64,000 bases of DNA from Halobacterium sp. CBA1132. GTDB taxonomy: Archaea; Halobacteriota; Halobacteria; Halobacteriales; Halobacteriaceae. A program made the translations under genes and the position numbers. The number at the start of each line of letters is the position of its first letter. The first letter of the stretch is position 1. The stretch lies in NCBI RefSeq assembly GCF_001485535.1, contig NZ_BCMZ01000002.1, forward strand, positions 1-64,000, written 5' to 3'. The notes under the pieces were generated by a model that worked only from the letters and a program-made list of their open reading frames with translations, made no database searches and was not told the DNA's origin. Shown here in pieces: positions 1 to 64,000 of this stretch.

Positions 1-34
1 AACTTCCGCGGAGTGTGTTGGTTAAGAACAGAAC

Positions 35-256
35 TTACTCTTCATCCTCACGAAGCTCTTCAGCCTTCCACTTGAGCCGGCGCAGGATCTGCGTCCGATT
101 CTGGTGGGCGTTCTCATAGGCAACACACTCTTGGAGGGTTTCCATATCCGGGATTGTCGCGATACCGGCCTTGATCAATCGGTAATTCGGTGCTTCAAGA
201 CGCTTCTCAGGTGGGAATTCGTCGTCACTTCCGTCACTAATCGTGGACTGTTCCAT
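35..256 (-). CDS. Small acidic hypothetical protein
   Basis: This is a 73-residue reading frame starting at an ATG. The product is acidic and its C-terminal half looks helical and charged, ending in EELREDEE. I see no catalytic or metal-binding motif. The composition fits a genuine haloarchaeal protein, whereas the overlapping opposite-strand frames do not. The function is unknown. The neighbouring 3' fragment at 323-460 suggests it sits beside a decayed gene. Confidence 0.6.
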   Translation of the reverse strand: MEQSTISDGSDDEFPPEKRLEAPNYRLIKAGIATIPDMETLQECVAYENAHQNRTQILRRLKWKAEELREDEE

Positions 257-322
257 CTCGATAGCCCTCCACCCTTCCAGGGCGAGAAAAACAGAACAGA
301 CGACTACATCACCGACGCGGCG

Positions 323-460
323 TCAGGCCATCGCCTCTTGGAACCGCTCCCGGAGCGCGTCCTCCCGCTCTTCGAACTGGTCGACCTTCTCCTGCAGATT
401 GTCGCTGACGCGCTCGATGTTTGAGAGCCCCCGTTCTCGCCCGCTGGTGATGCTTGTAAC
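323..460 (-). pseudogene. C-terminal remnant of a coiled-coil protein
   Basis: The frame is open from a stop at 461-463 down to a TGA at 323-325 but has no plausible start codon. The translated end reads SNIERVSDNLQEKVDQFEER followed by EDALRERFQEAMA. This is a regular amphipathic helical pattern with haloarchaeal acidity, unlike a random frame. I interpret it as the last ~45 codons of a gene whose front was lost. The parent family is not recognised. Confidence 0.4.
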
Positions 461-546
461 CTATCGGCGCCTTCTGCCTCCGGATGTTACTATAGAATCT
501 GGGACAATAGACTCGATCGGATGTTCTTGCCTTTCGGAAAACGAAC

Positions 547-2592
547 TTAGGTCGGATTTGGAATTTGACTCTTCGAGAGCTTTTCGATTACATCCCGTCC
601 AGACAGTAGCTGTACCTCTACACCTTTTGTTTCCATAGCAGCCCGCCTTGCGTCCTGCGTAAATCCAGACGATGTTGCGACCACGCAGACATCTGCGCCT
701 TCTTGTACTGTCGCACCGATTGCGTTTCGGACCTCTGGACCAGACACGTTCCCGGCCCCGTTAGGATCGTAGCGTTTGGCCTGAATAGCGATTGTTCGCT
801 GGCCGTTGCGTGCAATAGCGTCAATTCCTCTATCTCCCGATTGCTGTGTGACCTGGACGTCGTATCCATTCTTTTGATAAAGCTGTCCCAGAACCTCTTC
901 AAACTGCGTTGGCGTTAATGAAAGCAGATCCGATGGCTGCCACGTCGAGTCAAGCTGGGCCATTACTTCATCCCTGATTGATTTGATGCGAGTGTAGTCG
1001 TTAGTGGCGCGGGCTTGGTCAACCTGATTCTGGACATCAGTCGGGTCGATAGAACTGTGAGACAAGTCCGTAGTTGCGAACATCTGTGCCACTTCCTGCT
1101 CGGCGACCCATGCCTCTGTCTTCACCATCGCCTTCTCGATGGCATCTAGTTCGCCCTCCCGAACCGCATTACAGGCGTCCTCGATCGTTGTATCCTGTGC
1201 TTGGCCAGCTGATAAGGGATGAGACGACCCACTGTTGCTTCGTAGTGGTTCGGTCTTAGCTGCGAAATCTTCAACCGCCTTTGCTTGCTCGCAGAATTGA
1301 TCGAGAGTTCCTTCAGTCAAGATGGTATCAAGACGTTCCCAGATCGCTGTTGGCTCAACCACTTGGCTATCGACACGAACAGCCAGCTTACTTTTCGCCG
1401 AGTCTGCCGGACTACTACTGGGCTGACTCCACTGTTCGACGGTTGCTCGGGCGTCCTCGAATCGATTTATCTCTGCAGCAGCCTGTTCAAGCTGGTCATC
1501 TTCCGAGGACGGAAAGTCAGCAAGGGTTTGGTCAAGCAGCTTGGCCCCATCGTAGCTTTGGCCACGAATTCTAACTTCAAAGCCAATATCAATCCCCGTA
1601 AGCACGTCATTTAGATCGCTCGCGGTTGCGGGATCGTTGTCACTCCACGTCTGGGCTGCGAGTGACCGAACCTTTGTCCTTGCAACCGGTAACTCCTCGA
1701 AAGGAAGTCTTGAGAGCGTCTGGTCCAGTACTGCGAACTGTTCCAGCCTCTGACTCCAATCCTGAAGATTCTCACGCGGAGCTGCTTGAATAGCCTGTTC
1801 AACTGGTGATCCCGCGCTGGCTGTAGTCTCTGTGTCGAACTTGTCGTCGAGTCTCTGTGCTTTGGAAAGGAGATCCTGGCGCCATTGTCGATCAGCGTAG
1901 CGTTGCACCGGTTCGGCGAGACGGTTACGAACCGACTGGTTGAACGTCGGTAGTGTTGCACCTAGGAGAACTATTGCAGCGAGCAGTCCCCATGCCCGTG
2001 GCCGTTCCCAGAACGGTCGATATACTGTGTAGGTTCGAAGTATCTCAAAACGATTGGTTCCAGCGTTTGACGCCGCGTAATAGTATAATGTCGCCTCCGT
2101 AGGTCCGACCCCTTTCGGTGCGATTGACGCTGGCAAGTGTAGTACTCGTTCGAACGTCGCGTATTCGCCCTGCTCGTATGTGGAAGTGTTCGCAAAGAGG
2201 ACTGTCCCCTCTCTGGCCGCCCGTTCGGGTCGCCATGATGTCGGTGCGGCGATAACGGCGACTTCAAGCGGTGCTCTTGGCGGGCTCTCTGTGTTGGCAT
2301 ATGGATTCCCCCACCCGGTCTGCATCCGTATCCGGACACTTCCGTTTGTAGCGACGCCAGTTGTCGGAGTCGTGATTTGGATATCGAAAGTCCCGTACTC
2401 GGTTTCTCCTCCTGTAGTCGTATATTCAAGCGGTACTGACGTTGAGCGCGTTACAGGATCAACTTGGTCAAACGTCCCCGTAACGGGGACTGAATAGACG
2501 AGCAGACATAGTCCGAGGACGACGAGGATAGCCCGTGTCGCTTTGAAAGGAAAACCGGGTAGGTATTCGGAACGGTCCGTGGGGATATCCAT
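547..2592 (-). CDS. Membrane-anchored Mrr-type restriction endonuclease
   Basis: The product is 681 aa. It has an N-terminal hydrophobic segment at about residues 19-36, an extracellular-type beta-rich region, a second hydrophobic segment near 199-217, a long helical linker, and a C-terminal Mrr_cat domain from about 559. The catalytic signature is visible as RGIDAIA followed by IAIQAKRY, giving D591 and Q604-x-K606 of the PD-(D/E)XK fold. Mrr-like enzymes cut modified or foreign DNA. Two TM segments would place the nuclease on the cytoplasmic face of the membrane. The gene stands alone, with no methylase nearby. It is somewhat AT-richer than the surrounding genes, which suggests transfer. 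The domain call is firm; the defence role is inferred. Confidence 0.85.
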   Translation of the reverse strand: MDIPTDRSEYLPGFPFKATRAILVVLGLCLLVYSVPVTGTFDQVDPVTRSTSVPLEYTTTGGETEYGTFDIQITTPTTGVATNGSVRIRMQTGWGNPYANTESPPRAPLEVAVIAAPTSWRPERAAREGTVLFANTSTYEQGEYATFERVLHLPASIAPKGVGPTEATLYYYAASNAGTNRFEILRTYTVYRPFWERPRAWGLLAAIVLLGATLPTFNQSVRNRLAEPVQRYADRQWRQDLLSKAQRLDDKFDTETTASAGSPVEQAIQAAPRENLQDWSQRLEQFAVLDQTLSRLPFEELPVARTKVRSLAAQTWSDNDPATASDLNDVLTGIDIGFEVRIRGQSYDGAKLLDQTLADFPSSEDDQLEQAAAEINRFEDARATVEQWSQPSSSPADSAKSKLAVRVDSQVVEPTAIWERLDTILTEGTLDQFCEQAKAVEDFAAKTEPLRSNSGSSHPLSAGQAQDTTIEDACNAVREGELDAIEKAMVKTEAWVAEQEVAQMFATTDLSHSSIDPTDVQNQVDQARATNDYTRIKSIRDEVMAQLDSTWQPSDLLSLTPTQFEEVLGQLYQKNGYDVQVTQQSGDRGIDAIARNGQRTIAIQAKRYDPNGAGNVSGPEVRNAIGATVQEGADVCVVATSSGFTQDARRAAMETKGVEVQLLSGRDVIEKLSKSQIPNPT

Positions 2593-2662
2593 ATCTGATT
2601 ATTATCTGATTACCAGAGCAGTCTGGTAATTCTGGCGGTAATAACTGTGCTTGGGTCACGAA

Positions 2663-2773
2663 TCACTCCTCCCGGTCGTTGTATCGCTCCAGTTCGCGCC
2701 CGATTTTCTCGAGCGCCTCGACACCTCGTTCGAGGAGCTGGTGGGTGGCTCGCGCCAGCCGAAGTGTCTCCAT
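2663..2773 (-). CDS. Small helical protein, end of the HNH operon
   Basis: A 36-codon frame begins METLRLARATHQLLERGVEA and ends LERYNDREE. Its ATG overlaps the TGA of the DUF6166 gene (TGATG), a translational-coupling arrangement seen throughout this window. The product is one amphipathic helix with no recognisable domain. The overlap and the helical, charged composition are the reasons for calling it. The function is unknown. Confidence 0.5.
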   Translation of the reverse strand: METLRLARATHQLLERGVEALEKIGRELERYNDREE

Positions 2774-3390
2774 CAGTGCTCCCCCTCCCGGGGCTCGATG
2801 AGGCCGTTGCTTTCTTCGGCGAGTTCCCGGATTACCCGTTCCACGTCAGCCTCTTCGGCAACCGTCCGATGTGCGAGCGGGGCAGGATATGCACGGTCGC
2901 CCTGGCTGCAGAGAACCACCAGCCACTCGTCGCTTCCATCCCCGAGTACGATGTAGTGGTCGCGATCAGCGCGCTGGAAGACCCGCCGGTCCGGGCGAGA
3001 GACGGGTCGCCAGTTCTCGGGGAGCGTCGGTGACGGCCGTCCACCGTCGGGGAGCGCGACGACGTCGTCGGTAAGGGTCGCCATCGCGGCGTCGATCTTC
3101 TCGCCGGTGAGGTGCCAGCACGCCGCTGAACCGTCGCACTCCAGCTGCGAGACCACCTGATTCCGGAACGCGATGTAGTGCTCACGGGCGAACTGCTCAT
3201 CGTCGTAGTAGTCGAGCAGGAGTGCGCACGCGAGCTGGGCGGGCCCGCTACCACTATACCCGATCTCGAAACCACTCGGACTGTGATTGACAATATCGAG
3301 ACTTCGGTCGGGAGTGAGCTCCTCATCGTCAGGAAGGCGGGTAACAACGAGGTCTCCTTGCCGACGCCGGCCGACGTATGCAGTCGTCAT
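2773..3390 (-). CDS. DUF6166-type haloarchaeal protein
   Basis: The product is 205 aa. It opens with YVGRRRQGDLVVTRL and contains the hallmark SLDIVNHSPSGFEIGYSGSG followed by PAQLACALLLDYY, which I recognise as the DUF6166 pattern of haloarchaeal accessory proteins. The molecular function of the family is unknown. The gene overlaps the upstream HNH gene by four bases (ATGA) and the downstream 36-aa gene by one base, so the three form a tight operon. A truncated paralogue lies at 4551-4760. Confidence 0.75.
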   Translation of the reverse strand: MTTAYVGRRRQGDLVVTRLPDDEELTPDRSLDIVNHSPSGFEIGYSGSGPAQLACALLLDYYDDEQFAREHYIAFRNQVVSQLECDGSAACWHLTGEKIDAAMATLTDDVVALPDGGRPSPTLPENWRPVSRPDRRVFQRADRDHYIVLGDGSDEWLVVLCSQGDRAYPAPLAHRTVAEEADVERVIRELAEESNGLIEPREGEH

Positions 3391-3872
3391 TTGAATCGCC
3401 CCCGTTCGTCCCGGTCGCGATCAGAGACGTCCCTCTCGTGGTCGGTTGGTTTAATCTCGGACCCGAAGCCGTGTCGTTCGGCGTGTTTGGAGCGACTGAG
3501 TAGCTCGAGGTTCTCTGGCCTGTTGTCCCACCGGACGCCATTTTTATGATGAACGTGCTTGTTCGCGACAGTGTCGAATCCGCGTTCTGCCACCATTACG
3601 AGTCGGTGAATCCCGACGGAGTCCGTCGTCCCTCGATAGTTCGACGCGCAGATGACGTAGCCACGGTCGGTGAAGACTGCGGGATGCCGTCGACGGTTCG
3701 GGGCTGCCTCCCGTGCGTCCCGACGAGGGATGTCGAATCGCTGCATCCACTTCGAGACCGTCTGCTGTGTACAGCCCAGTTTGTCCGCAATCTTGACCGT
3801 GCTCAACTCCTGTTCCCAGTAGAGTTCGTAGAGGAGCGATTCGTCTCGCCAGGGGTACTCTGAATCGGTCAT
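3387..3872 (-). CDS. HTH-HNH endonuclease
   Basis: The product is 161 aa. Residues about 15-50 form a resolvase/homeodomain-like helix-turn-helix (LSTVKIADKLGCTQQTVSKW). It is followed by an HNH nuclease core with HVHHKNGVRWDNRPENLELL and SKHAERHG. This arrangement is typical of phage or mobile HNH nucleases, in which the HTH positions the nuclease. It is the first gene of the operon with DUF6166 and is preceded by the shared GC-rich leader element at 3895-3923. Mobility or homing is inferred; cleavage specificity cannot be read from the sequence. Confidence 0.85.
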   Translation of the reverse strand: MTDSEYPWRDESLLYELYWEQELSTVKIADKLGCTQQTVSKWMQRFDIPRRDAREAAPNRRRHPAVFTDRGYVICASNYRGTTDSVGIHRLVMVAERGFDTVANKHVHHKNGVRWDNRPENLELLSRSKHAERHGFGSEIKPTDHERDVSDRDRDERGRFK

Positions 3873-3894
3873 AGTTCGGTAAGGGGAGTGAACT

Positions 3895-3923
3895 CCCCCG
3901 CACCCCTCTCGGGGGCAATAAAC
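3895..3923 (-). promoter_or_regulatory. Shared GC-rich leader element, copy 1
   Basis: On the coding strand it reads GTTTATT, then CCCC-GAGA-GGGG, then TGCGGGG, ending 22 nt before the HNH start codon. The CCCC tract can pair with either of the two GGGG tracts. Closely related elements precede genes starting at 4760, 14560, 31361, 45376, 56680 and 63747. Whether it acts as DNA (between a TATA-like box and the transcript start) or as RNA is not known. Confidence 0.55.
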
Positions 3924-3996
3924 ACTACCGACCGGAACCGTACTTGAATTTCAGACGCGGTTCGTCACCACTGAATTGCTCCGTAGGCAGCGGGTG

Positions 3997-4260
3997 TTAC
4001 GGCGGGAGGTGGCGATCGTAGATATTCCGTCGATGCCCAACCGCCTCGACGATGAGGACATCCTCGTCTCGGTCCCATGTGATGATCGCTCGGTAGTCGC
4101 CGGCGCGGAGCTTATAGTACGGGTAGCCGGTGAGCTTTTCGAGGCGGTGGGACGTCCAGTCTTTCGCCTCGTCGAGTTTCTTCACCAACCGCTCTTGCGC
4201 TTCAGATTCGAGTCCCTCCAGTAAATCGAGTGCTTTCGGTGTCCACTCAACCTCAGTCAT
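3997..4260 (-). CDS. RelE/ParE-family toxin
   Basis: The product is 87 aa, the usual RelE length. Recognisable features are WTPKALDLLEGL at the N-terminus, YYKLRAGDYRAIITWD in the beta-sheet core and VGHRRNIYDRH at the C-terminus, which is the characteristic RelE end. RelE enzymes cleave mRNA in the ribosome. It overlaps the upstream ribbon-helix-helix antitoxin by eight bases, the standard antitoxin-first order. Family assignment is firm; ribosome-dependent activity is inferred. Confidence 0.9.
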   Translation of the reverse strand: MTEVEWTPKALDLLEGLESEAQERLVKKLDEAKDWTSHRLEKLTGYPYYKLRAGDYRAIITWDRDEDVLIVEAVGHRRNIYDRHLPP

Positions 4261-4531
4261 CGATGCCCAGCCGGTCCTTCACGTCCTCCTGCGACACCGT
4301 TTCGCCCTGCTCCCGCTGCTCGCGACTCTCAGCCAGATGCTCCAGTGCTTCCTCGGACAGCTGCGTTGGCGGGTTGACAGCGTCTCGAAGCGCGTCGCGG
4401 ATGAACTCGGATTTGTTCGCGTAGCCACGCTCCTCCCAGACGTCGTCGACCTGTGCCAGCAGCGACTGTGGCACTCGGACGTTGATCTTCTCCATTTCAC
4501 CGTCACCGCCGGCGTCGCTATCAGTGCTCAT
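4253..4531 (-). CDS. Ribbon-helix-helix antitoxin
   Basis: The product is 92 aa. The N-terminal strand EKINVRVPQSLLAQVDDVWE and the following KSEFIRDALRDAV helix define a CopG/RHH DNA-binding fold. The C-terminal acidic tail (LSEEALEHLAESREQ) would wrap the toxin. It overlaps the RelE gene and lies directly downstream of a perfect inverted repeat at 4537-4554, a likely autoregulatory operator. The start is the ATG at 4531. Confidence 0.88.
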   Translation of the reverse strand: MSTDSDAGGDGEMEKINVRVPQSLLAQVDDVWEERGYANKSEFIRDALRDAVNPPTQLSEEALEHLAESREQREQGETVSQEDVKDRLGIDD

Positions 4532-4536
4532 ATGCT

Positions 4537-4554
4537 GTGATACGCTTGTATCAC
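4537..4554. promoter_or_regulatory. Inverted-repeat operator of the RHH/RelE module
   Basis: GTGATAC - GCTT - GTATCAC is a perfect 7-bp inverted repeat immediately upstream of the antitoxin ATG. RHH antitoxins bind such palindromes as dimers to repress their own operon. The motif is seen directly; binding is inferred. Confidence 0.6.
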
Positions 4555-4760
4555 GTAAGTACCTTCGGTTGGTTATTCGGACTGTGGTTGACGAGGTCCA
4601 GACTGCGCTCGAGGGAGAGTCGCCGATGCTCCGAGAGGTTCAGGACGACGGCTTGGCCGTCGACACGGAAGCCGACGTATTCGACTGTGTCTCGGTGAGA
4701 CTGACCGGACGATGCTTCTGGAACCGAGTCCGAACTTGCTACAGGTACATTCCCGTTCAT
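4551..4760 (-). pseudogene. Truncated DUF6166 gene
   Basis: The reading frame keeps the N-terminal part of DUF6166: YVGFRVDGQAVVLNL, then SLERSLDLVNHSP, aligning with YVGRRRQGDLVV and SLDIVNHSP of the gene at 2773-3390. It diverges immediately after NHSP, where only a few unrelated codons remain before the toxin-antitoxin promoter. About three quarters of the domain is missing, so it is a 5' remnant. It retains its own leader element at 4786-4816, implying truncation of a once complete transcription unit by insertion of the RelE module. Confidence 0.7.
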
Positions 4761-4785
4761 TCGTTGCTCGCGGGCGGTTCGGTGA

Positions 4786-4816
4786 CCCCCGCACCCCTCT
4801 CAGGGGTTCAACAAAC
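4786..4816 (-). promoter_or_regulatory. Shared GC-rich leader element, copy 2
   Basis: The coding strand reads TGTTTGTT, then AACCCCTGAGAGGGG and TGCGGGGG, ending 25 nt before the ATG of the truncated DUF6166 frame. The core GAGAGGGGTGCGGGGG matches copy 1 exactly, while the surrounding bases differ. Confidence 0.55.
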
Positions 4817-4878
4817 AGGACGGCGTAGCGTTCGGCAACGTATTTGGCAGTTGCAACGTACTGTCCACATAATTGAGG

Positions 4879-6243
4879 ATGGCTGTACTGGACGATCTCT
4901 CGGGGTTCGAGTTCGAGGACGTGATGGAGGACGTGTTCCGGAACCTCGGCTACGAGAACGTCCGCCAGGCCGACCGCACGGCTGACGAGGGTCGCGACGT
5001 CATCATGGAGGAGGTCGTCGACGGCACCCGGCGCGCGATCATCGTCGAGTGCAAGCACACGGGGACGGTCGGGCGGCCGGTCGTCCAGAAGCTCCACTCG
5101 GCGATCGCGACGTTCGACTTCGACGGCCCGAAACGCGGAATGGTCGTCACGACCGGCCGGTTCACGAATCCCGCTCAGGAGTACGCCGACCGCCTCCAGC
5201 AGAACGACGACCCACATCCAATCGAGTTGCTCGACGGCGAAGACCTCCGAGAGATCGCCGACGAGATCGGCCTCGACCTCTACAACGGGCGCATCGAGAT
5301 TCTCTGCGACGAGACGCTCCGCCCGCACGACCCGGCTGCCGACGTCGACGCGCCCGTCATCGAGGCGTTCCGCGACATTGAGAACATCGAGGCCGCCGAC
5401 CTCCCAGAACCCCACTCGTCGGTGACGTTCCGCCCGGTGGTCGCTGTCACCGCGGACACGAACGCCGTCTTCGAGACGTCGGTGGGCGTCATCCACCGGA
5501 TCAACGACCGGACCCGATTCGTTGCCCACGCCGAACGCGGGCAGCCGAAGATCGTCAACGAAGACGCCGCAACGCTGGTCACCGAGAACCTTCACGCGAC
5601 GGTCGACCTCGATACCGAGCAGTTCGCGGAGGTGTTCGATGACGTCGAGGAGCGCCGGTTCGGGCAGACCCAAACCGAGTACAAGGAGTGGGCCGTCGAG
5701 CGGCTCCAGCAGCATCACACGACGACGGTCACCTACACCGGCGACAACAACGTCACGTACAACAAGACCTGTGAGCCGAACCGCTCGGACATCTCCGTTC
5801 AGTCGATCGAACCGGTGTATCTCCCCGAGGTTCGCCAGACGACCGAACTCCAGGCGTACACCTACCCCTACGAGTATTACGCGGCAGGCCCGTCACGAGT
5901 AACCGCCGAGGATGGCATCCATCAGTGCGTCCACTGTGACACGAGCGGCGTCGACGAGACGTACACCTACTGTCCGAACTGCGGGGCAATCGCCTGCTCC
6001 AGCCACATCAAAACGGAGCGGCTGGAAGGCGAGCCGGTCTGTACGGTGTGTGCGGTGACGGAACGGTTCGCGCTGAAGACGAGGTACTTCTACGACGAGG
6101 AGAACCTCGAAGCGTTCCGCGAGGAGTACGCCGACATGCCGCTTCACGAGAAGGCGATGGAGAACAAGATACTGGCCGGGGGGAGCGTGGTTGCGACGCT
6201 GCTGCTCGTGGTCGGACTGCTCGTCTTCGGAGGCATCATCTGA
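4879..6243 (+). CDS. Mrr-type nuclease with zinc ribbon and C-terminal TM helix
   Basis: The ATG at 4879 (MAVLDDLSGFEFEDVMEDVF) is preferred over the TTG six bases earlier; the product is 454 aa. Residues about 1-125 form an Mrr domain with DEGRDVIMEEV and AIIVECKHTG, giving D and E-x-K of the PD-(D/E)XK site, here E rather than the Q of many Mrr proteins. A middle beta-rich region follows. Near 350-390 is a double zinc ribbon (CVHCDT, CPNCG, CTVCA). The last ~20 residues form a hydrophobic helix (VVATLLLVVGLLVFGGII). A nuclease tethered at its C-terminus with a zinc domain suggests a membrane-located DNA defence or degradation enzyme. No methylase is present. Confidence 0.82.
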   Translation: MAVLDDLSGFEFEDVMEDVFRNLGYENVRQADRTADEGRDVIMEEVVDGTRRAIIVECKHTGTVGRPVVQKLHSAIATFDFDGPKRGMVVTTGRFTNPAQEYADRLQQNDDPHPIELLDGEDLREIADEIGLDLYNGRIEILCDETLRPHDPAADVDAPVIEAFRDIENIEAADLPEPHSSVTFRPVVAVTADTNAVFETSVGVIHRINDRTRFVAHAERGQPKIVNEDAATLVTENLHATVDLDTEQFAEVFDDVEERRFGQTQTEYKEWAVERLQQHHTTTVTYTGDNNVTYNKTCEPNRSDISVQSIEPVYLPEVRQTTELQAYTYPYEYYAAGPSRVTAEDGIHQCVHCDTSGVDETYTYCPNCGAIACSSHIKTERLEGEPVCTVCAVTERFALKTRYFYDEENLEAFREEYADMPLHEKAMENKILAGGSVVATLLLVVGLLVFGGII

Positions 6244-6512
6244 GCGGGTTCGATGTGGCTCACTGTCTTGGTCCACTCGTTCGACGAATCGTAGAAGTAC
6301 TTCGTGTTGACATCATCGAACATTGCCGGCGCACACGCGCCGTCACCCTTTACGGCGCAAAACAACATCACAAAACCGATTCTGCGGTCGGCTTACTATG
6401 GTGATGCAACTTAGGTTATATATGTCTGATAGAACAGGGCTGCTAAATCAGGAAGCTAGGTCTTGGACTTCATTAATGGAAAACTGTATTGAGCCAGTCA
6501 ACCCTACCGGGC
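6244..6512. other. Convergent AT-rich spacer with possible gene remnant
   Basis: This gap separates two convergent genes. On the minus strand about 6255-6330 reads FDDVNTKYFYDSSNEWTKTV, which looks protein-like but has no intact frame. From about 6400 the base composition shifts to AT-rich, marking the edge of the island that carries the next gene. No RNA gene is seen. Confidence 0.35.
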
Positions 6513-8186
6513 CTATACACCGCCTGTCAGAACGCTATAGAAAATATCCTCATCATTCTCGATCCATTGATACAATTCTAAGTCAGTAAGGAAACGTACT
6601 CCCTGTTTTTCCAAGTACGACGGCGTAAAGTTAGACACAACGAGCAACTCAAATTCGCCCTCGATCCATTCTTCGGGAACCTGAATCTGCCTCCGGTCGG
6701 ACTCATCACGGGTTACTTGGTGGGAAATTTTAGCACTGGCATCTAAATTTCGCCATGCTTCAACCTTCTCTGGAAATGGCTTCCCCCCACGATTAGTTCC
6801 TTGCTTGAAGATTTTCTCGTTGAACGCCTGATTTACGTTCTCAATCCCTTCCTGCGTTTGCATATTGAGTTTCGGAAGCATGAACTTCGATTCGACGAAA
6901 TATACTGTCCCATCTTTCCTGAAGACTGTATCAATCTCTTTCCCGCTCTGTTTCGATGTTTTACAGCTGTGATATGCGGCACAGGTCGTTTCAGCCAGGA
7001 ATTCGTATACGTACCTCTCGAAACTCTCACCACGTCTTTCAGTCAACGCAGCAAGAGCTCTCGTGCTCGTTTCTAAATCTCCGTTCTCGAGGAAGGGGAA
7101 CAATTGCATTTTGACCAGTTGAGAGAACTGATCAGGGTAGATAATGCGCTTATGAGGGACTTTCCGGGTCCTACGACCACCCCTGACCTCCATCGCTTTT
7201 GTCCCGGATATCTTAAAAAACAGCGGGTGAGCATCTGTGTTTTCCGGGCTGAGCGTGATTGAGGGTTTAACATCTTCCCACGAATCCCCGAACACTCCTT
7301 TACCTATATCATCAAACTTGTGTTCGGGAATACTAATTGCCCGGAAATCACCCGGATCAGCTTCTGCAATTGTCGATTGGACGGCCTCTGTCATTTTATC
7401 GAGGAGTTCTTCCAAGTCGAATATCGTTACCGAATCGGGGAAGTCGGTAGTGAACGCGTCACTCACAGTCTCGTCAAGTGCTGAGGTGAATCCGAGACTT
7501 ACCTGAAGACCATACCAGTGATCTACCCAGTCTCGGACGCTATCTATCTCGTCTTTGTCTGGTCGATCGAATGACCGGAAAACCACCTCCTTCAACATGA
7601 AATCCTCTCGGATTTCCTCTCTTGCTCCGATATTGGCTCTCAGACACCGTTCCGAACAAAGCCAGTATTCGGAATGAGGGAACTGAAAATCTGCAAAAAA
7701 ATCTTTCCACGATCCGTGAATGGGCGTCAACTCGATTGGAATACTAAACTCCTCTTGGACCTGGTTTAGGACTGTGATTAGCCCGGTTGCGTCGTTGAGA
7801 AATGCTTCGACCCTCTCGTGGAGCTCTTCCTGTACGTGAGCGTTTTGTGGATCAAAGTGGTCATTAAATCGGTCTGTATTCTCATATACTGCTTTTATAA
7901 CCGGGAGTGAGTGAAAGAACTTTGTCACAGACAGTCGGTTGTCGGCAATCATACCGGCGGCTCCCTTATTAAGTTCAAATGTGAGTGTTCCAATCACTCG
8001 GAACGTGCCGTATTCCTCCAAGAGCAGGAGTAATTCATCGTGGTTGAGGTACTGTTGTTGAATCTCAGCGGCTTGCTGTTTGATCCAGTCTAAGTCAGCG
8101 ACAGGGAGTTGGAGGCATTTCGGGCAGTAGAGGATGTCTTTTTCCTCGTGGTAGACAAGTGTTTGTTCACAGTAGGGGCAGGGCAT
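6513..8186 (-). CDS. Orphan zinc-ribbon PD-(D/E)XK nuclease
   Basis: The product is 557 aa and begins with a zinc ribbon (CPYC at 3-6, CPKC near 21-24). It has a long central region of unrecognised helical fold containing CSERCLRANIG. The C-terminal nuclease-like domain starts at about 390 with RGESFERYVYEFLAETT, followed by KEIDTVF and TVYFVESKF: an E, a D and E-x-K in the right order and spacing for a PD-(D/E)XK fold. The base composition is clearly AT-richer than the neighbours, indicating recent acquisition. It stands alone between a Mrr nuclease and accessory genes, so a defence role is plausible but unproven. I do not recognise the full-length family. Confidence 0.7.
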   Translation of the reverse strand: MPCPYCEQTLVYHEEKDILYCPKCLQLPVADLDWIKQQAAEIQQQYLNHDELLLLLEEYGTFRVIGTLTFELNKGAAGMIADNRLSVTKFFHSLPVIKAVYENTDRFNDHFDPQNAHVQEELHERVEAFLNDATGLITVLNQVQEEFSIPIELTPIHGSWKDFFADFQFPHSEYWLCSERCLRANIGAREEIREDFMLKEVVFRSFDRPDKDEIDSVRDWVDHWYGLQVSLGFTSALDETVSDAFTTDFPDSVTIFDLEELLDKMTEAVQSTIAEADPGDFRAISIPEHKFDDIGKGVFGDSWEDVKPSITLSPENTDAHPLFFKISGTKAMEVRGGRRTRKVPHKRIIYPDQFSQLVKMQLFPFLENGDLETSTRALAALTERRGESFERYVYEFLAETTCAAYHSCKTSKQSGKEIDTVFRKDGTVYFVESKFMLPKLNMQTQEGIENVNQAFNEKIFKQGTNRGGKPFPEKVEAWRNLDASAKISHQVTRDESDRRQIQVPEEWIEGEFELLVVSNFTPSYLEKQGVRFLTDLELYQWIENDEDIFYSVLTGGV

Positions 8187-8354
8187 TGGTTTGAATTCTA
8201 TATAAGGTTGAATGCTTATGATATTAATCGACTGAGATGGCTACTTAATCTACAGATGGACAAATAGAGCATTTAGCATAACGTGGAAGAGACGCGTCCT
8301 GTATTCATCCGGGTTGCTGAGAATCGCCACCTCCTGTGGATTCCATCAAGGCCG
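8187..8354. other. AT-rich intergenic region upstream of the nuclease
   Basis: This holds the promoter side of the 6513-8186 gene; T/A-rich tracts such as TATATAAGG on either strand near 8200 could serve as TATA elements. The right part returns to high GC before the next gene's 3' end. No coding frame is supported. Confidence 0.35.
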
Positions 8355-8750
8355 CTAAGCGAGATGAGACACCTCGTCTGGCTCCTCGACATCATCAAAC
8401 CCGCCACAATCGACAGGCTCCCAATCCTCACCTGGCTCCGGACTCCACCAGTCGACCTTGTAGGCGCCCGGTGCGCCGAGGATCTTCACGCGCGCCGACC
8501 CATCAGGTAGGTCGCGGCGCAGTTTCTCGTCGACGTGGAGGTTCCAGGTCGTGGCTGTATCGAAGCAGGCGAGTACGGCTTCCTCGTAGCCGCGTGTCTC
8601 TCGGGATTCCTGGAGTTCGACCTGGGTGTTGCAGTTCTTGCAGAACACCCCCTCGAAGGGGATGTGCGTGAAGACCTCCTGCCCGCAGACGGGACACCAG
8701 AGGAACTCGAACAGTGCCTCACTGTGTCGATCTAGTACTTCGAGGCTCAT
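8355..8750 (-). CDS. Haloarchaeal zinc-finger protein (DUF7567-like)
   Basis: The start is placed at the ATG giving MSLEVLDRHSEALFEFLWCP, although the frame stays open further upstream; the product is 131 aa. Two CxxC pairs (CPVCG and CKNCN, about 20 residues apart) form a zinc ribbon. The rest is acidic, with tryptophan-rich WWSPEPGEDWEPVDCGGF at the end. I recognise it as a conserved small protein of haloarchaeal plasmids, probably the DUF7567 family. No function is known. It is usually grouped with the next two genes, as here. Confidence 0.75.
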   Translation of the reverse strand: MSLEVLDRHSEALFEFLWCPVCGQEVFTHIPFEGVFCKNCNTQVELQESRETRGYEEAVLACFDTATTWNLHVDEKLRRDLPDGSARVKILGAPGAYKVDWWSPEPGEDWEPVDCGGFDDVEEPDEVSHLA

Positions 8751-8797
8751 TGGTTGACTCACCCGGTCGTCCCGGGCCACCACCTCGTACCCGGCCG

Positions 8798-8816
8798 AAA
8801 AACAGCGCCCAGCGCT
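8798..8816 (-). terminator. Hairpin plus T-run
   Basis: On the minus strand AGCGC-TGG-GCGCT is followed by GTTTTT, eight bases after the stop of the 8824-9189 gene. This is a plausible archaeal terminator separating that gene from the downstream 8355-8750 gene. The T-run may alternatively belong to the promoter of the downstream gene. Confidence 0.45.
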
Positions 8817-8823
8817 CACTCCC

Positions 8824-9189
8824 TCACCGCTCAGCGCCGTAGACGATGCGTGAGGGGGCTTCGTACCCACAGTCGGGGCAGTCGTAACATCGCTGGACTT
8901 TCGCCCCGTCTGCTGACTTCTCGCCGACGCGAACGTCGTCGTTCGGACACTCCGGGCAGCTGAGGTCCGGAGCCGGCCGCTCCCGAAGCTCGTCACGGAA
9001 CGACGTCGCGTCCTTCGTCTCATACCCTCGCGACCACACCGGGTAGCCGTCGACAAGGATGGCTCCGCGCCACTTGTACCGGTAGGAGTCTGGCGCTCTG
9101 TGCATGACAGCCCGAGCGCCGGTCTCGGTGTTCCGATACGCGAGTGTCGGCGAGCGGCTCTCGCGTCGCCAGTTGGTGATGGGAGGCAT
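8824..9189 (-). CDS. Haloarchaeal zinc-ribbon protein (DUF7568-like)
   Basis: The product is 121 aa, beginning MPPITNWRRESRSPTLAYRN, with RYKWRGAILVDGYPVW in the middle and a C-terminal four-cysteine zinc ribbon (CPECPN, then CYDCPDCGYE). It belongs to a conserved haloarchaeal family, probably DUF7568. It lies three bases downstream of the 9193-9684 gene and is probably co-transcribed with it. A decayed copy of the junction between these two genes sits at about 56908-56983. Confidence 0.78.
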   Translation of the reverse strand: MPPITNWRRESRSPTLAYRNTETGARAVMHRAPDSYRYKWRGAILVDGYPVWSRGYETKDATSFRDELRERPAPDLSCPECPNDDVRVGEKSADGAKVQRCYDCPDCGYEAPSRIVYGAER

Positions 9190-9192
9190 TAT

Positions 9193-9684
9193 TCAGAAGT
9201 GGACGTCAGCGGGTACGATCCAGAGCTCTTCACTCTCCTCGAGGAGTCGATCCAGCTGTCCACGGTGGCGAATGCCGGTTCCGTGTTCGGTGTACAGGAA
9301 GATCGTCGGGCCATCGTACGCACCGACCTGATGGAAGGCGTGCCGAGCGAGATCTTCGTCGCGCATGATCTCCTCGTCTGAGAGCTCTTCGATGGCCTCT
9401 TTCACCCGGTCGAGATTGCGCTCGAACTCTTCCTTCGTCGCCTCCCAGCCACGCTCGAGGAGGTCTTCGCCGTCATCGGAGTCGACGGGGGCTGCCGTCG
9501 GCAACTCCCCCCATCGTGCCTTCCCCGCAACGGACGTGTCCTCCCCGTCGAAGGTCACATAGTAATCGAAGACGGCGCTGGCGTGTGGGTCCGCGCCGAC
9601 CAGGCGGTCGAACACCGAATTTCCGGTGGCCAGTGCGTCGTCGTGGGTCGATTCTTCTACCAGAGCGTAAATTACCATGTGCAT
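9193..9684 (-). CDS. Conserved acidic haloarchaeal protein
   Basis: The frame is longer, but the internal ATG giving MHMVIYALVEESTHDDALAT is chosen because GAGGTG stands 8 nt upstream as a ribosome-binding site and the earlier residues look spurious. The product is 163 aa, acidic, and ends ESEELWIVPADVHF. It is a conserved haloarchaeal accessory family (possibly DUF7995) of unknown function. The coding-strand region 9735-9775 has a TTTTT tract followed by a GC-rich hairpin containing GGGTGCCGGCG, resembling the shared leader element in layout. Confidence 0.72.
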   Translation of the reverse strand: MHMVIYALVEESTHDDALATGNSVFDRLVGADPHASAVFDYYVTFDGEDTSVAGKARWGELPTAAPVDSDDGEDLLERGWEATKEEFERNLDRVKEAIEELSDEEIMRDEDLARHAFHQVGAYDGPTIFLYTEHGTGIRHRGQLDRLLEESEELWIVPADVHF

Positions 9685-9790
9685 CTCGAACACCTCGAAA
9701 CGCCGACGCACCGGGAGTGATTGCTCGCTCGCTCCAGCTGCGCCGGCACCCATCGCCGGCGCTCGAAAAACCTGATCTAGCGGTCGATTT

Positions 9791-10213
9791 TTAGGACTCG
9801 TTCGCTCGGTCGACTGTGATGGTTAGATCGCCCGACGCGTAGTCGGCCTCGAAGTCGACCGCGAACGCGTCCGCCTCGTAGGCGGCGTGGTAGGCGCGGT
9901 GGCGTTCGAGCGAGCCTGTCGCCTTGAAGTGGAAGAACGCAGCCGACGTGTAGGGCTTACTCTGCGTCTCGATTTGCGTTTCGACTGACGCCGGAAGTGC
10001 GATCTGTGGCGTGTCGGTGTCAACACTCGCAGCGAACTCCTTTGCCTCCTTGACGGTCGCCTGCGAATGGGCGGGCGTCTCACCGGTTACCACGTTCATC
10101 GGCGTCTCCGTGTCGTCGGTGAACAGGACATCGTGGAAGGTGCGCGTCCCGAGGACTGCGTCAGGACCTAACTCGCAATCGTGGAATGGATCGTCGTCTG
10201 GATTCTCGGGCAT
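9791..10213 (-). CDS. Acidic hypothetical protein
   Basis: The ATG at 10213 gives MPENPDDDPFHDCELGPDAV; an upstream TTG is less likely. The product is 140 aa, strongly acidic, with no cysteine motif, signal or TM helix. Haloarchaeal composition supports it as real, and it probably leads the run of minus-strand genes down to 8355. The promoter region shows GTTTGTC followed by a GAGCCCCA/TGGGCTC hairpin, a possible diverged leader element. The function is unknown. Confidence 0.65.
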   Translation of the reverse strand: MPENPDDDPFHDCELGPDAVLGTRTFHDVLFTDDTETPMNVVTGETPAHSQATVKEAKEFAASVDTDTPQIALPASVETQIETQSKPYTSAAFFHFKATGSLERHRAYHAAYEADAFAVDFEADYASGDLTITVDRANES

Positions 10214-10334
10214 CAAATCACGAGCCCACGGTGGGGCTCAGTCCTTTCTGCCCCAGACAAACCACAACTTGTCTCGATGTAGCGGAGGTAAGTCCCGAAA
10301 AAAGAGCGTCCTGCCCGCACTTCCCGCCGCAGAA

Positions 10335-12707
10335 TCAGGCGTCGATGATTCGATCGGGCTCAATCCGGGACAACCGCATCGCGTTCCCGGTGACGCCGAG
10401 GCTCATCCCCATATCTCCGACAACGACTGCCAGCGCAACGCTGACCAGGCCCAGCGGCACGCCTAGCGCGAGTAGGAGCTTCACGCCGAGGCTGGCCCAG
10501 ATGTTTTGCCGGATCACACCGTTGGCCGTATGCGACAGATCGTACAGGTACGGGAGTTTCCCGATGTCGTCGCCCATCAACGCAATATCAGCCGTTTCGA
10601 GGGCGGTGTCGGTGCCCGCCGCGCCCATCGCGATGCCGACCTCCGCAGTGGCGAGCGCGGGGGCGTCATTGATGCCGTCGCCGACCATCGCAACCTCCCC
10701 GTACTCCGCCTGTAACTCTTCGACTGCGTCGACCTTCTCGTCGGGCAGGAGTTCGGCGCGATACTCATCGACACCGACCTGCTCGGCGATGGCGCGGGCG
10801 GTGCCCTCGTTGTCGCCGGTCAGCATCACCACGCGCTCGACGCCCAGCTCGTGCAGGCGTTCGACAGCCCGCTTCGAGGCCGGGCGAACCTCGTCGGCGA
10901 TGGCGATCGCACCCAGCAGTTCCGACTCCGTCCCGACGATGACGACCGTCTTGCCCTCCCGCTCCAGCGCGGAGAGTGCATTCTCGGCAAACGCCCCGTC
11001 GTCGGACTCTGACGACTCTTCCGCTACGACGCCGCCGTCCGTCTCGCGGCGTGCTCGAGCGAGGTCGAAGCCCAGCTCCTCGAAGAGCGCGGGCTTGCCC
11101 GCATAGTACGTCTTGCCGTCGATCTCGCCCCGGATGCCCTTCCCCGTGAGGCTCTCGAAACTCGTCGCATCGGGCAGATTACCCACGCCCGTCTCCTCAG
11201 CACGGGCGAGAATGGCCGCAGCGATGGGGTGCTCACTGCGACGCTCCAGTCCGGCGGCGCGACGGAGCAGATCGTCCTCCGTGGTGTCACCGACCGGGAC
11301 GACATCGGTGACGGCGAGTTCGCCCTTCGTGAGCGTCCCCGTCTTGTCGAGCGCGACGGCATCGACTTCGCCCATCGCCTCGAGGTAGTTGCCGCCCTTG
11401 ATCAGGACGCCGTTCTTCGCGGCGCTCGTAATTCCCGACACCACCGAGACGGGCGTCGAGATGACGAACGCACAGGGACAGGCGATCACCAGCAGGGTGA
11501 GCCCCCGGATGAACCACGTCTGCCAGTCGCTCGCGAAGGTGAACCCGTACCCGGCCAGGTCGACCGAGATGGGGTCGGCGATGACCAGCGGCGGGATTGC
11601 GGCGGTCAGGATTGCCAGCACGACGACGAGGGGTGTGTAGTAGCCGGAGAAGCGGTCGACGAACTGCTCAGACTCGGTCTTCTTCGCCTGTGCGCCCTGG
11701 ACCATCTCGATGATGCGCGAGAGCGTCGAATCGCCAGCGGTTGAGGTGACCTCTACCTCGAGGTACCCCTCTTCGTTGATCGCGCCGGCGTAGACCTCAT
11801 CGCCCGTCTGCTTGTCGACGGGGACGCTCTCGCCCGTGATCGGCGACTGGTCGACTGCACTCCCGCCTTCGATAACCGTTCCGTCGAGCGGAATCTTGTC
11901 GCCGGGGCGGACGACGACGGTCTCGCCAACGTCGACCTCCTCGGCGGGAACGGTCACTTCCTCACCGTCGCGAAGGACGGTCGCCTCGTCGGGCGAGAGT
12001 TCCATCAGCTCGCGCAGGGAGTCCCGTGCCCTGTCCATCGCGTAGTCCTCGAGCAGCTCGGCGATGCTGAACAGGACGGCCAGCGTCGCCGCCTCGACGA
12101 AGTAGCCGATACCGGTCGCCGCGATGATCGCCGTCCCCATCAGCAGGTCGATGTCGAGGCTTCGGTTCTTCGCGGAGTAGTACCCGCTACGGACGACCGG
12201 GATGCCACTGGCCGCGACGGCGCCGAGGAACAGGACATCTGCGATGTGGAGCGGGTACTCGAGGACGCTCGCCACCGTGGCGTTCTGTCCGGTGAGGAGG
12301 AACTCAAAGATGAGACCGAGCGTGACGAACGCCGCGCCGAGCCACGTCTTCTTCGCGCGAGGACTCGTCCAGACCTCCGATGGTGGCGCGATGTCGACGC
12401 CATCGGTCGCTTGGTTGTCCTCATCATCGCCCTCGGTGTCCGAGCCCCCGACGACCTCGTAGCCCGCGCCTTCAATTGCCTTGACCACGTCTGCTTCGCT
12501 AGTTCGATCAGGGTCGTACGTGACGTTGGCCGTGCCGGTGGTCGGCTGGAGCGTGACGTCAGTAATGCCGTCGACACGCTGGAGGCTCTTGTTCACCTTT
12601 TGGGCGCAAGAGGGACAGTCCATCTCGGGAACGGCGAGGCGGGCGGTCAGCTCACGTCGCTGTCCGCCGCCGCTCGTTCCTCCTGCTGCGTCCGGATTCT
12701 CTGTCAT
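10335..12707 (-). CDS. Heavy-metal P1B-type ATPase (CPC class)
   Basis: The start at 12707 (MTENPDAAGGTSGG) is preferred over 12758 because a TATA-like CATATC lies about 28 nt upstream, as for a leaderless transcript; the product is 790 aa. In order it has an HMA domain with CPSC, TM helices, the actuator TGES loop, the transmembrane ACPCAFVI motif, DKTGTLTKG with the phosphorylated Asp, SEHPIA, TGDN and GDGINDAPAL. These are the full set for an exporter of Cu(I), Zn(II), Cd(II) or Pb(II); CPC with SEHP does not decide between them. It lies downstream of its HTH regulator with a palindrome between. Confidence 0.93.
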   Translation of the reverse strand: MTENPDAAGGTSGGGQRRELTARLAVPEMDCPSCAQKVNKSLQRVDGITDVTLQPTTGTANVTYDPDRTSEADVVKAIEGAGYEVVGGSDTEGDDEDNQATDGVDIAPPSEVWTSPRAKKTWLGAAFVTLGLIFEFLLTGQNATVASVLEYPLHIADVLFLGAVAASGIPVVRSGYYSAKNRSLDIDLLMGTAIIAATGIGYFVEAATLAVLFSIAELLEDYAMDRARDSLRELMELSPDEATVLRDGEEVTVPAEEVDVGETVVVRPGDKIPLDGTVIEGGSAVDQSPITGESVPVDKQTGDEVYAGAINEEGYLEVEVTSTAGDSTLSRIIEMVQGAQAKKTESEQFVDRFSGYYTPLVVVLAILTAAIPPLVIADPISVDLAGYGFTFASDWQTWFIRGLTLLVIACPCAFVISTPVSVVSGITSAAKNGVLIKGGNYLEAMGEVDAVALDKTGTLTKGELAVTDVVPVGDTTEDDLLRRAAGLERRSEHPIAAAILARAEETGVGNLPDATSFESLTGKGIRGEIDGKTYYAGKPALFEELGFDLARARRETDGGVVAEESSESDDGAFAENALSALEREGKTVVIVGTESELLGAIAIADEVRPASKRAVERLHELGVERVVMLTGDNEGTARAIAEQVGVDEYRAELLPDEKVDAVEELQAEYGEVAMVGDGINDAPALATAEVGIAMGAAGTDTALETADIALMGDDIGKLPYLYDLSHTANGVIRQNIWASLGVKLLLALGVPLGLVSVALAVVVGDMGMSLGVTGNAMRLSRIEPDRIIDA

Positions 12708-12743
12708 CACGTCACGGTAGGAGCGGGAGTTCGATATGTCTTT

Positions 12744-12759
12744 GTTGGAATATTCCAAC
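12744..12759. promoter_or_regulatory. 16-bp perfect palindrome before the ATPase
   Basis: GTTGGAATATTCCAAC is perfectly palindromic and sits just upstream of the TATA-like CATATC of the ATPase promoter, between the regulator stop (12768) and the ATPase start. The position over the BRE region suggests an operator or activator site for the regulator encoded upstream. Confidence 0.6.
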
Positions 12760-12767
12760 TACGGCCC

Positions 12768-13514
12768 TCAGTGGGATGCCAGCCGTTCTTCCGCTACCCG
12801 CTCGCCGGCGACATGTTGCTTCGCCAAATGTTCTTCCGCCCGACGGAGTCGGTAGGTGAGTGTTGACCGTGGCACGTCGAGATGCTCTGCGAGTTCTCCA
12901 ACATCGACCTCGCGGGGTGATTCGTAGTAGCCGTGTTCGACGGCGGCCTGGAGAGCAGCCTCTTGGGCTGGAGGCAATCCACTTGGTGTTCCGTCGCTTC
13001 CCCTAGCTGATGTTGTGTCCGCTGTGCGGAGCATCTCCATCTGGGCGCACTCCCCGACGGCGACTTTGAGAGCGTCGAAGAACGCCGCCACGTCGCCATC
13101 GCCGGAGTGGATGAGTCGCCACGTGTAGTGGCGGCCCTCGTGACGAGTCTCGAACAGCACGCCGTCGCCGAGGTGGTCGCGAGCGATGTGGGGGACTGAG
13201 GCGCAGGTCGGAGTGCGCTCCCAATCTGAGTAGAGGATGAGCGCGTCGTCCGTGCGGTCGAGGACGCGGGTGGTCTGTGTGGCGTTGCAGTCCTCGGTGG
13301 CGAGACAGTCAGCGTAGTAGTCGCCGTTGAGAAAGGCGTCCTCGATGGCGTTGAGCGCCTCAGGCGTACCGGTGGCATGGTCGACCCGCCAGAGACGCTC
13401 GGCAGTGGCGTGCAGCGAGAGCGAGCGAACGCGAGCGTCGGGGTGGTCGGCGAGGGCGTCCGCCACCCTGTTGCAGCCGGGCTCGTATTCGAGAGCGAAG
13501 ACGAGTTCGCGCAT
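12768..13514 (-). CDS. Bat-type HTH regulator of metal export
   Basis: The start is at MRELVFALEYEPGCNRVADA, which fits homologues better than the earlier in-frame codon; the product is 248 aa. The N-terminal ~160 residues hold scattered cysteines (EPGCN, DCLATEDC, CAS, GECAQ) that could sense a soft metal. The C-terminal HTH_10 domain reads ALQAAVEHGYYESPREVDVG followed by ELAEHLDVPRSTLTYRLRRA. Such regulators are commonly paired with P1B ATPases in haloarchaea. It lies immediately upstream of the ATPase and probably controls it through the palindrome at 12744-12759. Confidence 0.85.
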   Translation of the reverse strand: MRELVFALEYEPGCNRVADALADHPDARVRSLSLHATAERLWRVDHATGTPEALNAIEDAFLNGDYYADCLATEDCNATQTTRVLDRTDDALILYSDWERTPTCASVPHIARDHLGDGVLFETRHEGRHYTWRLIHSGDGDVAAFFDALKVAVGECAQMEMLRTADTTSARGSDGTPSGLPPAQEAALQAAVEHGYYESPREVDVGELAEHLDVPRSTLTYRLRRAEEHLAKQHVAGERVAEERLASH

Positions 13515-13575
13515 ACCCCGTCTAAGGCCTGCTACGACATAACCCATGGCCTGCAGCGTTGTCGACCAGTAGACC

Positions 13576-13860
13576 TCAGATTACGTCGTCAGGATCGTGA
13601 ACTTCCTGCATTCGCTGTGCTTCGGCCGCGTATTGCTCCTGGAGGTCGGGGTCATCGACCATGCCAAGATTGCCGGGTTCAGCATCCACTGCTGCTGTCG
13701 TATCTCGGACGTCGGTGAAGGACGTGAGTGCGCGTTCCTTCCGATAGTACTGTTCTCCATCGGGTGTTGCGTAGGTGAGGATGATCAGGTTCTGCTCGTC
13801 ATCGGAGTACGTCCGTTCGACAAGCCAAACACGAACGTCATCTTCAGACTGATTTGACAT
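13576..13860 (-). CDS. Small conserved haloarchaeal protein
   Basis: Translation from the ATG at 13860 gives MSNQSEDDVRVWLVERTYSD and 94 residues. The pattern LIILTYATPDGEQYYRKERA suggests a beta-hairpin-rich fold. It is acidic, has no cysteines and contains a C-terminal helix (QEQYAAEAQRMQEV). The sequence looks like a conserved haloarchaeal accessory family, but I cannot name it and no function can be assigned. Confidence 0.65.
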   Translation of the reverse strand: MSNQSEDDVRVWLVERTYSDDEQNLIILTYATPDGEQYYRKERALTSFTDVRDTTAAVDAEPGNLGMVDDPDLQEQYAAEAQRMQEVHDPDDVI

Positions 13861-13897
13861 ACTTAGACGTCCCCCGATATCCACTAAGGGATTGGTG

Positions 13898-14560
13898 TTA
13901 CGGCTTGCCGAGACTCGCTGTCTCGAAGGGTGACTCTCCGGTCGGAATGAGCAGCTCCTGTCGGTCTCCGACTCGCGCGGCCAGCTTCCGTTTCAGGTAC
14001 TGTCTCGCCGTCGACGGTGTGAAGACGCCTTTGTCGAGCATGTCGCCAACGACGTCTTTGAGGGCCGCGAACTGTCCCTGGAGGGTGCCGTCGCCGACCG
14101 GCTCGCCGTCGTACCAACGCACCGTCGCGAGCGCACCGTTCCCGACCGTCTCTCCCTGTTCGACTGTCTCCGAATCGTACTGCAGGCCGAACCACAGCGT
14201 CCGATAGGCGGTCACCTCGAACGTCGTCGACACCACGAAGAACGCCTCGTGGTGGAGGTAGTCGAGGTGGTCAGCGACGATCTCGTCGAGGGTGAGCCCG
14301 GTGGCGCGGGGTTTCGGCTCGACGACCGTCGACGGTCGATCCTCGCCGGCGAGGTAGCCGTCGACGGCATCTGCCTCGAGGCCATCGGCCAGTTCCGCCA
14401 GCAGCTGTTTCGCCCACTTGGAGTCGGTGTCGTCGCCACCGAACGGCGACTCAGCCGAGATTCGGTGCTTGAGCTTCAAGTTCGCTGCGCCCCAATGGCT
14501 GTAGTGGAGCGTGTACTGTCCGTCTGTGCGTTCGTACGCAACGAGTGCGCGGTGTTCCAT
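13898..14560 (-). CDS. DUF6735-type haloarchaeal protein
   Basis: The product is 220 aa and opens with MEHRALVAYERTDGQYTLHY SHWGA, the recognisable start of the DUF6735 family of haloarchaeal plasmid proteins. It contains LDYLHHEAFFVVSTTFEVTA and ends with a basic helix near AARQYLKRKLAARVGDRQE-like sequence. The molecular role of the family is unknown. The shared GC-rich leader element at 14598-14626 precedes it by 37 nt. Confidence 0.75.
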   Translation of the reverse strand: MEHRALVAYERTDGQYTLHYSHWGAANLKLKHRISAESPFGGDDTDSKWAKQLLAELADGLEADAVDGYLAGEDRPSTVVEPKPRATGLTLDEIVADHLDYLHHEAFFVVSTTFEVTAYRTLWFGLQYDSETVEQGETVGNGALATVRWYDGEPVGDGTLQGQFAALKDVVGDMLDKGVFTPSTARQYLKRKLAARVGDRQELLIPTGESPFETASLGKP

Positions 14561-14597
14561 CGAGCAATCACCTCACGGGGCGAGCGCGACTGGATCG

Positions 14598-14626
14598 CCC
14601 CGCACCCCTCCCGGGGGACGAACAAC
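14598..14626 (-). promoter_or_regulatory. Shared GC-rich leader element, copy 3
   Basis: The coding strand reads TTGTTCGT, then CCCCCGGGAGGGG and TGCGGGG, ending 37 nt before the DUF6735 ATG. It matches the core of copies 1, 2 and 4. Confidence 0.55.
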
Positions 14627-14627
14627 G

Positions 14628-14783
14628 CTACTCGTCGATCGGGTCGGGGGAACTGAGGTCCGCGTGGAGGACTTCGCCGTCGCGATCGATGTACCGCTTC
14701 GCCAGTACGGAGAAGCAACACTTCGTGAACCCGGCCGTCTGAGTATCGAGTTCTTGCAAGAACTCTCGCCTTACCCAGATTAG
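14628..14783 (-). pseudogene. C-terminal gene remnant
   Basis: The last ~50 codons of an unidentified gene remain, reading REFLQELDTQTAGFTKCCFS and then RYIDRDGEVLHADLSSP before a TAG. Upstream residues become unprotein-like at the edge of the AT-rich island. The sensible sequence without a credible start suggests a gene truncated by the island insertion. It overlaps the leader region of DUF6735 only marginally. Confidence 0.4.
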
Positions 14784-14847
14784 GTGTGATGGGAAGCAAG
14801 CAGGACGTTCACACAAGATATAATACAATTTCCTAGAAAATCGTACT

Positions 14848-15813
14848 ATGGTTGAGGTAACGGGTATCGGCGTTTATAGCTGTGTCAAAACGGAAGGTGA
14901 CGGTAACCCTGATCCTTCAACGGTAGGCGTCCTCGAAAACGAGGATTTTAACGATGACGCCGGCGCCGAGGCCTCCCGTATCTGTGAGGAGCTCATCGAT
15001 ACGGCACTTGGAAAGAAATACGGAGAATCTAAGAGTGCCAGGAACCACCGGTTCAGCGCTGAAGCCGAAGTGGAGCGATCCGATGATGGGGAATCAGTTC
15101 TCGATGTACTCGAGGAAGTCAGAAACGACGGGGATCTTGAGAAGTATAGCAAACATATTGCTGACTGGTATATCACCGAAATCCAATCTCGTTCTGACCT
15201 AATCATAGTCGCACCGTTCGAAGAACACGACCGCGAATTTGTGGCGGTGATTAAGACCCCGTTCCTCCCTGATGCACACGAAATCGATACCGACGAAATG
15301 TTCGTCGAGCACGAGCGAATTATCCGGGAAGAAACAGACAAGAGCATCATCTACCCCTTTTATGATGAATTTGAGGATGAGGCGGACTCTGATCGAGCGC
15401 GCGTATATCAACGGGATGGCAGTCAACACTACGCGAAATACTGGTGGCGATTTCTCCGACTCGAAGAAGAGAAACACCCTGACGAACTCGTAGAGAACTC
15501 CCTTGGTCAGCGGATGGACGAAGGGGATGGAGAGTTCGATTCGTTGGATGACTTCACCGAATTTGTCGCAGAAGAGTTCGACACCGAGGTCGGACAGGAG
15601 GCAACGGTTTCGGTAGAGATCGCGAATACCTCCTTCCAAATTCCACTGAGTGAATTTCAGCAACAAGAAAACGTGCAATTGGCGAAAGAAGGTAATACGT
15701 ACTATGTCGTTCTATCGGGAACACAACCACAGATGACGGTCGGGTCCGGGAGAAATAAACGCAGCGTGTTCGATGAAATTGACGATTTGCCGCACCCCAG
15801 CGACCTCTTCTAA
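14848..15813 (+). CDS. Unrecognised acidic cytoplasmic protein, gene 1 of AT-rich operon
   Basis: The product is 321 aa. I do not recognise the family with confidence. The segment SDLIIVAPFEEHDREFVAVI followed by HERIIREETDKSIIYPFYDE resembles the middle of NdpA/YejK-like or KwaB-like proteins, but the match is weak and no catalytic motif is obvious. No TM helix or signal is seen. A strong TATA-like element (GATATAATAC at about 14816-14825) precedes the start with nearly leaderless spacing. The gene is AT-richer than its surroundings and is followed after 6 nt by the membrane protein gene, so the two form one operon, probably acquired as a unit. Confidence 0.75.
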   Translation: MVEVTGIGVYSCVKTEGDGNPDPSTVGVLENEDFNDDAGAEASRICEELIDTALGKKYGESKSARNHRFSAEAEVERSDDGESVLDVLEEVRNDGDLEKYSKHIADWYITEIQSRSDLIIVAPFEEHDREFVAVIKTPFLPDAHEIDTDEMFVEHERIIREETDKSIIYPFYDEFEDEADSDRARVYQRDGSQHYAKYWWRFLRLEEEKHPDELVENSLGQRMDEGDGEFDSLDDFTEFVAEEFDTEVGQEATVSVEIANTSFQIPLSEFQQQENVQLAKEGNTYYVVLSGTQPQMTVGSGRNKRSVFDEIDDLPHPSDLF

Positions 15814-15819
15814 CTGAGT

Positions 15820-17619
15820 ATGTCTGCTGAAGTTACTGAAGTATTGCAACAGGTACAGGCCCTTGAGTCCGAGGGAGAGGTAGAAACAACGTTAGCCGAC
15901 ATCGGGTTTACCGTTACAGCCTCCGATCTTGACAGAAACGATTTTATTAGCGTAGTAAAGGCCGTTCACAACCATCCTGAGTGGTTTACGGATTTCGAAC
16001 TCCGATGTAGTTCCCCCACAATCCGGCTCTTTGGGAAAAGTGGGACAGGGGTCATGACACATAGTGATGGATTTGAGGAACTCACCGAATTAGACTTATC
16101 TACCGACCACGACAGAGCTGAGCGCGGTTTCAACAACTACCGTGATTCAGATATTGAGCGAGCAGCTGAGTTCGCTTATACACTTGTTAACGGTCTTCAC
16201 AACGATGACGGCCAAAGCGTTACACTCACAGGTATTGTAGACAAATCGGCTATTGAGGAAGAGCTGGTATCGACGTTTCCAAGCGTCCTTCAGGGCGAGA
16301 TTTCCGTGTTCCTCTGGCCTGATCCAGATACTCTTGGCCAGTGGATCGAGACCAAGTCGATTACTGATGTAATTGATGCATTTTTTGCGTTCGAGAAACT
16401 GCCTATATTCGTCTTTGAAAGCTCTGTCACTCCTATTTTCGGTGCCTCGGTTGTAACATCCTTAGAGGATATCAACGAACTGGGGGGCGAGGAACTTGCT
16501 GATGGTCGTGACAAGTATCAGGAGGCTATGCAGTGTGCCCGAGAGAGCACCGTTTGGCACGACGATCTATCTCCGGTTCCTCCAGCAGCTGTAATCTCGG
16601 TCATTGACCTGATTTCTGGATTCCGTCCTGTACTCGTGTACAGCGTTTTCGGGGTGTTCTCTTCGGCAGTTGAATCCAGAAACGGCTTGATTAAGTTCAT
16701 AGTCACTTCAGAGCCGACAACCTTTACAAAACAGGTCAATCCTCATGAAGTGAGTCAAGACTACGATTCATCCGCAATCGAAGGACTCGTATCTGCATAC
16801 GAGATCTATGCGGAACATGAGGATAAGGCGGCGTTCCGGGATTTTTGGCGACTTGCAATTGCTAACACCTGCGATGATTTACTCGACTTGCCGAACCACG
16901 TTGACGAGGTAAGGGACTACTACAGGGATTTGCAGGTTGATGCTATCGAGAAGAACTTCGACGACCTGAGCGACGCGATTCAGCAAATTCATTCCTTTAT
17001 GACCGGGCTGACGAACCGGGTTTCTGACGCGGCCACTCAGCTATCCCGCCAGATTCAGACTCTGTTGTTCACGCTCATCGGTACAATCATAGCGAATCTC
17101 TTTCTCGTTCTACGCTGGAACAACGTCACCTACGTACCACCATTCAGCCTGTTCATCCTCGCTGTACTGGTCGGCTTCTATTTCCCGCTAATTCAAGATC
17201 GGATTGAAGACCTGTCCGAACTGCGGAAGGAGGTTGAGAAAGATTATGAGATGTATGAAGCTGAGATTCGACGATTTAGCGAGCAGATTTTTGACTTCGA
17301 GGAGTTAGAAGGACGAAAGGATTCCTACATCAGAATAGCGAAGAAGAAGGAGGGATGGGCACAGGATCGGCTAGATCTGATATTCCGGTTATTGATGACC
17401 ATTTGGGGGGGTTTAGCAATCTGGTCTTTTGTTGGTTATGAGGCTGTGAGTATGCAGACCATCGTAGGCATCGTGTCTCTAGTCGGATTGATCGGTATCT
17501 GGTACTACCACTCTAATAACGAATATTTCGATTTACGGTACATGGTTGGATGTGTTGCCGTAAGTTTAGGCGCTCTAGGGGTACGAATCCTAATGGTACT
17601 CGGGATTGGGGGGTTCTAA
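15820..17619 (+). CDS. Large protein with C-terminal four-helix membrane domain, gene 2 of AT-rich operon
   Basis: The product is 599 aa. Residues 1 to about 405 are soluble and mixed alpha/beta, with no recognised motif. Two TM helices follow (LLFTLIGTIIANLFLVL and FSLFILAVLVGFYFPL), then a charged coiled coil (about 455-510, RIEDLSELRKEVEKDYEMYE), and two to three more TM helices to the C-terminus. This soluble sensor plus paired-TM effector layout recalls membrane-disrupting defence effectors, but no known domain was identified. It is AT-rich and tightly coupled to the 321-aa gene. Confidence 0.75.
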   Translation: MSAEVTEVLQQVQALESEGEVETTLADIGFTVTASDLDRNDFISVVKAVHNHPEWFTDFELRCSSPTIRLFGKSGTGVMTHSDGFEELTELDLSTDHDRAERGFNNYRDSDIERAAEFAYTLVNGLHNDDGQSVTLTGIVDKSAIEEELVSTFPSVLQGEISVFLWPDPDTLGQWIETKSITDVIDAFFAFEKLPIFVFESSVTPIFGASVVTSLEDINELGGEELADGRDKYQEAMQCARESTVWHDDLSPVPPAAVISVIDLISGFRPVLVYSVFGVFSSAVESRNGLIKFIVTSEPTTFTKQVNPHEVSQDYDSSAIEGLVSAYEIYAEHEDKAAFRDFWRLAIANTCDDLLDLPNHVDEVRDYYRDLQVDAIEKNFDDLSDAIQQIHSFMTGLTNRVSDAATQLSRQIQTLLFTLIGTIIANLFLVLRWNNVTYVPPFSLFILAVLVGFYFPLIQDRIEDLSELRKEVEKDYEMYEAEIRRFSEQIFDFEELEGRKDSYIRIAKKKEGWAQDRLDLIFRLLMTIWGGLAIWSFVGYEAVSMQTIVGIVSLVGLIGIWYYHSNNEYFDLRYMVGCVAVSLGALGVRILMVLGIGGF

Positions 17620-17680
17620 CCGGCTGGCAGGGTGGATAAAACGACGCTAGGCGATCTCCTGAGCACAACTGGAAACGCAG

Positions 17681-17911
17681 TTAGGAGTCTGCGTGGGCGT
17701 CCGCCCCGGCTCCGTCGCCCGGCCGCGTGAGAAGGCTCACCTCTTCCAGGAGGTCTCTCGCGGTCTCGACTCGCTCTCGATCCGCGTCGGTCAATCGGTC
17801 GACATCGAGTTGGTTGAGATTGCTGAGTACACGATGCATCCGGTAGCCCTGTTTGAACTCTTGCTCCATCGGAAGCGCCTCACCGCTCGCCGGCGCGGAA
17901 AGACTCGCCAT
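17681..17911 (-). CDS. Small hypothetical protein
   Basis: The product is 76 aa from the ATG at 17911. A central helical region (LNQLDVDRLTDADRERVETA RDLLEEV) is flanked by Ala/Gly/Asp-rich tails typical of haloarchaea. No catalytic motif is seen. The promoter region contains the long inverted repeat at 17947-17988. The function is unknown; it is short enough that expression should be confirmed. Confidence 0.5.
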   Translation of the reverse strand: MASLSAPASGEALPMEQEFKQGYRMHRVLSNLNQLDVDRLTDADRERVETARDLLEEVSLLTRPGDGAGADAHADS

Positions 17912-17946
17912 CGAGACCGGCGTCGGGCTTGCAAGATATCACGACC

Positions 17947-17988
17947 TTAACCAACGAACCTCGACGCTACTCCCAGACTGTTGGTTAA
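17947..17988. promoter_or_regulatory. Spaced inverted repeat TTAACCAAC/GTTGGTTAA, copy 1
   Basis: Two perfect 9-bp arms are separated by 24 nt and lie 36-77 nt upstream of the 17911 start. The same arms with a 23-nt unrelated spacer recur at 56850-56890. Conservation of arms but not spacer argues for a protein-binding site. Confidence 0.5.
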
Positions 17989-18007
17989 TCGACGCTCAGC
18001 ACTGGCG

Positions 18008-18415
18008 CTACTCGAGACTGGGGCCGTAGCGAGCCGAGCCACACACCCGGCACTCCCAGATCGGTTGCCCCGACCACGCCTCATCCGGGACCGACTCGTA
18101 GCTCTTGAACCGATGGTCGGTCGCCTGTCCACAGTTTTGACAGTCGAGTTCCTGCGTCGTCGATACCGACGACGCCTGGCGATCAGCCCCAGCTTCGCCA
18201 GCGGATTCGGTCAGCGCCATCGCTGGAACCAGCCATACCGCGTCGTCGGCGTCGTCGAGGACCGCGTCGAGACGCGACGCGTCGCGGATGCCGTCCCCAC
18301 GCTGGTCGTAGAGCCGCGTCGGGCCCTGATCCGGACGCTCCGACGCTTCCTGCCCGTGCCACTCAGTCCGGTCACGGGCGGCACTGAGAAGCCGCTCTCC
18401 CTCCTCTGACGACAC
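18008..18415 (-). CDS. C-terminal zinc-ribbon hypothetical protein
   Basis: Translation from a GTG at 18415 gives 135 aa. The C-terminus holds a four-cysteine zinc ribbon (CQNCGQATDHRF, then WECRVCGSARYG). The N-terminal part is acidic and variable, and contains VLDDADDAVWLVPAMAL. It resembles small haloarchaeal zinc proteins of unknown role. The start codon is uncertain because no Shine-Dalgarno or TATA element decides it. Confidence 0.55.
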   Translation of the reverse strand: MSSEEGERLLSAARDRTEWHGQEASERPDQGPTRLYDQRGDGIRDASRLDAVLDDADDAVWLVPAMALTESAGEAGADRQASSVSTTQELDCQNCGQATDHRFKSYESVPDEAWSGQPIWECRVCGSARYGPSLE

Positions 18416-18443
18416 CTGTACCGCGTCGGGGAGTAAGGGCCAT

Positions 18444-18490
18444 TACTCGGCCAGCTGGCGCGCCGGCGCCTCGTCGAGATCGTAGATGAG
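18444..18490 (-). pseudogene. 3' tail of a gene cut by the IS element
   Basis: Directly at the transposon right end the minus strand reads QTLIYDLDEAPARQLAE and then a stop. The stub begins exactly where transposon sequence ends. It may be the C-terminus of the zinc-ribbon gene whose 5' part is at 20140-20431, separated by insertion of the IS; this link is inferred from position only. Confidence 0.35.
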
Positions 18491-18491
18491 C

Positions 18492-18549
18492 GTTTGACAT
18501 CCTCCCGGGCGTGAATGCCGGGGTTTCCTCCGTGGGAGTCTCAGCCGGT

Positions 18550-18560
<11 letters not shown>
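18492..18560 (-). ncRNA. Predicted guide RNA (omega/reRNA) region of TnpB
   Basis: In IS605 elements the guide RNA comes from the tnpB 3' end plus the right-end hairpin, and its 5'-most guide is the flanking DNA. The hairpin at 18496-18520 and the overlap with the tnpB end fit this. The boundaries are inferred, not seen. Confidence 0.35.
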
Positions 18561-19887
<1,327 letters not shown>

Positions 19888-19930
19888 GACAACAGATTAT
19901 TATACTTTTAGTCTTAAAGACTTTACGTCC

Positions 19931-20062
19931 ATGCGACCCAATATCGATATTTCACATACTCTCGGTGGCCGAGTCAAAGACTACGCAGAAGCGAACGATC
20001 TGGACCTCTCGGAAGCCTATACCGTAGTGCTTGAGGCGGGATTAGATGAATTGGAGAGCTGA
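19931..20062 (+). CDS. Small RHH-like protein paired with TnpB
   Basis: The product is 43 aa: MRPNIDISHTLGGRVKDYAE, then ANDLDLSEAYTVVLEAGLDE and LES. The strand-helix-helix pattern (NIDISHTL, RVKDYAEAN, SEAYTVVLEAGL) fits a minimal ribbon-helix-helix DNA-binding protein. It starts 44 nt from the tnpB start on the opposite strand. An AT-rich TTATTATACTTTTAG region between them holds both promoters. I infer that it represses or controls tnpB. Confidence 0.65.
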   Translation: MRPNIDISHTLGGRVKDYAEANDLDLSEAYTVVLEAGLDELES

Positions 20063-20139
20063 GTATCCAGGTATAGCGTAACCCATAGTTGTTGCTCCAA
20101 TTGTCGAATTCATACTCTGGCTAAAGCCGGGAGCTCTCT

Positions 20140-20431
20140 CCTCGCTTATCGGTATTCCTCGTCGACGCTGTCTCGTTCGTGCTAGTGGCGTCACATCGAG
20201 ATGGTTCGTGAGACAGAACCGGCATTTCGTCTGGCCGTCTGGGACTGACGCCCCACAGGACCGACACTCGCCATCGGCGGCCGTCGGCGCATCAGGGTAG
20301 CCACCAGAACTCGTCGCGACGCGTTGCCGTCGGGGGTCTCCTTCACACCCGTCGTCCAGTCTCGTGTCCGGAATGTGGGACGCCTCGCCGGTCGGCCGCA
20401 GTTCCTCGAGGTCTAGATAGCGATCATGCAT
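20140..20431 (-). pseudogene. Truncated zinc-ribbon gene (biosurfactant protein 1-like)
   Basis: The start ATG at 20431 gives MHDRYLDLEELRPTGEASHI and a zinc ribbon CRSCGASVPDGQTKCRFCLT NHLD, a signature I associate with haloarchaeal proteins labelled biosurfactant protein 1. After NHLD the frame becomes implausible; a neighbouring frame continues as TSTNETASTRNTDK, so a frameshift precedes the transposon junction. The gene is therefore broken by frameshift and IS insertion. Its first ~30 codons recur as a remnant at about 56985-57069. Confidence 0.65.
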
Positions 20432-20523
20432 CGATTGGACCGTGGGTTGTTTCGGGTTTGTATTTCAATTTCAGGGCCAGTAGTCCGCCTTGTCTTCCAC
20501 TTGAGCATGAGGCATGAAATAAG

Positions 20524-20560
20524 TCATGCGAACATCTTATACTTCATGAGCAAGTAGATG
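20524..20560 (+). promoter_or_regulatory. Promoter/operator of RHH-PIN-wHTH module, copy 1
   Basis: The segment CATGCGAACATCTTATACTT CATGA contains a TATA-like CTTATACTT bracketed by CATG repeats. It is conserved almost base for base at 57161-57187 while flanking sequence differs between the copies. Conservation suggests that the module's own DNA-binding protein acts here. Confidence 0.5.
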
Positions 20561-20581
20561 GAAGTAGTAGCGGGGATCCGC

Positions 20582-20893
20582 ATGAGCAGTAACGACACGA
20601 AGCACGTGCAAACGGAGCTGAATGAGGACGAATACGAACGCTTCCGGGAGTTCGCTCGAGAGCACGGCCTCTCGCTCAAGGAAGCCGGCCACGAGGCGCT
20701 TCTCGAGTGGATCGAACGCCAGCAGCAAGCTGACCCAAACGACCCGGCGTTCACCGTCCTCGACGACCTTGATGACGAGTCCCTTCCAGCGTCGGCGGCG
20801 ACGGATGCTCGCGAGGAAGACGATCTCGTCGACGAGTGGCACGGCAGTGACGAATCGTTCACGCTCGCCGACGATCCATCCGCGGAGCCCTGA
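20582..20893 (+). CDS. RHH-like antitoxin, module copy 1
   Basis: The start MSSNDTKHVQTELNEDEYER is chosen over an ATG 24 nt upstream because only the later part is well conserved between the two copies. The product is 103 aa. The N-terminal strand-helix-helix (HVQTELNEDEYERFREFARE then LSLKEAGHEALLEWIER) fits an RHH fold. The acidic C-terminal half (DDLDDESLPAS, DDPSAEP) would bind the PIN partner that starts 6 nt downstream. It is nearly identical to 57217-57528. Confidence 0.75.
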   Translation: MSSNDTKHVQTELNEDEYERFREFAREHGLSLKEAGHEALLEWIERQQQADPNDPAFTVLDDLDDESLPASAATDAREEDDLVDEWHGSDESFTLADDPSAEP

Positions 20894-20899
20894 CCGCTG

Positions 20900-21397
20900 A
20901 TGGCAGAGCCAGTCGAGACCCCAATCGGCACGGTCACAGCCGAGCATTTTCGCCCAGGGCACGTCCGCCATCAGGTCGTCGTCGGCCCGAAGTTCCTGTA
21001 CGCATTATTCAACCCCCAAGATCAGATGCACGCAGTCTCGCGGGCGTTCATGGCCTTTGTCCGCGACGGTGACCTCCCCTATCGTCGTCTCATCGTCAAC
21101 GATCACATCGTCGACGAGGCTGCAACCCGGCTGAAAAAGCAAGCGTCGATGCGAAACGCAGCCACGTTCCTGACGACCATCGACGAGAGCACGCTGTATC
21201 AGTCCGAATCCGTCCCCGAGGACGCTTTCGAGGACGCGAAATCGACGTTTATCGAGTGGACCGACCTGGATGCGTCACTTACTGATTTTACTGTTGCAGC
21301 GCATATGCAGGCCTTAGAGGTCGATCATATCCTCACCTACGACCGGCACTACGATGCGTTCGACGTGACAACACTTCCGTATCGTAATCAGGACTAG
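20900..21397 (+). CDS. PIN-domain toxin-like protein, module copy 1
   Basis: The product is 165 aa. PIN features include NDHIVDEAATRL (Glu), LTDFTVAAHM (Asp) and HILTYDRHYDAF (Asp near the end). The first acidic position, normally Asp in a V-D-x-x-x-L motif, reads VVVGPKFLYALFN with Gly. Both copies share this, so the loss is old and may mean altered catalysis. PIN proteins are RNases. It sits between the RHH gene and the wHTH gene in one operon. Confidence 0.8.
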   Translation: MAEPVETPIGTVTAEHFRPGHVRHQVVVGPKFLYALFNPQDQMHAVSRAFMAFVRDGDLPYRRLIVNDHIVDEAATRLKKQASMRNAATFLTTIDESTLYQSESVPEDAFEDAKSTFIEWTDLDASLTDFTVAAHMQALEVDHILTYDRHYDAFDVTTLPYRNQD

Positions 21398-21408
21398 AGG
21401 TGCCAAGC

Positions 21409-21960
21409 ATGCCCGAATCCTCGCGGAATGGGGTCCAGTCGTGGGGTGAGGCGATGAGCGCCCGCGACCGTATTCGGGCAGTCGTTGAGACGCTTCGCGA
21501 ACCGCGATCCGTCAACTGGATCAGCGAGCAGGCTGACGCCGCCTGGAGTACAACCAACGAGGAGCTCCAGAATCTCGTCGACCAGGGACAGCTGCGCCGC
21601 GTCGAGGCCGGCGAGACGACACGCTACCAGCCGGACTACACCCGACTGCTCTTCGAGGAAATCCGCACGCTCATCGAGGAGAACACGCGCGAGGAGCTAC
21701 GCAACGAACTAGCGGCGATCACCGAGGAGATCGAGGAGTGGCAGGCGACCCACGACGTCGAGACGTGGGAGGCCCTCGAACAGTCGCTCGCCGACGGTGA
21801 TCTCACAAGTGCCGAGCTCCGCGAACGCCGCGACGTAATCACGCGCTGGGAGGAGAACGAGGGGGATCGCCGCCTCATCAAGCACGCGCTGGAACTCTAC
21901 TCGGACGTCGAAGCCGCCCGCGAACAGCTGAGGGACGACAGCAGTTCTCGTCGGCGGTAG
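21409..21960 (+). CDS. wHTH protein (DUF7342-like), module copy 1
   Basis: The product is 183 aa. A winged-helix domain lies at about 25-75 (RDRIRAVVETLREPRSVNWI, SEQADAAWSTTNEELQNLVD QG). A coiled-coil helical region (LIEENTREELRNELAAITEE) and a C-terminal helical part (LIKHALELYSDVEAAREQL) follow. I take it for the haloarchaeal DUF7342 family, used as DNA-binding partners of toxins. It follows the PIN gene by 11 nt. The region after it (to 22007) has no gene. Confidence 0.75.
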   Translation: MPESSRNGVQSWGEAMSARDRIRAVVETLREPRSVNWISEQADAAWSTTNEELQNLVDQGQLRRVEAGETTRYQPDYTRLLFEEIRTLIEENTREELRNELAAITEEIEEWQATHDVETWEALEQSLADGDLTSAELRERRDVITRWEENEGDRRLIKHALELYSDVEAAREQLRDDSSSRRR

Positions 21961-22007
21961 CGGCGATTCGCTGGAAAGCGAGTCTCCCCAATCTCCATGT
22001 GGCCGGA

Positions 22008-22568
22008 TTAATCGAGGAGGCCGAGTTCGGAAAGCCGGTCCTGCACGTGCATGAGTGCTTGCTGGGCTTCGTCCGTTTCTGTTCCACCAGTAATGACGAG
22101 CTTCCCGCTGCCAAAGAGGAGCACGACGACGTCGGGGTCATCGAGCCGATAGACGAGCCCGGGGAACTGTTCAGGTTCGTACTCGATTTGCTCTAAGCCA
22201 AGCCCGATCGCAATCGCGTTCAAGTTCAGCGACTGCTCGAGACTGGCACTAGAAACGATGTTCTGCACCTCGATCGGCGGATTACTGTCGACGTCGATCC
22301 CTAACTCGCGGAGGTCATCGAAGACGATGTCGAGGGCTTCGTGGACGTCATCGACGCTTTTCGCACCAGTGCAGACGACTTTCCCTGACCGGAAGATCAG
22401 CGTGGCTGATTTCGGCTCCTGGAGGCGGTAGACGATTCCAGGGAAGTCCTCGGGGTTGTAGTCGGCGCCGTCGAGATCCACTGCGAGTTGGTCGAGGGCG
22501 AGTTCTTGGCCGAGATCACTGGATGCAACAACGTTCTCGATTTGGATTGTGTCCGCCAGCGTGCTCAT
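22008..22568 (-). CDS. tbp: TATA-binding protein
   Basis: The product is 186 aa with the two-fold repeated TBP saddle: IQIENVVASSDLGQELALDQ then FPGIVYRLQEPKSATLIFRS GKVV, and VQNIVSSASLEQSLNLNAIA then FPGLVYRLDDPDVVVLLFGS GKLV. Length and repeat spacing match archaeal TBPs, and a short acidic C-terminal tail is present. A TATA box (TTTAAGTAA, centred 26 nt upstream of the ATG) indicates a leaderless transcript. Extra TBPs on haloarchaeal replicons serve condition-specific promoters with partner TFBs, two of which lie in this window. Confidence 0.97.
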   Translation of the reverse strand: MSTLADTIQIENVVASSDLGQELALDQLAVDLDGADYNPEDFPGIVYRLQEPKSATLIFRSGKVVCTGAKSVDDVHEALDIVFDDLRELGIDVDSNPPIEVQNIVSSASLEQSLNLNAIAIGLGLEQIEYEPEQFPGLVYRLDDPDVVVLLFGSGKLVITGGTETDEAQQALMHVQDRLSELGLLD

Positions 22569-22825
22569 ACGGGGTACTCGTCGGACAAATTACTTAAAGT
22601 ACGGCGGGTGGAAATTCGTTCCTTTGTTGAAACCCTCAACGGCTACTAGGTTCGGGCCTAGGTCGGTCAGTACAGACCCAGTCTCGGGAACATCACAGAT
22701 CAATACTTGTCGCATAGATCGCCTGGCCATGGAGTGACCAATTTGCCGCTGTTGAAATCCCATTGATCAGATATTATGTAGGGTGAAACAACCCGTAAGT
22801 GAGTATGCGGATTGAGCGAACTCGC
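22569..22825. other. Intergenic region with no supported gene
   Basis: It holds the TBP promoter on its left. The rest contains repeated TGTTGAAA-type words (GTTGAAACCC, GTTGAAATCCC), probably worn transposon sequence. No intact frame is convincing. Confidence 0.35.
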
Positions 22826-23023
22826 CTACTCAGTATCCATGAATACACCAATAGTTCCGAGGAATCCGGACGCGAAAACCGTGAGCCCGATAACTGGATT
22901 GAAGTAGTGAGCAATAGCGAGACCAAGTAAACTGACCTGTGTCCCCAGAACCATCATCTGCGTCCCGAGACGGTTGATATCGGCATCAGACTTCGGCACA
23001 GAAAAATGATGGAAAGGAGCCAT
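22826..23023 (-). CDS. Small two-TM membrane protein
   Basis: The product is 65 aa. Two hydrophobic helices (MMVLGTQVSLLGLAIAHYF and VIGLTVFASGFLGTIGVFM) are joined by a short turn after a polar N-terminus. The AT-richer sequence and clean membrane pattern support a real gene. The function is unknown. The neighbouring TBP gene is too far to be in an operon. Confidence 0.6.
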   Translation of the reverse strand: MAPFHHFSVPKSDADINRLGTQMMVLGTQVSLLGLAIAHYFNPVIGLTVFASGFLGTIGVFMDTE

Positions 23024-23101
23024 GTTAAATATTGATAGAGCGTCAGTCTGTACTTAGCAATCCCTCCGCGGACAGTGAATTGCTGGAGTCGTTTCTGCTG
23101 G

Positions 23102-23593
23102 TCAGCAGATGCACTCGTGGTGTTGGCCGGCCAAGTGAGCGACTTGCTTGTGAATGCGGTTTGCGAGCGCGAGCATCGTCGCGGCTCGCGCTCGTGTCGC
23201 CATCCCGTCCTGGTAGTACGTCTGTGCGCGATTATCCGTCCAGAGTGCGTCCAGCCTGGCGGCGAGCTCAGGGCTGATGAATCCGACGTCAGCGCTCCGG
23301 TTGATCGCCGTCGTGTGTGATTGTGGCGGGTTCGCTGGGTCCTGGTGCCCCTCGTCGATCAACCAGAACAACAACGTCTTCTCGATGGACGTGAAGGCGG
23401 CTTCGATCGTCAGCGTGTAATATCCGTCAGCCATGAGCTGGCCGGCTCCGGAGAGTGATCGGCACGCTTTTCGTAACTGCACGGAGCCAGCATCAGACAC
23501 GTCAAGCCCTGCTTCCGGCTCTTGATTGCCGTGCCGAAATGCGGCTTCAGCCTCAGAGAGCTCTGACTCGACGTCGTCAAGCGTGAGTGGCAT
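23102..23593 (-). CDS. HEPN-domain toxin
   Basis: The product is 163 aa. The all-helical protein carries RIHKQVAH near the C-terminus, matching the HEPN R-x(4-6)-H RNase motif. Its ATG overlaps the stop of the upstream nucleotidyltransferase (TGATG), so the two are translationally coupled. In HEPN/MNT modules the HEPN protein is the RNase toxin and MNT neutralises it by nucleotide transfer. The C-terminus HECIC is unusual but looks intact. Confidence 0.82.
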   Translation of the reverse strand: MPLTLDDVESELSEAEAAFRHGNQEPEAGLDVSDAGSVQLRKACRSLSGAGQLMADGYYTLTIEAAFTSIEKTLLFWLIDEGHQDPANPPQSHTTAINRSADVGFISPELAARLDALWTDNRAQTYYQDGMATRARAATMLALANRIHKQVAHLAGQHHECIC

Positions 23594-24279
23594 CACTCCG
23601 TCACCTCTCCGTCGTCCTGGTAGACTGCTGCCCGAACGTCTGCTAACGCATCGGTTCGTTCGACGACGATACCGTCGTCGAAAATCTCCCGAAGGTCGTC
23701 GCCGCGGGAGGCCGCTGATTCGGGTGTTTCGACGAGGACCTCGAACTGGTAGCGGTCGCCGTCGAACGCTCGGGTTTCGAGGTCCCTGGCGAGTTTCGAG
23801 GTGACCCGTCGTGCGTACGTCGCGTCGCCATCGACGAGCACGAGCAGGTCGATGTCGCTGCTCCGGTCGGCAGTCCCGCGTGCGACGCTCCCGAACAGCA
23901 CCACACCGACGAGCTCGTCCACCTCCTCGGAGGCGTCGATGTCGTCGGAGACCTCCTCAAGAAACGTCTGTACGGGTTTCCGGAACTCCTCCTGTGGGAT
24001 TGTCAGGAGCGGGTCGGATGCGGTGAGATGGTCCTGGTCGATTGCGATTTTCGCGGGCGTTTCCTCGGAGACGGTGATGGTGCCGAGTTGTTCGAGGAGA
24101 TTGACTGACCGAGAGACCGACGAGATGTCGGCTCCAGTGATCGTCGCTAGCTCCTTTTGCGTGAATTCCTCGAACGGATTGTTCACGAGATGGTGGAGGA
24201 TGTCTTGCATTGCCTGATACCGGAAGACCCGCTCTTCGGGGAGGGGGTAGTCCAGTAGCACACGCGCCTTATTTTGCAT
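23593..24279 (-). CDS. HTH-MNT nucleotidyltransferase antitoxin
   Basis: The product is 228 aa. The N-terminal winged HTH (about 30-85: FTQKELATITGADISSVSRS VNLLEQLG) precedes a minimal nucleotidyltransferase core with GSVARGTADRSSDIDLLVLV, containing the G-S and D-x-D catalytic residues. The HTH fusion would let the antitoxin bind its own promoter. Palindromic sequence over the start codon (24272-24309) fits that. It is the partner of the HEPN gene just downstream. Confidence 0.9.
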   Translation of the reverse strand: MQNKARVLLDYPLPEERVFRYQAMQDILHHLVNNPFEEFTQKELATITGADISSVSRSVNLLEQLGTITVSEETPAKIAIDQDHLTASDPLLTIPQEEFRKPVQTFLEEVSDDIDASEEVDELVGVVLFGSVARGTADRSSDIDLLVLVDGDATYARRVTSKLARDLETRAFDGDRYQFEVLVETPESAASRGDDLREIFDDGIVVERTDALADVRAAVYQDDGEVTE

Positions 24280-24309
24280 AATAGAGAAATACTTGCAGTA
24301 TGTGCAAAA
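24272..24309. promoter_or_regulatory. Nested inverted repeats at the MNT/HEPN promoter
   Basis: TTTTGCA (24272-24278) and TGCAAAA (24303-24309) form outer arms, and TACT-TGC-AGTA (24290-24300) forms an inner palindrome. They span the start codon and the leaderless promoter position. A binding site for the HTH-MNT protein is likely. Confidence 0.5.
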
Positions 24310-24763
24310 GAGTTGTGGTGTGCTTGGGTGTCTACTCCCCCTGATCTGCTCTCGGAGCGGGTCCGCTGCGGAATTGGCTGTCGGGGCGATATCCGGGTTC
24401 CGTCACAGTGTATTACTGGTGCCCTTCGCGCCCGCTAACTGCTTCTGGCCACAAATCGCCGGATAACGGCGGGTTCTGCGTGCTTGATGGGCTAGTCCGT
24501 GTATGAATTTCGTCATGCAGTGTGACGAACGCATCTGGGCCGATACGTCACGAGAAAACGATCTGCTGATTCTACTTCGTCGTTTGTGTTGCTCCCCCTG
24601 GAAGCGAGTTCTGGGCTGTTCGTTGCGACCGAGACTGTTCTGCATCGGCCACAAACTGCGTGGGCGAACTGAACGCGTTTCGTGGGGCTTCCCGTGCAAT
24701 ATCTGGGCTGGTTGGGTTTTCCAGTAGTTCTATCACCGTCGGTTGGGAAATGATGGGTAGTTA
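24310..24763. other. Gene-free region
   Basis: About 450 bp without a convincing frame. Overlapping frames on both strands are rich in Arg/Ser/Cys and lack haloarchaeal acidity. The right end contains the promoter of the lipoprotein gene. No repeat shared with the rest of the window was found. Confidence 0.4.
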
Positions 24764-26062
24764 ATGAGACGGCGGACGTTCCTCCGAACTGGCGTCACAG
24801 CGGGCCTCGTCGCTGGACTGGCTGGCTGTGCCAGCGACGATTCAACGACGACGCCTCGCACGACGACTGACGGCTCGGCGACGACCACCGACGCAGAACA
24901 AACGACCGACGCAGAACAGACGACGGACGACCAGCCGGACATCGACCGGCCAGCGAACTACCGCTGGGACATGCAGCCCGGCCGCAACGACTTGCTGCGC
25001 GAGGAGCTTGGCCAGTACGTCGAGGCGTCGGTCGGCGACGTCGTCGAAGAGCATCCCGCCTTCGAGTATTCGACGGACTCCGAGCGCGATAACCACGAAA
25101 TTGACTTCGAGGCGTTGAAACTGTACCGCGACAGTAACTTTGACATCCTCACGCAGTACTCCCAGAATCCCTTGGAGCGGTGGGTCGAAGCGTTCGTCGA
25201 AGAAGACCTCTATGCAGAGGAGAAACACGGGGAGAATTTCCACTATAATGATACAGAGGCCCCGCAAAGCTACTCCACTGAGAAGTGGTTGAACGCAGAT
25301 ACTGTTGAAGAAGCCCTTGACCTCGGCCACGGCTTAATCCTCACTATTGGCAATCCGATTAACGTACCTGAACACGCGGCTGTAACCCGGGAAGCGTTCA
25401 AGCGCTACCACGATTTTGACGTTCTCGCGTGGGAGACACCGAATCAAGGTGGTGTCGTCCCTAGTGGACTCATGTATAGTCCAGACGATGATACAATCCG
25501 AAGCTTCGACGCCAGAGTGAGCGCCCACAGCCAATCATCGGCGCACTTCCATACGCCGGTGCAGGACTGGCCGTTCATCACGGAAGGCGACCACCACCAT
25601 CCGTTGTTGTTCCACACCGACGAATGGAAACGAGGAGACGTAGACGGATTTGGACACGCAAAAGGATTAGCAGCTGGAGCCATGACCGGAATTGCTGACG
25701 GCAGTAATAGAATAGATGTAACATTAGGCGAAGAGTACCGACAAACAGGAGAGTACACAGTTACGACCGGGTTGATGGAGCAGTTGACTCGTACAACCTT
25801 AGAGTACAATAACAATGATGCTGATTTCCAGGATCTCTGGGATTTTGCTAACCTAGCACAGACACTAGAAATGAAGGAAGGTAATTATGTCATCGATTTA
25901 GGCGTTGAGAATGACAATTATAATGGATTCTTTGACGGGAACCTGGCAGTCTACGAAGTTGAAGACGATTTCATAATTAATGAGGTCTGGAACGATCAGG
26001 CTGGTGAGTACGACAACTTCGGGCAGGTCTACGACGAGCTTGCGCAGCTAGCAGAACGGTAA
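24764..26062 (+). CDS. Tat-exported lipoprotein of unknown function
   Basis: The product is 432 aa. The N-terminus MRRRTFLRTGVTAGLVAGLA GC combines a twin-arginine motif with a lipobox (LAGC), so it is exported folded and lipid-anchored. A Thr-rich linker containing a tandem TTDAEQ repeat follows. The mature domain is Asp/Glu- and His-rich (HFHTPVQDWP, GDHHHPLLFHTDEW) and could bind metal, but I recognise no family. Base composition becomes AT-richer in the 3' half, suggesting a mosaic origin. Confidence 0.75.
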   Translation: MRRRTFLRTGVTAGLVAGLAGCASDDSTTTPRTTTDGSATTTDAEQTTDAEQTTDDQPDIDRPANYRWDMQPGRNDLLREELGQYVEASVGDVVEEHPAFEYSTDSERDNHEIDFEALKLYRDSNFDILTQYSQNPLERWVEAFVEEDLYAEEKHGENFHYNDTEAPQSYSTEKWLNADTVEEALDLGHGLILTIGNPINVPEHAAVTREAFKRYHDFDVLAWETPNQGGVVPSGLMYSPDDDTIRSFDARVSAHSQSSAHFHTPVQDWPFITEGDHHHPLLFHTDEWKRGDVDGFGHAKGLAAGAMTGIADGSNRIDVTLGEEYRQTGEYTVTTGLMEQLTRTTLEYNNNDADFQDLWDFANLAQTLEMKEGNYVIDLGVENDNYNGFFDGNLAVYEVEDDFIINEVWNDQAGEYDNFGQVYDELAQLAER

Positions 26063-26391
26063 GCTCTGCACCCGTACTTAGCAAAATCTGGTCATCGCTG
26101 CTGAATTTGGATTGCTTGAAACGGTGGTCGTGGCCCAAGCAGCAGACTAACATCGAATCTTCTGGCTGCTCATCGAGTCCGGAAGGATAGAGCAACTGCC
26201 GGAAGAGAATTTCTCTCGTCGGGGCGAAGTATACGCCCTGAAACGCCCAAATTCGGCTATCTATTCTCGCGCTGTTCCACTTTGTTCAACTTGCTAAAAT
26301 CCACCATACACACTACTGAAACGATTTGTTCGGGGCCATCAAGAACTCTCTAGTGGTAAGATTCTCTGTCTATGGTAACGTGCCTTCATCT
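26063..26391. other. Gene-free region before AbrB/PIN
   Basis: It contains the word GTACTTAGCA near 26075, also seen near 23052 and 27556, perhaps a worn transposon end. No frame with haloarchaeal composition is seen. The right end includes the promoter of the AbrB gene. Confidence 0.35.
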
Positions 26392-26637
26392 ATGTCAGCA
26401 GAGACGGATGGCCAAGGACGGCTGTACATCCCGAAGGAGGTACGGGAGAAGTACGGCCAGAAGTACCATATCGTCATGTACGAGGACAGAATCGAACTGA
26501 TACCGGTCGCGGACGACCCACTCGCCGCTGTCCGCGAGGCCGCAGGCGAACTTCACGATGCATCCGTCGAGGAGATCCAAGCGGACATCGAGGAAGCAGC
26601 GAGAGACGAGGCTGAGGAAGCCGGCGGCGACAGATGA
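26392..26637 (+). CDS. vapB: AbrB-family antitoxin (VapB-like)
   Basis: The internal ATG giving MSAETDGQGRLYIPKEVREK is chosen because the SpoVT/AbrB fold begins there; upstream residues are unlike the family. The product is 81 aa. The swapped-hairpin motif GRLYIPKEVREKYG and YHIVMYEDRIELIPV is clear, followed by an acidic helical tail (EEIQADIEEAARDEAEE) that binds the PIN toxin. It overlaps the toxin gene by four bases (ATGA). Confidence 0.85.
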   Translation: MSAETDGQGRLYIPKEVREKYGQKYHIVMYEDRIELIPVADDPLAAVREAAGELHDASVEEIQADIEEAARDEAEEAGGDR

Positions 26638-27020
26638 CGGTGTACGTCGAGACGGACTTCCTGCTCGCCCTCGCCAAAGAATCCGATTGGTTACAGGGCT
26701 CCGCAGAGGACGCCCTCGGCGAGTACGACGTCGAAACGTCACCGTTCTCGTATCTCGAACTCCTCCTCGCCCGGGAACGCTACGAGTTCGACTACGTGCC
26801 GCTGGTGGCAAACCTGCTTGAACTCGTCCCCGTGCGGGACGAAGAAGAGAGACAGGTAGTGCTGAAAGCCGTCAACTACTACGACGAGGGAATGACGCCG
26901 TTCGACGCGTTCCACGCGGCGACTGCGGAAACCCGAGGGATGGACGTACTCTCCTCCGAGAGAGACTACGAAGACGTCGAGGTCGAACGAGTCCCACTCG
27001 AACCGACCGACGAGGACTGA
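26634..27020 (+). CDS. vapC: PIN-domain toxin (VapC-like)
   Basis: The product is 128 aa with PIN motifs: VYVETDFLLALAKESDW at the N-terminus, FSYLELLLAR (Glu), MTPFDAFHAATA (Asp) and VLSSERDYEDVEVERV. The E-T-D form at the first motif is typical of this haloarchaeal subgroup. VapC RNases cleave tRNA or rRNA. It is translationally coupled to the AbrB antitoxin. Confidence 0.88.
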   Translation: MTVYVETDFLLALAKESDWLQGSAEDALGEYDVETSPFSYLELLLARERYEFDYVPLVANLLELVPVRDEEERQVVLKAVNYYDEGMTPFDAFHAATAETRGMDVLSSERDYEDVEVERVPLEPTDED

Positions 27021-27026
27021 CGCTTC

Positions 27027-27170
27027 TCAACGCACGTGCCGAACCGCTTCCACGGAGTCGATATCGACGTCTGCCAGCCGCCCCGAGAGGCCGTCACCGA
27101 GTTTGGCTGCTGTGTCGTCGGACTCGTCGCCGGATTCGGCCCAGTCCGGCGGTGTCGCGTAGCTTCCCAT
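27027..27170 (-). CDS. Possible small acidic protein or C-terminal remnant
   Basis: A 47-codon frame from an ATG reads MGSYATPPDWAESGDESDDT and ends DVDIDSVEAVRHVR. The composition is haloarchaeal and its stop lies just past the convergent PIN gene. The frame is open upstream without a start, so it may equally be the tail of a lost larger gene. Confidence 0.35.
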   Translation of the reverse strand: MGSYATPPDWAESGDESDDTAAKLGDGLSGRLADVDIDSVEAVRHVR

Positions 27171-27317
27171 GTGCCCGGAATCGGAATGACTGACGTAAAT
27201 TCCTTCGGACGGAGTGGGTGAAACAGCCGATAAGTTAGCGTGCGAACCGAACAGTCATTTCAGCTCACACAACGCTGCCCCAGTTATTTTTGCCGCCCGG
27301 AGATATGTCCGATACAG

Positions 27318-27530
27318 ATGTCAGAGGATTCCGACGACACTGACGGAGAACGGGTCGTCTTCGCAATACTGGTTGGAGTGACGTTCGGAGCGGCACTCGG
27401 AACGACAGTTCTCCAAGATATCACACAGGGTATTGTTGTTGGTGTCGTCGTCGGAACCCTCGCTGCTCTCGTCTTCCCAGCGTGGACAGACCGGCTCTTT
27501 GAGGCGGTAACAGACAAACTCGAAGAATAA
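27318..27530 (+). CDS. Small two-TM membrane protein
   Basis: The start MSEDSDDTDGERVVFAILVG gives 70 aa; earlier in-frame codons are basic and unlikely. An acidic head is followed by two hydrophobic helices (VVFAILVGVTFGAALGTTV and IVVGVVVGTLAALVFPAW) and a charged tail. The topology resembles small haloarchaeal glycine-rich membrane proteins. The function is unknown. Confidence 0.6.
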   Translation: MSEDSDDTDGERVVFAILVGVTFGAALGTTVLQDITQGIVVGVVVGTLAALVFPAWTDRLFEAVTDKLEE

Positions 27531-27776
27531 TCTGCTGCACTGATCGATAAGTGAGTACCCTGTACTTAGCGAGAATTACACGCTAGCTCCTCAAGGCCAA
27601 TAGCTGGGACAACCGTCCGTAGACTGGGCTGAGATGGGGATACGGGACCGGGAAACAGTTATACCGGTGAGCGCGTAGGTTTAGTTGAACTATCTATCGC
27701 TCATCGTGGGCGACAAAAGCCGTCGCCAGATCTCTTCTGGCGAGTAATCAAATCCAACAGTCCCAACCCACGAGTA
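27531..27776. other. Gene-free region
   Basis: It contains AAGTGAGTACCCTGTACTTA GC, related to words near 23052 and 26075, and no convincing frame. These shared words may be transposon-end relics. Confidence 0.3.
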
Positions 27777-28364
27777 ATGCCAGCATTCCCAACCAACGCT
27801 CCGCCGTCCAACGCTACGAGTATCCACCCGGTCAGTCTACGTGAAGTCAGTACGCCACCACGTCGCCACAAGCGGCGTATGGCCTCTACTGGGGACGCAA
27901 TTGCTCGCCAAGAATTCGGTTTCACTGACGTTGAATCCCTTGACGACGTGACAATCACCCACTACGGCCCCGGGACAAATAAGGCGATCAACTCGATTCT
28001 TGTCCCTATCGCGGGCGGCCCGAATAGCGATGCTGCTGTGACGCTCGCCAGCAGTATCGCCTCGGAGTGGGCCGCGTCAATTACGCTGCTGACAGTCATT
28101 CCAGAAGCCGCAACCGATAATCAACGACAGGCAGCCAACCGGCGACTAGAGACGTACGCTGAGCGTGTAGCTGACAGTTCAGTTGTGACAACGCTCCGTC
28201 GTAGCGACGATGTCGCATCGGCAATCGCAACGGAAAGCGTCGCGCATGAACTCCTTGTCATCGGAGCGTCCGAACGGTCACTGTTCAAACGAGTTTTTCG
28301 TGGGACAATCCCTGAGCATCTCAGGCACGAAACACACGCACCAATATTCGTTATCAGTCGGTAA
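27777..28364 (+). CDS. UspA-like fragment
   Basis: The frame is 195 aa, but only about residues 38-195 look genuine; an ATG at 27879 may be the present start. NKAINSILVPIAGGPNSDAA and HELLVIGASERSLFKRVFRG are a UspA nucleotide-binding fold with the G-x(2)-G-x(9)-G-type loop. The segment before it (RQEFGFTDVESLDDVTITHY GPGTNKAI) resembles the linker between tandem Usp domains at the end of amino-acid transporters. It is therefore probably the detached C-terminal part of a transporter-Usp fusion. Confidence 0.6.
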   Translation: MPAFPTNAPPSNATSIHPVSLREVSTPPRRHKRRMASTGDAIARQEFGFTDVESLDDVTITHYGPGTNKAINSILVPIAGGPNSDAAVTLASSIASEWAASITLLTVIPEAATDNQRQAANRRLETYAERVADSSVVTTLRRSDDVASAIATESVAHELLVIGASERSLFKRVFRGTIPEHLRHETHAPIFVISR

Positions 28365-28436
28365 CCCACCACCGCTGACCACTGCCGAACGAATGGGGCC
28401 CCCAAATATTCCCCTCGTCAGCGACAACCCCTTGGT

Positions 28437-28607
28437 ATGGTTGAGTACTGTGATAAGTGTGGGACGGAACTTGACTCATCTCAGGAACGCCACCAACGGT
28501 ACCGAATCGAGCATCCGTCGGATTCCGTCGAGACACTGAAAGGACGTCTGTGCTCGGATTGTTTCTGGGAGCTCAAAGAGTGGCTCGAAACGGAGAAGGT
28601 TGCGTAA
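28437..28607 (+). CDS. Small zinc-binding protein, 56 aa
   Basis: The translation reads MVEYCDKCGTELDSSQERHQ, then RYRIEHPSDSVETLKGRLCS and DCFWELKEWLETEKVA. Two CxxC pairs (CDKC, CSDC) make a treble-clef or zinc-ribbon knuckle. The composition and cysteine spacing are persuasive despite the short length. It is 72 nt downstream of the Usp fragment, on the same strand. The function is unknown. Confidence 0.6.
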   Translation: MVEYCDKCGTELDSSQERHQRYRIEHPSDSVETLKGRLCSDCFWELKEWLETEKVA

Positions 28608-28727
28608 CGGCGTTCCCCGATTGAGCGATACAGCGTCTGGAACGGTCGCGGACGCTGTTTGCTATCTCTAATCGTTCGTGTCGTCGCCGTCAGAAAGCCT
28701 ATGGTCGATGGTCTGGCTGCTACTGGT

Positions 28728-28874
28728 ATGGCGGAATGCCAGAACTGCGGCAGCCATGTCACGGAGGTCTACGTTCGTGTATTCACGCCGGATTCGGTCG
28801 ACGAACCGCAGGTGTGCCCGAACTGCGAGGATATCACTCGTGGCCGTGATGGCGTCCGTGAGAAACGAACGTAG
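28728..28874 (+). CDS. Small zinc-ribbon protein (DUF7563-like), 48 aa
   Basis: The start MAECQNCGSHVTEVYVRVFT is chosen because the zinc ribbon begins there, as in the haloarchaeal DUF7563 family. CQNCGSHV and CPNCEDITRG provide four cysteines. Such tiny zinc proteins are abundant in haloarchaea and several act as regulators of growth or motility. The specific role here is unknown. Confidence 0.6.
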   Translation: MAECQNCGSHVTEVYVRVFTPDSVDEPQVCPNCEDITRGRDGVREKRT

Positions 28875-28983
28875 CAGGCCAACCCGCTCCACGGAAAACG
28901 GGGGCTGTTGAACGCATCTTGGTTCGTTATCCAAGTTGCGGCCATCGCCGGTCGGTAGGACTGCGCACTGTGCGCGTTTCGAG

Positions 28984-29114
28984 TTATAGGATTGTGTCCG
29001 ACCACTCATGTTCGCAGTCCGTGCATTCCCAGAAGTGACATCCTCCCCGTCTACTGTTCCTTTCCCGGTCGTGTGCGCTGTCGAGCCACACTCAGGGCAC
29101 GAACTGACGGGCAT
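28984..29114 (-). pseudogene. Frameshifted small zinc-ribbon gene
   Basis: From the ATG at 29114 the frame reads MPVSSCPECGSTAHTTGKGT VDGED. A neighbouring frame then continues CHFWECTDCEHEWSDTIL and a stop at 28984. Joined, they form a typical haloarchaeal zinc ribbon (CPEC then CTDC). The 131-nt length is not a multiple of three, consistent with one small indel near 29035. A sequencing error is the alternative. Confidence 0.6.
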
Positions 29115-29255
29115 TATCCCAACTACTCTGTTGGGTCCTGATGATGTTGGTGGCCGGCTGTACTGAGCAAATGACGGTGGAACCCCATCAACTGAGTAGT
29201 GTTTCTACAGAGCCGGCAAACTCGAGTGCTGTACGTGGACGACGATTCTACAGCC

Positions 29256-29393
29256 TTATTCAGTGGCGAGGTCGTCGTAGATCTCCTCGTGCTCGTCGAG
29301 ATCCTGGCGGCCAAGGAACCGGATAAGATACCGCGGTGCCTCGTTGGCGGATAACTCATCCAAGTTCTCCGGGCGGTCACGTCCAGTGGGCAT
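29256..29393 (-). CDS. Small acidic protein, third gene of the wHTH/TumE-like operon
   Basis: The translation is MPTGRDRPENLDELSANEAP, then RYLIRFLGRQDLDEHEEIYD DLATE (45 aa). It starts 2 nt after the stop of the TumE-like gene, so it is very likely co-translated. The helical acidic sequence is haloarchaeal. It may be an accessory or third component of the module; no domain is recognised. Confidence 0.55.
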   Translation of the reverse strand: MPTGRDRPENLDELSANEAPRYLIRFLGRQDLDEHEEIYDDLATE

Positions 29394-29395
29394 TC

Positions 29396-29848
29396 CTATG
29401 GTGGATTTGCTGCGCTATTCAGTCGATCCAGATCCCGCTTCTCGTACGCTGCGCGCCACATCGCGTGAACGGCACGCGTCACGAGTGACACCTCGGTTAC
29501 GTCGATACAGGACGGCTCGGCGGCCGTCGTCGTGGCCTCGGGCGGCGAATGGAAATGAATCTCGGGAGAGTGGGTGTTCGGGTGGCGATCGAAGCGCCAG
29601 TTGACGTCGTCGCTATCGACGTAGTGAAACGAGTACATCCCGAGTTCGCTCCACTGGATATCGAGCCGAGCGCTCTCGGCATCGGCGAGCCCGTCGTTGA
29701 GACTAATCTGTAGCTCCGTGGGTGCGACGACGTCGTCGTACCCTGTTTCGTCGACGAGCGGCTCAAGCTCGAGCCAGAGATCTCGGATCCGCTGCAGCGC
29801 CGGGAGATAGATCGGCCCGAACTCGCCCGCACGGTCGTCGTCGTTCAT
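29396..29848 (-). CDS. TumE-like (DUF6516-type) toxin candidate
   Basis: The start MNDDDRAGEFGPIYLPALQR overlaps the wHTH stop (ATGA), which fixes it; the product is 150 aa. The core YSFHYVDSDDVNWRFDRHPN followed by HSPEIHFHSPPEA recalls the D-x-x-P-H-H...P-H-H signature of TumE/DUF6516 proteins. These are paired with HTH partners in TA-like modules, as here. The assignment rests on this motif and on context. Confidence 0.6.
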   Translation of the reverse strand: MNDDDRAGEFGPIYLPALQRIRDLWLELEPLVDETGYDDVVAPTELQISLNDGLADAESARLDIQWSELGMYSFHYVDSDDVNWRFDRHPNTHSPEIHFHSPPEATTTAAEPSCIDVTEVSLVTRAVHAMWRAAYEKRDLDRLNSAANPP

Positions 29849-30357
29849 ACGGCGAGCTGGTGGCTGGCCTCGTCGTAGGCGAGTGCAGCTTGGGCGACCG
29901 CGAGATTCTGTCGCGTCGTTCGCCATGCAGTGAGGTCGTCCCAGCCCCCCGTCTCGTCGGCGTCGAGTTGCTGGCTGAGCTCTTCGGGTGACACCACGTC
30001 GTAGCGGTCCTCGTAGCGCCGGATCTCGGCCTTCATCTCCTGGATGCTGTCGAGTAACTCGGGCCGATCGATTTCCTCACGGAGCTCGCGGATCCGGGAC
30101 ATCAAGATCCGGTCGCTGTTGCGCTTGTACAGCGTTGTTTGGCCGTCCTGTTCCGTCTCGGCGAACCCGGTGTTCACGAGGGTCTTGCAGTGGCGACGCG
30201 CCGTCGGCTCACTCACGAGCGCTCGATCGGCGATCTCGGCAGCCGACTGCCCGTCGTGGGTCTGTTCGACGATTTCGTACACACGTTCAAACGGTGTGGT
30301 GTCGTCTTTCCAGTCCGCTTTGACCTGCTCGTTGACGTCGTCCCACGTCTCGGTCAT
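29845..30357 (-). CDS. wHTH regulator/antitoxin (DUF7342-like)
   Basis: The start MTETWDDVNEQVKADWKDDT is chosen as for homologues; the product is 170 aa. A winged helix (VYEIVEQTHDGQSAAEIADR, ALVSEPTARRHCKTLVNTGF) is followed by a coiled coil (RIRELREEIDRPELLDSIQE) and a helical C-terminus ending AALAYDEASHQLAV. The layout is like the wHTH proteins of the two PIN modules, implying a common antitoxin scaffold. It is the first gene of a three-gene operon. Confidence 0.75.
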   Translation of the reverse strand: MTETWDDVNEQVKADWKDDTTPFERVYEIVEQTHDGQSAAEIADRALVSEPTARRHCKTLVNTGFAETEQDGQTTLYKRNSDRILMSRIRELREEIDRPELLDSIQEMKAEIRRYEDRYDVVSPEELSQQLDADETGGWDDLTAWRTTRQNLAVAQAALAYDEASHQLAV

Positions 30358-30434
30358 ACTGGGTCCTATGCGCGCTATGAACAAATAGTTTCCTGAGAAA
30401 ACTATCTAACGCCAGTGGCTGTGCAGGAGCGTTG

Positions 30435-31361
30435 TCAGGCTACATGCTCCTCTAACGTCTCGTGATGCGTCCGAACCGTGGTTGGCGTGACGTTCCCTGT
30501 CTCCGCGACATCGCTTTGCGTCACCCATTGTCCCAGTTCCTGTCCCGCCTTGTAGAGGCAGGCCGCTGCGAACCCGGCCGGATGGACGCCCGTCGTGACG
30601 CCGCGCTCCTCGGCCTGCTCCGCGAGGGTTCGGGCCCGCTGTCGGATCTCGTCCGGACACTCGAGATCCGAGGCGAGGCGCGGCACGAACATGCTGGGGG
30701 AGACGGGTTCAGCGGGGAGGCCCAGCCCTTCGTTCAGCGTTTTGTATGCGTTCGTGACCCGCGACTCCGCGACGCGGGCCATCTCGCTGATGTCGTCCAC
30801 CAACCGCGAGCGGCCGTTGCACCGGCAGGCCCCGTAGACGCTGGCCGCGGCGATGGCCTCGATGGATCTGCCACGAAGCAGATCCTCGGTCTGGGCGCTC
30901 CGGAAGAGTTGGCACGCCTGGTCACGGACCGAATCGGAGAGCTCGAGGGCACTCGCCAACCGACGCACCTCGCCCAGCCCGTGGGCGAGATTCCGTTCCG
31001 CTTTCGACCGCCAGCGACCCCGAGTCTGCTCACGGCGCATCCGTGCGAGTCGCCGTCGCTTCTGCCCGGAGATCTCGTTCCCCTTCGCGTCGGTGCCGCG
31101 ACCGATTTCCGTCGACAGGCCGCGATCGTGGCGGGCCGCAGTGAGTGGGGCGCCCGTTCGCTCGCGCTCCTCGTCGTCGTACGCCCGCCACTCCGGCCCG
31201 TGATCGATGCGCTGTTCGTCGATGACCAGGCCACAGTCCTCGCAGACCGTTTCGACCGCGTTCGTGGTGACCCGGCCGTCGCACTCGGGACACTGATTGG
31301 TGTTCGAGTCCGTCTGGACCTCTTCGTCGAAGCCAGTTTCGTAGATGTCTCTAGTTGCCAT
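30435..31361 (-). CDS. tfb: Transcription factor B
   Basis: The product is 308 aa from MATRDIYETGFDEEVQTDSN. The N-terminal zinc ribbon is CPECDGRVTTNAVETVCEDC G, followed by the B-finger/linker (RAYDDEERERTGAPLTAARH DRGLSTEIG). Two cyclin repeats follow (QACQLFRSAQTEDLLRGRSI EAIAAASVYGACR, and GVTTGVHPAGFAAACLYKAG). It recruits RNA polymerase with TBP. It is about half-identical by eye to the second TFB at 55757-56680. A shared leader element precedes it by 39 nt. Confidence 0.95.
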   Translation of the reverse strand: MATRDIYETGFDEEVQTDSNTNQCPECDGRVTTNAVETVCEDCGLVIDEQRIDHGPEWRAYDDEERERTGAPLTAARHDRGLSTEIGRGTDAKGNEISGQKRRRLARMRREQTRGRWRSKAERNLAHGLGEVRRLASALELSDSVRDQACQLFRSAQTEDLLRGRSIEAIAAASVYGACRCNGRSRLVDDISEMARVAESRVTNAYKTLNEGLGLPAEPVSPSMFVPRLASDLECPDEIRQRARTLAEQAEERGVTTGVHPAGFAAACLYKAGQELGQWVTQSDVAETGNVTPTTVRTHHETLEEHVA

Positions 31362-31400
31362 GGTTTTCACCGTGTTCAGGGAACTCGCCAGTACGGCGAG

Positions 31401-31426
31401 CCCCTCACCCATTGAGGGGTAAATAG
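31401..31426 (-). promoter_or_regulatory. Shared GC-rich leader element, copy 4 (diverged)
   Basis: The coding strand reads GTCTATTTACCCC, TCAAT, then GGGTGAGGGG, ending 39 nt before the TFB start. It has the same T-rich box, CCCC and two G tracts as the other copies, with a changed loop and spacer. Confidence 0.45.
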
Positions 31427-31957
31427 ACTCTACGCGGGACTGAAGTGCCCGCCTCTGGCGTGGAAGAAATTGAGCCTAGCAGTACAGCTAGAATGGGTGC
31501 CCAGAACTTGTATCGACGACCGATGCCGTGCTAGACACCTCCATGAAAATCAATTAATTTGTGACGCTGTCAAGGAACTGTTTCAGGTTCAGGTGTTAAC
31601 TGTCTTCAGTCGGAATACAAGGGCGGTGTGCTCTGAGGTTATCCGTGAATTCCGCTTCGAAGGTGTCATTGAAAGTACTTTTGCGTTTCTTATCGGCGTC
31701 TATGAGACTGGACTCCTCACGAAATCTCACTGGTCCGGAGTGGCGATCCAAATTGAGTGACGATTACTATCGACCAACGCTCAAATCACAATAGAGGAAT
31801 CGGTTACCCACCGGCTCCGTTGGATTCACCTTCCGCTGTTTGCTGTGCTCCCCGCAGCATGGGCCATCTACCGCGTTTGTCGAGCACACTGAATTGCAAG
31901 TACCACTACCGGCCAGATTTCTGGCGCGCTCGTGATAGCTGTTGATAGTTTTGAGTG
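31427..31957. other. Gene-free region between TFB and the ArsR-like regulator
   Basis: Over 500 bp with mixed composition. Plus-strand frames at 31470-31760 are open but lack acidity and recognisable motifs, although a stretch WIHLPLFAVLPAAWAIYRV near 31830 looks like a lost TM helix. I see no intact gene. Confidence 0.35.
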
Positions 31958-32479
31958 TCACTCTCGGTAAGCACGAACGAATGCACGTCGCAAGACAGTC
32001 AGAAGAACGTACGTTTCGTACTTTTGGGTGCGGCAATGCTCGCAGGGCTGCATATTCGTGACAATGTCCTCGATTTCGTCGTCGTACTCGTCTGTGAGTG
32101 TAGCGAGGGCGTCCATAATTTGGGGCTGAACGTTATCGATCATCTCCTCAATGATGGAATCGGCTGAGTCCGGAAGCGAGTACGAGAGGACGATCGTATT
32201 TGCGTGGTAGTACTTTGTCGTCCCGCCGCGCCCCTCCTCGAAGCGAACTACATCGACGAGGCCAGCGTCACGTAACTCGTTGATGTGGTGGCGGACCGTG
32301 TTCTCCGTACGGTCGATGCCACGGCTCCCGAGACAGTCGTGAACCTCGGTTGCGGTCAGCGCCTCCTCAGAGAGAATATCGAGGATCATCGCCCGCATCG
32401 GTTCGTCGATGGCGTCCGAGACCCGTGTGTCTCGCACCGCGATATCCTCAATTCGGTGGTCGGTGCCGGAACTACTCAT
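31958..32479 (-). CDS. ArsR-like metal-responsive regulator
   Basis: The product is 173 aa. A winged HTH lies at about 25-85 (MRAMILDILSEEALTATEVH, ENTVRHHINELRDAGLVDVV). It is followed by a helical dimerisation region and a C-terminal CEHC motif (QPCEHCRTQKYE) suitable for binding a thiophilic metal. It is divergent from the metallochaperone and ATPase genes and would repress them through the inverted repeat at 32633-32655. Confidence 0.82.
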   Translation of the reverse strand: MSSSGTDHRIEDIAVRDTRVSDAIDEPMRAMILDILSEEALTATEVHDCLGSRGIDRTENTVRHHINELRDAGLVDVVRFEEGRGGTTKYYHANTIVLSYSLPDSADSIIEEMIDNVQPQIMDALATLTDEYDDEIEDIVTNMQPCEHCRTQKYETYVLLTVLRRAFVRAYRE

Positions 32480-32632
32480 ACGAGAATTGAGCGTGAGCAG
32501 GCGGGAAAAGCTAGCGGGACGCTGTTTTGAACTCAGCTCCCTGGGTTCGTGAGACCGAAAGCCCTAGACGACCCGTTTGACTGCTCCAACCACCGATATC
32601 CGTATTCAAACATATCATCTAAAAAATAGTTA

Positions 32633-32655
32633 TTGAGGTACGGGCACTACCTCAA
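32633..32655. promoter_or_regulatory. Inverted-repeat operator before the metallochaperone
   Basis: TTGAGGTA - 7 nt - TACCTCAA is a perfect repeat ending 6 nt before the ATG at 32662. An AT-rich AAAAAATAG (about 32620-32629) upstream is the likely TATA element, so bound repressor would cover the transcript start. Confidence 0.65.
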
Positions 32656-32661
32656 ACTGTA

Positions 32662-32877
32662 ATGAGCGACACAACCCAGTTCCGCGTCCTCGACTTCGAC
32701 TGCCCGACCTGTGCGAGTACCGTCGAACGCGCCCTGTCGAACGTCGACGGCGTCCAGCACGTCGAAGTCCACTACGCGACCGGTCGCGTCGAGATCGAGT
32801 ACGACGACGGCGTCGCTGAGCCCGAGACCTTCGCACAGACCATCGAAAACCAGGGGTACACGCCCCAGCCCGCCTAA
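32662..32877 (+). CDS. HMA-domain metallochaperone
   Basis: The product is 71 aa with an entire HMA ferredoxin-like fold: FRVLDFDCPTCASTVERALS carries the metal-binding CPTC, and VQHVEVHYATGRVEIEYDDG is the central strand pair. It delivers Cu(I) or Zn/Cd to the ATPase encoded 4 nt downstream. Notably that ATPase lacks its own HMA domain, so this free protein probably supplies it. Confidence 0.9.
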   Translation: MSDTTQFRVLDFDCPTCASTVERALSNVDGVQHVEVHYATGRVEIEYDDGVAEPETFAQTIENQGYTPQPA

Positions 32878-32881
32878 CTTC

Positions 32882-34801
32882 ATGAACACACAATCGATTA
32901 CGCAGTACTACCGGAAACACCGGAAGGCCATCGTCACGACGACGAGCGGTCTGCTGTACGGCGGTGGCTGGAGTCTCGGCTACCTCACGGGTTTCGACAC
33001 AACGGGTGCCGCCATCCTCGTCCTAGCGACGATCGTGGGTGGCTACGACATTGCCAAGACCGCCTACCACGAGGTCACCAACCGGACACTCGGCATCAAG
33101 ACGCTGGTGACGCTGGCCGCTATCGGTGCCATCGTCATCGGAGAGTACTGGGAGGCCGCAGCCGTCGTCTTCCTGTTCAGCCTCGGCAGCTACCTCGAGG
33201 GGCGAACGATGCGGAAGACCCGGACGGCACTCCAAGAGCTGCTGGAGATGACCCCCGACACGGCGACCGTCCGTCGCGACGGGGAACTCCAAGAGGTTCC
33301 CGCCCGTGAGGTCGAAGAGGGGGAGGTCGTCGTCGTGAAGCCGGGCGGGAAGATTCCGGTCGATGGCGAGGTCGTCGACGGCGAAAGCGCCGTCAACCAG
33401 GCGCCGGTCACCGGCGAGAGCGCACCCGTCCACAAGGCCGACGGCGACGAGGTGTACGCCGGGACAGTCAACCAGGAAGGCGCACTGGAAGTCCGGACAA
33501 CGGGTGCGGGCTCGGACACGACGCTCGAACGGATCATCCGACGCGTCGAGGAGGCCCAGGAGGCACAGTCGCCCACGGAGAGTCTCATCGACCGGTTCGC
33601 GAAGTACTACACCCCGGCCGTCATCGCGTTAGCAATTGGCGCGTATGCAATCACGCAGAACGCGATCCTGTCGCTGACCCTGCTGGTCATCGGCTGTCCG
33701 GGCGCGCTAGTCATCGGGCCGCCGGTCAGCATCGTCTCGGCCATCGGCAACGCCGCCCGTTCGGGCGTCCTGATGAAGGGTGGCGAACACCTCGAACGCG
33801 CTGGCAAGATCGACCTCGTCGCCTTCGACAAAACGGGGACGCTCACGAAGGGCGAGAGCACCGTCGCCGACGTCGAGGGGTTCGGCGCTGCTGATGACGA
33901 GGTCCTCTCGCTCGCGGCGACCGCCGAGAAGAAGAGCGAACACCACCTCGCCGACGCCATCGTCGACACGGCCCGCGAGCGCCCGACTGCTGCGACGGAC
34001 GGTGGGGCGACGGTCACCCAGGCGGACGATACGGACGCCAGCCTCCAGTCGATTCCCGATCCGGACGATTTCGACGTGGTCGCTGGTAAGGGCGTTATCG
34101 CCCATACCGATGGCCACGAAGTTGTCGTCGGCAACCGCGCACTGCTGGACGACCGCGACATCGACGTCCCCAGTCGGATCGCCGACTACGTCCGCGAGCG
34201 TGAGGAGCGGGGCGAAACGGTCGTCCACGTCATCCGAGATGGGGACATCATCGGCGCAATCGCGCTGCGGGACGAACTCCGGGAGGCCGCTCCAGGCGTC
34301 GTTGCGGCGCTTCAGGACGCCGGCATCGAGACGGTGATGCTCACGGGCGACAACGAGCGGACGGCCGCCGCCGTCGCCGAGGAGGTCGGCATCGACGACT
34401 ACCGCGCCGAGTTGCTCCCCGAGGATAAGCAGACCACTATCGAGGAGCTTCAGACCGACGGCCACGTCGTCGCAATGGTCGGCGACGGTATCAACGACGC
34501 ACCATCGTTAGCGACTGCCGACGTCGGCATCGCGATGGGTGCCGCCGGGACGGACACCGCCATCGAGACCGCCGACATGGCGCTGATGGCCGACGACCTC
34601 GAACGCATCCCCTACGCGGTCAAACTGAGCAAAGCGACGCGCTGGAACGTCCTCGAGAACGTCGGGCTCGCGGTGCTGACCGTAATCGTCCTCCTCGCGG
34701 GCGTGCTGACCAGCTACGTCACTCTCGCCGCTGGGATGCTGGTCCACGAAGCTAGCGTCCTCGCAGTCATCCTCAACGGGATGCGACTGCTTCGCTACTG
34801 A
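32882..34801 (+). CDS. P1B-type ATPase with CPG motif, lacking an HMA domain
   Basis: The ATG at 32882 (MNTQSITQYYRKHRKAIVTT) follows the chaperone stop by 4 nt; the product is 639 aa. It has membrane helices, the actuator VTGES loop, the ion-binding IGCPGALVIGPP (CPG instead of CPC), DKTGTLTKGES with the phosphorylated Asp, TGDN and GDGINDAPSL. The usual SEHP motif reads SEHHLA. Both substitutions concern metal-selectivity or nucleotide-binding positions, so it may form an unusual P1B subclass. No N-terminal HMA is present. Confidence 0.92.
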   Translation: MNTQSITQYYRKHRKAIVTTTSGLLYGGGWSLGYLTGFDTTGAAILVLATIVGGYDIAKTAYHEVTNRTLGIKTLVTLAAIGAIVIGEYWEAAAVVFLFSLGSYLEGRTMRKTRTALQELLEMTPDTATVRRDGELQEVPAREVEEGEVVVVKPGGKIPVDGEVVDGESAVNQAPVTGESAPVHKADGDEVYAGTVNQEGALEVRTTGAGSDTTLERIIRRVEEAQEAQSPTESLIDRFAKYYTPAVIALAIGAYAITQNAILSLTLLVIGCPGALVIGPPVSIVSAIGNAARSGVLMKGGEHLERAGKIDLVAFDKTGTLTKGESTVADVEGFGAADDEVLSLAATAEKKSEHHLADAIVDTARERPTAATDGGATVTQADDTDASLQSIPDPDDFDVVAGKGVIAHTDGHEVVVGNRALLDDRDIDVPSRIADYVREREERGETVVHVIRDGDIIGAIALRDELREAAPGVVAALQDAGIETVMLTGDNERTAAAVAEEVGIDDYRAELLPEDKQTTIEELQTDGHVVAMVGDGINDAPSLATADVGIAMGAAGTDTAIETADMALMADDLERIPYAVKLSKATRWNVLENVGLAVLTVIVLLAGVLTSYVTLAAGMLVHEASVLAVILNGMRLLRY

Positions 34802-34828
34802 CTACTGGACACGAAGTCCATTACACGC

Positions 34829-35482
34829 ATGACAACAGATTCGACTGCGACCGACGGAACCGAGCATAGCACGAACTGGCAGGTCAACTACGACGTTGCC
34901 CCGATCGAGATTCGCGACCCTGTCGCGGAAGCTCTCGGCGTCCTTGAACCGGGCGATCCGTTCGTCATCACCTACAGAGACGCGGTGAAAGAGGCGGGAC
35001 ACTCCTGCCCGACAGCCTCGGGCGCTTACCGGATCGTCCAGCTCGGCCTCGACGCGCTGTACGCCGACGAGCATCCGGTCCGGAGCGAGATCGAGGTGCA
35101 GGCAGCCGGTCCGCGAGACGATGCCGCGTACGGCGTGATGAGTCGCATCATCTCGTTCGTGACCGGTGCGACCGAAGACGACGGCTTCGGTGGACTCGCC
35201 GGCGGCTACGGTGGGCGCCGTGATCTCCTGCGTTTCGACGCGTTCGACTCGGAGTCGCCGGACCCGACGTTCCGTTTCCGACAAACCGATACGGACGATA
35301 CCGTCGCCGTAACGTTCCACGTCGGCGACGTCCCTGACGGGGGACCGGCAATCGGGAAACTACAGGGGATCCTCGATGGGTCAGCCAGTGACCAGCAACG
35401 GGAGGCCTTCGCTGACGAATGGCATCGCCGCGTCCAAGTCGTCCTGGCGGACGACTCGCTGTTCACTGTAGAACCCGTCTAG
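34829..35482 (+). CDS. FmdE-like conserved protein
   Basis: The product is 217 aa. The motif DAVKEAGHSCPTASGAYRIV with downstream PVRSEIEVQAAG and ISFVTGATEDDGFGGL resembles the FmdE family, in which the His-Ser-Cys segment binds a metal. Position 28 nt after the ATPase gene and the same strand suggest co-transcription. A role in metal handling is possible but unproven. Confidence 0.7.
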   Translation: MTTDSTATDGTEHSTNWQVNYDVAPIEIRDPVAEALGVLEPGDPFVITYRDAVKEAGHSCPTASGAYRIVQLGLDALYADEHPVRSEIEVQAAGPRDDAAYGVMSRIISFVTGATEDDGFGGLAGGYGGRRDLLRFDAFDSESPDPTFRFRQTDTDDTVAVTFHVGDVPDGGPAIGKLQGILDGSASDQQREAFADEWHRRVQVVLADDSLFTVEPV

Positions 35483-35534
35483 ACACGGCGTCAACCACGG
35501 TACGACAGTCGGCCACGATTTCGCCGTCGGGCTA

Positions 35535-36176
35535 TCACACTTCCATATGCTCCTCGACGAACCAGTGGATGATGTGGCCCTCTGCTCGGTGCAACACGTC
35601 GCTACACGTCGCGTTCGCGATGTCGAGTGCCTCAGCCACCTCGCCTAATGTCGATTCCCGTGGTGTCCGGTAGTAGCCTGCTTCGACAGCAGCCAGAAGC
35701 ACCTCTTGCTGTCGGTCCGTGAGCAACTGGTCTGCTTGGCTCGCGTCGATTTCGCGAACAGATTCGATCGTGAAGCCGATGCCTAAATCCTCGAGGTGGT
35801 CGCCGAGACTCGAGAGCCGCCTCGTCGATGTCGTCACCTCCCACGTAGCGACACCGTTCTGAATATCGAAGGGCATTCTGAGTGGAACACCGGCTCGCAG
35901 GACTGGGAGAAGTGGAAGTGGGTTCACCGTCTTTATTTGGAGGAGCGCCTCGTCTTCGTGCTTCCAGAGTAGTTCGAGGTCCTCGATGTCATCACGGGAT
36001 TGAATGTCGGTAATGAGTGGAAGTGGGTCAGCGGTCTTGAGCCTGACAAGCCCGATACCGGTCCCTTCGCCAGGAATACTCGTGACGACTTGAAACACCA
36101 CCTCCGGATGAGCAGTCGAGAGATCTCCAATCCAGGTATGGTCGGGGATATCTATGGAAAGTTTCGCGTGTGGCAT
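35535..36176 (-). CDS. Bat-type HTH_10 regulator
   Basis: The start MPHAKLSIDIPDHTWIGDLS is chosen as the usual beginning of these regulators; a longer frame upstream is less likely. The product is 213 aa. The N-terminal sensor half is of unknown ligand. The C-terminal HTH is LTDRQQEVLLAAVEAGYYRT followed by STLGEVAEALDIANATCSDV. It lies between the metal operon and the MMPL exporter, either of which it may control. Confidence 0.8.
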   Translation of the reverse strand: MPHAKLSIDIPDHTWIGDLSTAHPEVVFQVVTSIPGEGTGIGLVRLKTADPLPLITDIQSRDDIEDLELLWKHEDEALLQIKTVNPLPLLPVLRAGVPLRMPFDIQNGVATWEVTTSTRRLSSLGDHLEDLGIGFTIESVREIDASQADQLLTDRQQEVLLAAVEAGYYRTPRESTLGEVAEALDIANATCSDVLHRAEGHIIHWFVEEHMEV

Positions 36177-36451
36177 CGTCTGTAGCTTACCTACTATTTC
36201 GCTCATTATAGCAAGATATACGAATATGTTAGGGTAGGACTCAATTTCTCGCACTGATCACTAACCAGCCGAGGCGTGTACGGACATGTAATGTCTGAAT
36301 TCCGCGAACGCGTGGCTAGCAGCCCGGGAGCGAAATTTCCCGATGTCCAGATTTCTGTCGCTAGGCCGCTGGCCTGCGTCACGAACAACCGGGCAGTTAC
36401 AGTAGATCGTGCCTCGTCCACGCCGTCGAAACTGGGGGTGTATGTTCAGTA

Positions 36452-39400
36452 ATGTTCGACGTGAGCGAGTGGATAACAGACAATGCTCGGCTCGTTATTG
36501 CGGTCATGGTCGTCGCGTCCGCGGTGGTCGCCGCCGGAGTGCCGATGGTCGACCGATCGACGTCTCTCGACCAGTTCCAGACCGACGCCGACGAAGCCGA
36601 TGCGCTCGATTACGTGGACGCGAACTTCTCGAGCGGGTCGACGGATACGACCTCAGCACAGGTCATCGTCCGGGACGACAACGTCCTCGATAAGGAGACC
36701 CTCGTTTCCATTCTCGAATACGAACGCGCACTCAGGACCAACGAAACAGTCAACGGGACCCTCGTCGAGAACGACTCCACGCGAAGCGTCGCGAACCTCG
36801 TCGCGACCACCTCGATCCGGGAAGACCGGGCCGCCGAACTCCAGACCCGCGAACGTGAACTAACGAGGACGGAGACGAGCTTGGCAGAAACCCTCGATTC
36901 GCTCGAGAACAACCCCAACGCTAGCGTTCGCCCCGCGTTCGAGGCCGTCGACGCCAACACGTCAGTGAACCTCACGGAGGCGGACTACCGGCTGTTCGCG
37001 GACACTGTCGAGGAGCGACGCGCACAAAACGAGACGGGTGAGAGTACGGGGAACGTCACGAAACGGATTCTCGCGGACGAGTACGCAACGCTTGCCGAGG
37101 ACAGAAACGAGCTGGAGAGCCTGGACCCCGCTCTCGAGGAGCAGATCGAGGAACTCCGGTCGCTAAACGACTCCGAAGTCGAGGCCCTCGTCGCGGACGT
37201 ACTTTCCAGTGAATCGGACCGGTCGGCACGCGCGCTTGCCTTCATGCCCGACTACTACGAGCCGGGATCGACGGAGACGAACGCGACGCTGCTCGTCGTG
37301 ACCCATGAGTCCGCAGGCGGATCGTTCGCACCCGGTGACGCACCCGAGGAGATCGAGGACGCACAGGCCACGATGACGGACCTGGCGCCGGACGACGACT
37401 CGATGGCCGTCCTGGTCTACGGTGACGGTGTCGTCTCGACGGAGATCACGGACTCGATGATCGACAGCGTCCTCCTGGTCGGCCCACTGGCGATCGCGTT
37501 CGTCTTGCTCGTTCTCGTGGTCGTCTACCGGGACCTGCTGGACATCCTGCTCGGTCTCCTGGGGATCGCGCTCGTGCTCGTGTGGACGTTCGGTGCGATG
37601 GGGTGGTTCGACATCGCGTTCAGCCAGCCGTTCATCGTCGTCCTCGTCCTACTGATCGGGCTCTCCATCGACTACGGCCTCCACGTCGTGATGCGTTATC
37701 GGGAGGCTCGAGAGTCGAGCGAGACGTCGCCCAGTCGCGCGATGGCTGTCGCACTCGGGAGCGTTGGCGTCGCACTCGTCTACGTCACCACGACGACCGT
37801 CATCGGCTTTCTCTCGAACCTTACGAGCCCGCTCGGGGTGTTCCGCGAACTCGGCGTCGTCAGCGCTATCGGCATCGTGGCCACGCTGCTCGTCTTCGGC
37901 CTGCTCGTTCCGGCGCTGAAAGTCGAACTCGACGAGCTCCTCGAACGCCGTGGGATCGACCGCCTGAAACCGGCTATCGGAACCGGGAGCGGGCCGGTCA
38001 ATCGCCTCCTGGATACGGGGGCGACGCTCGCGACGAAGGCCCCCTACGTCGTCATCGCCGTCGCGCTCCTCGTCAGCGCGACGGGTGCGTACGGGGCGAC
38101 AGGTATCGACGCGAGCTTCGAGCAGTCGGATTTCCTCGCTGAGGACCCCGACGACTGGGTGAAAGACCTCCCCGACCCGATCGCGCCCGGGACGTACACG
38201 GCAGAGAGGGCGATCGACACGCTCGACCGTGACTTCGTCAGACAGGACACCACAGCCACGATACTCGTCAGGGGCGACGTGACTGATCCCGCGACACTCG
38301 ACCGGCTCGACGCCGCACGCACGAACGCGAGCGACATGTCGGCGACGGAGACGTACGCCGACGGAGAGCCCGCGGTGACCGACCCGATCACGGTGATGGA
38401 CCGCGTCGCGGCGGACAACGCGTCGTTCAACCGGACGCTAGCGGCAGCCGACACCGACGGCGACGGCGTCCCTGACGAGAACGTGACTGCCGTCTACGAC
38501 GAACTGTATCGGGTGGCACCCGAGGAAGCAACCGACGTCGTCCACAGGGAGGACGGCGAGTATCGGGCTGTCCGGATGGTCGTGACCGTCGACAGTGGCG
38601 TCGACGACGACGTCGTCCACGACCAGATGGGGTGGCTTGCCGACGACGCCGACGGGGAGGGCGTTTCCGTCATCGCGACCGGCGACGTGATCGTTAACCA
38701 GATCACGGCCGACCAGCTCGCGGAGACGGCGCTCCTGAGTCTCGTCGTCGCGCTGCTGTCGGTCGTCGTCGTCCTCGCGGTCGCTTACCGGCTCACCGAG
38801 GGGAGCGCGTCACTCGGCGTCGTCACGATCGTCCCCGTCACTTTCACCCTGACGTGGGTACTCGGGACGATGGCGCTGCTGGACATCCCGTTCAACATCG
38901 TCACCGGCATGATTACTGGGCTCACGATCGGGCTCGGCGTCGACTACAGTCTCCACATCAGCGAGCGATTCAACCAGGAGCTAGCCGGGGCTGAGACGGT
39001 TGCCGCGGCGCTCCACGAGACCGTCACCGGGACCGGCGGTGCGTTACTCTCGAGTGCGGCGACGACCGCCAGCGGGTTCGCTGTGCTGCTCGTCGCGATC
39101 CTCCCGTTCCTGCAGTCGTTCGGCCTTATCACCGCCCTGACGATCGTGTTCGCGTTCCTCGCCAGCGTGTTCGTCCTCCCGAGCTTGCTCGTCGTCTGGG
39201 CACGGGTGGTGAATCGAGATTCTGGACTGGGGGAATCTACCACCGGTACGGCGACAGAATCACCCGATAGCACAGCTGAAGGCAAGGCTGACGTGACGCG
39301 AACGGTTCACCGCTCCTACCTCTCACCCGACCAGGTGGTTCCAGTGACTGTCTCGCTCCGGAACGTTCGCGATCGGATGATACTCAGGGAATCAGTCGAT

Positions 39401-39763
39401 GGCGAGATCGGCAATATCGACCTCTCCCCCGAACCAGTTGCCGTAGACTGGGATGACGGAACCATCACAGTGTACTGGAACACCGCTGATTCGGTGGTCG
39501 ACGCGAGCCTCGAGTACACGGTCGAACTCCCCGCGGAAGCAGCGGATGGCGATGTAGTCACGTTTGAGGGGACCGTCGAAAGCAGTGACTGCCGATGGTC
39601 GGTCGGTGGAGACGAGACGGCCACTGTCGTTGAGGATATCTTCCAACGCGTGCTTGAGCGTGGTGCAGTCACGGCCGCGGACATCGAGGTCGCAATCGAG
39701 CGTGACGATATCACTCCCAAAGAAGTCGCACGTCTTCGCCGTGCTTGGCTCAAAGGGGACTGA
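36452..39763 (+). CDS. RND/MMPL-family exporter
   Basis: The product is 1103 aa. Two repeats are visible, each with one N-terminal TM helix, a large extracellular domain and a cluster of five to six TM helices containing LLIGLSIDYGLHVVMRYRE and LTIGLGVDYSLHISERFNQE, the conserved sterol-sensing-like MMPL motifs. The last ~150 residues form an extra soluble domain (HRSYLSPDQVVPVTVSLR onward) beyond the usual MMPL length. These proteins move lipids or hydrophobic compounds, driven by ion gradients. The substrate is unknown. Confidence 0.9.
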   Translation: MFDVSEWITDNARLVIAVMVVASAVVAAGVPMVDRSTSLDQFQTDADEADALDYVDANFSSGSTDTTSAQVIVRDDNVLDKETLVSILEYERALRTNETVNGTLVENDSTRSVANLVATTSIREDRAAELQTRERELTRTETSLAETLDSLENNPNASVRPAFEAVDANTSVNLTEADYRLFADTVEERRAQNETGESTGNVTKRILADEYATLAEDRNELESLDPALEEQIEELRSLNDSEVEALVADVLSSESDRSARALAFMPDYYEPGSTETNATLLVVTHESAGGSFAPGDAPEEIEDAQATMTDLAPDDDSMAVLVYGDGVVSTEITDSMIDSVLLVGPLAIAFVLLVLVVVYRDLLDILLGLLGIALVLVWTFGAMGWFDIAFSQPFIVVLVLLIGLSIDYGLHVVMRYREARESSETSPSRAMAVALGSVGVALVYVTTTTVIGFLSNLTSPLGVFRELGVVSAIGIVATLLVFGLLVPALKVELDELLERRGIDRLKPAIGTGSGPVNRLLDTGATLATKAPYVVIAVALLVSATGAYGATGIDASFEQSDFLAEDPDDWVKDLPDPIAPGTYTAERAIDTLDRDFVRQDTTATILVRGDVTDPATLDRLDAARTNASDMSATETYADGEPAVTDPITVMDRVAADNASFNRTLAAADTDGDGVPDENVTAVYDELYRVAPEEATDVVHREDGEYRAVRMVVTVDSGVDDDVVHDQMGWLADDADGEGVSVIATGDVIVNQITADQLAETALLSLVVALLSVVVVLAVAYRLTEGSASLGVVTIVPVTFTLTWVLGTMALLDIPFNIVTGMITGLTIGLGVDYSLHISERFNQELAGAETVAAALHETVTGTGGALLSSAATTASGFAVLLVAILPFLQSFGLITALTIVFAFLASVFVLPSLLVVWARVVNRDSGLGESTTGTATESPDSTAEGKADVTRTVHRSYLSPDQVVPVTVSLRNVRDRMILRESVDGEIGNIDLSPEPVAVDWDDGTITVYWNTADSVVDASLEYTVELPAEAADGDVVTFEGTVESSDCRWSVGGDETATVVEDIFQRVLERGAVTAADIEVAIERDDITPKEVARLRRAWLKGD

Positions 39764-40108
39764 GTCCGGCAGTATCACTCGACGTCAACGGTTTCCAGTC
39801 GCTCGCGGATTACGCTCTTGGCCGGCAGGGTTTTCTCCTGTTGTTCTTCCGAATGTCGTTTACCTGTGCGATGGTCTCTTCTTCGTCCGCAGCCCAATCA
39901 GGAACACACAGCCGAGGTTGCAGATATGCGTCCCGAGACTTGTTAATCTACCTCTCGAATACCGTCTGCGACATACTGTACCTCGACTACTGAAAAGGGG
40001 AAACCTGGTCGAAGAGGACGCAATCTGTGTTACGTACTCTTCAAGCACGGTTGGAGCGAACAGGTGCGGCGGTGGATATATCGGCACTTCGCTGGTAGTG
40101 TAACTCGT
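39764..40108. other. Intergenic region with decayed C-terminal remnant
   Basis: On the minus strand about 39775-39860 reads HSEEQQEKTLPAKSVIRERL ETVDVE before a stop, which looks like a lost gene's tail. The remainder contains the promoter of the ferritin-like gene. No intact gene is present. Confidence 0.35.
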
Positions 40109-40564
40109 ATGACTTCAGACCGCGTCATCGACCTGCTTCAGAAGGCCTACGGGGACGAGATGGAGACAGTAATGAACTACCAGACGAACGCGATCGTTCT
40201 GGACGGAGTTCGTGCCGAAGAGATCAAGCAGAGCCTCCAGCAAGACATCCAAGAGGAACTGACCCACGCCCAGCAACTTGGCAACCGTCTCAAGCAATTG
40301 GATGCCCGACCGCCCAGCTCGGCAGAGTTTACCGCTCGGCAGGACTCGCTGCAACCACCCGAGGATTCGACCGACGTGCTTTCTGTAATCCGAGGTGTCC
40401 TCGACGCTGAAGAGGACGCTATCGAGACATACCGGTCGATCATCGATGCTGCTGAGGACGCTGACGATCCGGTCACCGAAGATCTCGCCGTGACAATTCT
40501 CGCCGATGAGGAAGCCCACCGAACCGAATTCCGGGGCTTCGAAAAGGAGTATCAAGACGACTGA
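40109..40564 (+). CDS. Ferritin-like (bacterioferritin-type) protein
   Basis: The start MTSDRVIDLLQKAYGDEMET gives 151 aa; the codons before it are basic and unlikely. The four-helix bundle has two E-x-x-H-type iron ligand sets (EELTHAQQLG and ADEEAHRTEF) plus internal Glu at EEDAIETYRS. Ferritin-like proteins store iron or protect against oxidants. It stands near the heme-copper-like membrane genes but on its own promoter. Confidence 0.82.
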   Translation: MTSDRVIDLLQKAYGDEMETVMNYQTNAIVLDGVRAEEIKQSLQQDIQEELTHAQQLGNRLKQLDARPPSSAEFTARQDSLQPPEDSTDVLSVIRGVLDAEEDAIETYRSIIDAAEDADDPVTEDLAVTILADEEAHRTEFRGFEKEYQDD

Positions 40565-40640
40565 TCTCCCTCGTCAGGGAGCGTAACGGGCACAATATCG
40601 TCCAACACGAAATGGGCGGGAATGTAACCGGTTCGAGTAC

Positions 40641-41027
40641 TCAAGCGGCAGTTGCTTCACGATCCTTTTTGGTAGTCTTTCGTGCTCTCCAGTAGAGGTA
40701 CGTGAGCACGACGATGAGCGCCCCTTGGAGTATTTTATCCACATACCCGAGCGTCGTGAATTCGCTGGCATTCGCTACGTACCAGAGTGGGAACTGAACT
40801 GTCGTATAGATGATCCCAACTATATAGAGAAGAGATCGTCGATAGTCTAAGAGGAACAATACGGCGGCACCGAGGAACCCGACTCCTGCGAGTGAAACGG
40901 GAATCCGTCCTTCGACAAATCCGGCGTACACGTGGATAACTCCGGTTATCAGGACGAGCAATATTGCAAGCCAGTGGGTTGTGGTAAGTGAGTCTGTCTC
41001 GGTGTAGCTGCTAACTGTTTGTCCCAT
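40641..41027 (-). CDS. Four-TM membrane protein (DUF7475-like)
   Basis: The start MGQTVSSYTETDSLTTTHWL gives 128 aa. Four hydrophobic helices (WLAILLVLITGVIHVYAGF, VSLAGVGFLGAAVLFLL, LLYIVGIIYTTVQFPLWYV, ILQGALIVVLTYLYWRA) cover most of the chain. The layout matches a conserved haloarchaeal membrane family, probably DUF7475. The function is unknown. Confidence 0.75.
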   Translation of the reverse strand: MGQTVSSYTETDSLTTTHWLAILLVLITGVIHVYAGFVEGRIPVSLAGVGFLGAAVLFLLDYRRSLLYIVGIIYTTVQFPLWYVANASEFTTLGYVDKILQGALIVVLTYLYWRARKTTKKDREATAA

Positions 41028-41089
41028 GGGTAGTAAACATACTGCGAGCAATTATACTCTACCTCGAATATTTTCGCTACATCCTCAAA

Positions 41090-41521
41090 TTACAGGGACA
41101 TCGACGGGTCGATGTCCATCCGTACGAGTTCCAGTGCGAACAGCGCCGTCGCCACGACAATCGAAGCTGCCCCGACCAGAACCAGTACTGGTGGTAGATT
41201 GAGATAGATCTCCGAGAGGATACCGATGGGCATGAGAAGTCCGACGAGTGCCAAGAGCGAAATCCAACGAGCGCGACCCTGACCTACGGGCAACCACAGA
41301 AGCAGTGCCCCGAAGACAATATTGAGGAGCGAGAACAGGTTCCCGTGGGCGTGTGCAAGGCGCGCCTCGAAGTGCGGGCTCACATTTGATCCCGCAATCC
41401 ATGCCTCACGGCCCGGGGCGAAGTCACGCATATAGATCAGAAAGAACCCGTAGAGCATGAACAAGACCATTACTCCGAGGCCGATTCCGATGTTCCACTT
41501 CCCGGTAGCCGGGTCGGACAT
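41090..41521 (-). CDS. Four-TM membrane protein with HxH motif
   Basis: The product is 143 aa with four TM helices. FEARLAHAHGNLFSLLNIVF places two histidines at the start of the second helix, as in heme-binding helices. It is divergent from the larger heme-copper-like gene at 41712, sharing a promoter region. This suggests a joint respiratory or stress role. I do not recognise the family. Confidence 0.72.
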   Translation of the reverse strand: MSDPATGKWNIGIGLGVMVLFMLYGFFLIYMRDFAPGREAWIAGSNVSPHFEARLAHAHGNLFSLLNIVFGALLLWLPVGQGRARWISLLALVGLLMPIGILSEIYLNLPPVLVLVGAASIVVATALFALELVRMDIDPSMSL

Positions 41522-41711
41522 ATGATACGTGAATCACTGGCCATCGACATAGCTAATAGATGGATTGAGGGAAGGATATCGTTGGAAAAGTGTAGTCTCT
41601 GAATTGTCTCAGCGTATTCGACCCCGAGGCGCCAAGTGAGTACGAATATATTCGATATACTCTATGATATCCGTAGGAATCCCTTTCGGGCCTGCCTCCG
41701 TATGTGTAACT

Positions 41712-43004
41712 ATGGCACGCCACCCGATTCGGTTCACTCCCTTTCACCTCGCAGGTTCGCTGTTCCTACTCGCCGGTCTCGTATTAGCTGTCTATCACGG
41801 CCTCGAGCAGTTCAATCTCGTCCCGCGGGTCGGCTGGGTTTCGTGGAGTCACATTCACTTCGTGACGATCGGCGGCTTCACGCAGCTCCTATTCGGAAAG
41901 CTCCCCCAGCTTACGGCTCGAAAACTCGAGCGTCCACTGCCCTCGAAGTACTACGACTGGCTGAACTTCATCGGATTGAACGGTGGATTTCTCCTGCTGT
42001 GGTACGGGCGTGGATGGGGTCACACGTGGGCGTTCGATGGCGGACTCATCGCGATCTGGCTCCTCGTCGCCGGGTTGCTGATAGTGATGTTGCGGATGGT
42101 TATGCAAAGCGATCGGGCGTGGAACGCGACGACTGGACTGTATCTGGTGTCAGTCTTCGTGTTCCTGTGGGGGATCACGTACGCGTACGGCCTGTTCGCC
42201 CACGTCTGGCAGGTTCCCGGCGGCTGGCTCGGCTTGCGCGAAGCTCACGTCCACGCTAACGCGTGGGGCTTTCTCGGGCTCGCGGCCATCGGCACGCTCT
42301 ACGACCTCTTTCCCCGCCTGCTTGGTACCGATCTCTACAGTGAGAGGTTACGGGACTACTCGGCGTGGTTCTTCGTCGCCGGCATCTTTCCGCTGATTAC
42401 CGGCCCCTGGGTCGGGATGGGGCGGACAGTCACGGCGACCGGGTTGGTCCTCTTCGCAACGGGATTTGCACTGTACCTGTACAACCTCGTCCAGACGTAT
42501 CGATCGACAGACTCCCGATCGGGTATCGCGTTGTCAGTTCTGGTAGCCCAGTTCTGGATGCTCGGGCCGGCGGGATTCGCACCGTTCGTACTCTTCGGCG
42601 TCGAGTGGGTGGATCCGGCGTATATCGAAGACGGCGCGCTCCACTTCTTCTTCGTAGGATGGGCGCTCCCAATCGCACTCGCCGGCTTGCTGCTCTACTT
42701 TCGGAATCTCCCTGCCCTGAGCGAAGGGGGGTTGGGGGGCAGTACCTCCGTTGACGCGTCTGATCCCCTCCCAGATGGAGTCATCCCGACGGTGATCTCG
42801 ACGTGGATGGTCTGGGTGTGGAACATCGCAATCTTGGTGGTTGGCGTCGGCTTCTTCTACCAGGATCAGTCGTGGTCGGCGTATCTCTTCGGCCCCGGAT
42901 ACACCGCCCTCGTCATCCTGTGGTTCTATGAACTGGCACAAGCGTTCCGCTTGCGTTGGGTTCTCCGGACGGACCCCGAGATGACTACCGACACGAGGGT
43001 CTGA
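41712..43004 (+). CDS. Heme-copper-oxidase-subunit-I-like membrane protein
   Basis: The start MARHPIRFTPFHLAGSLFLL gives 430 aa with about twelve TM helices. Histidine motifs (WSHIHFVTIGGF, REAHVHANAWGFLGLAAIG, ALHFFFVGWALP) resemble heme and copper ligands of NnrS or cbb3-type subunit I relatives. Haloarchaeal homologues occur near denitrification or nitric-oxide genes. No catalytic partner subunit is present, so it may be a non-pumping NO- or O2-reactive protein. Confidence 0.75.
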   Translation: MARHPIRFTPFHLAGSLFLLAGLVLAVYHGLEQFNLVPRVGWVSWSHIHFVTIGGFTQLLFGKLPQLTARKLERPLPSKYYDWLNFIGLNGGFLLLWYGRGWGHTWAFDGGLIAIWLLVAGLLIVMLRMVMQSDRAWNATTGLYLVSVFVFLWGITYAYGLFAHVWQVPGGWLGLREAHVHANAWGFLGLAAIGTLYDLFPRLLGTDLYSERLRDYSAWFFVAGIFPLITGPWVGMGRTVTATGLVLFATGFALYLYNLVQTYRSTDSRSGIALSVLVAQFWMLGPAGFAPFVLFGVEWVDPAYIEDGALHFFFVGWALPIALAGLLLYFRNLPALSEGGLGGSTSVDASDPLPDGVIPTVISTWMVWVWNIAILVVGVGFFYQDQSWSAYLFGPGYTALVILWFYELAQAFRLRWVLRTDPEMTTDTRV

Positions 43005-43117
43005 TACATGAAACAGCAGACCCACCACGGCCGCTCGTCACGTTCATCCGGGAGGTTATCCAACCATGATAGCATGGGAGCTGATCCGACCCCTGCGTGT
43101 ACCCACTGGACTGAGAT

Positions 43118-44179
43118 ATGACGCTGTACGATTGCATCGCGGACCTCCCGTTGACAATATCGGGTTCGGACCGAACCAGTCGTCGTCGAGAGATGGCAGG
43201 CGAGGCGACTCGCGTCACCTCGACGTTCGTCCTGTTGGCGGAAGATGAGTTCGGCGCCGGCGAAGATGTCACCCACGAAGCCGTCGATCATGAGGCGTTG
43301 CCAGATACACTGCCGTTCGATTTTGCGGGTGAGTATACGTTCGATGAGTTCTCACAATCGCTCGAAGCTGTCGACCTCTTTCCGACGAAGCCACCCGAGC
43401 GCGAAGTCTCGCGGGCGTATCGACGCTGGGCAGTCGAGAGTGCCGCACTCGACCTCGCGCTCAAGCAAAACGACACGACACTGGCATCCCGATTCGGTCG
43501 GGAGCGCTCACCGGTTCGATTCGTCGTCAGTACTCCGGTCCCGGATGGGGACACGACTCAGGTCGAAGAGATACTCGCGGTTAACCCCACTTGCGAGTTT
43601 GCGCTTAAACCGACCGATGGGTGGACCGCGGACACTCTCGCGAGACTCGCGGAGACCGACGCAGTTCGCGTACTCGATTTAAGCGAACAGTCCGACGGAA
43701 ATGATGACAATCAAGGACCGAACCCCCAGCTCTATCGCCAGGTTTTCGAGACGTTTTCCGATGCCATCGTGGCAGATCCTGTCGTCTCCGACGATGTACA
43801 CGACCTGCTCGCGGCGTACTCAGATAGTCTCTCGTTGGGTGCGTCGGTCCACAGCACAGCCAACCTCCGTGGCACGCCGTTCGAGCCGGACTGGTGTTCC
43901 ATCGCCCCGTCGCGGTTCGGAACCGTCCGGTCGCTTCTCGAGACTATCGAGTACTGTGCAGAGCAGGATATCAGTATGTACGGCGGCGGGCAGTGCGAAC
44001 TCTGTGTCGGACGCGGGCATATCCAATTGCTCGCGTCACTGTTCTACCCCGATGGACCAAATGACGTTGCGCCGCGGGCGTACAACAAGCCAACAATTAG
44101 AGCGGATCTGCACTCAAGCCCCCTCGAGCCACCCGATGCCCCTACTGGGATGGAATGGAAGCAACTCGAATTTGAGTAA
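43118..44179 (+). CDS. Enolase-superfamily-like protein
   Basis: The product is 353 aa. The N-terminal capping-like region (TRVTSTFVLLAEDEFGAGED VTHEA) and a barrel-like body with RFVVSTPVPDGD, CEFALKPTDGWTADT and ISMYGGGQCELCVGRGHIQL fit the mandelate racemase/muconate lactonising enzyme superfamily. Canonical K-x-K and D/E/E metal ligands are not obvious to me, so catalytic activity is uncertain. The last 70 residues are well conserved in haloarchaea. Confidence 0.6.
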   Translation: MTLYDCIADLPLTISGSDRTSRRREMAGEATRVTSTFVLLAEDEFGAGEDVTHEAVDHEALPDTLPFDFAGEYTFDEFSQSLEAVDLFPTKPPEREVSRAYRRWAVESAALDLALKQNDTTLASRFGRERSPVRFVVSTPVPDGDTTQVEEILAVNPTCEFALKPTDGWTADTLARLAETDAVRVLDLSEQSDGNDDNQGPNPQLYRQVFETFSDAIVADPVVSDDVHDLLAAYSDSLSLGASVHSTANLRGTPFEPDWCSIAPSRFGTVRSLLETIEYCAEQDISMYGGGQCELCVGRGHIQLLASLFYPDGPNDVAPRAYNKPTIRADLHSSPLEPPDAPTGMEWKQLEFE

Positions 44180-44244
44180 CGGGCAACGTATCGAAGGGTT
44201 CAGCCGTGCGCACGCTGTCTCGCGGATATCGGGCGAAAGTTAGA

Positions 44245-44336
44245 CAGGTGAGCAAGGTCGTGGCTGCGCGCGCAGCGACCGTAGGGAGCGAGCACGGAGC
44301 GGAGGGTGGGGCGGCAGGGCCTGGGCTGGTCTGGCA
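44245..44336. repeat. Direct repeat R1, left copy
   Basis: A ~90-bp GC-rich sequence containing GGTCGTGGCTGCGCGCGCAG CG and AGCGAGCACGGAGCGG. The right copy at 45474-45565 has the same orientation with small differences. Together they flank the HNH gene. Confidence 0.7.
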
Positions 44337-44413
44337 GTAGTAAATCACCAGGCCACCGCTCACCTTTTCGCCATTCAATCAGAAACTCGTTGAATGGCCG
44401 CCGGTTGTGAGAC

Positions 44414-45376
44414 TCATCGCGTATCGAGTCGGAGCGGAGATGCCCGCTCCCAGAGATGATGGTGCTCGGCGCACACCGTAACGAGGTTATCCAGCCGGTT
44501 GGCTCGCTCGAAATCCACCTCACTCTCGTTGTCGCCGAAGGCGCTTAGCGGTCGGATATGATGTACGTGGAGTCCTCTCGTGAATGTCTCGCGATGCGCC
44601 TCCTCCGTCCACTCACAGCCTGGCGTTTGACAGGTGTAGTTGTCGCGTTCCAGCGTTTTTCGTCGTTGCTCGTCCCAGTTGTCCCCGTACTCGCGCCACT
44701 CGTGGACTGGCTGTTCCTTCCAGTTGTGATGGTCTGGGCCGGCTGGACGGCCGACCGGTTCGTAGCCAGCGGCTCGGATCGCAGCTTGCCAGCCCTCCCA
44801 GCGAGTAAAGTAGGGTCGATGCGAGAACTCCCCATGGTCTTTCATCTCCTGCGCTGTTGGGACCTTTCCTAATTCGTCGGCAAGCCGATGGATCTCTTCG
44901 AGTAATTCCGCATCCGAGATCCGATGCCGATGATTGGGGTCGTAGCCTGCTGCCTCGAGCGCCTCGTTCCAGCTCCCGAGGCGATTCTGTGTGATTGTGA
45001 CCGTGAACTCGCCCTCCGAGCGCATGTCGGCCGCTGTTGGCGGCGTCCCATCCTCCGTTGCGAGCCGTCTGATTTCGTCGAGGAGTGCGTCTTTGGACAC
45101 TCGGTGTTGTTTCACCGGTTCGTATCCCGCTTCCTGGAGTGCCTCTGCCCAGCTGCCGAATCTATTTTTGTACGTTCCAGCTGAATACGCCCCTAGCTCA
45201 TTCATCTCTGTGGCTGTTGGGGAACGGCCCAGCTCGTCTACGAGACGGTCGACCTCGGCCAGTAACTGGGTGTCTGAGATGCGGCGGCTGTGGCTACTGT
45301 TGTGGCCGCCCAGCGCGTCCTTGGTGTCGAAGGACTTTCCACAGACATCGCAGGTTAGCTCATCTTCACCGGCCAT
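44414..45376 (-). CDS. C2H2 zinc finger / homing-associated repeat / HNH endonuclease
   Basis: The start MAGEDELTCDVCGKSFDTKD gives 320 aa. A C2H2 finger (CDVC...HNSSH) comes first. Three ~50-aa homing-endonuclease-associated repeats follow, each ending in a W-x-x-A-x-x-A-A/G-G-Y core (GSWAEALQEAGYEP, GSWNEALEAAGYDP, EGWQAAIRAAGYEP). The HNH domain closes the protein (CEWTEEAHRETFTRGLHVHH, IRPLSAF, LVTVCAEHHHLWER). Repeats bind DNA and the HNH cuts, as in phage homing enzymes. Leader element copy 5 precedes it, and direct repeats flank it, suggesting a mobile unit. Confidence 0.85.
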   Translation of the reverse strand: MAGEDELTCDVCGKSFDTKDALGGHNSSHSRRISDTQLLAEVDRLVDELGRSPTATEMNELGAYSAGTYKNRFGSWAEALQEAGYEPVKQHRVSKDALLDEIRRLATEDGTPPTAADMRSEGEFTVTITQNRLGSWNEALEAAGYDPNHRHRISDAELLEEIHRLADELGKVPTAQEMKDHGEFSHRPYFTRWEGWQAAIRAAGYEPVGRPAGPDHHNWKEQPVHEWREYGDNWDEQRRKTLERDNYTCQTPGCEWTEEAHRETFTRGLHVHHIRPLSAFGDNESEVDFERANRLDNLVTVCAEHHHLWERASPLRLDTR

Positions 45377-45401
45377 CTGTCTTACTCGGAGCGCTCGTAC
45401 G

Positions 45402-45430
45402 CCCACACCCTTCTGGGGGCCCGATCAACT
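45402..45430 (-). promoter_or_regulatory. Shared GC-rich leader element, copy 5 (diverged)
   Basis: The coding strand reads AGTTGATCGGGCCCCC, AGAA, then GGGTGTGGGC, ending 25 nt before the HNH ATG. It keeps the C tract, short loop and GGGTGYGGG tail of the other copies. Confidence 0.45.
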
Positions 45431-45473
45431 CCCCCGAGTCGCACACCCCTTCCCTCGGTTTGCCGGATAAATG

Positions 45474-45565
45474 TTGGATTGGTGAACGAGGTCGTGGCTG
45501 CGCGCGCAGCGAAGCGAGCACGGAGCGGTGGGTGGGGCGGTGGGGTCTGGGTTGGTCCGGCACAC
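45474..45565. repeat. Direct repeat R1, right copy
   Basis: It shares GGTCGTGGCTGCGCGCGCAG CG, AGCGAGCACGGAGCGG and GGTGGGTCTGGGTTGGTC-like sequence with 44245-44336 in the same orientation. The two copies are separated by about 1.2 kb holding only the HNH gene. Confidence 0.7.
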
Positions 45566-45591
45566 AACAAAAAAGAGGGTAGGTCGACTGC

Positions 45592-46458
45592 CTATTCTTC
45601 CCACCACCGACCGCGCTCCGGGAACTCGATCCGCGACCACCCGGTCAGCGCGATTGAGCACCGACCTTCGTACCAGTTCTTGGCTGCTGCCCGGAACCGC
45701 ACTGTCTGACCTTCACGCACCACCGTCTGCCCGGATTTCTCCCAGCAGGTGAACTTGATTTTCCCGCTATCATCCGCTATCAGCCCGACTTGCTGGATGC
45801 TCGTTGAGGAAGGCTCCCAGAGGGTCTCGATTGTTCCTTCGACCGTCACCTCACCGACCGGGACGTCCGGCACGTCCGCGATGGGCACGATTGCCCCCGG
45901 CGCCACCTTCAGTTCCTCGAGGGTCTCCAGCACCGCCTTCGTGACGTCCCGCCCGCGCTGCACCTTCTCGGCCAGCTGTTTCGCGACGACCGCTCTCGAC
46001 CAGCCGCCCTGCACCTCGTCGCTGATCCGCATCGCCTGCTCGTTGACCGCCGCGAGTTCCTCCTGCGTCAGCTTCTCCCGGGGATCCGTGCGCTCCGCCG
46101 GCGCCGGCTCGTCACGACCACACTGCTCGCTGACGACCTCCCGCGTGCGCTGCTCGCGACCGTCCTGCGTTCCCAGCTCGGCCTGGGCACTGATGCGCTC
46201 CAGTTCGGCTTCCCGCGCCCGAATGCGCTCCTCCTGTTCGAGGGTGACACCGTGAATCCGGTCCTCGCTCGTGTCCGCGATCCCGTCCGGGTGGTTCGCA
46301 TCCACCTTCGCCTGCGTCTCCTGCTCGACCGCGGCCTCGAACTCCGGCGTCTCGTCGACGACCGGGAAGCCGTCTTCATCGACCGCCTGACCGCCCGCTT
46401 TCTCGAATGCCTGTTCATCGACCGAAACGACCTTTCCGCTAGCGTTGTTACTAGACAT
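45592..46458 (-). CDS. OB-fold single-strand DNA-binding protein
   Basis: The start MSSNNASGKVVSVDEQAFEK gives 288 aa. The N-terminal half is charged and helical (LEQEERIRAREAELERISAQ). The C-terminal ~95 residues form an OB fold (EVTVEGTIETLWEPSSTSIQ, GLIADDSGKIKFTCWEKSGQ, GQTVRFRAAAKNWYEGRCSI). It resembles haloarchaeal RPA-like DNA-binding proteins found on plasmids, which act in replication or repair. A hairpin leader at 46498-46521 precedes it. Confidence 0.8.
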   Translation of the reverse strand: MSSNNASGKVVSVDEQAFEKAGGQAVDEDGFPVVDETPEFEAAVEQETQAKVDANHPDGIADTSEDRIHGVTLEQEERIRAREAELERISAQAELGTQDGREQRTREVVSEQCGRDEPAPAERTDPREKLTQEELAAVNEQAMRISDEVQGGWSRAVVAKQLAEKVQRGRDVTKAVLETLEELKVAPGAIVPIADVPDVPVGEVTVEGTIETLWEPSSTSIQQVGLIADDSGKIKFTCWEKSGQTVVREGQTVRFRAAAKNWYEGRCSIALTGWSRIEFPERGRWWEE

Positions 46459-46497
46459 TGGAATCACACCAGATTCCGAAGGCGCTCACGCGCCGAC

Positions 46498-46521
46498 ACC
46501 GCGATGCTCCTACATCGCGGT
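46498..46521. promoter_or_regulatory. Hairpin in the OB-fold gene leader
   Basis: ACCGCGATG-CTCCTA-CATCGCGGT is a perfect 9-bp stem, 40 nt upstream of the OB-fold start. On the plus strand it is followed by TTTT, but no plus-strand gene ends here, so a leader role is favoured over termination. Confidence 0.5.
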
Positions 46522-46928
46522 TTTCCGACGACAACGACCGACAGAACCATCTGCGCGCTCTCGCTCGCGCCTTCGCGAGCGCCCTACCGGGCGCGAGCGA
46601 GAGCGCGCCTGCATGAGGTGGCCCCAACCAGCACCGCGCGCCGTCCTGCCGAGCGCAGCGAGGCAGGGCTTGGAAGACGAACGGAGTGAGTCTTCCAGCG
46701 ACCCGTCCGGAGCAAGCGACCAGCGGAGTAAGCGTGGGGGTGAGCAGCGACGCCGCGCAACCCCTCGCGCTTACCCGCTGGCGTCGAGGGCACATGCACT
46801 TTAGCCCGGAACGGGCGCGGGCGGTGCGGAGAGCGCCCGCACGCCCGGAATGGTCGGTCGCGAGCGACGCGGAGGGCGGCAGCGGCGAGCGGGGCGGGCC
46901 GCTACATACACACCTGAATCAGAATCGG
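46522..46928. repeat. GC-rich non-coding region with dispersed repeat A (copy 1 at 46740-46900)
   Basis: No gene is supported. Short palindromic words such as CTCGCGCCTTCGCGAG and GCCCTACCGGGC fill 46550-46700. The block GTGAGCAGCG...GGGGCGGGCC at 46740-46900 is repeated almost exactly at 59821-59982. These blocks give spurious long frames on all strands. Confidence 0.65.
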
Positions 46929-47321
46929 TCAGAAGAGATTTCGAAGCCGCTCTTTCAACGGTTTATACTGCCACCCGCAGCGATGGCACGTGAGATAGTC
47001 ATCCTCGTCGTAGCGACGGACATACGCCTGACAGTTAGGACACACTCCCTCTTCGGAGGTGGTTTCGTAGTACTCCGATTTCTTCTGTGAGAACACGTGA
47101 ATGTCCCGCCCATGAACAGATGAAACTGCGAGATAAACATAGTTGTCTCCCTGATAGACTTCCCGATCAGCGTCAAACCCAGCAGACTGGTCGACGCCAT
47201 CTGCTGTCGCGCTCTCGACGATCCAGTCTGGGGGATCAGCGTAATACTCCCACCCCTCATCTTCGACGGCGTCAATCAGTTCCTCCTCATCTGCCCGTCG
47301 TTGGTGCCCTCCATTTGGCAT
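46929..47321 (-). CDS. C-terminal zinc-ribbon protein
   Basis: The product is 130 aa. The C-terminus carries a four-cysteine zinc ribbon (CPNCQAYVRRYDEDDYLTCH RCGWQ). The N-terminal part is acidic with aromatic residues (EDEGWEYYADPPDWIVES). It has the look of a real haloarchaeal gene but no recognised family. It lies between repeat A and repeat B, which otherwise adjoin each other at 59.8-60.2 kb, so it may have been inserted between them. Confidence 0.65.
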   Translation of the reverse strand: MPNGGHQRRADEEELIDAVEDEGWEYYADPPDWIVESATADGVDQSAGFDADREVYQGDNYVYLAVSSVHGRDIHVFSQKKSEYYETTSEEGVCPNCQAYVRRYDEDDYLTCHRCGWQYKPLKERLRNLF

Positions 47322-47421
47322 ACTGAGGGGATATCTCAGTTGCTGGAGTTAGTTGTTGGTGGTAGACCCAGCTGAAGACCGAAATCTTACTATGCGAAAT
47401 CGACTCTGGAGCAACCCGCCT

Positions 47422-47534
47422 CCTGGCGGACTCAGAAAGGGCGAGGTCGCCTCGACCGTCCCCCGACCCCGCAAGCACCGCAGGCACGAGGCGCGCAGCG
47501 GCGGTCGCGGGACGTCGAGCGGCCGAGGGCTTTC
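47422..47534. repeat. Dispersed repeat B, copy 1
   Basis: It contains GACTCAGAAAGGGCGAGG, CCCGCAAGCACCGCAGG, and GTCGCGGGACGTCGAGCGGC. It matches 60033-60194 except for a ~40-bp insertion in that copy. Both copies lie just downstream of a minus-strand gene's 3' end. Confidence 0.7.
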
Positions 47535-47566
47535 TAGAGCACTCCCTGTCTCCGCAACGAACGTCG

Positions 47567-47827
47567 TTATTCGTTGACGCACCCGGACTCATCCTCGACG
47601 ATGACGTCGACACCGTCCGGTGAGACCTCGAGTGGAATCCCTTCGACAGTAAACTGGACGGCGATGTCCCCATCGGATGAGGCAAGCAACTGTTCGAGCG
47701 CATCGATGTCCACGTAATCGTGGAGTTGATAGCCGTCGTCTTCGAGCCCGCATGTCTCCAGTGTCTCGATGATCTCGACGACGAGGTCATTCGGTCCGCC
47801 CGAACTGTCCGCTGGAGGGGAATGCAT
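47567..47827 (-). CDS. HalOD1-domain protein
   Basis: The product is 86 aa and almost wholly a HalOD1 domain: LVVEIIETLETCGLEDDGYQ, then LHDYVDIDALEQLLASSDG and VQFTVEGIPLEVSPDGVDVI V. HalOD1 is a haloarchaeal output domain of unknown molecular action, usually the signalling end of regulators. Here it stands alone, as is common. Its promoter faces the divergent HTH gene at 47949. Confidence 0.82.
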   Translation of the reverse strand: MHSPPADSSGGPNDLVVEIIETLETCGLEDDGYQLHDYVDIDALEQLLASSDGDIAVQFTVEGIPLEVSPDGVDVIVEDESGCVNE

Positions 47828-47948
47828 CTGAACACTCGGGGCTTTGGGTGACAGACGTTTAAAACGTTAGGAGTCAACCATAGAAGCGATACGCTCCTCT
47901 ATTTGACTTAGCGCGTTCGGGATAGTGTCGGCGCAACCAGAAGCGATT

Positions 47949-48209
47949 ATGCGCTTTGACGCCGACTGGATGTCTCGCGCCGATGACCGCATTCTGGAGC
48001 ATCTCTCTGAGGACGGCCCTGATACCCCCAAGGAAATGGCTGATAGCGACCGCGTCCGGTTCTCCCGGCAACACATCAACGCCCGCTGCAAGACACTCGT
48101 CGAATATGGACTCCTCGTCCACCTCGGCAACGGTGTCTACGACATCACACGAGAGGGCGAGCAGTATCTCGCCGGCGACCTCGACGCTCGTGACCTCGAC
48201 CCCGAATAG
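47949..48209 (+). CDS. PhiH1-repressor-like winged HTH protein
   Basis: The ATG at 47949 gives MRFDADWMSRADDRILEHLS and 86 aa; a GTG 24 nt earlier is less likely. The winged helix is DTPKEMADSDRVRFSRQHIN followed by ARCKTLVEYGLLVHLGNGVY. It matches small haloarchaeal regulators related to the repressor of phage PhiH. It is convergent with the PIN gene downstream. Confidence 0.78.
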   Translation: MRFDADWMSRADDRILEHLSEDGPDTPKEMADSDRVRFSRQHINARCKTLVEYGLLVHLGNGVYDITREGEQYLAGDLDARDLDPE

Positions 48210-48211
48210 CG

Positions 48212-48721
48212 TCAGCTGTCGCCGGCGACCAGGTCTTCGATGAACCGGAAGCCGTTCACGAACGTCACCGAGTCACCGTACCCCTCACTCGCGAGCACGG
48301 TTTCGGCCCCTTCGCCGGCCGCGATATCGGTCGTGTAGATGTACACCTCGGTCGCCGTTCCCGCGCTGAGGTGCTGGGCAGCTAGCGCAGCGAGGGCAGC
48401 GTCCGCGCGTTCGACCTCGTCGGCGGGTCGGTCATCGGCGTTCGCGATGTACCGCTGGACCCCGTCCATCACCCGCGAGACGACAGGCTCGGAGAACTCC
48501 AGCGGCGCCGCAACCGTCGCCCAGCCCTCGTCGATCGCGGCGTCGACAGGTGGCGCTTCAACGTCGGGGTCCTCGATGGTCAACTCCTCGTACACCCGTT
48601 CGGGCAGGACGAAGGTGACGTCGTTCCGGCGAGCGAATCGGCGAACAGCCTGGTAGCGGCTGTTCGAGGGCTGTCCCATCGCGACGAACAGGCCAGTGTC
48701 GGCGATGTGGAGCCGGCTCAC
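48212..48721 (-). CDS. PIN-domain toxin partner of the wHTH gene
   Basis: The GTG start overlaps the wHTH stop (GTGA), fixing it at 48721; the product is 169 aa. PIN features are LHIADTGLFVAMGQ (first Asp), VLPERVYEELT (Glu) and VERADAALAALAA with TTDIAAGEGAE (C-terminal acidic positions). This subgroup of PIN proteins is typically paired with wHTH antitoxins in haloarchaea. Confidence 0.82.
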   Translation of the reverse strand: MSRLHIADTGLFVAMGQPSNSRYQAVRRFARRNDVTFVLPERVYEELTIEDPDVEAPPVDAAIDEGWATVAAPLEFSEPVVSRVMDGVQRYIANADDRPADEVERADAALAALAAQHLSAGTATEVYIYTTDIAAGEGAETVLASEGYGDSVTFVNGFRFIEDLVAGDS

Positions 48722-49317
48722 GCGTCGCTAGTGTCGTCGCCGTCGTCGATGTCCAACTCGTCGAGTCCTGCCCCAGCTTCCTCGATGTCGTAGTGCTCGT
48801 GGACGACGGGCCGGAGCGCCTGGAGGATCATCTCCGCAGCCAGCGGGGAGATGTCGAGGTCCTCGGCCATCAGCCGATGGGTCACTTCCCCACGCTCCCG
48901 AGCGACGGCGTAGGTGAGCGCGGTCGCGAGGCCGGCGACGCCGTGGCGGTCGATGTAGGTGTCGATGTCGGCGTCCGTCTCGCGGCGGCCGACGGCGTCG
49001 ATGAGCGCCGGCGTGATCGTGTACTCGCGGTCACCGGCGGCCGTCGTCACGGTCAGGTCGATCTCACGGGCGGCGTACCGGCGCGGCTGCTCGTCGTCGG
49101 TGACGTCGACGACGCCGGCGTCGACGAGCCGGTTGACGTAGCTGTAGGCGGTTCCCTGTGCGAGCTCGAGGTCGTCCATCACGTCCTGGACGGTCGCCTC
49201 CCCCTCCCGAGCGAGGTACGCGTACAGCTGGGCCAGCTGTGGCTCCTCGAGGAGATCGGCGACCGAGAGGAAATCCTGGACGATGTCCCCGTCCGCGCGG
49301 TTTGAGGTGCGTGACAC
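48718..49317 (-). CDS. wHTH antitoxin/regulator (DUF7437-like)
   Basis: A GTG at 49317 gives VSRTSNRADGDIVQDFLSVA and 199 aa; further upstream codons cross the promoter. The winged HTH is LAREGEATVQDVMDDLELAQ then GTAYSYVNRLVDAGVVDVTD. A conserved C-terminal domain (DTYIDRHGVAGLATALTYAV, PLAAEMILQALRPVVHEH) likely contacts the PIN protein. An AT-rich promoter at about 49325-49352 contains repeated ACTGT words (operator candidate). Confidence 0.8.
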   Translation of the reverse strand: MSRTSNRADGDIVQDFLSVADLLEEPQLAQLYAYLAREGEATVQDVMDDLELAQGTAYSYVNRLVDAGVVDVTDDEQPRRYAAREIDLTVTTAAGDREYTITPALIDAVGRRETDADIDTYIDRHGVAGLATALTYAVARERGEVTHRLMAEDLDISPLAAEMILQALRPVVHEHYDIEEAGAGLDELDIDDGDDTSDA

Positions 49318-49324
49318 GATTCGT

Positions 49325-49352
49325 TCTTGATTACAGTTTACAGCGAAACAGT
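49325..49352. promoter_or_regulatory. Promoter with ACTGT half-sites upstream of the wHTH/PIN pair
   Basis: The minus strand reads ACTGTTTCGC then TGTAAACTGT, giving two ACTGT words and a near-symmetric TTTACAG/CTGTTT pair within 10-35 nt of the GTG start. It is the only AT-rich stretch here, so it holds the core promoter and probably the autoregulatory site. Confidence 0.45.
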
Positions 49353-49366
49353 AAAGAGTGTTTGGG

Positions 49367-49735
49367 TCACTCTGCCGGCGTCGCGACGAGATGCTCCTCG
49401 AGATCACGCGTCCAGTACGTCGCGAGCCCGCCTGGGCTACAGTGGGCGCACAACTGCAACGGGCCTTCTAGGTGCCCGAGTTCCACCCGGAATCGCGTGA
49501 GCGCTGCGAGCGTGTCGACAACCAGCCCACAGCCGTCACAGGCGACGTGATCGCACTCGTCGGGATCCGGCTCCGTCTGGATCGCACAGTCGACACAGAT
49601 CGGATGGCTGACCCGTTCGTCCTGTCCCTAGGTATGGGCCTCGCCAGTCTCGGTACCGGGCGGGGCGTCGAAGAAAGCACATCCGTTGAGTTCTTGGCAG
49701 GTCCATGCAGGAATGTTCGCTTGCTTCCCCGACAT
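49367..49735 (-). pseudogene. DUF7558-like zinc protein gene with nonsense mutation
   Basis: Reading from the ATG at 49735 gives MSGKQANIPAWTCQELNGCA, then FFDAPPGTETGEAHT, a TAG at 49628-49630, and then GQDERVSHPICVDCAIQTEP continuing to a proper stop. The intact copy at 63119-63457 has Trp (GEAHTWGQDERV) at the stop position, so a TGG to TAG change inactivated this copy. The N-terminus differs from the intact copy. The first Cys pair is also altered (GCAFF versus GCAFC). Confidence 0.75.
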
Positions 49736-49905
49736 CTTGCTTTCAGCGTCGCTCCGGTTCCTACTCCTGCCAGAAACGAAGGCTACCGCGCGAAACGGTT
49801 AGTGTGACAGCACACTAATCATCCCGCTCTCCCCGACCGAACAGCTCTGGAAGGGAAGACTACTGCCGCCGGAACACCCTATAGCGACCTCTCATCCGGG
49901 CCGGA

Positions 49906-52089
49906 CTACTGTGTATCGAGTAGCCGTACCGGATGTGCGGGCCGGCGCGTGAGGAGTGCGTCGAGTTGCTCGAGACACGACGTCCCGCTGGCGACGACAG
50001 TACGGTCCGCGGTGTCTTCCGTGGTGAATTGATCGACGAGTGTCTCGCCAACGTCCACGCTGAGCTCGTAGTACTCGGACTTGTAGCCGAAGCTTCCAGC
50101 CATTCCACAACACTCCACGTCCGAGGTCGTCACGTCGAACCCGCAGTCTTCGAGCACCGCCACCGTGTACGGTTCGAGATCGAGCGTCCGCTGCTGACAG
50201 TGGCTGTGGTAAGCGATCCGCTCGTCGCCGCCGCCAGGGAGTACATCGATGTCCGCCCCGTTCTCTAGCAGGCCGTAGACGTACTCCATGAGTTCGTAGC
50301 TGTGCTCCTGCAGCGCGGCGTAGTCGTCTTCCGGAAGGAGCCGTTCGTACTCGCGGTGGAACATCGCGAGATCTGACGGCTCGATGACGACGACGTCGTG
50401 ACCTGCCGCGATGGCGGGCGCGATCGCGTCGTAGACGGCGTTGGCGTTGGACTGGGCCGTCGACACCATCCCCTGTGAGAGCGGGGCGCGCCCGCTCTCG
50501 CCTGCGGGCGGAACGTCGACGCGGATGTCGAGCGCCTCGAGGACGCGGACGGCAGCCTTCCCGCGCTCCGTGCGCACGTAGTTCGTGTACGCGTCGGGGT
50601 AGAGCGCGACCTGTCGGCGTGCCTCGTCGCGACCGACGCGTGGCCCCCGCTTCTCGAACCACTCCACGAGTGATTCACGTTCGAACTCCGGGAGTTCGCG
50701 GCGGCTGTCGACGCCGAGAGTTCGCTCCAGCAGCGAGCGCGCGGGACCGGTCCGTGCGGCCCAGTTCGAGAGCGGTGCGAACGCCGACCCGAGTTTCGCC
50801 AGCGTGTCGAAGTTCCCGAACAGCCGTTTCTGGAGGTCGACCCCACCAGGCTCCTCGTCCGGGGTGAGCCCCTCCACGAGGAAGTCGAGGTCGCCGTCCT
50901 TCCCGCGATTGATGCGGTCTCGGACGACCGTGTTGATCCACGGGATGTCGATGTTCACCGGACACTGGTTCACACACCGACTACAACCCGTACAGAGGTC
51001 GTTGAACTCGGCGGCGCTGTCCTCGCCGTGGACGCCGGCCTCCCAGCCGGTGGCGATGCCGCCGGAGTACGTCTCGCCACCGAAGGCGTGGCCGCCGACG
51101 TGCTGGAAGTTCGCACAGGAGTTCGCACACGCCGAACACCGGATGCAGTACAGCGTCTCACGGAGCTGATCGTCCTCGCGCATCTCCATCCGCCCGTTGT
51201 CGATGAGCACGAGGTGGAACTCGCGGTCGTCGCCGGATTCGAGTTCGTTCCCGCCGAACGTGGGGGAGTCACTCGGCGGGGTGAACAGCGAGACGTAGGA
51301 GGTGATGTCCTGGCCGGTCCCGGACCGCCCGATCAGTTCGACGAACGGCTGGAGATCCTCGACACTCGGGACGAGTTTCTCGACACCCGCGACTGCGACG
51401 TGGGTGTCCGTCGCTTGCACGCACTTGCGGGCGTTCCCCTCACTCGTGACGAGCGCGAGCGTGCCGGTGTCCGCGGTAACGAAGTTCGCGCCCGTCATCC
51501 CGACCTCGGCGTCCAGGATCTTCTCGCCGAGGTACTCACGAGCGAATCGCGTCAGCTCCTCGGCAGTCTCCAAGGGTTCCTCGGGGTCGAACACCTCGTT
51601 GAACAGGGTTGCGATCTCCTCGCGGGACTTGTGGATCGCCGGGGCGACGATGTGTGAGGGGGCCTCGTCGGCGACCTGGAGGACGAACTCTGCGAGGTCG
51701 GTCTCCCAGACGTCCCCGCCGCGTGCCTCAAGCGACTCGTTGACCTCGATCTCCTCACTGGTCATCGACTTTGACTTCACCACGTCGCGGCCGTCGACGA
51801 CCTCCTCCATGTATCGGTTCGCGTCGGCGGCGTCGTCGGCGACGTAGACGCTGCCGCCGTTGGCTTCGACGGCCTCGGTGACCTGGTCGATCAGTTCAGG
51901 GAGGCGTTCGATGGCGTCTTCCTTGATGGCACGAGCCTCGTTTTTCAACTCGTCGTAGTCATCGAGATTCGCGGTGGACTCGTACCGGCCCTCGTTGAAG
52001 ACCTGGGTGTTCTCGTGGACGGCGTCGCCCTCGGTGTCGAGGAGATGGCGGATGCGCTCGGCCTTCTGCCGGCGGGTGTCGGCGCTCAT
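49906..52089 (-). CDS. Fused LUD / 4Fe-4S / CCG lactate-oxidising protein (LutB-LutA type)
   Basis: The product is 727 aa. The N-terminal LUD domain (to about 310, MTGANFVTADTGTLALVTSE) is LutB-like. Two 4Fe-4S motifs follow (CIRCSACANSC near 330 and CTGCSRCVNQCPVN near 380). The last ~260 residues form the LutA/GlpC-type CCG region with HSHCQQRTL and ECCGMAGSFGYK. It therefore fuses LutB and LutA functions, oxidising lactate to pyruvate with electrons entering the respiratory chain. It is directly adjacent to LutC (stop and start touch) and opposite the lactate permease. Confidence 0.92.
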   Translation of the reverse strand: MSADTRRQKAERIRHLLDTEGDAVHENTQVFNEGRYESTANLDDYDELKNEARAIKEDAIERLPELIDQVTEAVEANGGSVYVADDAADANRYMEEVVDGRDVVKSKSMTSEEIEVNESLEARGGDVWETDLAEFVLQVADEAPSHIVAPAIHKSREEIATLFNEVFDPEEPLETAEELTRFAREYLGEKILDAEVGMTGANFVTADTGTLALVTSEGNARKCVQATDTHVAVAGVEKLVPSVEDLQPFVELIGRSGTGQDITSYVSLFTPPSDSPTFGGNELESGDDREFHLVLIDNGRMEMREDDQLRETLYCIRCSACANSCANFQHVGGHAFGGETYSGGIATGWEAGVHGEDSAAEFNDLCTGCSRCVNQCPVNIDIPWINTVVRDRINRGKDGDLDFLVEGLTPDEEPGGVDLQKRLFGNFDTLAKLGSAFAPLSNWAARTGPARSLLERTLGVDSRRELPEFERESLVEWFEKRGPRVGRDEARRQVALYPDAYTNYVRTERGKAAVRVLEALDIRVDVPPAGESGRAPLSQGMVSTAQSNANAVYDAIAPAIAAGHDVVVIEPSDLAMFHREYERLLPEDDYAALQEHSYELMEYVYGLLENGADIDVLPGGGDERIAYHSHCQQRTLDLEPYTVAVLEDCGFDVTTSDVECCGMAGSFGYKSEYYELSVDVGETLVDQFTTEDTADRTVVASGTSCLEQLDALLTRRPAHPVRLLDTQ

Positions 52090-52596
52090 CTACTTGCCCT
52101 CCAGAAGTACGACCGTCACATCCATCGGGCCGTGAGCGCCCGTCACGAGCGCGCCCATGTCTGCGGTTGCGCTCGGCCCCGTCGCGATGATGGACTGTCC
52201 GACGCCGTTCCGGATGTCCTCGGCGAGCTGGTCGAACGTCGCGTCCATGTCCGGGAGTACGTCGCTGGCGGCGACGACGGCGACGTGTTCGTCCGCGTAG
52301 AGACTCACCGGCTCCTCACCGTCGGTACCGCCCTGGATGATCACCGAACCGTAGTCGGCGATGCCGTAGCCGGCAGCAGTGACGCCGGTCGCCGCGGCCT
52401 CGAGGTCCGCGATCGACGGATCGGTCTCGACGCTGTCCGGCAGCGAGACGGTCTCGAAGGGGAGTGAGGTGCCGACTGTGGGCGCGTCGAGCAGGGGTGA
52501 AAGCGTCGACGCGAACTCGTCGGCCGTGGTTCGCACGAGTTCGACGCCGACTTCGTCGAGTGACGACTCGAAGGTCGCAATTGGCTCGGCTGACAT
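52090..52596 (-). CDS. lutC: LutC-type LUD-domain protein
   Basis: The start MSAEPIATFESSLDEVGVEL gives 168 aa. The LUD fold is clear (GVTAAGYGIADYGSVIIQGG, SLYADEHVAVVAASDVLPDM, IIATGPSATADMGALVTGAH GPMDV). LutC partners LutA/B in L-lactate oxidation. It is the first gene of the minus-strand operon. The promoter is shared with the divergent permease at 52597-52768. Confidence 0.92.
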   Translation of the reverse strand: MSAEPIATFESSLDEVGVELVRTTADEFASTLSPLLDAPTVGTSLPFETVSLPDSVETDPSIADLEAAATGVTAAGYGIADYGSVIIQGGTDGEEPVSLYADEHVAVVAASDVLPDMDATFDQLAEDIRNGVGQSIIATGPSATADMGALVTGAHGPMDVTVVLLEGK

Positions 52597-52768
52597 GTCC
52601 CAAAAAATTGTACCAACAGTTAATGGGTGTTTCCTCTCCGGCCCGACCATGATTTTCTTTCGTTATGGATAATCGCCCGATCCGGCCGTATTTGCAGGTA
52701 CATATCATACAGAAAGTAAGTTACATATGGATGGTTATGCGATGGCCCAATAGTGGAGAGTTCCAACC
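52597..52768. promoter_or_regulatory. Divergent promoter region of the lactate locus
   Basis: AT-rich sequence separates lutC and the permease. CATATCATACAGAAAGTAAG and TTACATATGG (about 52697-52726) provide TATA-like elements for the permease, and CCAAAAAATT lies close to lutC. Co-regulation by one lactate-responsive factor is likely; no regulator gene adjoins it. Confidence 0.45.
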
Positions 52769-54481
52769 ATGCCTAATGTTCTCATACTGGCTCTCGTCGG
52801 CGTCGTCCCGATCGGCGTCGCGTTCGTACTGCTCGCTGGGCTCCGGTGGTCCGCTGCCCGCGCAATGGGTGTCGGGTGGCTGCTCGCGGCCGGAATCGGA
52901 CTCACGTACTGGAGTATGGAGCCCACCTGGTTGGTGGCCTCGGCCGTCTACGGCGCGCTGCAGGCCGTCGACATCATCCTCATCGTCTTCGGGGCGATCC
53001 TCCTGATGAACTACCTCGAGGGGAGTGGCGCCATTGCTACGATCAGGTGGTACTTCGGGCAGATCGAAGAAGACCGGCGCATCCAGGTGCTGCTCATCGG
53101 TCTCGGGTTCATGACCATCATCGAAGGTGCAGCCGGGTTCGGGACACCGGGAGCACTCGCCGCACCGCTGTTCATCGGCCTCGGATTCCCCCCGTTGGCC
53201 GCTGCGGTGTTCGGGCTTTATTTCAACGCCCCGAACCCGCCGTTCGGTGCCGCCGGCACGCCTGTCATCGGCGGCACCGGTGCCGTCATCGACCCAGCGC
53301 TGTCCGGGTCGGTGAGTGTATCCGAGTTCCTCTCGATGGTCTCCGCATGGACTGGCGTCGTCACGGGAGTGACGTACGTGTTCTGGGGACTGCTCGGCGT
53401 GTTCTTCCTGACGTACTGGTTCGGGAACGGTGACGGTGAACGCAGCATCGGAACCGCCGTGCGTAGCACTCTCCCCATCGCGCCGTTCGCGCTCCTGCTC
53501 GGCGTCGTCACTGGTGGCACACAGCTGGTAATCGCGTGGTTCGTCGGGCCTGCACTCCCCGATATCGCCGCAGGGTTCGTGGTGCTCGGCATCGGTCTCC
53601 TGCTCGCAAAAAACGATATCCTCATCCCTGATGACCAGTGGGACTTCCCCGAGGAATCGACATGGAGCGACACGTGGCTCGGCGGCCTCGATCTTGACGA
53701 GGTGTCCCGTGACCAACCCAAAAAGGAGATGTCTGTGCTGTTGGCGTGGACCCCGTACCTGCTCGTTGCGCTCGCACTGCTCGTCACGCGGTGGCCGGAC
53801 CTCACGGTCGCCGGCGTCGCCGTCCTCGACTGGATCCAGAGTTTTTCCGTCGGACTCGACTCGATCCTCGGTACTGAACTCGGATACACTCTTCAGTACC
53901 TCTATCTCCCCGGAACGATGCCGTTCATCCCCATCGCGATCCTCACTGGCTTCCTTCACAAGATGGACACCACACAGATGGGGGAAGCGTGGCGACGGTC
54001 GATCCAGCAGATCGCTCCGGCCGCCCTCACGCTCATTATCGCCGTCTCGATGACGCAGATAATGATTCAGTCGCAGACGAACACCGCCGACCTCCTCGGC
54101 ATGATGGAGGCACTCAGCCGCGCGCTCGCGATGGGCGCCGGCGGCCTGCTCCCGCTCATCTCGCCGTGGATCGGCGCTATCGGCTCGTTCATGACGGGGA
54201 GCAACACGTCCTCAAACATCCTCTTCAGCGTACTCCAGTACAACGCCGCCGAGACGGTCGGCGTCTCCCGGGTGATCGCCGTCAGCCTGCAGAACGTCGG
54301 CGGCGGCCTCGGAAACATGGTCTCGGTGTTGAACGTGGCCGCTATCTGTGGTGTCGTTGGAATCACTGGGCGTGAAGGCGACCTCCTGCGGAAAGCGATC
54401 ATCCCGATGGCGCTGTTCGCTGTCTTCGCCGGCCTGTTCGGGATGCTGCTGACGTACGTTCTGGTTCCCGGCCTGTTCTGA
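52769..54481 (+). CDS. lctP: L-lactate permease
   Basis: The product is 570 aa with about 13 TM helices. Family motifs include IIEGAAGFGTPGALAAPLFI and GFPPLAAAVFGLYFNAPNPP FGAAGTP early, and IGSFMTGSNTSSNILFSVLQ YNAAE late. It is the usual length for LctP. It imports lactate or glycolate by cation symport and supplies the divergent LutC/LutAB oxidation system. Confidence 0.95.
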   Translation: MPNVLILALVGVVPIGVAFVLLAGLRWSAARAMGVGWLLAAGIGLTYWSMEPTWLVASAVYGALQAVDIILIVFGAILLMNYLEGSGAIATIRWYFGQIEEDRRIQVLLIGLGFMTIIEGAAGFGTPGALAAPLFIGLGFPPLAAAVFGLYFNAPNPPFGAAGTPVIGGTGAVIDPALSGSVSVSEFLSMVSAWTGVVTGVTYVFWGLLGVFFLTYWFGNGDGERSIGTAVRSTLPIAPFALLLGVVTGGTQLVIAWFVGPALPDIAAGFVVLGIGLLLAKNDILIPDDQWDFPEESTWSDTWLGGLDLDEVSRDQPKKEMSVLLAWTPYLLVALALLVTRWPDLTVAGVAVLDWIQSFSVGLDSILGTELGYTLQYLYLPGTMPFIPIAILTGFLHKMDTTQMGEAWRRSIQQIAPAALTLIIAVSMTQIMIQSQTNTADLLGMMEALSRALAMGAGGLLPLISPWIGAIGSFMTGSNTSSNILFSVLQYNAAETVGVSRVIAVSLQNVGGGLGNMVSVLNVAAICGVVGITGREGDLLRKAIIPMALFAVFAGLFGMLLTYVLVPGLF

Positions 54482-54583
54482 CCCCGGTCGACGACGTACC
54501 GGGGCTCCGCCGCTTCCGGAATCGAAACGAGGTGAACGAATAGAACGAGCCAAAACGAACTCACCGAACTCGTACTGCTCGGT

Positions 54584-54803
54584 CTAAACGAACTCCGTGA
54601 GCGCCCCGTTCTCCCGGTTCGGTATCTGCTCGAACGCGGAGTTCGTAGTCGCGATCGGCCGATCGTTCGGCCTGATGTCCGCGAGTTCGCCGTCGGGGAC
54701 GGTTGCAAGGCGACCGACGGTCAGCGGCATCAACGCCAGATAGACGCCGGTCGCCATGCTCGTCGGCGCCGCGGCGACAATCGCGTCGTCGAGACCGCGG
54801 CAT
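54584..54803 (-). pseudogene. C-terminal gene remnant
   Basis: The open frame, without a start, reads GLDDAIVAAAPTSMATGVYL, ALMPLTVGRLATVPDGELAD and ends ENGALTEFV. It begins abruptly after a stop near 54803. The sequence is clearly protein-like but I cannot name the parent family. It lies beside a detached leader element copy at 54867-54897. Confidence 0.5.
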
Positions 54804-54866
54804 CACGGATCACTGTTCCGTCACTGTCGGCAGGAGCATGGTGAGTCACGCCGCGCTTACTGTCGC

Positions 54867-54897
54867 GCGCCGCACGCCTCCCAGCGCCGACAGACAC
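54867..54897 (-). promoter_or_regulatory. Detached copy of the 63.7-kb gene leader
   Basis: The region 54836-54897 matches the leader and first bases of the gene at 63457-63747: GGTGAGTCACGC, GCGC, CTGTCGCGCGC and GCACGCCTCCC in the same order. Here the ATG is followed by only nine codons, so the gene itself has been lost. It belongs to the GGGAGGCGTGC variant of the shared leader family. Confidence 0.5.
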
Positions 54898-54947
54898 GCC
54901 ACGCGAACCCGGGGCCTTTACGATGTCTGCGTCGATCAGGTTGGTTG

Positions 54948-55376
54948 CTACGCTGATTCCGGTCGGAAGCGCGTAATCGGTACGTCGTCAACGTCGTCAT
55001 AATCGTCATCGGCACCGACGAGTAGCATGCCGCTGACTTGGTTCGCGGTTGCGAGCGCGAACGCATCGCCAAGTGCTGGCGAGTAGCGCAATTTGAAGTC
55101 GGCTGCACTGGGCCACGTCTCCTCGGTATCGACTTGCCGTATCCCGGTTTCTTCAAGGACGTTGACGATGGCGTCGGCACGGGCTTCACTGTCGATAGCG
55201 CGGACGACATAATGGACCTCAGCGAGGTTGATCGCGGAGATATAGCCATCAGCCGATCCTTCTACCGCTTCGATGTAGGTTTCGACGGTGTCACTACCCG
55301 GCTCATCACAGAAGTACGCAACTAGCGGTTCCGTGTCGAAAACGATAGTGTCGGGATGCTCACGTGCTGCTGTCAT
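54948..55376 (-). CDS. vapC: PIN-domain toxin (VapC-like)
   Basis: The product is 142 aa. PIN motifs: TIVFDTEPLVAYFCDEPGSD (first Asp), AINLAEVHYVV (Glu), PALGDAFALATA (Asp) and LLVGADDDYDDV (final Asp cluster). It overlaps the AbrB antitoxin by four bases (ATGA). A typical VapC RNase toxin. Confidence 0.92.
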   Translation of the reverse strand: MTAAREHPDTIVFDTEPLVAYFCDEPGSDTVETYIEAVEGSADGYISAINLAEVHYVVRAIDSEARADAIVNVLEETGIRQVDTEETWPSAADFKLRYSPALGDAFALATANQVSGMLLVGADDDYDDVDDVPITRFRPESA

Positions 55377-55684
55377 TTCGTATCCTCAGTATCGCGACCG
55401 ACATACCGCTCCTGCAGCTCCTCGTCACTAGCTTTGTCCTGTTTTCGTTCCTCACGCAGCCGTTCGACTGCCGAGTTCCCTTGGTCGTCGGTCTTTCCCG
55501 CCAAGATGCCGCGAAGGTCCGTGGCCGACTGAATGGGACGAACGATGACCTCCCCTTCGTCGGTGCGAACGAACTTTACCCGGCCGGGAGTATCGATCCC
55601 TAGTTCCTCGCGAAACTCTTTCGGGATCGTCGCCTGTCCGCGAGAGGATACCGAGACGACTTTTTCAGACTCTGATTCACTCAT
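55373..55684 (-). CDS. vapB: AbrB-family antitoxin (VapB-like)
   Basis: The start MSESESEKVVSVSSRGQATI is chosen over an ATG 15 nt upstream because the TATA box CATATAT lies about 32 nt before it, as for a leaderless transcript. The product is 103 aa. VVSVSSRGQATIPKEFREEL G is a classic SpoVT-AbrB hairpin, followed by FVRTDEGEVIVRPI and a charged helical toxin-binding tail. Confidence 0.9.
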   Translation of the reverse strand: MSESESEKVVSVSSRGQATIPKEFREELGIDTPGRVKFVRTDEGEVIVRPIQSATDLRGILAGKTDDQGNSAVERLREERKQDKASDEELQERYVGRDTEDTK

Positions 55685-55756
55685 ACTTTCTCTACCCATT
55701 ACTTTACCACACTCATATATGGGCTTGACGGGCAACCTAACGGCTATACGAGCTCT

Positions 55757-56680
55757 CTATTCTACGATGGAGAGCAGCCGATCGCGATGGCTCCTGATCG
55801 TCTCGACGGTCACCCCGGCGGCCGCCGCGGCATCGGCTTGCGTCAACGGCGCGTCGTGGACACACGCCGCCATGTACAGGCAGGCGGCGGCGAATCCGGA
55901 TGGATGCACGCCGGTCGTGATGCCGGCGTCGACGGCCTGCACAACGAGCTCCTCTGCCCGGCGTCGAACAACGTCCGTGCAGCCGAGGTCGGACGCGAGT
56001 CGCGGGACGAACTGGTCCAGGCTGACTGGTGGGGTCGGCAGCCCCAACTCTTCGTTGAGCACCGTGTAGGCGTTCTCGACGCGGTTCTGTCCGACCTGCG
56101 CCATCGGCGCCACATCGTCGATGAGCCACGACTCCCCGTTGCACCGGCAGGCGCCGAAGACGCTCGCGGCCGCCATCGCCTCGATGGACCGCCCTTTGAG
56201 GAGTCGTTCGTTCTGTGCCGTCCGGAACAGCTGGCACGCCTGGTCACGTACGGAATCCGCGAGCCCGAGTGCGCTCGCGATCCGCCGGATCTCCGTGAGG
56301 CCGTGCCCGAGGTTGCGCTCCTGTTTGGACCGCCAGCGCGCACGGGACTGCTCGCGACGCATCCGCGCGAGGCGTCGACGCTTCTGGCCCGACAGGTCGG
56401 TACCCGTTGCGTCCTGTCCGCTGCCGATCACCGTCGATAGGCCGCGGTCGTGCCGTGCTGGGGTGAGTGGTGCACCCGTTCGCTTTGCTGTATCGGCGTC
56501 GTCGCGGTGCCACTCCGGTCCACGGTCGATCGACTGCTCGTCGATGATGAGTCCGCAATCTGCACAAACTGTTTCGGCTGAATTCGTTCGCACCGGGCCC
56601 CCACACTCGGGACACGGCTCAGTTGTACCACGCTGGATGTCTTCGTCGAACGCACGCTCGTAGGGTTCACTCGTCGTCAT
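55757..56680 (-). CDS. tfb: Transcription factor B, second copy
   Basis: The start MTTSEPYERAFDEDIQRGTT gives 307 aa. The zinc ribbon is CPECGGPVRTNSAETVCADC G. The linker contains RTGAPLTPARHDRGLSTVIG, and the cyclin repeats include QACQLFRTAQNERLLKGRSI EAMAAASVFGACR and GITTGVHPSGFAAACLYMAA. It closely parallels the TFB at 30435-31361, including leader element and internal layout, so they are paralogues. Divergence in the C-terminal HTH suggests different promoter preference. Confidence 0.95.
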   Translation of the reverse strand: MTTSEPYERAFDEDIQRGTTEPCPECGGPVRTNSAETVCADCGLIIDEQSIDRGPEWHRDDADTAKRTGAPLTPARHDRGLSTVIGSGQDATGTDLSGQKRRRLARMRREQSRARWRSKQERNLGHGLTEIRRIASALGLADSVRDQACQLFRTAQNERLLKGRSIEAMAAASVFGACRCNGESWLIDDVAPMAQVGQNRVENAYTVLNEELGLPTPPVSLDQFVPRLASDLGCTDVVRRRAEELVVQAVDAGITTGVHPSGFAAACLYMAACVHDAPLTQADAAAAAGVTVETIRSHRDRLLSIVE

Positions 56681-56717
56681 CGGTCTCACCTGATTGAGGT
56701 CACGCCGATTCGGCGCG

Positions 56718-56747
56718 CCCCGCACCCCTCTTCGGGGGGTGACAAAC
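56718..56747 (-). promoter_or_regulatory. Shared GC-rich leader element, copy 6
   Basis: The coding strand reads AGTTTGTCACCCCCC, GAAGAGGGG and TGCGGGGC, ending 37 nt before the TFB ATG, the same distance as for DUF6735. Confidence 0.55.
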
Positions 56748-56849
56748 TCGGCGGGAGACGCACGCCCGATCGATCGGTGCCGACGCGTCGAGGACGCCGT
56801 CGACGGTGTAGGCGGGTGAGTAGGGCCAGAACGTAGCTGTCGTCAAGTC

Positions 56850-56890
56850 TTAACCAACACTACAACCGAATCGATAGAGTTGTTGGTTAA
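56850..56890. promoter_or_regulatory. Spaced inverted repeat TTAACCAAC/GTTGGTTAA, copy 2
   Basis: The same perfect 9-bp arms as at 17947-17988, here with a 23-nt unrelated spacer. It lies upstream of the TFB gene (minus) by ~170 nt and at the edge of the remnant region. Position suggests a regulatory site or the end of a mobile unit. Confidence 0.5.
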
Positions 56891-56907
56891 AACGCTGGCG
56901 GCGACTC

Positions 56908-57069
56908 TCGCGTCGCCAGTTGGTGATGCGAGGCATTCAGAAGTGGACGTCAGCGGGTACGATCCAGAGCTCCTCACTCTCACAGCCGTCGTCCAGCCTC
57001 GTGTCCGGAATGTGGGACGCCTCGCCGGTCGGCCGTAGTTCCTCGAAATCCAGATGGCGATCACGCATC
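56908..57069 (-). pseudogene. Chimeric remnant of three genes
   Basis: 56908-56983 matches 9162-9235 (start of the DUF7568-like gene and end of the 9193 gene, including CAGAAGTGGACGTCAGCGGG). It is fused directly to 56985-57069, which matches 20345-20431 (first ~30 codons of the biosurfactant-like gene, MRDRHLDFEELRPTGEASHI). The join shows illegitimate recombination between accessory modules. Nothing here is translatable as a whole. Confidence 0.65.
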
Positions 57070-57160
57070 GGTTGGTGTGGTTTGTCCCGGATTCGTATTT
57101 CAACGTCAGGGCCAGTAGTCCGCCCTGTCTCCCGTTTGAATATGGGCCATGAACTATCTC

Positions 57161-57190
57161 ATGCGAACATCTTATACTTCATGAACAAGT
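57161..57190 (+). promoter_or_regulatory. Promoter/operator of RHH-PIN-wHTH module, copy 2
   Basis: CATGCGAACATCTTATACTT CATGA is identical to the first copy near 20525-20549, with TATA-like CTTATACTT, whereas the following ~30 bases differ between copies. Confidence 0.5.
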
Positions 57191-57216
57191 AGATGAGAGT
57201 AGCAACTGGGGTCCCT

Positions 57217-57528
57217 ATGAGCAGCAACGACACCAAGCACGTGCAAACTGAACTGAACGAGGACGAATACGAACGCTTCCGGGAGTTCGCTCGAGAGCAC
57301 GGCCTCTCGCTCAAGGAAGCCGGCCACGAGGCGCTTCTCGAGTGGATCGAACGCCAGCAGCAAGCTGACCCAAACGACCCGGCGTTCACCGTCCTCGACG
57401 ACCTTGATGACGAGTCCCTTCCAGCGTCGGCGGCGACGGATGCCCGCGAGGAAGACGATCTCGTCGAGGAGTGGGACGGCAGCGACGAATCGTTCACGCT
57501 CGCCGACGACCCGTCCGCGCAATCCTGA
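57217..57528 (+). CDS. RHH-like antitoxin, module copy 2
   Basis: The product is 103 aa and differs from copy 1 (20582-20893) at only a few residues (EEWDGSDE for DEWHGSDE, PSAQS for PSAEP). The RHH part is unchanged, so both proteins probably bind the same operator sequence, which is itself conserved. Cross-regulation between copies is therefore likely. Confidence 0.75.
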   Translation: MSSNDTKHVQTELNEDEYERFREFAREHGLSLKEAGHEALLEWIERQQQADPNDPAFTVLDDLDDESLPASAATDAREEDDLVEEWDGSDESFTLADDPSAQS

Positions 57529-57534
57529 ATTCGG

Positions 57535-58032
57535 ATGGCTGAACCAGTCGAAACCCCGATCGGGACGATCACGCCCGAGCATTTTCGCCCAGGGCACGTC
57601 CGCCATCAGGTCGTCGTCGGGCCGAAGTTCCTGTACGCATTATTCAACCCACAAGATCGGATGCACGCAGTCTCGCGGGCGTTCATGACCTTTGTCCGCG
57701 ACGGTGACCTCCCCTATCGTCGCCTCATCGTCAACGATCACATCGTCGACGAGGCTGCCACACGGCTGAAAAAGCAAGCGTCAATGCGGAACGCAGCCTC
57801 GTTCCTGACGACGCTCGACGAGAGTACGCTCTACCAGTTCGAATCCGTCTCCGAGGACGTTTTCGATGACGCCAAAGCAACGTTCGTCGAGTGGACGGAT
57901 CTGGATGCGTCACTCACCGATTTCACTGTTGCAGCCCATATGGACGCCTCAGGGGTCGATCACATCCTCACCTACGACCGGCACTACGATGCGTTCGACG
58001 TGACAACGCTTCCGTATCGCAATCAGGACTAG
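57535..58032 (+). CDS. PIN-domain toxin-like protein, module copy 2
   Basis: The product is 165 aa. Most differences from copy 1 fall in the central helices (FLTTLDESTLYQFESVSEDV versus FLTTIDESTLYQSESVPEDA) and near AAHMDASGVDHIL. It retains VVVGPKFLYALFN with Gly at the first acidic site, and the later Glu and Asp residues. It starts 6 nt after the antitoxin, as in copy 1. Confidence 0.8.
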   Translation: MAEPVETPIGTITPEHFRPGHVRHQVVVGPKFLYALFNPQDRMHAVSRAFMTFVRDGDLPYRRLIVNDHIVDEAATRLKKQASMRNAASFLTTLDESTLYQFESVSEDVFDDAKATFVEWTDLDASLTDFTVAAHMDASGVDHILTYDRHYDAFDVTTLPYRNQD

Positions 58033-58043
58033 CGGTGCCAAGT

Positions 58044-58595
58044 ATGTCCGAATCCCCGCAGGACGGCGTTCAGTCGTGGAGTGAGTCGATGACCGCCCGC
58101 GAACGCATTCGGGCGGTCGCCGAGACGCTTCGCGAACCGCGGTCGGTCAACTGGATCAGCGAGCAGGCTGACGCCGCCTGGAGTACGACTAACGAGGAAC
58201 TCCAAGATCTCGTCAACCAAGGCCAGCTGCGCCGCGTTGAGGCCGGCGAAACCACGCGCTATCTACCGGACTACACGCGCCTGCTCTTCGAAGAGATCCG
58301 GACGCTCATCGAGGAAAACACCCGCGAGGAGCTGCGGAGCGAATTGGCCGCAATCACCGAGGAGATCGAGGCGTGGCAGGCGACCTACGACGTCGAGACG
58401 TGGGAGGAGCTCGAACAGTCGCTTGCCGACGGCGACCTCTCAAGTGACGAGCTTCACGAACGCCGTGACGTGATCACGCGCTGGGAGGAGAATCTGGAAG
58501 ACCGTCGCCTCATCAAGCACGCGCTGGCGCTCTACTCGGATGTCGAAGCCGCTCGCGAACAGCGGATCAATGTGGCTGACCGCGCCGCAAACTAA
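58044..58595 (+). CDS. wHTH protein (DUF7342-like), module copy 2
   Basis: The product is 183 aa. The winged-helix region (RERIRAVAETLREPRSVNWI) is nearly the same as copy 1; the C-terminus differs (EQRINVADRAAN). It overlaps none of its neighbours and ends the module 45 nt before the convergent SWIM gene. The long open frame upstream of the chosen ATG is out of frame with PIN and not coding. Confidence 0.75.
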   Translation: MSESPQDGVQSWSESMTARERIRAVAETLREPRSVNWISEQADAAWSTTNEELQDLVNQGQLRRVEAGETTRYLPDYTRLLFEEIRTLIEENTREELRSELAAITEEIEAWQATYDVETWEELEQSLADGDLSSDELHERRDVITRWEENLEDRRLIKHALALYSDVEAAREQRINVADRAAN

Positions 58596-58640
58596 TTCTC
58601 GTGATCTTCGAACATACGGGTGTCATCGAAGGGGACACAA

Positions 58641-59429
58641 CTACTCGCAGGACTGCTCGCCAAGCTTCTCTCGAAGCTCGACTGCTGCCTTTTCGAAGTG
58701 TTCCGCGAGGAACGGCGTTCCCGATGTCGCCCGCTCCTCGAGGAATGCGACGGCGTCAGTGACCGCATCAGCGTCCCGTTCTGCGGTCGCGACACAGTCG
58801 ACATACTCGTCGATTGCCCGACTGAACGCACGCGAGAAGTGGTCGTACGCGCCGTCGACGCGCTCCATGTTGTCGTCGAGCGACTCGACGAGTGCCCGGT
58901 AGACGGTCGCCGCCGACGCGTCCCGCCCCTGTTCGCGGTACTCGTTCGCGAGATCGAACCACTGCGTGAAGTCGATCGGCTCGAAGACGACGTGGTACTC
59001 GGGATTCGTCTCTTCGAACCGCCGATCGATCGCGGTGCGAAGCTCGTCGACCGACTGTCTCGTCGGCTCGCCGACGCGGGCGAGAAACCGATCGCGGAGA
59101 TTCGCATCGGCCACGAGTTCGTCACGCAGGAACGCGCGGAGTTCGTCGGCGTCGACGCCGTCGAGTGCGGCGTCGAGTCGATCGCCTTCGTTTGGCGGTG
59201 GGTCGTCGACACACCGAAGCAACACGGCGACGACGTGCTTGCACGCTCCCGGCCCGTCGTACGGACAATCGCACCACGGGGTAAACCCGTCGGTGGCGAG
59301 GTCAACACGAACATCGTACTGACGGCTGCCGCTCACAACGGCTATGACAGTGCTGTCGACGCGGTGAATCTCGTGGATTGGTTGATCAGTACGGAGTACG
59401 GAATCTCCTCGTGTTCGCTCCGGAGACAT
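58641..59429 (-). pseudogene. SWIM zinc-finger gene with truncated N-terminus
   Basis: The frame is 262 aa. The SWIM finger (TPWCDCPYDGPGACKHVVAV, C-x-C-x(n)-C-x-H) and the long acidic helical C-terminus are intact. The usual first ~20 residues (RGRxYxxEGRI-type) are missing: the frame upstream of IHEIHRVDSTVIAVVSGSRQ comes from the complementary strand of a PhzF gene fragment that starts at 59378. It may still be translated from the ATG at 59429, but it looks like a fusion-truncation. Confidence 0.65.
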
Positions 59430-59716
59430 ACGAACCAGAAAACGAGCTCAACGTCCGAGTGTTTGCAGAGTTTTTCGGTATCCCTGAGGATCCTGCGACT
59501 GGTGCTTCGAATGGGTGTCTCGCTGCATACCTTACTGAGCACCAGTACTTCGACACGTCTGAGATCGACGTACGTGTCGAACAAGGATATGAAGTGAACC
59601 GACCCTCACTACTGTATCTACGTGGGCAGACAACTGCAGATTCGATTCAGGTAGAGGTCGGTGGGCGAGTAATTCCGACTGCGACTGGGACTCTCGTCGA
59701 GTCGAATAGCCTCTAA
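59400..59716 (+). pseudogene. PhzF-family 3' fragment
   Basis: The frame reads LLVFAPETYEPENELNVRVF, AEFFGIPEDPATGASNGCLA AYL and ends at a stop, matching the C-terminal third of PhzF-like isomerases (GIPEDPATGAS is the family hallmark). The front two thirds are absent; the break coincides with the start of the SWIM gene frame. It is a remnant, not a functional enzyme. Confidence 0.75.
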
Positions 59717-60206
59717 ACTGGCTCCGATATCATTCTATTAGTTCGTTCGGGTTCTGCGGCAGAATTGATATCGTATGTCTATTTCCGCTGTGTCCTCAGC
59801 TAAAGATCAATCAGTAGGTGGTGAGCAGCCACGCCGCGCAACCCCTCGCGCTTACCCGCTGGCGTCGAGACCAGATTCATTTTAGCCCGGAACGGGCGCG
59901 GGCGGTGCGGAGAGCGCCCACACGCCCGGAATGGTCGGTCGCGAACGACGCGGAGGGCGGCATGCGGCAAGCGGGGCGGGCCATAGAGAAACCTCGTTCA
60001 ACCGAATCCGGCGCTCGATGAACTAGCCGACAGCCCGGTGGACTCAGAAAGGGCGAGGCCGTCTCGGTCGTCTCCCGACCCCGCAAGCACCGCAGGAACG
60101 AGGCGCGCAGCGGGGTTCCCGTGAGCGGAGCGAACGGGAGCAAGCGAGACGCAGTCTCACGTGGTCGCGGGACGTCGAGCGGCCGAGGGCTTTCAGTGGA
60201 GAGGCC
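59717..60206. repeat. Repeat region A2 (59821-59982) and B2 (60033-60194)
   Basis: A2 matches 46740-46900 and B2 matches 47422-47534 in the same order and orientation. About 50 bp separate the two here, against over 500 bp including a gene at the first site. B2 carries an extra GTGAGCGGAGCGAACGGGAG block. No gene is present. Confidence 0.65.
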
Positions 60207-60536
60207 TCAGCTGTCTTGTTCCGAGTTTAGCTCTCGGAGGTATCCGGTGGCTGCGGTGCCGATCCAGACACCATCGACGTTGCGCATTTCGAGGTCAACT
60301 GTCGCAGTGCGGAACGGGTAGTGCTCGACGAGGATACGGCGGATCACGGTTTGAACAGTTTCTATCCCGTGTCTTTCGACGATATCTGCCATGGCCTCGT
60401 CGAAATGCGCATTCATGTGATCGTCACGGGGATCCTGGGCTCGCTTGCGAACGAGTTCACAGACGTCTTCGACGGACGCGTGGGCGGGATTCTCGGTTCG
60501 CTCCCGTACGTCGTAGAACGCCTCATCAACAGTCAT
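60207..60536 (-). CDS. Hypothetical protein downstream of a zinc-ribbon gene
   Basis: The product is 109 aa. It is mostly helical at the N-terminus (EAFYDVRERTENPAHASVED VCELVRK) and has a beta-rich C-terminus (TATVDLEMRNVDGVWIGTAA). No known motif is found. It overlaps the upstream zinc-ribbon gene by four bases (ATGA), so it is co-translated with it. Confidence 0.6.
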   Translation of the reverse strand: MTVDEAFYDVRERTENPAHASVEDVCELVRKRAQDPRDDHMNAHFDEAMADIVERHGIETVQTVIRRILVEHYPFRTATVDLEMRNVDGVWIGTAATGYLRELNSEQDS

Positions 60537-60904
60537 GAATCGGGCTTATCATCAAAGGTGGCGTCAGTAGAGGCATTCGACGTGTTCGGTTCCAGACGGC
60601 GCTGGCGACGGACCTCTGCGAGCACATCCTCGAGCATCGTGATACGTTCGATGCCCTTTGCCTCACTCACGATCTCGTCGATGAGCGACGCGCGTTTGGC
60701 GGCCTGCTCATCGCCGTCGGTTCTCTCGATGGCCTGGATACGGATCGAGCGCTTCTCCTGCCAGCCACAGTTCCAGCAGTTTTGCGAACAGGCGATTTGG
60801 TCGTCTTCGTCAGCAGCAATCACAGCCTCTACGAGCGACATTGAGAGTGGCCGCTCTGGCCCAACCTCTATCGTGATGTCAGATCCACATTCCGGACACT
60901 GCAT
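60533..60904 (-). CDS. N-terminal zinc-ribbon protein
   Basis: The start MQCPECGSDITIEVGPERPL gives 123 aa. Four cysteines (CPEC, and CSQNCWNCGWQEKRS) form a ribbon. A coiled helix follows (EAKGIERITMLEDVLAEVRR Q). It resembles small haloarchaeal nucleic-acid-associated zinc proteins. The operon continues into the 60207 gene. Confidence 0.68.
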   Translation of the reverse strand: MQCPECGSDITIEVGPERPLSMSLVEAVIAADEDDQIACSQNCWNCGWQEKRSIRIQAIERTDGDEQAAKRASLIDEIVSEAKGIERITMLEDVLAEVRRQRRLEPNTSNASTDATFDDKPDS

Positions 60905-60964
60905 GGTCTTCCAGAATACCGCCAGGGCTGTCAAGATATGGTTCTCTGAGCGAAAGAGCGAGAC

Positions 60965-61207
60965 CTAGGTTCCCGATTCTGGGTCTTGTAGTCGATCTCG
61001 GACATTTGCAAATTGGACCGGATCGGTGTCACCAGTTTCAGCGAGATCGTTCACCGACTGCAGCTGGGAGTTGATGAGTTTGTTTTGCTGGCGTGACCAC
61101 TCCTCGTCACCGTGGGTCCGGATGTATTCCGCCCACTGCTTGATCATGGTACGCCGTTGCTCTGTATTCCCGCGCTGGTTTTCTTCAAATTCTTCTGAAT
61201 CCAGCAT
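60965..61207 (-). CDS. Small acidic helical protein
   Basis: The ATG giving MLDSEEFEENQRGNTEQRRT is preferred over one 12 nt upstream; the product is 80 aa. It is entirely helical (MIKQWAEYIRTHGDEEWSRQ, NKLINSQLQSVNDLAETG) and charged. It lies 47 nt downstream of the wHTH gene at 61255 and often accompanies it in haloarchaea. The function is unknown. Confidence 0.65.
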   Translation of the reverse strand: MLDSEEFEENQRGNTEQRRTMIKQWAEYIRTHGDEEWSRQQNKLINSQLQSVNDLAETGDTDPVQFANVRDRLQDPESGT

Positions 61208-61254
61208 TGTAGTTCGCACTACCGAGTTTTGTGAAGCATAGTTCGCGTATCCCC

Positions 61255-61866
61255 CTAGAAGAGATCGTCAATTGGGGATTCACTACGCTCCTCTTTGGGA
61301 GTCTCATCAGTAAACAACGACCCTTCTTGGAGCGCCGCTCTCCTATCTTCAGCGGATTCCGACTCTGTAACGTCGATCTCGTCGAATTCGAGCGCATCTG
61401 TGACCGCCTCCGGGAGGTCGGGGCGCGCAGCATTGAGGTGGCGTTCGACCTGTTCAGTCAACGCCGTGTGGTCGTGGAGCGACCGCATGATTGGGACCCC
61501 ACGGAGATATTTGTACTCGTAGAGCAGTTCGACGCCGAATTCGGTAGGTCCCCAGAAGTCTGTCGGCAGGCCGCGTTCACCTTCGTTCGGCTCGTGATGG
61601 TACTTCGAGACGATGTTTCGATCCGCGAGGTTGTCGAGCTGTTCGCGAATCGTTGACCGGCTCTTCGGGATGAAGTAGTCAAGCTCCGTGATCGAGGCGA
61701 GGTGTGACGGATGGCCGAGGAGCACCTGGATAATGTGGTTTCGTGTCTCCTGCGAGAGAAACCGGTGGACGCGCCGCTGTTTCTCATAGGCGTCAGCACT
61801 ACCGACGTCGAATACCGTATCAGCGTGTGCGTCTGCCGGTGCCGGCGTGTCCGTCCGTTCGCTCAT
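61255..61866 (-). CDS. Winged HTH regulator
   Basis: The product is 203 aa. The winged helix is RFLSQETRNHIIQVLLGHPS, ELDYFIPKSRSTIREQLDNL ADRNIV, followed by a wing (EPNEGERGLPTDFWGPTEFG) and a long acidic C-terminal tail. It resembles haloarchaeal ArsR-like regulators. A short inverted repeat (GAAC/GTTC, 10-nt gap, about 61890-61907) lies upstream. The downstream 80-aa gene is probably in the same transcript. Confidence 0.8.
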   Translation of the reverse strand: MSERTDTPAPADAHADTVFDVGSADAYEKQRRVHRFLSQETRNHIIQVLLGHPSHLASITELDYFIPKSRSTIREQLDNLADRNIVSKYHHEPNEGERGLPTDFWGPTEFGVELLYEYKYLRGVPIMRSLHDHTALTEQVERHLNAARPDLPEAVTDALEFDEIDVTESESAEDRRAALQEGSLFTDETPKEERSESPIDDLF

Positions 61867-61980
61867 ATGAAGTTCTACTTCCTGAACGATTGTAACTGTT
61901 CGGGTGTACCATGACGATTTAGAGAGGAAATCCCGACGTAGTTAGCAAGACCTAACACCGTTGCCTGAGAAGCACCCACT

Positions 61981-62820
61981 GTGACTGAGGAGACGCGAAA
62001 GGACCGCTGGCGACGCGTGAAAGCCGCCGTGGATCGGGCACTTCACGGCGTTGCGGTTCCGCGACCGGATCGATCAGAGGTTGCCCGGTTCATCAACGAG
62101 GCTGTGCCCGCGTTCACCCAGGCGGGCATCACGACCTATCTTGTGTTCGGCAGTTATCGCGGCGACTACGAGGTTCGGCTCCGAGCGATGGCGTACGAAC
62201 TCAGCAAACCCATCGACGCTGAAGCCACACTCATCGGTGACACCGCTGATCCAGACACGCGTGTCGTGCCGTCGTTCCTCATCAAGTTTCACGCGCTCGC
62301 CGAGTTCGCGGACCACCTCGTTGGCGTCTACGAGAAGGAGAGTGGCGGTGAAAGCCCCGAATTGGGGCTGCTCGATCAGCGTCCCTACTTCGAGAAAGGT
62401 TGGATGTTCCCCCGGGATTATACGGGCTTGACGCGAGATGCCCTTGAGTCGAAGGCGGACGTGATCGACGCTGCCATTCAGATATACTATGCACCAGACG
62501 CTGACGATGAGACGAAACGACGAGAGCTGAAAGCACTCGTCAGTGAAGCGCAAACCTTTGATATCGATATCACCGAACAGGAGGTCGTTGATGCGCTTCG
62601 CGACCGTGACCGGGATGCTCTCGGAGAAATCGCATCCTACAGTTGGGTCCACCTGAATCTGTTTCGGAAATACGAACTCCACGACCGCTGTTTCCCCTGG
62701 TTTTCGGAGCAGGAACTTCGGACTCTCGCGACGGAAGTGCCGGGGCCGGCCCGTCCGCAGTGGGAAGAGGAATTCGAATCCACAGACCTTGGAAACACAG
62801 AGTCTGATGAGTCGGACTAA
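61981..62820 (+). CDS. Hypothetical protein with TIR/deoxyribosyltransferase-like core
   Basis: A GTG start gives 279 aa. TTYLVFGSYRGDYEVRLRAM, PSFLIKFHALAEFADHLVGV and YEKESGGESPELGLLDQ follow the order of a flavodoxin-like Rossmann fold. A Glu after a Ser-Gly-Gly loop is reminiscent of nucleoside deoxyribosyltransferases and TIR-like NAD-consuming enzymes. The C-terminal half is helical and unrecognised. A 42-aa gene follows after 60 nt. The fold call is tentative. Confidence 0.55.
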   Translation: MTEETRKDRWRRVKAAVDRALHGVAVPRPDRSEVARFINEAVPAFTQAGITTYLVFGSYRGDYEVRLRAMAYELSKPIDAEATLIGDTADPDTRVVPSFLIKFHALAEFADHLVGVYEKESGGESPELGLLDQRPYFEKGWMFPRDYTGLTRDALESKADVIDAAIQIYYAPDADDETKRRELKALVSEAQTFDIDITEQEVVDALRDRDRDALGEIASYSWVHLNLFRKYELHDRCFPWFSEQELRTLATEVPGPARPQWEEEFESTDLGNTESDESD

Positions 62821-62880
62821 CCGCCTGCGAAAATGGCCGCATACTCTTATCTCCGGACACCGGAGATGAAATTGAATACC

Positions 62881-63009
62881 ATGCGTGAGGATGCTGCTGG
62901 GCTCTACGAACGAGGCGTCGAAGCGGACTGTAGTGCCGAGGAAGCCTGGGAGCAAATTCAGGTCCGCAACGAGAAGACCGAATGGGATATCGAGGCCATG
63001 TTGGACTGA
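62881..63009 (+). CDS. Small acidic protein, 42 aa
   Basis: The translation is MREDAAGLYERGVEADCSAE, then EAWEQIQVRNEKTEWDIEAM and LD. It is helical and acidic, on the same strand and 60 nt after the previous gene. The composition is clearly haloarchaeal. It may be a partner of the 279-aa protein. No domain is known. Confidence 0.5.
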   Translation: MREDAAGLYERGVEADCSAEEAWEQIQVRNEKTEWDIEAMLD

Positions 63010-63118
63010 GCCCTTTCGGGATCTCGACAACCGGATTGAGTTCCCTCGTAGGGCTGGATGCATATCCCCGAATCTATTTTCCGGACGTACTGAACCAGTG
63101 GAGCGCACTGGGGCAGGC

Positions 63119-63457
63119 CTATTCGGAGTTTATGTCAGCAACGAGATGCTCTTCGAGGTCGCGCGTCCAGTACGTCGCGGGCCCACCAGGACTACAGCGG
63201 ACACAGAGGTGTACTGTTCCGTCGAGGTGGCCGAGTTCGACGTGGAAGGACGTGAGTGCCGGCAGCGTATCGACGATGCGTCCACAGCCGTCGTAGGCAT
63301 GGTGGTCGAGGTCGTTGGAATCAGGGCGCTCCTGAATAGCGCAGTCGACGCAGATCGGGTGGGTGACCCGTTCGTCTTGCCCCCAGGTGTGGGCCTCGCC
63401 AGTCTCCGTACCGGGCGGCGCGTCGCAAAAAGCGCAGCCGACGAGGGTCTGCTGCAT
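63119..63457 (-). CDS. DUF7558-like zinc-binding protein
   Basis: The ATG start overlaps the upstream stop by one base (TGATG); the product is 112 aa. Cysteine pairs CAFC, CVDC and CVRCS plus GEAHTWGQDERVTHPI define a conserved haloarchaeal zinc family, probably DUF7558. A pseudogene copy lies at 49367-49735. It forms an operon with the 96-aa gene. Confidence 0.78.
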   Translation of the reverse strand: MQQTLVGCAFCDAPPGTETGEAHTWGQDERVTHPICVDCAIQERPDSNDLDHHAYDGCGRIVDTLPALTSFHVELGHLDGTVHLCVRCSPGGPATYWTRDLEEHLVADINSE

Positions 63458-63747
63458 CACTCGCCCTCCGTGTCGGCGTCGCGGCCGGCCGTCCAGCCAC
63501 GGTGGAAGACGGCCAGCTGCGTCGATGAGTCGAACGTGGTGCCGCTCGGCTCGTGAACCAGAACTTGGTCCTCGGGAACCGGAGTGACGACGTCCGCGTC
63601 GACGAGGTCGCTGACCAGGCGCTGGGCCGTCCTGTCGTCGACGTCCGCCGTGTCGACGCTGGTGGCGTCACGGTCCAGGGCGAGCTGTTCTTTCTCGAAC
63701 TGTTCGTAGTCGCGACTCGTGTCGTCGTGCGGATCGAGACCAGGCAT
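63457..63747 (-). CDS. Acidic haloarchaeal plasmid-type protein
   Basis: The product is 96 aa, very acidic, reading MPGLDPHDDTSRDYEQFEKE and TAQRLVSDLVDADVVTPVPE in order. No catalytic residues are evident. It probably belongs to a DUF family of haloarchaeal plasmids. Its leader at 63748-63808 contains a perfect TGCACGCC-GGGA-GGCGTGCA hairpin, a variant of the shared leader element. Confidence 0.68.
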   Translation of the reverse strand: MPGLDPHDDTSRDYEQFEKEQLALDRDATSVDTADVDDRTAQRLVSDLVDADVVTPVPEDQVLVHEPSGTTFDSSTQLAVFHRGWTAGRDADTEGE

Positions 63748-63774
63748 GGTGAGTCACGCAGCGCACGCTGTCGC

Positions 63775-63808
63775 GCGCTGCACGCCTCCCGGCGTGCACG
63801 AGAAACAG
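63775..63808 (-). promoter_or_regulatory. Shared leader element, copy 7 (hairpin variant)
   Basis: The coding strand reads TGTTTCTCG, then TGCACGCC-GGGA-GGCGTGCA, ending 27 nt before the ATG at 63747. The stem is perfect and differs in sequence from the CCCC/GGGG stems of other copies. That would suggest covariation if the structure is what matters. Confidence 0.55.
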
Positions 63809-63877
63809 CGTTCTCGTGCGCACACCAGAACGCTCCGCGTTCTGGGGACGCCGACAAACAGTCAGGAGTGACAGCGT

Positions 63878-64000
63878 CTAGTCCGGTCGCGGGTCTCGAT
63901 AGCCGATGACGGCGACGTCGTCGATGAACAGGACGCCCTTCATAAAGTCGAGCTTGGTCAGACTGTGCTGGTACAGGTTATGCCGGCCAAGATAGTTCAC
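63878..64000 (-). CDS. C-terminal end of a gene cut by the window edge
   Basis: Open from the right edge of the window, the frame reads NYLGRHNLYQHSLTKLDFMK, then GVLFIDDVAVIGYRDPRPD and a TAG. It is plainly coding but only 40 residues are visible, so the family cannot be named. Confidence 0.5.
   Translation of the reverse strand: MNYLGRHNLYQHSLTKLDFMKGVLFIDDVAVIGYRDPRPD

Follow-up and report, generated by a model that had tools for sequence, protein, structure and literature searches.

Why do genes of unrelated families in this stretch of haloarchaeal DNA carry one and the same short element just ahead of their start codons, and what might such an element do? The window, i.e. the whole stretch of 64,000 nucleotides that was analysed, comprises bases 1-64000 of contig C2 (282,772 bases in length) of Halobacterium sp. 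CBA1132, whose genome of 3.01 Mb is assembled in four contigs. A first-pass annotation of the window had described seven copies and one detached copy of the element, placed them 22-39 nt before start codons and suggested a common operator or an RNA leader switch.

Features of the element and its copies

On the gene strand the element runs from a T-rich box through a C tract, a short loop, GGGG, TGC and GGGG to the start codon. Its anatomy comprises a T-rich, TATA-like box (T-box), arm1, a loop with GGGTG, arm2 and, ahead of the start codon, arm3. Arm2 is common to two mutually exclusive hairpins, A (arm1:arm2) and B (arm2:arm3). All eight copies (3895, 4786, 14598, 31401, 45402, 54867, 56718 and 63775) are present, without exception on the minus strand, and the gaps to the start codons of the seven long open reading frames, in order of position, are 22, 25, 37, 39, 25, 37 and 27 nt, within the annotated range. 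The number of copies had been set too low: relaxed scans and a covariance model added five variants, for a total of about 13. Pfam supports the claim that unrelated genes of plasmid type share the element, with HNH_3 plus helix-turn-helix, DUF6735, TFB, HNH_repeat plus zinc finger and again TFB downstream, next to a DUF6166-like gene and an unknown gene of 96 aa.

The first element (3883-3923, minus strand; model match with E=3e-6) precedes a gene for an HNH_3 endonuclease with helix-turn-helix (3387-3872, minus strand). It consists of the T-box (3917-3922), arm1 (3915-3910, CCCCCG), the loop (3909-3901, agaggggtg), arm2 (3900-3895, CGGGGG) and arm3 (3889-3883, ACTCCCC). The second (4783-4821, minus strand, model match) precedes a short DUF6166-like reading frame (4551-4760), named after annotated relatives, whose homologues of 228 aa bear the same element. 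The third (14594-14632, minus strand, model match) precedes the DUF6735 gene 13898-14560 and is kept before DUF6735 homologues. Two further model matches on the minus strand precede TFB genes: the fourth element (31397-31435, stem CCCCTCA/TGAGGGG) lies before 30435-31361 and the sixth (56714-56752) before 55757-56680. The fifth (45397-45434, minus strand), a weak copy, lies before the HNH_repeat/zinc-finger gene 44414-45376, and the seventh (63770-63808, minus strand, stem TGCACGCC/GGCGTGCA) before the 96-aa gene 63457-63747; the latter has a syntenic counterpart at 9419 on plasmid pJ7-1 of Natrinema. The detached copy (54862-54900, minus strand) is followed by a leader as in the seventh element and by a decayed reading frame. 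These two copies share the GTGACTCACCATG leader, and the reading frame of the detached one (54810-54900) breaks after 9 codons; it is a decayed duplicate. The fifth and seventh elements and the detached copy are outliers that do not appear among the matches of the model in the genome, and two of them belong to the outlier family of its training set.

The five variants likewise lie on the minus strand. The variant at 9738-9776 (T-box 9766-9770; arm1 9762-9755, GCGCCGGC; loop gatgggt; arm2 9747-9740, GCCGGCGC; model match) precedes the gene 9193-9684 of a family whose members start with MHMVIYALVEE (MHM family), and the variant at 8772-8810 (arms CCGGG/CCCGG; model E=0.37) precedes the DUF7567 gene 8355-8750. 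The remaining three are model matches: 6335-6372 (stem GCGCCGT/ACGGCGC), whose putative downstream gene is a 59-aa reading frame; 17872-17910 (stem GCGCC/GGCGC), 5 nt before the 62-aa reading frame 17681-17869 and syntenic with pJ7-1; and 261-299 (stem GCCCT/AGGGC), 7 nt before the 73-aa reading frame 35-256. A gene for an OB-fold, SSB-like protein (45592-46467, minus strand; PDB 2kbn, E=1e-7) has the same strand as the elements; no element was found directly upstream of it. A search of Rfam returned no match above the gathering score in the window, and a literature search on DUF6735 found nothing.

Hairpin A

Upstream regions were gathered by protein homology for the DUF6735, MHM and DUF7567 families, because sequences would otherwise have been chosen by their own pairing. 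DUF6735 members of plasmid type retain the element although the sequence farther upstream diverges; chromosomal relatives are without it, and in many of them a box resembling TATA stands some 22-28 nt ahead of the start codon. In the MHM family a strong hairpin directly follows TTT in 43 of 60 upstream regions (0.3% of shuffles). Its typical stem is GCGCCGGC/GCCGGCGC, and compensated variants, for instance CCAGC/GCTGG, occur. In stem A 91% of cells are paired, versus 22-53% in slid controls, and 8 double changes were counted versus 1.8 in shuffles, none of 500 reaching 8. DUF7567 leaders possess three arms; pairing amounts to about 90% for arm1:arm2 as well as for arm2:arm3, and to no more than 62% in slid versions. 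Hairpin A thus shows covariation in families assembled through protein homology, which bears out the earlier suggestion of selection on structure.

According to the first-pass annotation the CCCC tract could pair with either GGGG. In a mixed alignment (A2) the stem of the C arm with the second G arm beat the shuffles (covariation, 1 of 500), counts that are biased since A2 was selected partly by pairing, so that the homology-sampled families serve as the test. The first G arm showed no excess over shuffles in the same alignment, and the conserved partner is the second G arm, not both equally. RNAalifold found no structure on A2, whose rows vary in loop length and are not in register; for this reason alignments were made family by family. 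Among the genes of one plasmid the arm sequences vary (CCCCG, CCCCTCA, GCGCCGGC, GCGCCGT, CCGGG), and what persists is the pairing together with the GGGTG loop.

Hairpin B

For 65 nonredundant leaders of CCCC type, arm2 plus 30 nt folds better than shuffles (mean z -1.78, p=1e-11); leaders without arm2 and coding-sequence controls gave no folding signal. The fold is better on the sense than on the antisense strand in 62 of 64 cases, by a mean of 4.4 kcal/mol, an advantage due to G.U pairs. In the smaller DUF7567 set alone the sense advantage is not significant in the energy test; G.U cells there number 37 versus 4 for A.C. Hairpin B thus acts in mRNA, or in sense single strands. The pairing of arm3 with the second G arm had gone unnoticed in the first-pass annotation, as had the linkage to conjugation and the strand polarity reported below.

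Distribution in the genome and in the order

A strict pattern gave four exact matches in the genome, all of them within the window, and none in the reversed control. Of 195 genomes of the order, 82 contain the element core, with hundreds of matches as compared with about a dozen in the reversed control. A scan of named genomes located it in many genera of Halobacteria, often on plasmids; the few matches beyond Halobacteria look unrelated. Two scans of IMG/VR for a viral origin delivered one doubtful match each.

The covariance model, trained on 33 copies, was run on the whole genome of the strain. Of its 16 best matches (E<0.4), 15 belong to C2 or to C3, a contig of 121 kb, and every one of these has minus-strand orientation; the only chromosomal match in this range has E=0.26; there are no convincing chromosomal copies. 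Matches on C2 and C3 outside the window, which were not part of the training set, precede an ArdC-like gene on C2 (C2:279991) and three genes of C3, namely ArdC-like (C3:95796), TFB and DUF6166-like; a weaker match on C3 (E=7) precedes a DUF7567 gene. One upstream element thus stands before ArdC-like, TFB, DUF6166-like and DUF7567 genes, as in the establishment regulons of the p576/pLS20 type, and the same holds for pJ7-1. The first genes after the core fall into about a dozen multi-member families, including DUF6166-like, DUF6735, an unknown family of 126 aa, TFB, ArdC-like (anti-restriction; by an ArdcN domain just below the Pfam cut-off), HNH_3 plus helix-turn-helix, SWIM zinc finger and DUF6610; variant stems precede the DUF7567 and MHM family genes.

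Some matches, in Planctomycetota 354-166 and similar records (L134 and others), were rejected as an unrelated repeat with a different flank (gtttctggcaCCCC). A repeat with the flank gtttctggcaCCCCTGCCGGGGTGCGGGG recurs in contigs of Planctomycetota MAGs and similar records (L134, L147, L151, L161, L181, L199, L203, L210, L214 and L217); it fits the search pattern and is not the haloarchaeal element.

Plasmid and conjugation context

Plasmid pJ7-1 carries about 10 copies of the element on one strand, in a block that is syntenic with the window and interleaved with defence genes on the opposite strand. It encodes a TrbL/VirB6 protein (PF19590, 2e-134) as well as a HerA-like ATPase (weak match), a primase, ArdC and SRAP. 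At 45130-46070 of this plasmid (NC_018225.1), repeats with a CACTCTGGACGAGGGGTGTGTGG-like sequence adjoin orc1/cdc6; they are probably replication-origin repeats.

Neighbouring core matches on a contig agree in strand in 51 cases versus 2, and in 26 versus 2 when more than 5 kb apart. The element and TrbL_3 occur together in 66 genomes, the element alone in 16, TrbL_3 alone in 22 and neither in 91 (p=7e-18, uncorrected for phylogeny). Both have the same strand on 37 contigs, opposite strands on 1 and mixed strands on 4, counts that are uncorrected for shared ancestry. The background bias of genes to one strand, about 65-70% on pJ7-1 and in the window, does not account for this co-orientation. 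The strain's own genome gave no match to TrbL_3, and the plasmid of the window may therefore be derelict, or its type IV secretion system (T4SS) may have diverged.

Proposed function

Over the 100 nt upstream no AT-rich box other than the T-box was found. The T-box stays unpaired in DNA folds of the element, and the distance from its first T to the start of arm2 is mostly 21-24 nt. In halovirus HF2 mapped TATA boxes start at about -26 and, in other cases, at -24 or -28 (PMC8707807). From this similar spacing the T-box would be a TATA box, and a start of transcription is predicted inside or next to arm2.

We lean towards regarding the element as the common core-promoter and 5'-leader module of an establishment (leading-region) regulon in haloarchaeal conjugative-type plasmids. 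The presence of ArdC, SSB-like, TFB and HNH genes, the sharing of one upstream sequence by dispersed single genes and the T4SS polarity together match the establishment or leading-region regulons of bacteria, although some bearers, such as a TnpB-like transposase, are not obvious establishment genes. In such a module the T-rich box would serve as TATA box, palindrome A (arm1, GGGTG loop, arm2) would extend from there to the start of transcription, and arm2, in or beside which the transcript would begin, would provide the 5' side of hairpin B, which would open the mRNA just ahead of the start codon. Palindrome A would act at the DNA level, most likely holding the promoters in a silent or poised state as long as the plasmid is resident and double-stranded and allowing them to fire on its entry into a cell, and B may protect or gate the mRNA. 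A regulator presumably takes part, and possible ways in which A is read are structure-dependent silencing, action of the entering strand, an RNA switch or an ordinary repressor.

Should transcription instead start upstream of arm1, A and B would be alternative folds of one leader, chosen by a ligand, a protein or the ribosome as in attenuators. Their mutual exclusion through arm2, the high pairing of both in DUF7567 and the clear RNA character of B fit such a switch, and one-sided changes of A in the MHM family are mostly G.T and not A.C (13 versus 3). Against it, A has no sense-strand excess over expectation in the pooled fold test, the mismatch-type strand test gave 20 versus 15 in the mixed set, no promoter-like AT peak lies upstream of the T-box, and the T-box itself sits at about TATA distance from arm2. 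The leader switch of the first-pass annotation thus survives as a leader role for arm2:arm3, which folds in the sense strand; alternation of A and B is possible and not favoured, because the G.U signature that the pooled energy test gave for B is missing in A, whose position seems to be upstream of the transcript start. We consider a switch of this kind unlikely.

Another reading takes the palindromes as strand-of-entry promoter hairpins. Plasmids would arrive as one defined strand, in which alone A forms and starts transcription or complementary-strand priming, as Frpo/ssi does, so switching on defence-evasion and transcription-factor genes. The shared direction of significant copies on each contig, which is also that of TrbL, is in line with it, as are a gene content like that of bacterial leading regions (ArdC, SSB-like, SRAP) and the covariation of A as a hairpin rather than as a fixed binding sequence. 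Its T-box has no paired partner, however, whereas the promoter boxes of Frpo become double-stranded in the fold, and the strand-sensed mismatches in A favour the coding strand, and this strand could not serve as the template. Neither a relaxase nor an oriT was identified; for archaeal conjugation in general the literature knows no relaxase and has not settled in which form DNA is transferred (PMC9905601, PMC12857230). The entry of a defined strand is a quite doubtful explanation; if true, it would provide sequence evidence for single-stranded DNA delivery of fixed polarity in archaeal conjugation, and an independent archaeal counterpart of Frpo.

That a single repressor binds, ahead of each gene of the regulon, the interrupted palindrome lying between TATA box and start appears improbable. 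Archaeal repressors typically sit between the TATA box and the start, the position that the palindrome would hold. The GGGTG motif is conserved, and p576 has shared Reg operators before its establishment genes (PMC8708921). The arms, however, differ among the genes of one plasmid, with compensatory changes, and the spacer between them varies. A common operator in the usual sense, as first suggested, lacks support because the stem sequence is not constant among the genes of one plasmid, whereas the pairing and the GGGTG loop stay.

Two further candidates were rejected: an intrinsic terminator, as the T run lies upstream of the hairpin on the gene strand and thus on the wrong side, and an integron attC site, as the elements are scattered among genes of the opposite strand and each precedes a single gene, within a narrow range of distances to the start codon.

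Comparison with known systems and significance

Like Frpo/ssi of F-like plasmids (PMC11541004), the element is repeated before genes of a putative leading region, forms hairpins, keeps to one strand and lies near anti-restriction and SSB genes. It differs in being archaeal, with a palindrome of about 20 nt, an unpaired T-box in place of double-stranded promoter boxes made by the fold, and an mRNA hairpin B that overlaps the palindrome; no sequence relation was seen. With the p576/pLS20 establishment regulons (EGeRS, Reg operators; PMC8708921) it shares a conserved sequence that stands upstream of ardC and of numerous variable genes within a single region of the plasmid. There, this is a fixed operator or a region of 420-750 bp, whereas here a covarying stem and an RNA hairpin precede many single genes across Halobacteria. 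The element itself is thus distinct from Frpo, EGeRS and Reg operators. The intergenic repeat promoters of halovirus HF2 (PMC8707807) are likewise haloarchaeal repeated promoters with a TATA box at about -26, but they are sequence repeats of one virus before other genes, and the part of that report considered here describes no covarying palindrome or leader hairpin.

The element offers a searchable cis-marker of likely establishment genes of such plasmids across Halobacteria, gives their strand polarity and points to candidate anti-defence genes (DUF6735, DUF6166, DUF6610, DUF7567 and the MHM family). It would represent a compact promoter, in which a single arm serves both a DNA palindrome and an mRNA hairpin, and a testable handle on the entry and establishment of archaeal conjugative plasmids.

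Additional observations

Genes for TnpB/OrfB-type transposases occur near elements in the window (18550-19887) and in L200, where the transposase gene itself bears the element. DUF6166-like genes (window 4551-4760; G000:C3:105402; L048, L132 and L209) often stop at about 69 codons, and homologues on other plasmids reach about 228 aa, a recurrent truncation or frameshift at one and the same point. At 31401-31412 and 9753 of the window an ATG within the hairpin loop (CAATGGGTG, GATGGGTG) is in frame with the downstream gene, so that automatic calls of the reading frame begin inside the hairpin; a translated leader is possible at both sites.

Follow-up and report, generated by a model that had tools for sequence, protein, structure and literature searches.

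A mobile zinc-ribbon nuclease of archaea, probably a one-gene defence protein, whose predicted fold resembles the C-terminal half of anti-phage Upx

Which function can be assigned to a haloarchaeal protein of 557 residues that starts with a zinc ribbon, ends in a nuclease-like sequence and carries between both a large region not matched by the sequence libraries? We addressed this question for a gene located in a 64-kb window, i.e. the whole stretch of DNA analysed, which starts a 283-kb contig, one of four in a haloarchaeal genome of 3.0 Mb. The gene sits on an extra replicon of this haloarchaeon.

Domain layout, active site and family

The open reading frame was found as given in an earlier, sequence-only reading of this DNA, on the minus strand and with an ATG start. 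The gene, its parts and the short flanks conserved with it are as follows:

6513..8186, minus strand: whole gene, 557 aa, ATG start; zinc ribbon, helical middle and predicted PD-(D/E)XK nuclease; single-gene unit
8106..8186, minus strand: N-terminal zinc ribbon, residues 1-27 (C3, C6, C21, C24); conserved cysteines, hhalign alignment from residue 1
7068..8105, minus strand: middle region, residues 28-373, defined from the AF2 model; superposes, together with the nuclease, on Upx
6516..7067, minus strand: predicted PD-(D/E)XK nuclease domain, residues 374-557, defined from the AF2 model, conserved residues and joint-profile matches
7017-7019, 6930-6932, 6891-6893 and 6885-6887, minus strand: codons of E390, D419, E432 and K434, respectively
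8187..8276, minus strand: probable promoter, the upstream 40-90 bp being conserved with the gene; limit of the transferred unit (blastn)
6490..6512, minus strand: the ~23 bp downstream, likewise conserved; second limit of the transferred unit (blastn)

The N-terminus (MPCPYC...CPKC) contains two CxxC pairs formed by C3, C6, C21 and C24, and the C-terminal part contains E390, D419 and E432-x-K434. In the AF2 model (pLDDT 81.9, pTM 0.81) the middle region is mostly helical between residues 32 and 310, followed, after P321, by a beta hairpin (323-333, 340-350) and a helix (352-365). The modelled nuclease core comprises helix 374-400 with E390, the strands 403-410, 418-424 (with D419) and 427-434 (with E432 and K434), and helix 445-459, and it thus displays the arrangement expected for the core of the PD-(D/E)XK superfamily, a Glu in the first helix and Asp and (D/E)xK on adjacent strands. 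A joint profile matches AF1548 (1y88; E 1e-6) and Card1 (E 4e-4), so that the assignment of the core is secure independently of the comparison with Upx described below.

A Pfam search of the 557-residue protein returned no family at cut-off, and none of NCBIfam, PADLOC and PHROGs recognises it; the best of the weak library matches do not reach beyond the nuclease core and its surroundings. GapS1 (NCBIfam NF047931) shows a weak likeness to residues 386-457 (E 7e-4), at 18.5 bits compared to a cut-off of 320 and with nothing similar elsewhere in the protein, and the Mrr-like ZorD1 (PADLOC PDLC00631) matches weakly around the nuclease, at residues 345-456 (E 1e-3), differing in that the protein studied here has no helicase. 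Card1/Can2/Cdn1, the ancillary nucleases of type III CRISPR systems, as well as AF1548 and Hjc share the PD-(D/E)XK core with structural Z-scores of ~4.5-9, whereas the large N-terminal body is a different one and a CARF sensor domain was not recognised. Mrr_cat (PF04471) was rejected as an assignment for the nuclease, being absent from the Pfam matches up to E 1, and the N-terminus was not assigned to RING or any other zinc-finger family either, since Pfam gave E-values of 0.1 or worse.

The protein is not an orphan, as the sequence-only reading had it, but belongs to a patchily distributed family. Of 392 genomes of the order, 17, among them that of the window, contain full-length homologues, conserved from one end to the other and spread over 12 of 95 genera; a copy with 53% identity is found in Halorubrum tebenquichense. 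Within the window's genus two of 13 genomes carry the gene and 11 do not, the copy of the other carrier being 27% identical, and the nearest relatives are found in other families (Natronococcus, Natrialba). A phylum-wide profile search gave weak matches in methanogens, a label read off the gene content of the genomes concerned, and these led to full-length relatives of 502-616 aa (seven cases, in the class to which genome G604 belongs). They have the haloarchaeal layout of an N-terminal CxxC...CxxC, a helical body and a C-terminal E...D...(E/D)xK. At only about 12-16% sequence identity, the haloarchaeal and methanogen branches are matched by profile-profile alignment with hhalign over residues 1-439 (probability 98.7%, E 3.1e-16). 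No homologue of the protein was found in phage and viral collections, and the methanogen members used as queries found no match among bacterial plasmids.

Aligning 17 diverse members of the two branches leaves C3, C6, C21, P321, E390, D419 and K434 as the sole invariant columns, with P22, C24, L397 and E432 nearly invariant. The dN/dS ratio to the Natronococcus copy is 0.078. At the level of the sequences compared, the zinc ribbon and the predicted nuclease active site are under purifying selection. These data bear out the N-terminal zinc ribbon and the C-terminal nuclease with Asp and E-x-K residues of the sequence-only reading, to which E390 is added. Homologues lacking the catalytic residues throughout, named there as evidence against a nuclease, were not seen, the residues being kept throughout the alignment. 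Two copies are decayed, one (L008, genome G248) by an in-frame TAA and the other (L020, genome G100) being a fragment with three stops, which suggests that the gene has been gained and lost repeatedly.

Predicted fold and comparison with Upx

Structure prediction with a fold search had been proposed in the sequence-only reading, and we ranked structural matches by realigning Foldseek candidates with VIA-align 2. The best match of the haloarchaeal model is Upx (PDB 9wuf, cryo-EM), with a Z-score of 12.3 over 369 residues, placing model residues 25-541 on residues 753-1272 of the Upx chain at an rmsd of 8.0; the runner-up is FokI with a Z-score of 8.1. As helical models can reach high Z-scores by chance, we also analysed a methanogen member modelled from its own separate alignment (pLDDT 73), in which the order of elements is that of the haloarchaeal middle region. 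Its best match is again 9wuf, with a Z-score of 15.1 over 363 residues on chain residues 752-1272 and a runner-up at 9.4. That predicted models of two branches fall on one range of the Upx chain, covering body and nuclease, is hard to explain by chance. The middle of about 350 residues, which had been described as unrecognised, is indeed unmatched by the sequence libraries, but its predicted structure does superpose, together with the nuclease, on the C-terminal half of Upx. A firm match to a characterised non-nuclease family, which had likewise been named as evidence against a nuclease, is absent, the best structural match being an anti-phage PD-(D/E)XK protein.

The similarity is remote. Superposition yields 11-15% identity and an rmsd of ~8 Å, the latter being large because several domains are superposed. 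Foldseek alone gave no E-value below 0.001 and had Upx outside the top 50; PDB sequence-profile searches did not return Upx and gave no link at the level of sequence. A fold search of viral proteins gave nothing significant. No Upx model is among the PADLOC matches in the copy searched, which may lack such a model.

The name Upx reportedly comes from Gao et al. 2020. What the protein studied here shares with Upx is, according to the models, the fold of the C-terminal half, i.e. a helical body plus PD-(D/E)XK, and the organisation as one gene: Upx works as a single gene, and here the transferred unit is one gene with no conserved partner. The differences are in length, with 557 residues here compared to an Upx chain numbered to at least 1272, in the N-terminal ~750 residues of Upx, which have no counterpart here, the start of our protein aligning with about residue 750 of Upx, and in origin, our protein being archaeal with a zinc ribbon from residue 1 and Upx being bacterial. 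We therefore refer to it as Upx-like and half-length rather than as Upx, since those ~750 residues are absent; no recurring neighbour supplies an equivalent of the missing half, neither at 23 loci compared nor within 2.5 kb at 22 loci. Upx, itself encoded by one gene, has been grouped with the anti-phage systems that act by nucleic-acid degradation (PMC10855318), and in Pseudomonas PAGI-1 islands it lies within a defence hotspot (PMC12629846).

Mobility and genomic context

The AT-rich, foreign composition described in the sequence-only reading is only partly an individual feature of this gene. Its GC content is 0.473 compared to 0.595 for the window (GC3 0.518), which is foreign to the replicon, yet typical of the family, as 15 of 19 homologues are AT-richer than their own flanks as well. 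By blastn, window positions 6490-8226 are 84.7% similar to DNA of Natronococcus sp. A-GB7 (L021), and positions 6497-8276 are 85-86% similar to DNA of Natrialba sp. SSL1, where the copy, 87% identical, is split between the end of one contig (L022, reaching 8276) and the start of another (L018, from 6497), a pattern to be expected of an assembly in which the gene is present more than once. In the flanks compared, the similarity to both begins and ends ~25-90 bp from the open reading frame with hardly any beyond. An all-against-all comparison of the neighbours at 23 loci revealed nothing in common except the gene itself, and a second, more sensitive one, which took in everything up to 2.5 kb away at 22 loci, revealed only doubletons and no general partner. 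These comparisons, which include the analysis of homologue neighbourhoods proposed earlier, point to the gene moving alone, as a single-gene unit. A recent acquisition of its AT-rich DNA is supported.

As to the surroundings, the sequence-only reading had placed the gene in a run of nuclease genes with no methylase nearby. Both statements hold: there is no restriction-modification partner, no methylase recurs as a neighbour at the 23 loci, and Pfam assigns three neighbours in the window to nuclease families:

547-2592: Mrr_cat protein (E 1.5e-25)
3387-3872: HNH_3 protein (E 5e-12)
4873-6243: Mrr_cat protein (E 1.7e-26)

Both Mrr_cat proteins look membrane-anchored, one with an N-terminal hydrophobic segment and the other with a C-terminal zinc-binding cluster plus hydrophobic tail. 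On the other side of the gene, positions 8355-10262 carry DUF7567, DUF7568 and two small genes, a module 84.7% identical to one in another locus (L048:10918-12816), which also adjoins a nuclease homologue (distant, 34% identical), but on the other side and inverted; this is possibly a shared insertion hotspot. Further along, an AT-rich two-gene operon (14848-17619; GC 0.50 and 0.48) encodes a protein of 321 aa with no Pfam match and one of 599 aa whose C-terminal part is a membrane region and which weakly matches CorA in PADLOC (E 4e-5); the two could be an uncatalogued defence pair.

Relatives of the nuclease are found near defence genes of several kinds. In one methanogen locus (L055) the relative lies between a homologue of Ppl (E 4.5e-54) and Wadjet JetC (E 2.5e-140). 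This island (L055:5804-18949) consists of Ppl, a PHP-ATPase, the zinc-ribbon nuclease relative and then, on the opposite strand, a Wadjet operon with JetC and JetB/JetA-like open reading frames. Among the other loci, L056 has a BrxHII/DrmD-like SNF2 helicase nearby, L050 both an Eco57I-type methylase and a DUF4365 protein, L041 an LmuB-like ATPase, L042 a helicase that PADLOC helicase models match, and L045 a type I restriction-modification operon. In a second methanogen locus (L093:9626-16729) the relative, a 1044-aa NB-ARC/TPR protein and Cas1 (E 5.6e-67) lie within ~7 kb; this locus may be a casposon or a CRISPR edge. Ten focal regions around haloarchaeal copies matched 148 PADLOC families compared to 40 in ten control regions of the same genomes, with a handful of proteins behind each count, a comparison that is not decisive because the control regions of these genomes hold defence genes too. 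Altogether, the defence-gene context of the nuclease family is no more than suggestive.

Proposed mechanism and alternative explanations

As the predicted shape matches the rear half of Upx, the protein is probably a one-gene defence system, and we favour the reading of an archaeal defence nuclease that stands alone, moves horizontally and follows the plan of the C-terminal half of this bacterial anti-phage protein. For its defence activity, its target and its metal dependence we infer a model according to which zinc ribbon and helical body would serve in nucleic-acid binding and would sense some feature of viral or plasmid DNA entering the cell, be it a modification, a DNA end or an intermediate of replication. 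Recognition would license the C-terminal domain to cut the incoming DNA with Mg2+. Host DNA would be spared by lacking the recognised feature, not by the protection of a partner methylase: as no methylase travels with the gene, self-protection would have to lie in what is recognised rather than in host modification.

The alternative that survives best, although we consider it unlikely, is a stand-alone type IV, i.e. modification-dependent, restriction enzyme unrelated to Upx, the body of which reads a modified base, cleavage being left to the PD-(D/E)XK domain; its resemblance to Upx would then amount to no more than a helical body preceding a common nuclease fold. Consistent with this, a type II mode would be toxic with no co-occurring methylase, the nuclease resembles Mrr-like and Card1/Can2 folds too, and two Mrr_cat proteins are among the neighbours in the window. 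However, Pfam recognised no modified-base reader domain (SRA, EVE, YTH or McrB/C-type) in the window protein or in the methanogen members, although the helical body may hold a reader of a new kind, and Upx scores well above all other folds in two independent models, over body and nuclease.

Still less probable in our view is that the nuclease serves not antiviral defence but a plasmid or mobile element, be it in Holliday-junction or repair processing, in replication or in keeping out competitor plasmids. Seven PLSDB plasmids, from Halanaeroarchaeum, Haloarcula, Haloferax, Halomarina, Halobacterium and Natronosalvus, carry full-length homologues, sometimes beside ParA, PolB, MCM or integrase genes, and the nuclease core resembles Hjc and AF1548. 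But no plasmid-function neighbour is constant, the family is found on large contigs too (e.g. of 3.0 Mb and 4.5 Mb), and a large body of zinc ribbon and helices is foreign to resolvases of the Hjc type. The single-gene mobility, the sharp borders and the combination of zinc ribbon and PD-(D/E)XK, plausible for a site-specific endonuclease, would fit an enzyme with a fixed DNA site, either an orphan type II restriction enzyme or a selfish nuclease of the homing type, but this reading is very improbable, as a cognate methylase is not a constant partner at the loci examined and close relatives carry the gene at different insertion sites, not within a conserved gene or intron.

Returning to the favoured defence nuclease, we give about even chances to a more far-reaching model in which the Upx fold has in this family its first archaeal branch, a complete immune nuclease, encoded with its own sensor in one gene, from or towards which the larger bacterial Upx was built by gain or loss of an N-terminal module, and which, uncatalogued, is passed between haloarchaeal plasmids as a minimal cassette of one gene. 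None of the libraries searched has a name for the family, current defence catalogues miss it, and few stand-alone antiviral nucleases have been described in haloarchaea. The established Haloferax and Haloarcula virus systems offer the possibility to test the 557-residue protein. If functional, it would carry the Upx fold into the archaea, would make the C-terminal half alone an immune unit and would provide a small protein, of about 557 aa, for studying sensing and cutting without the extra 750 residues.
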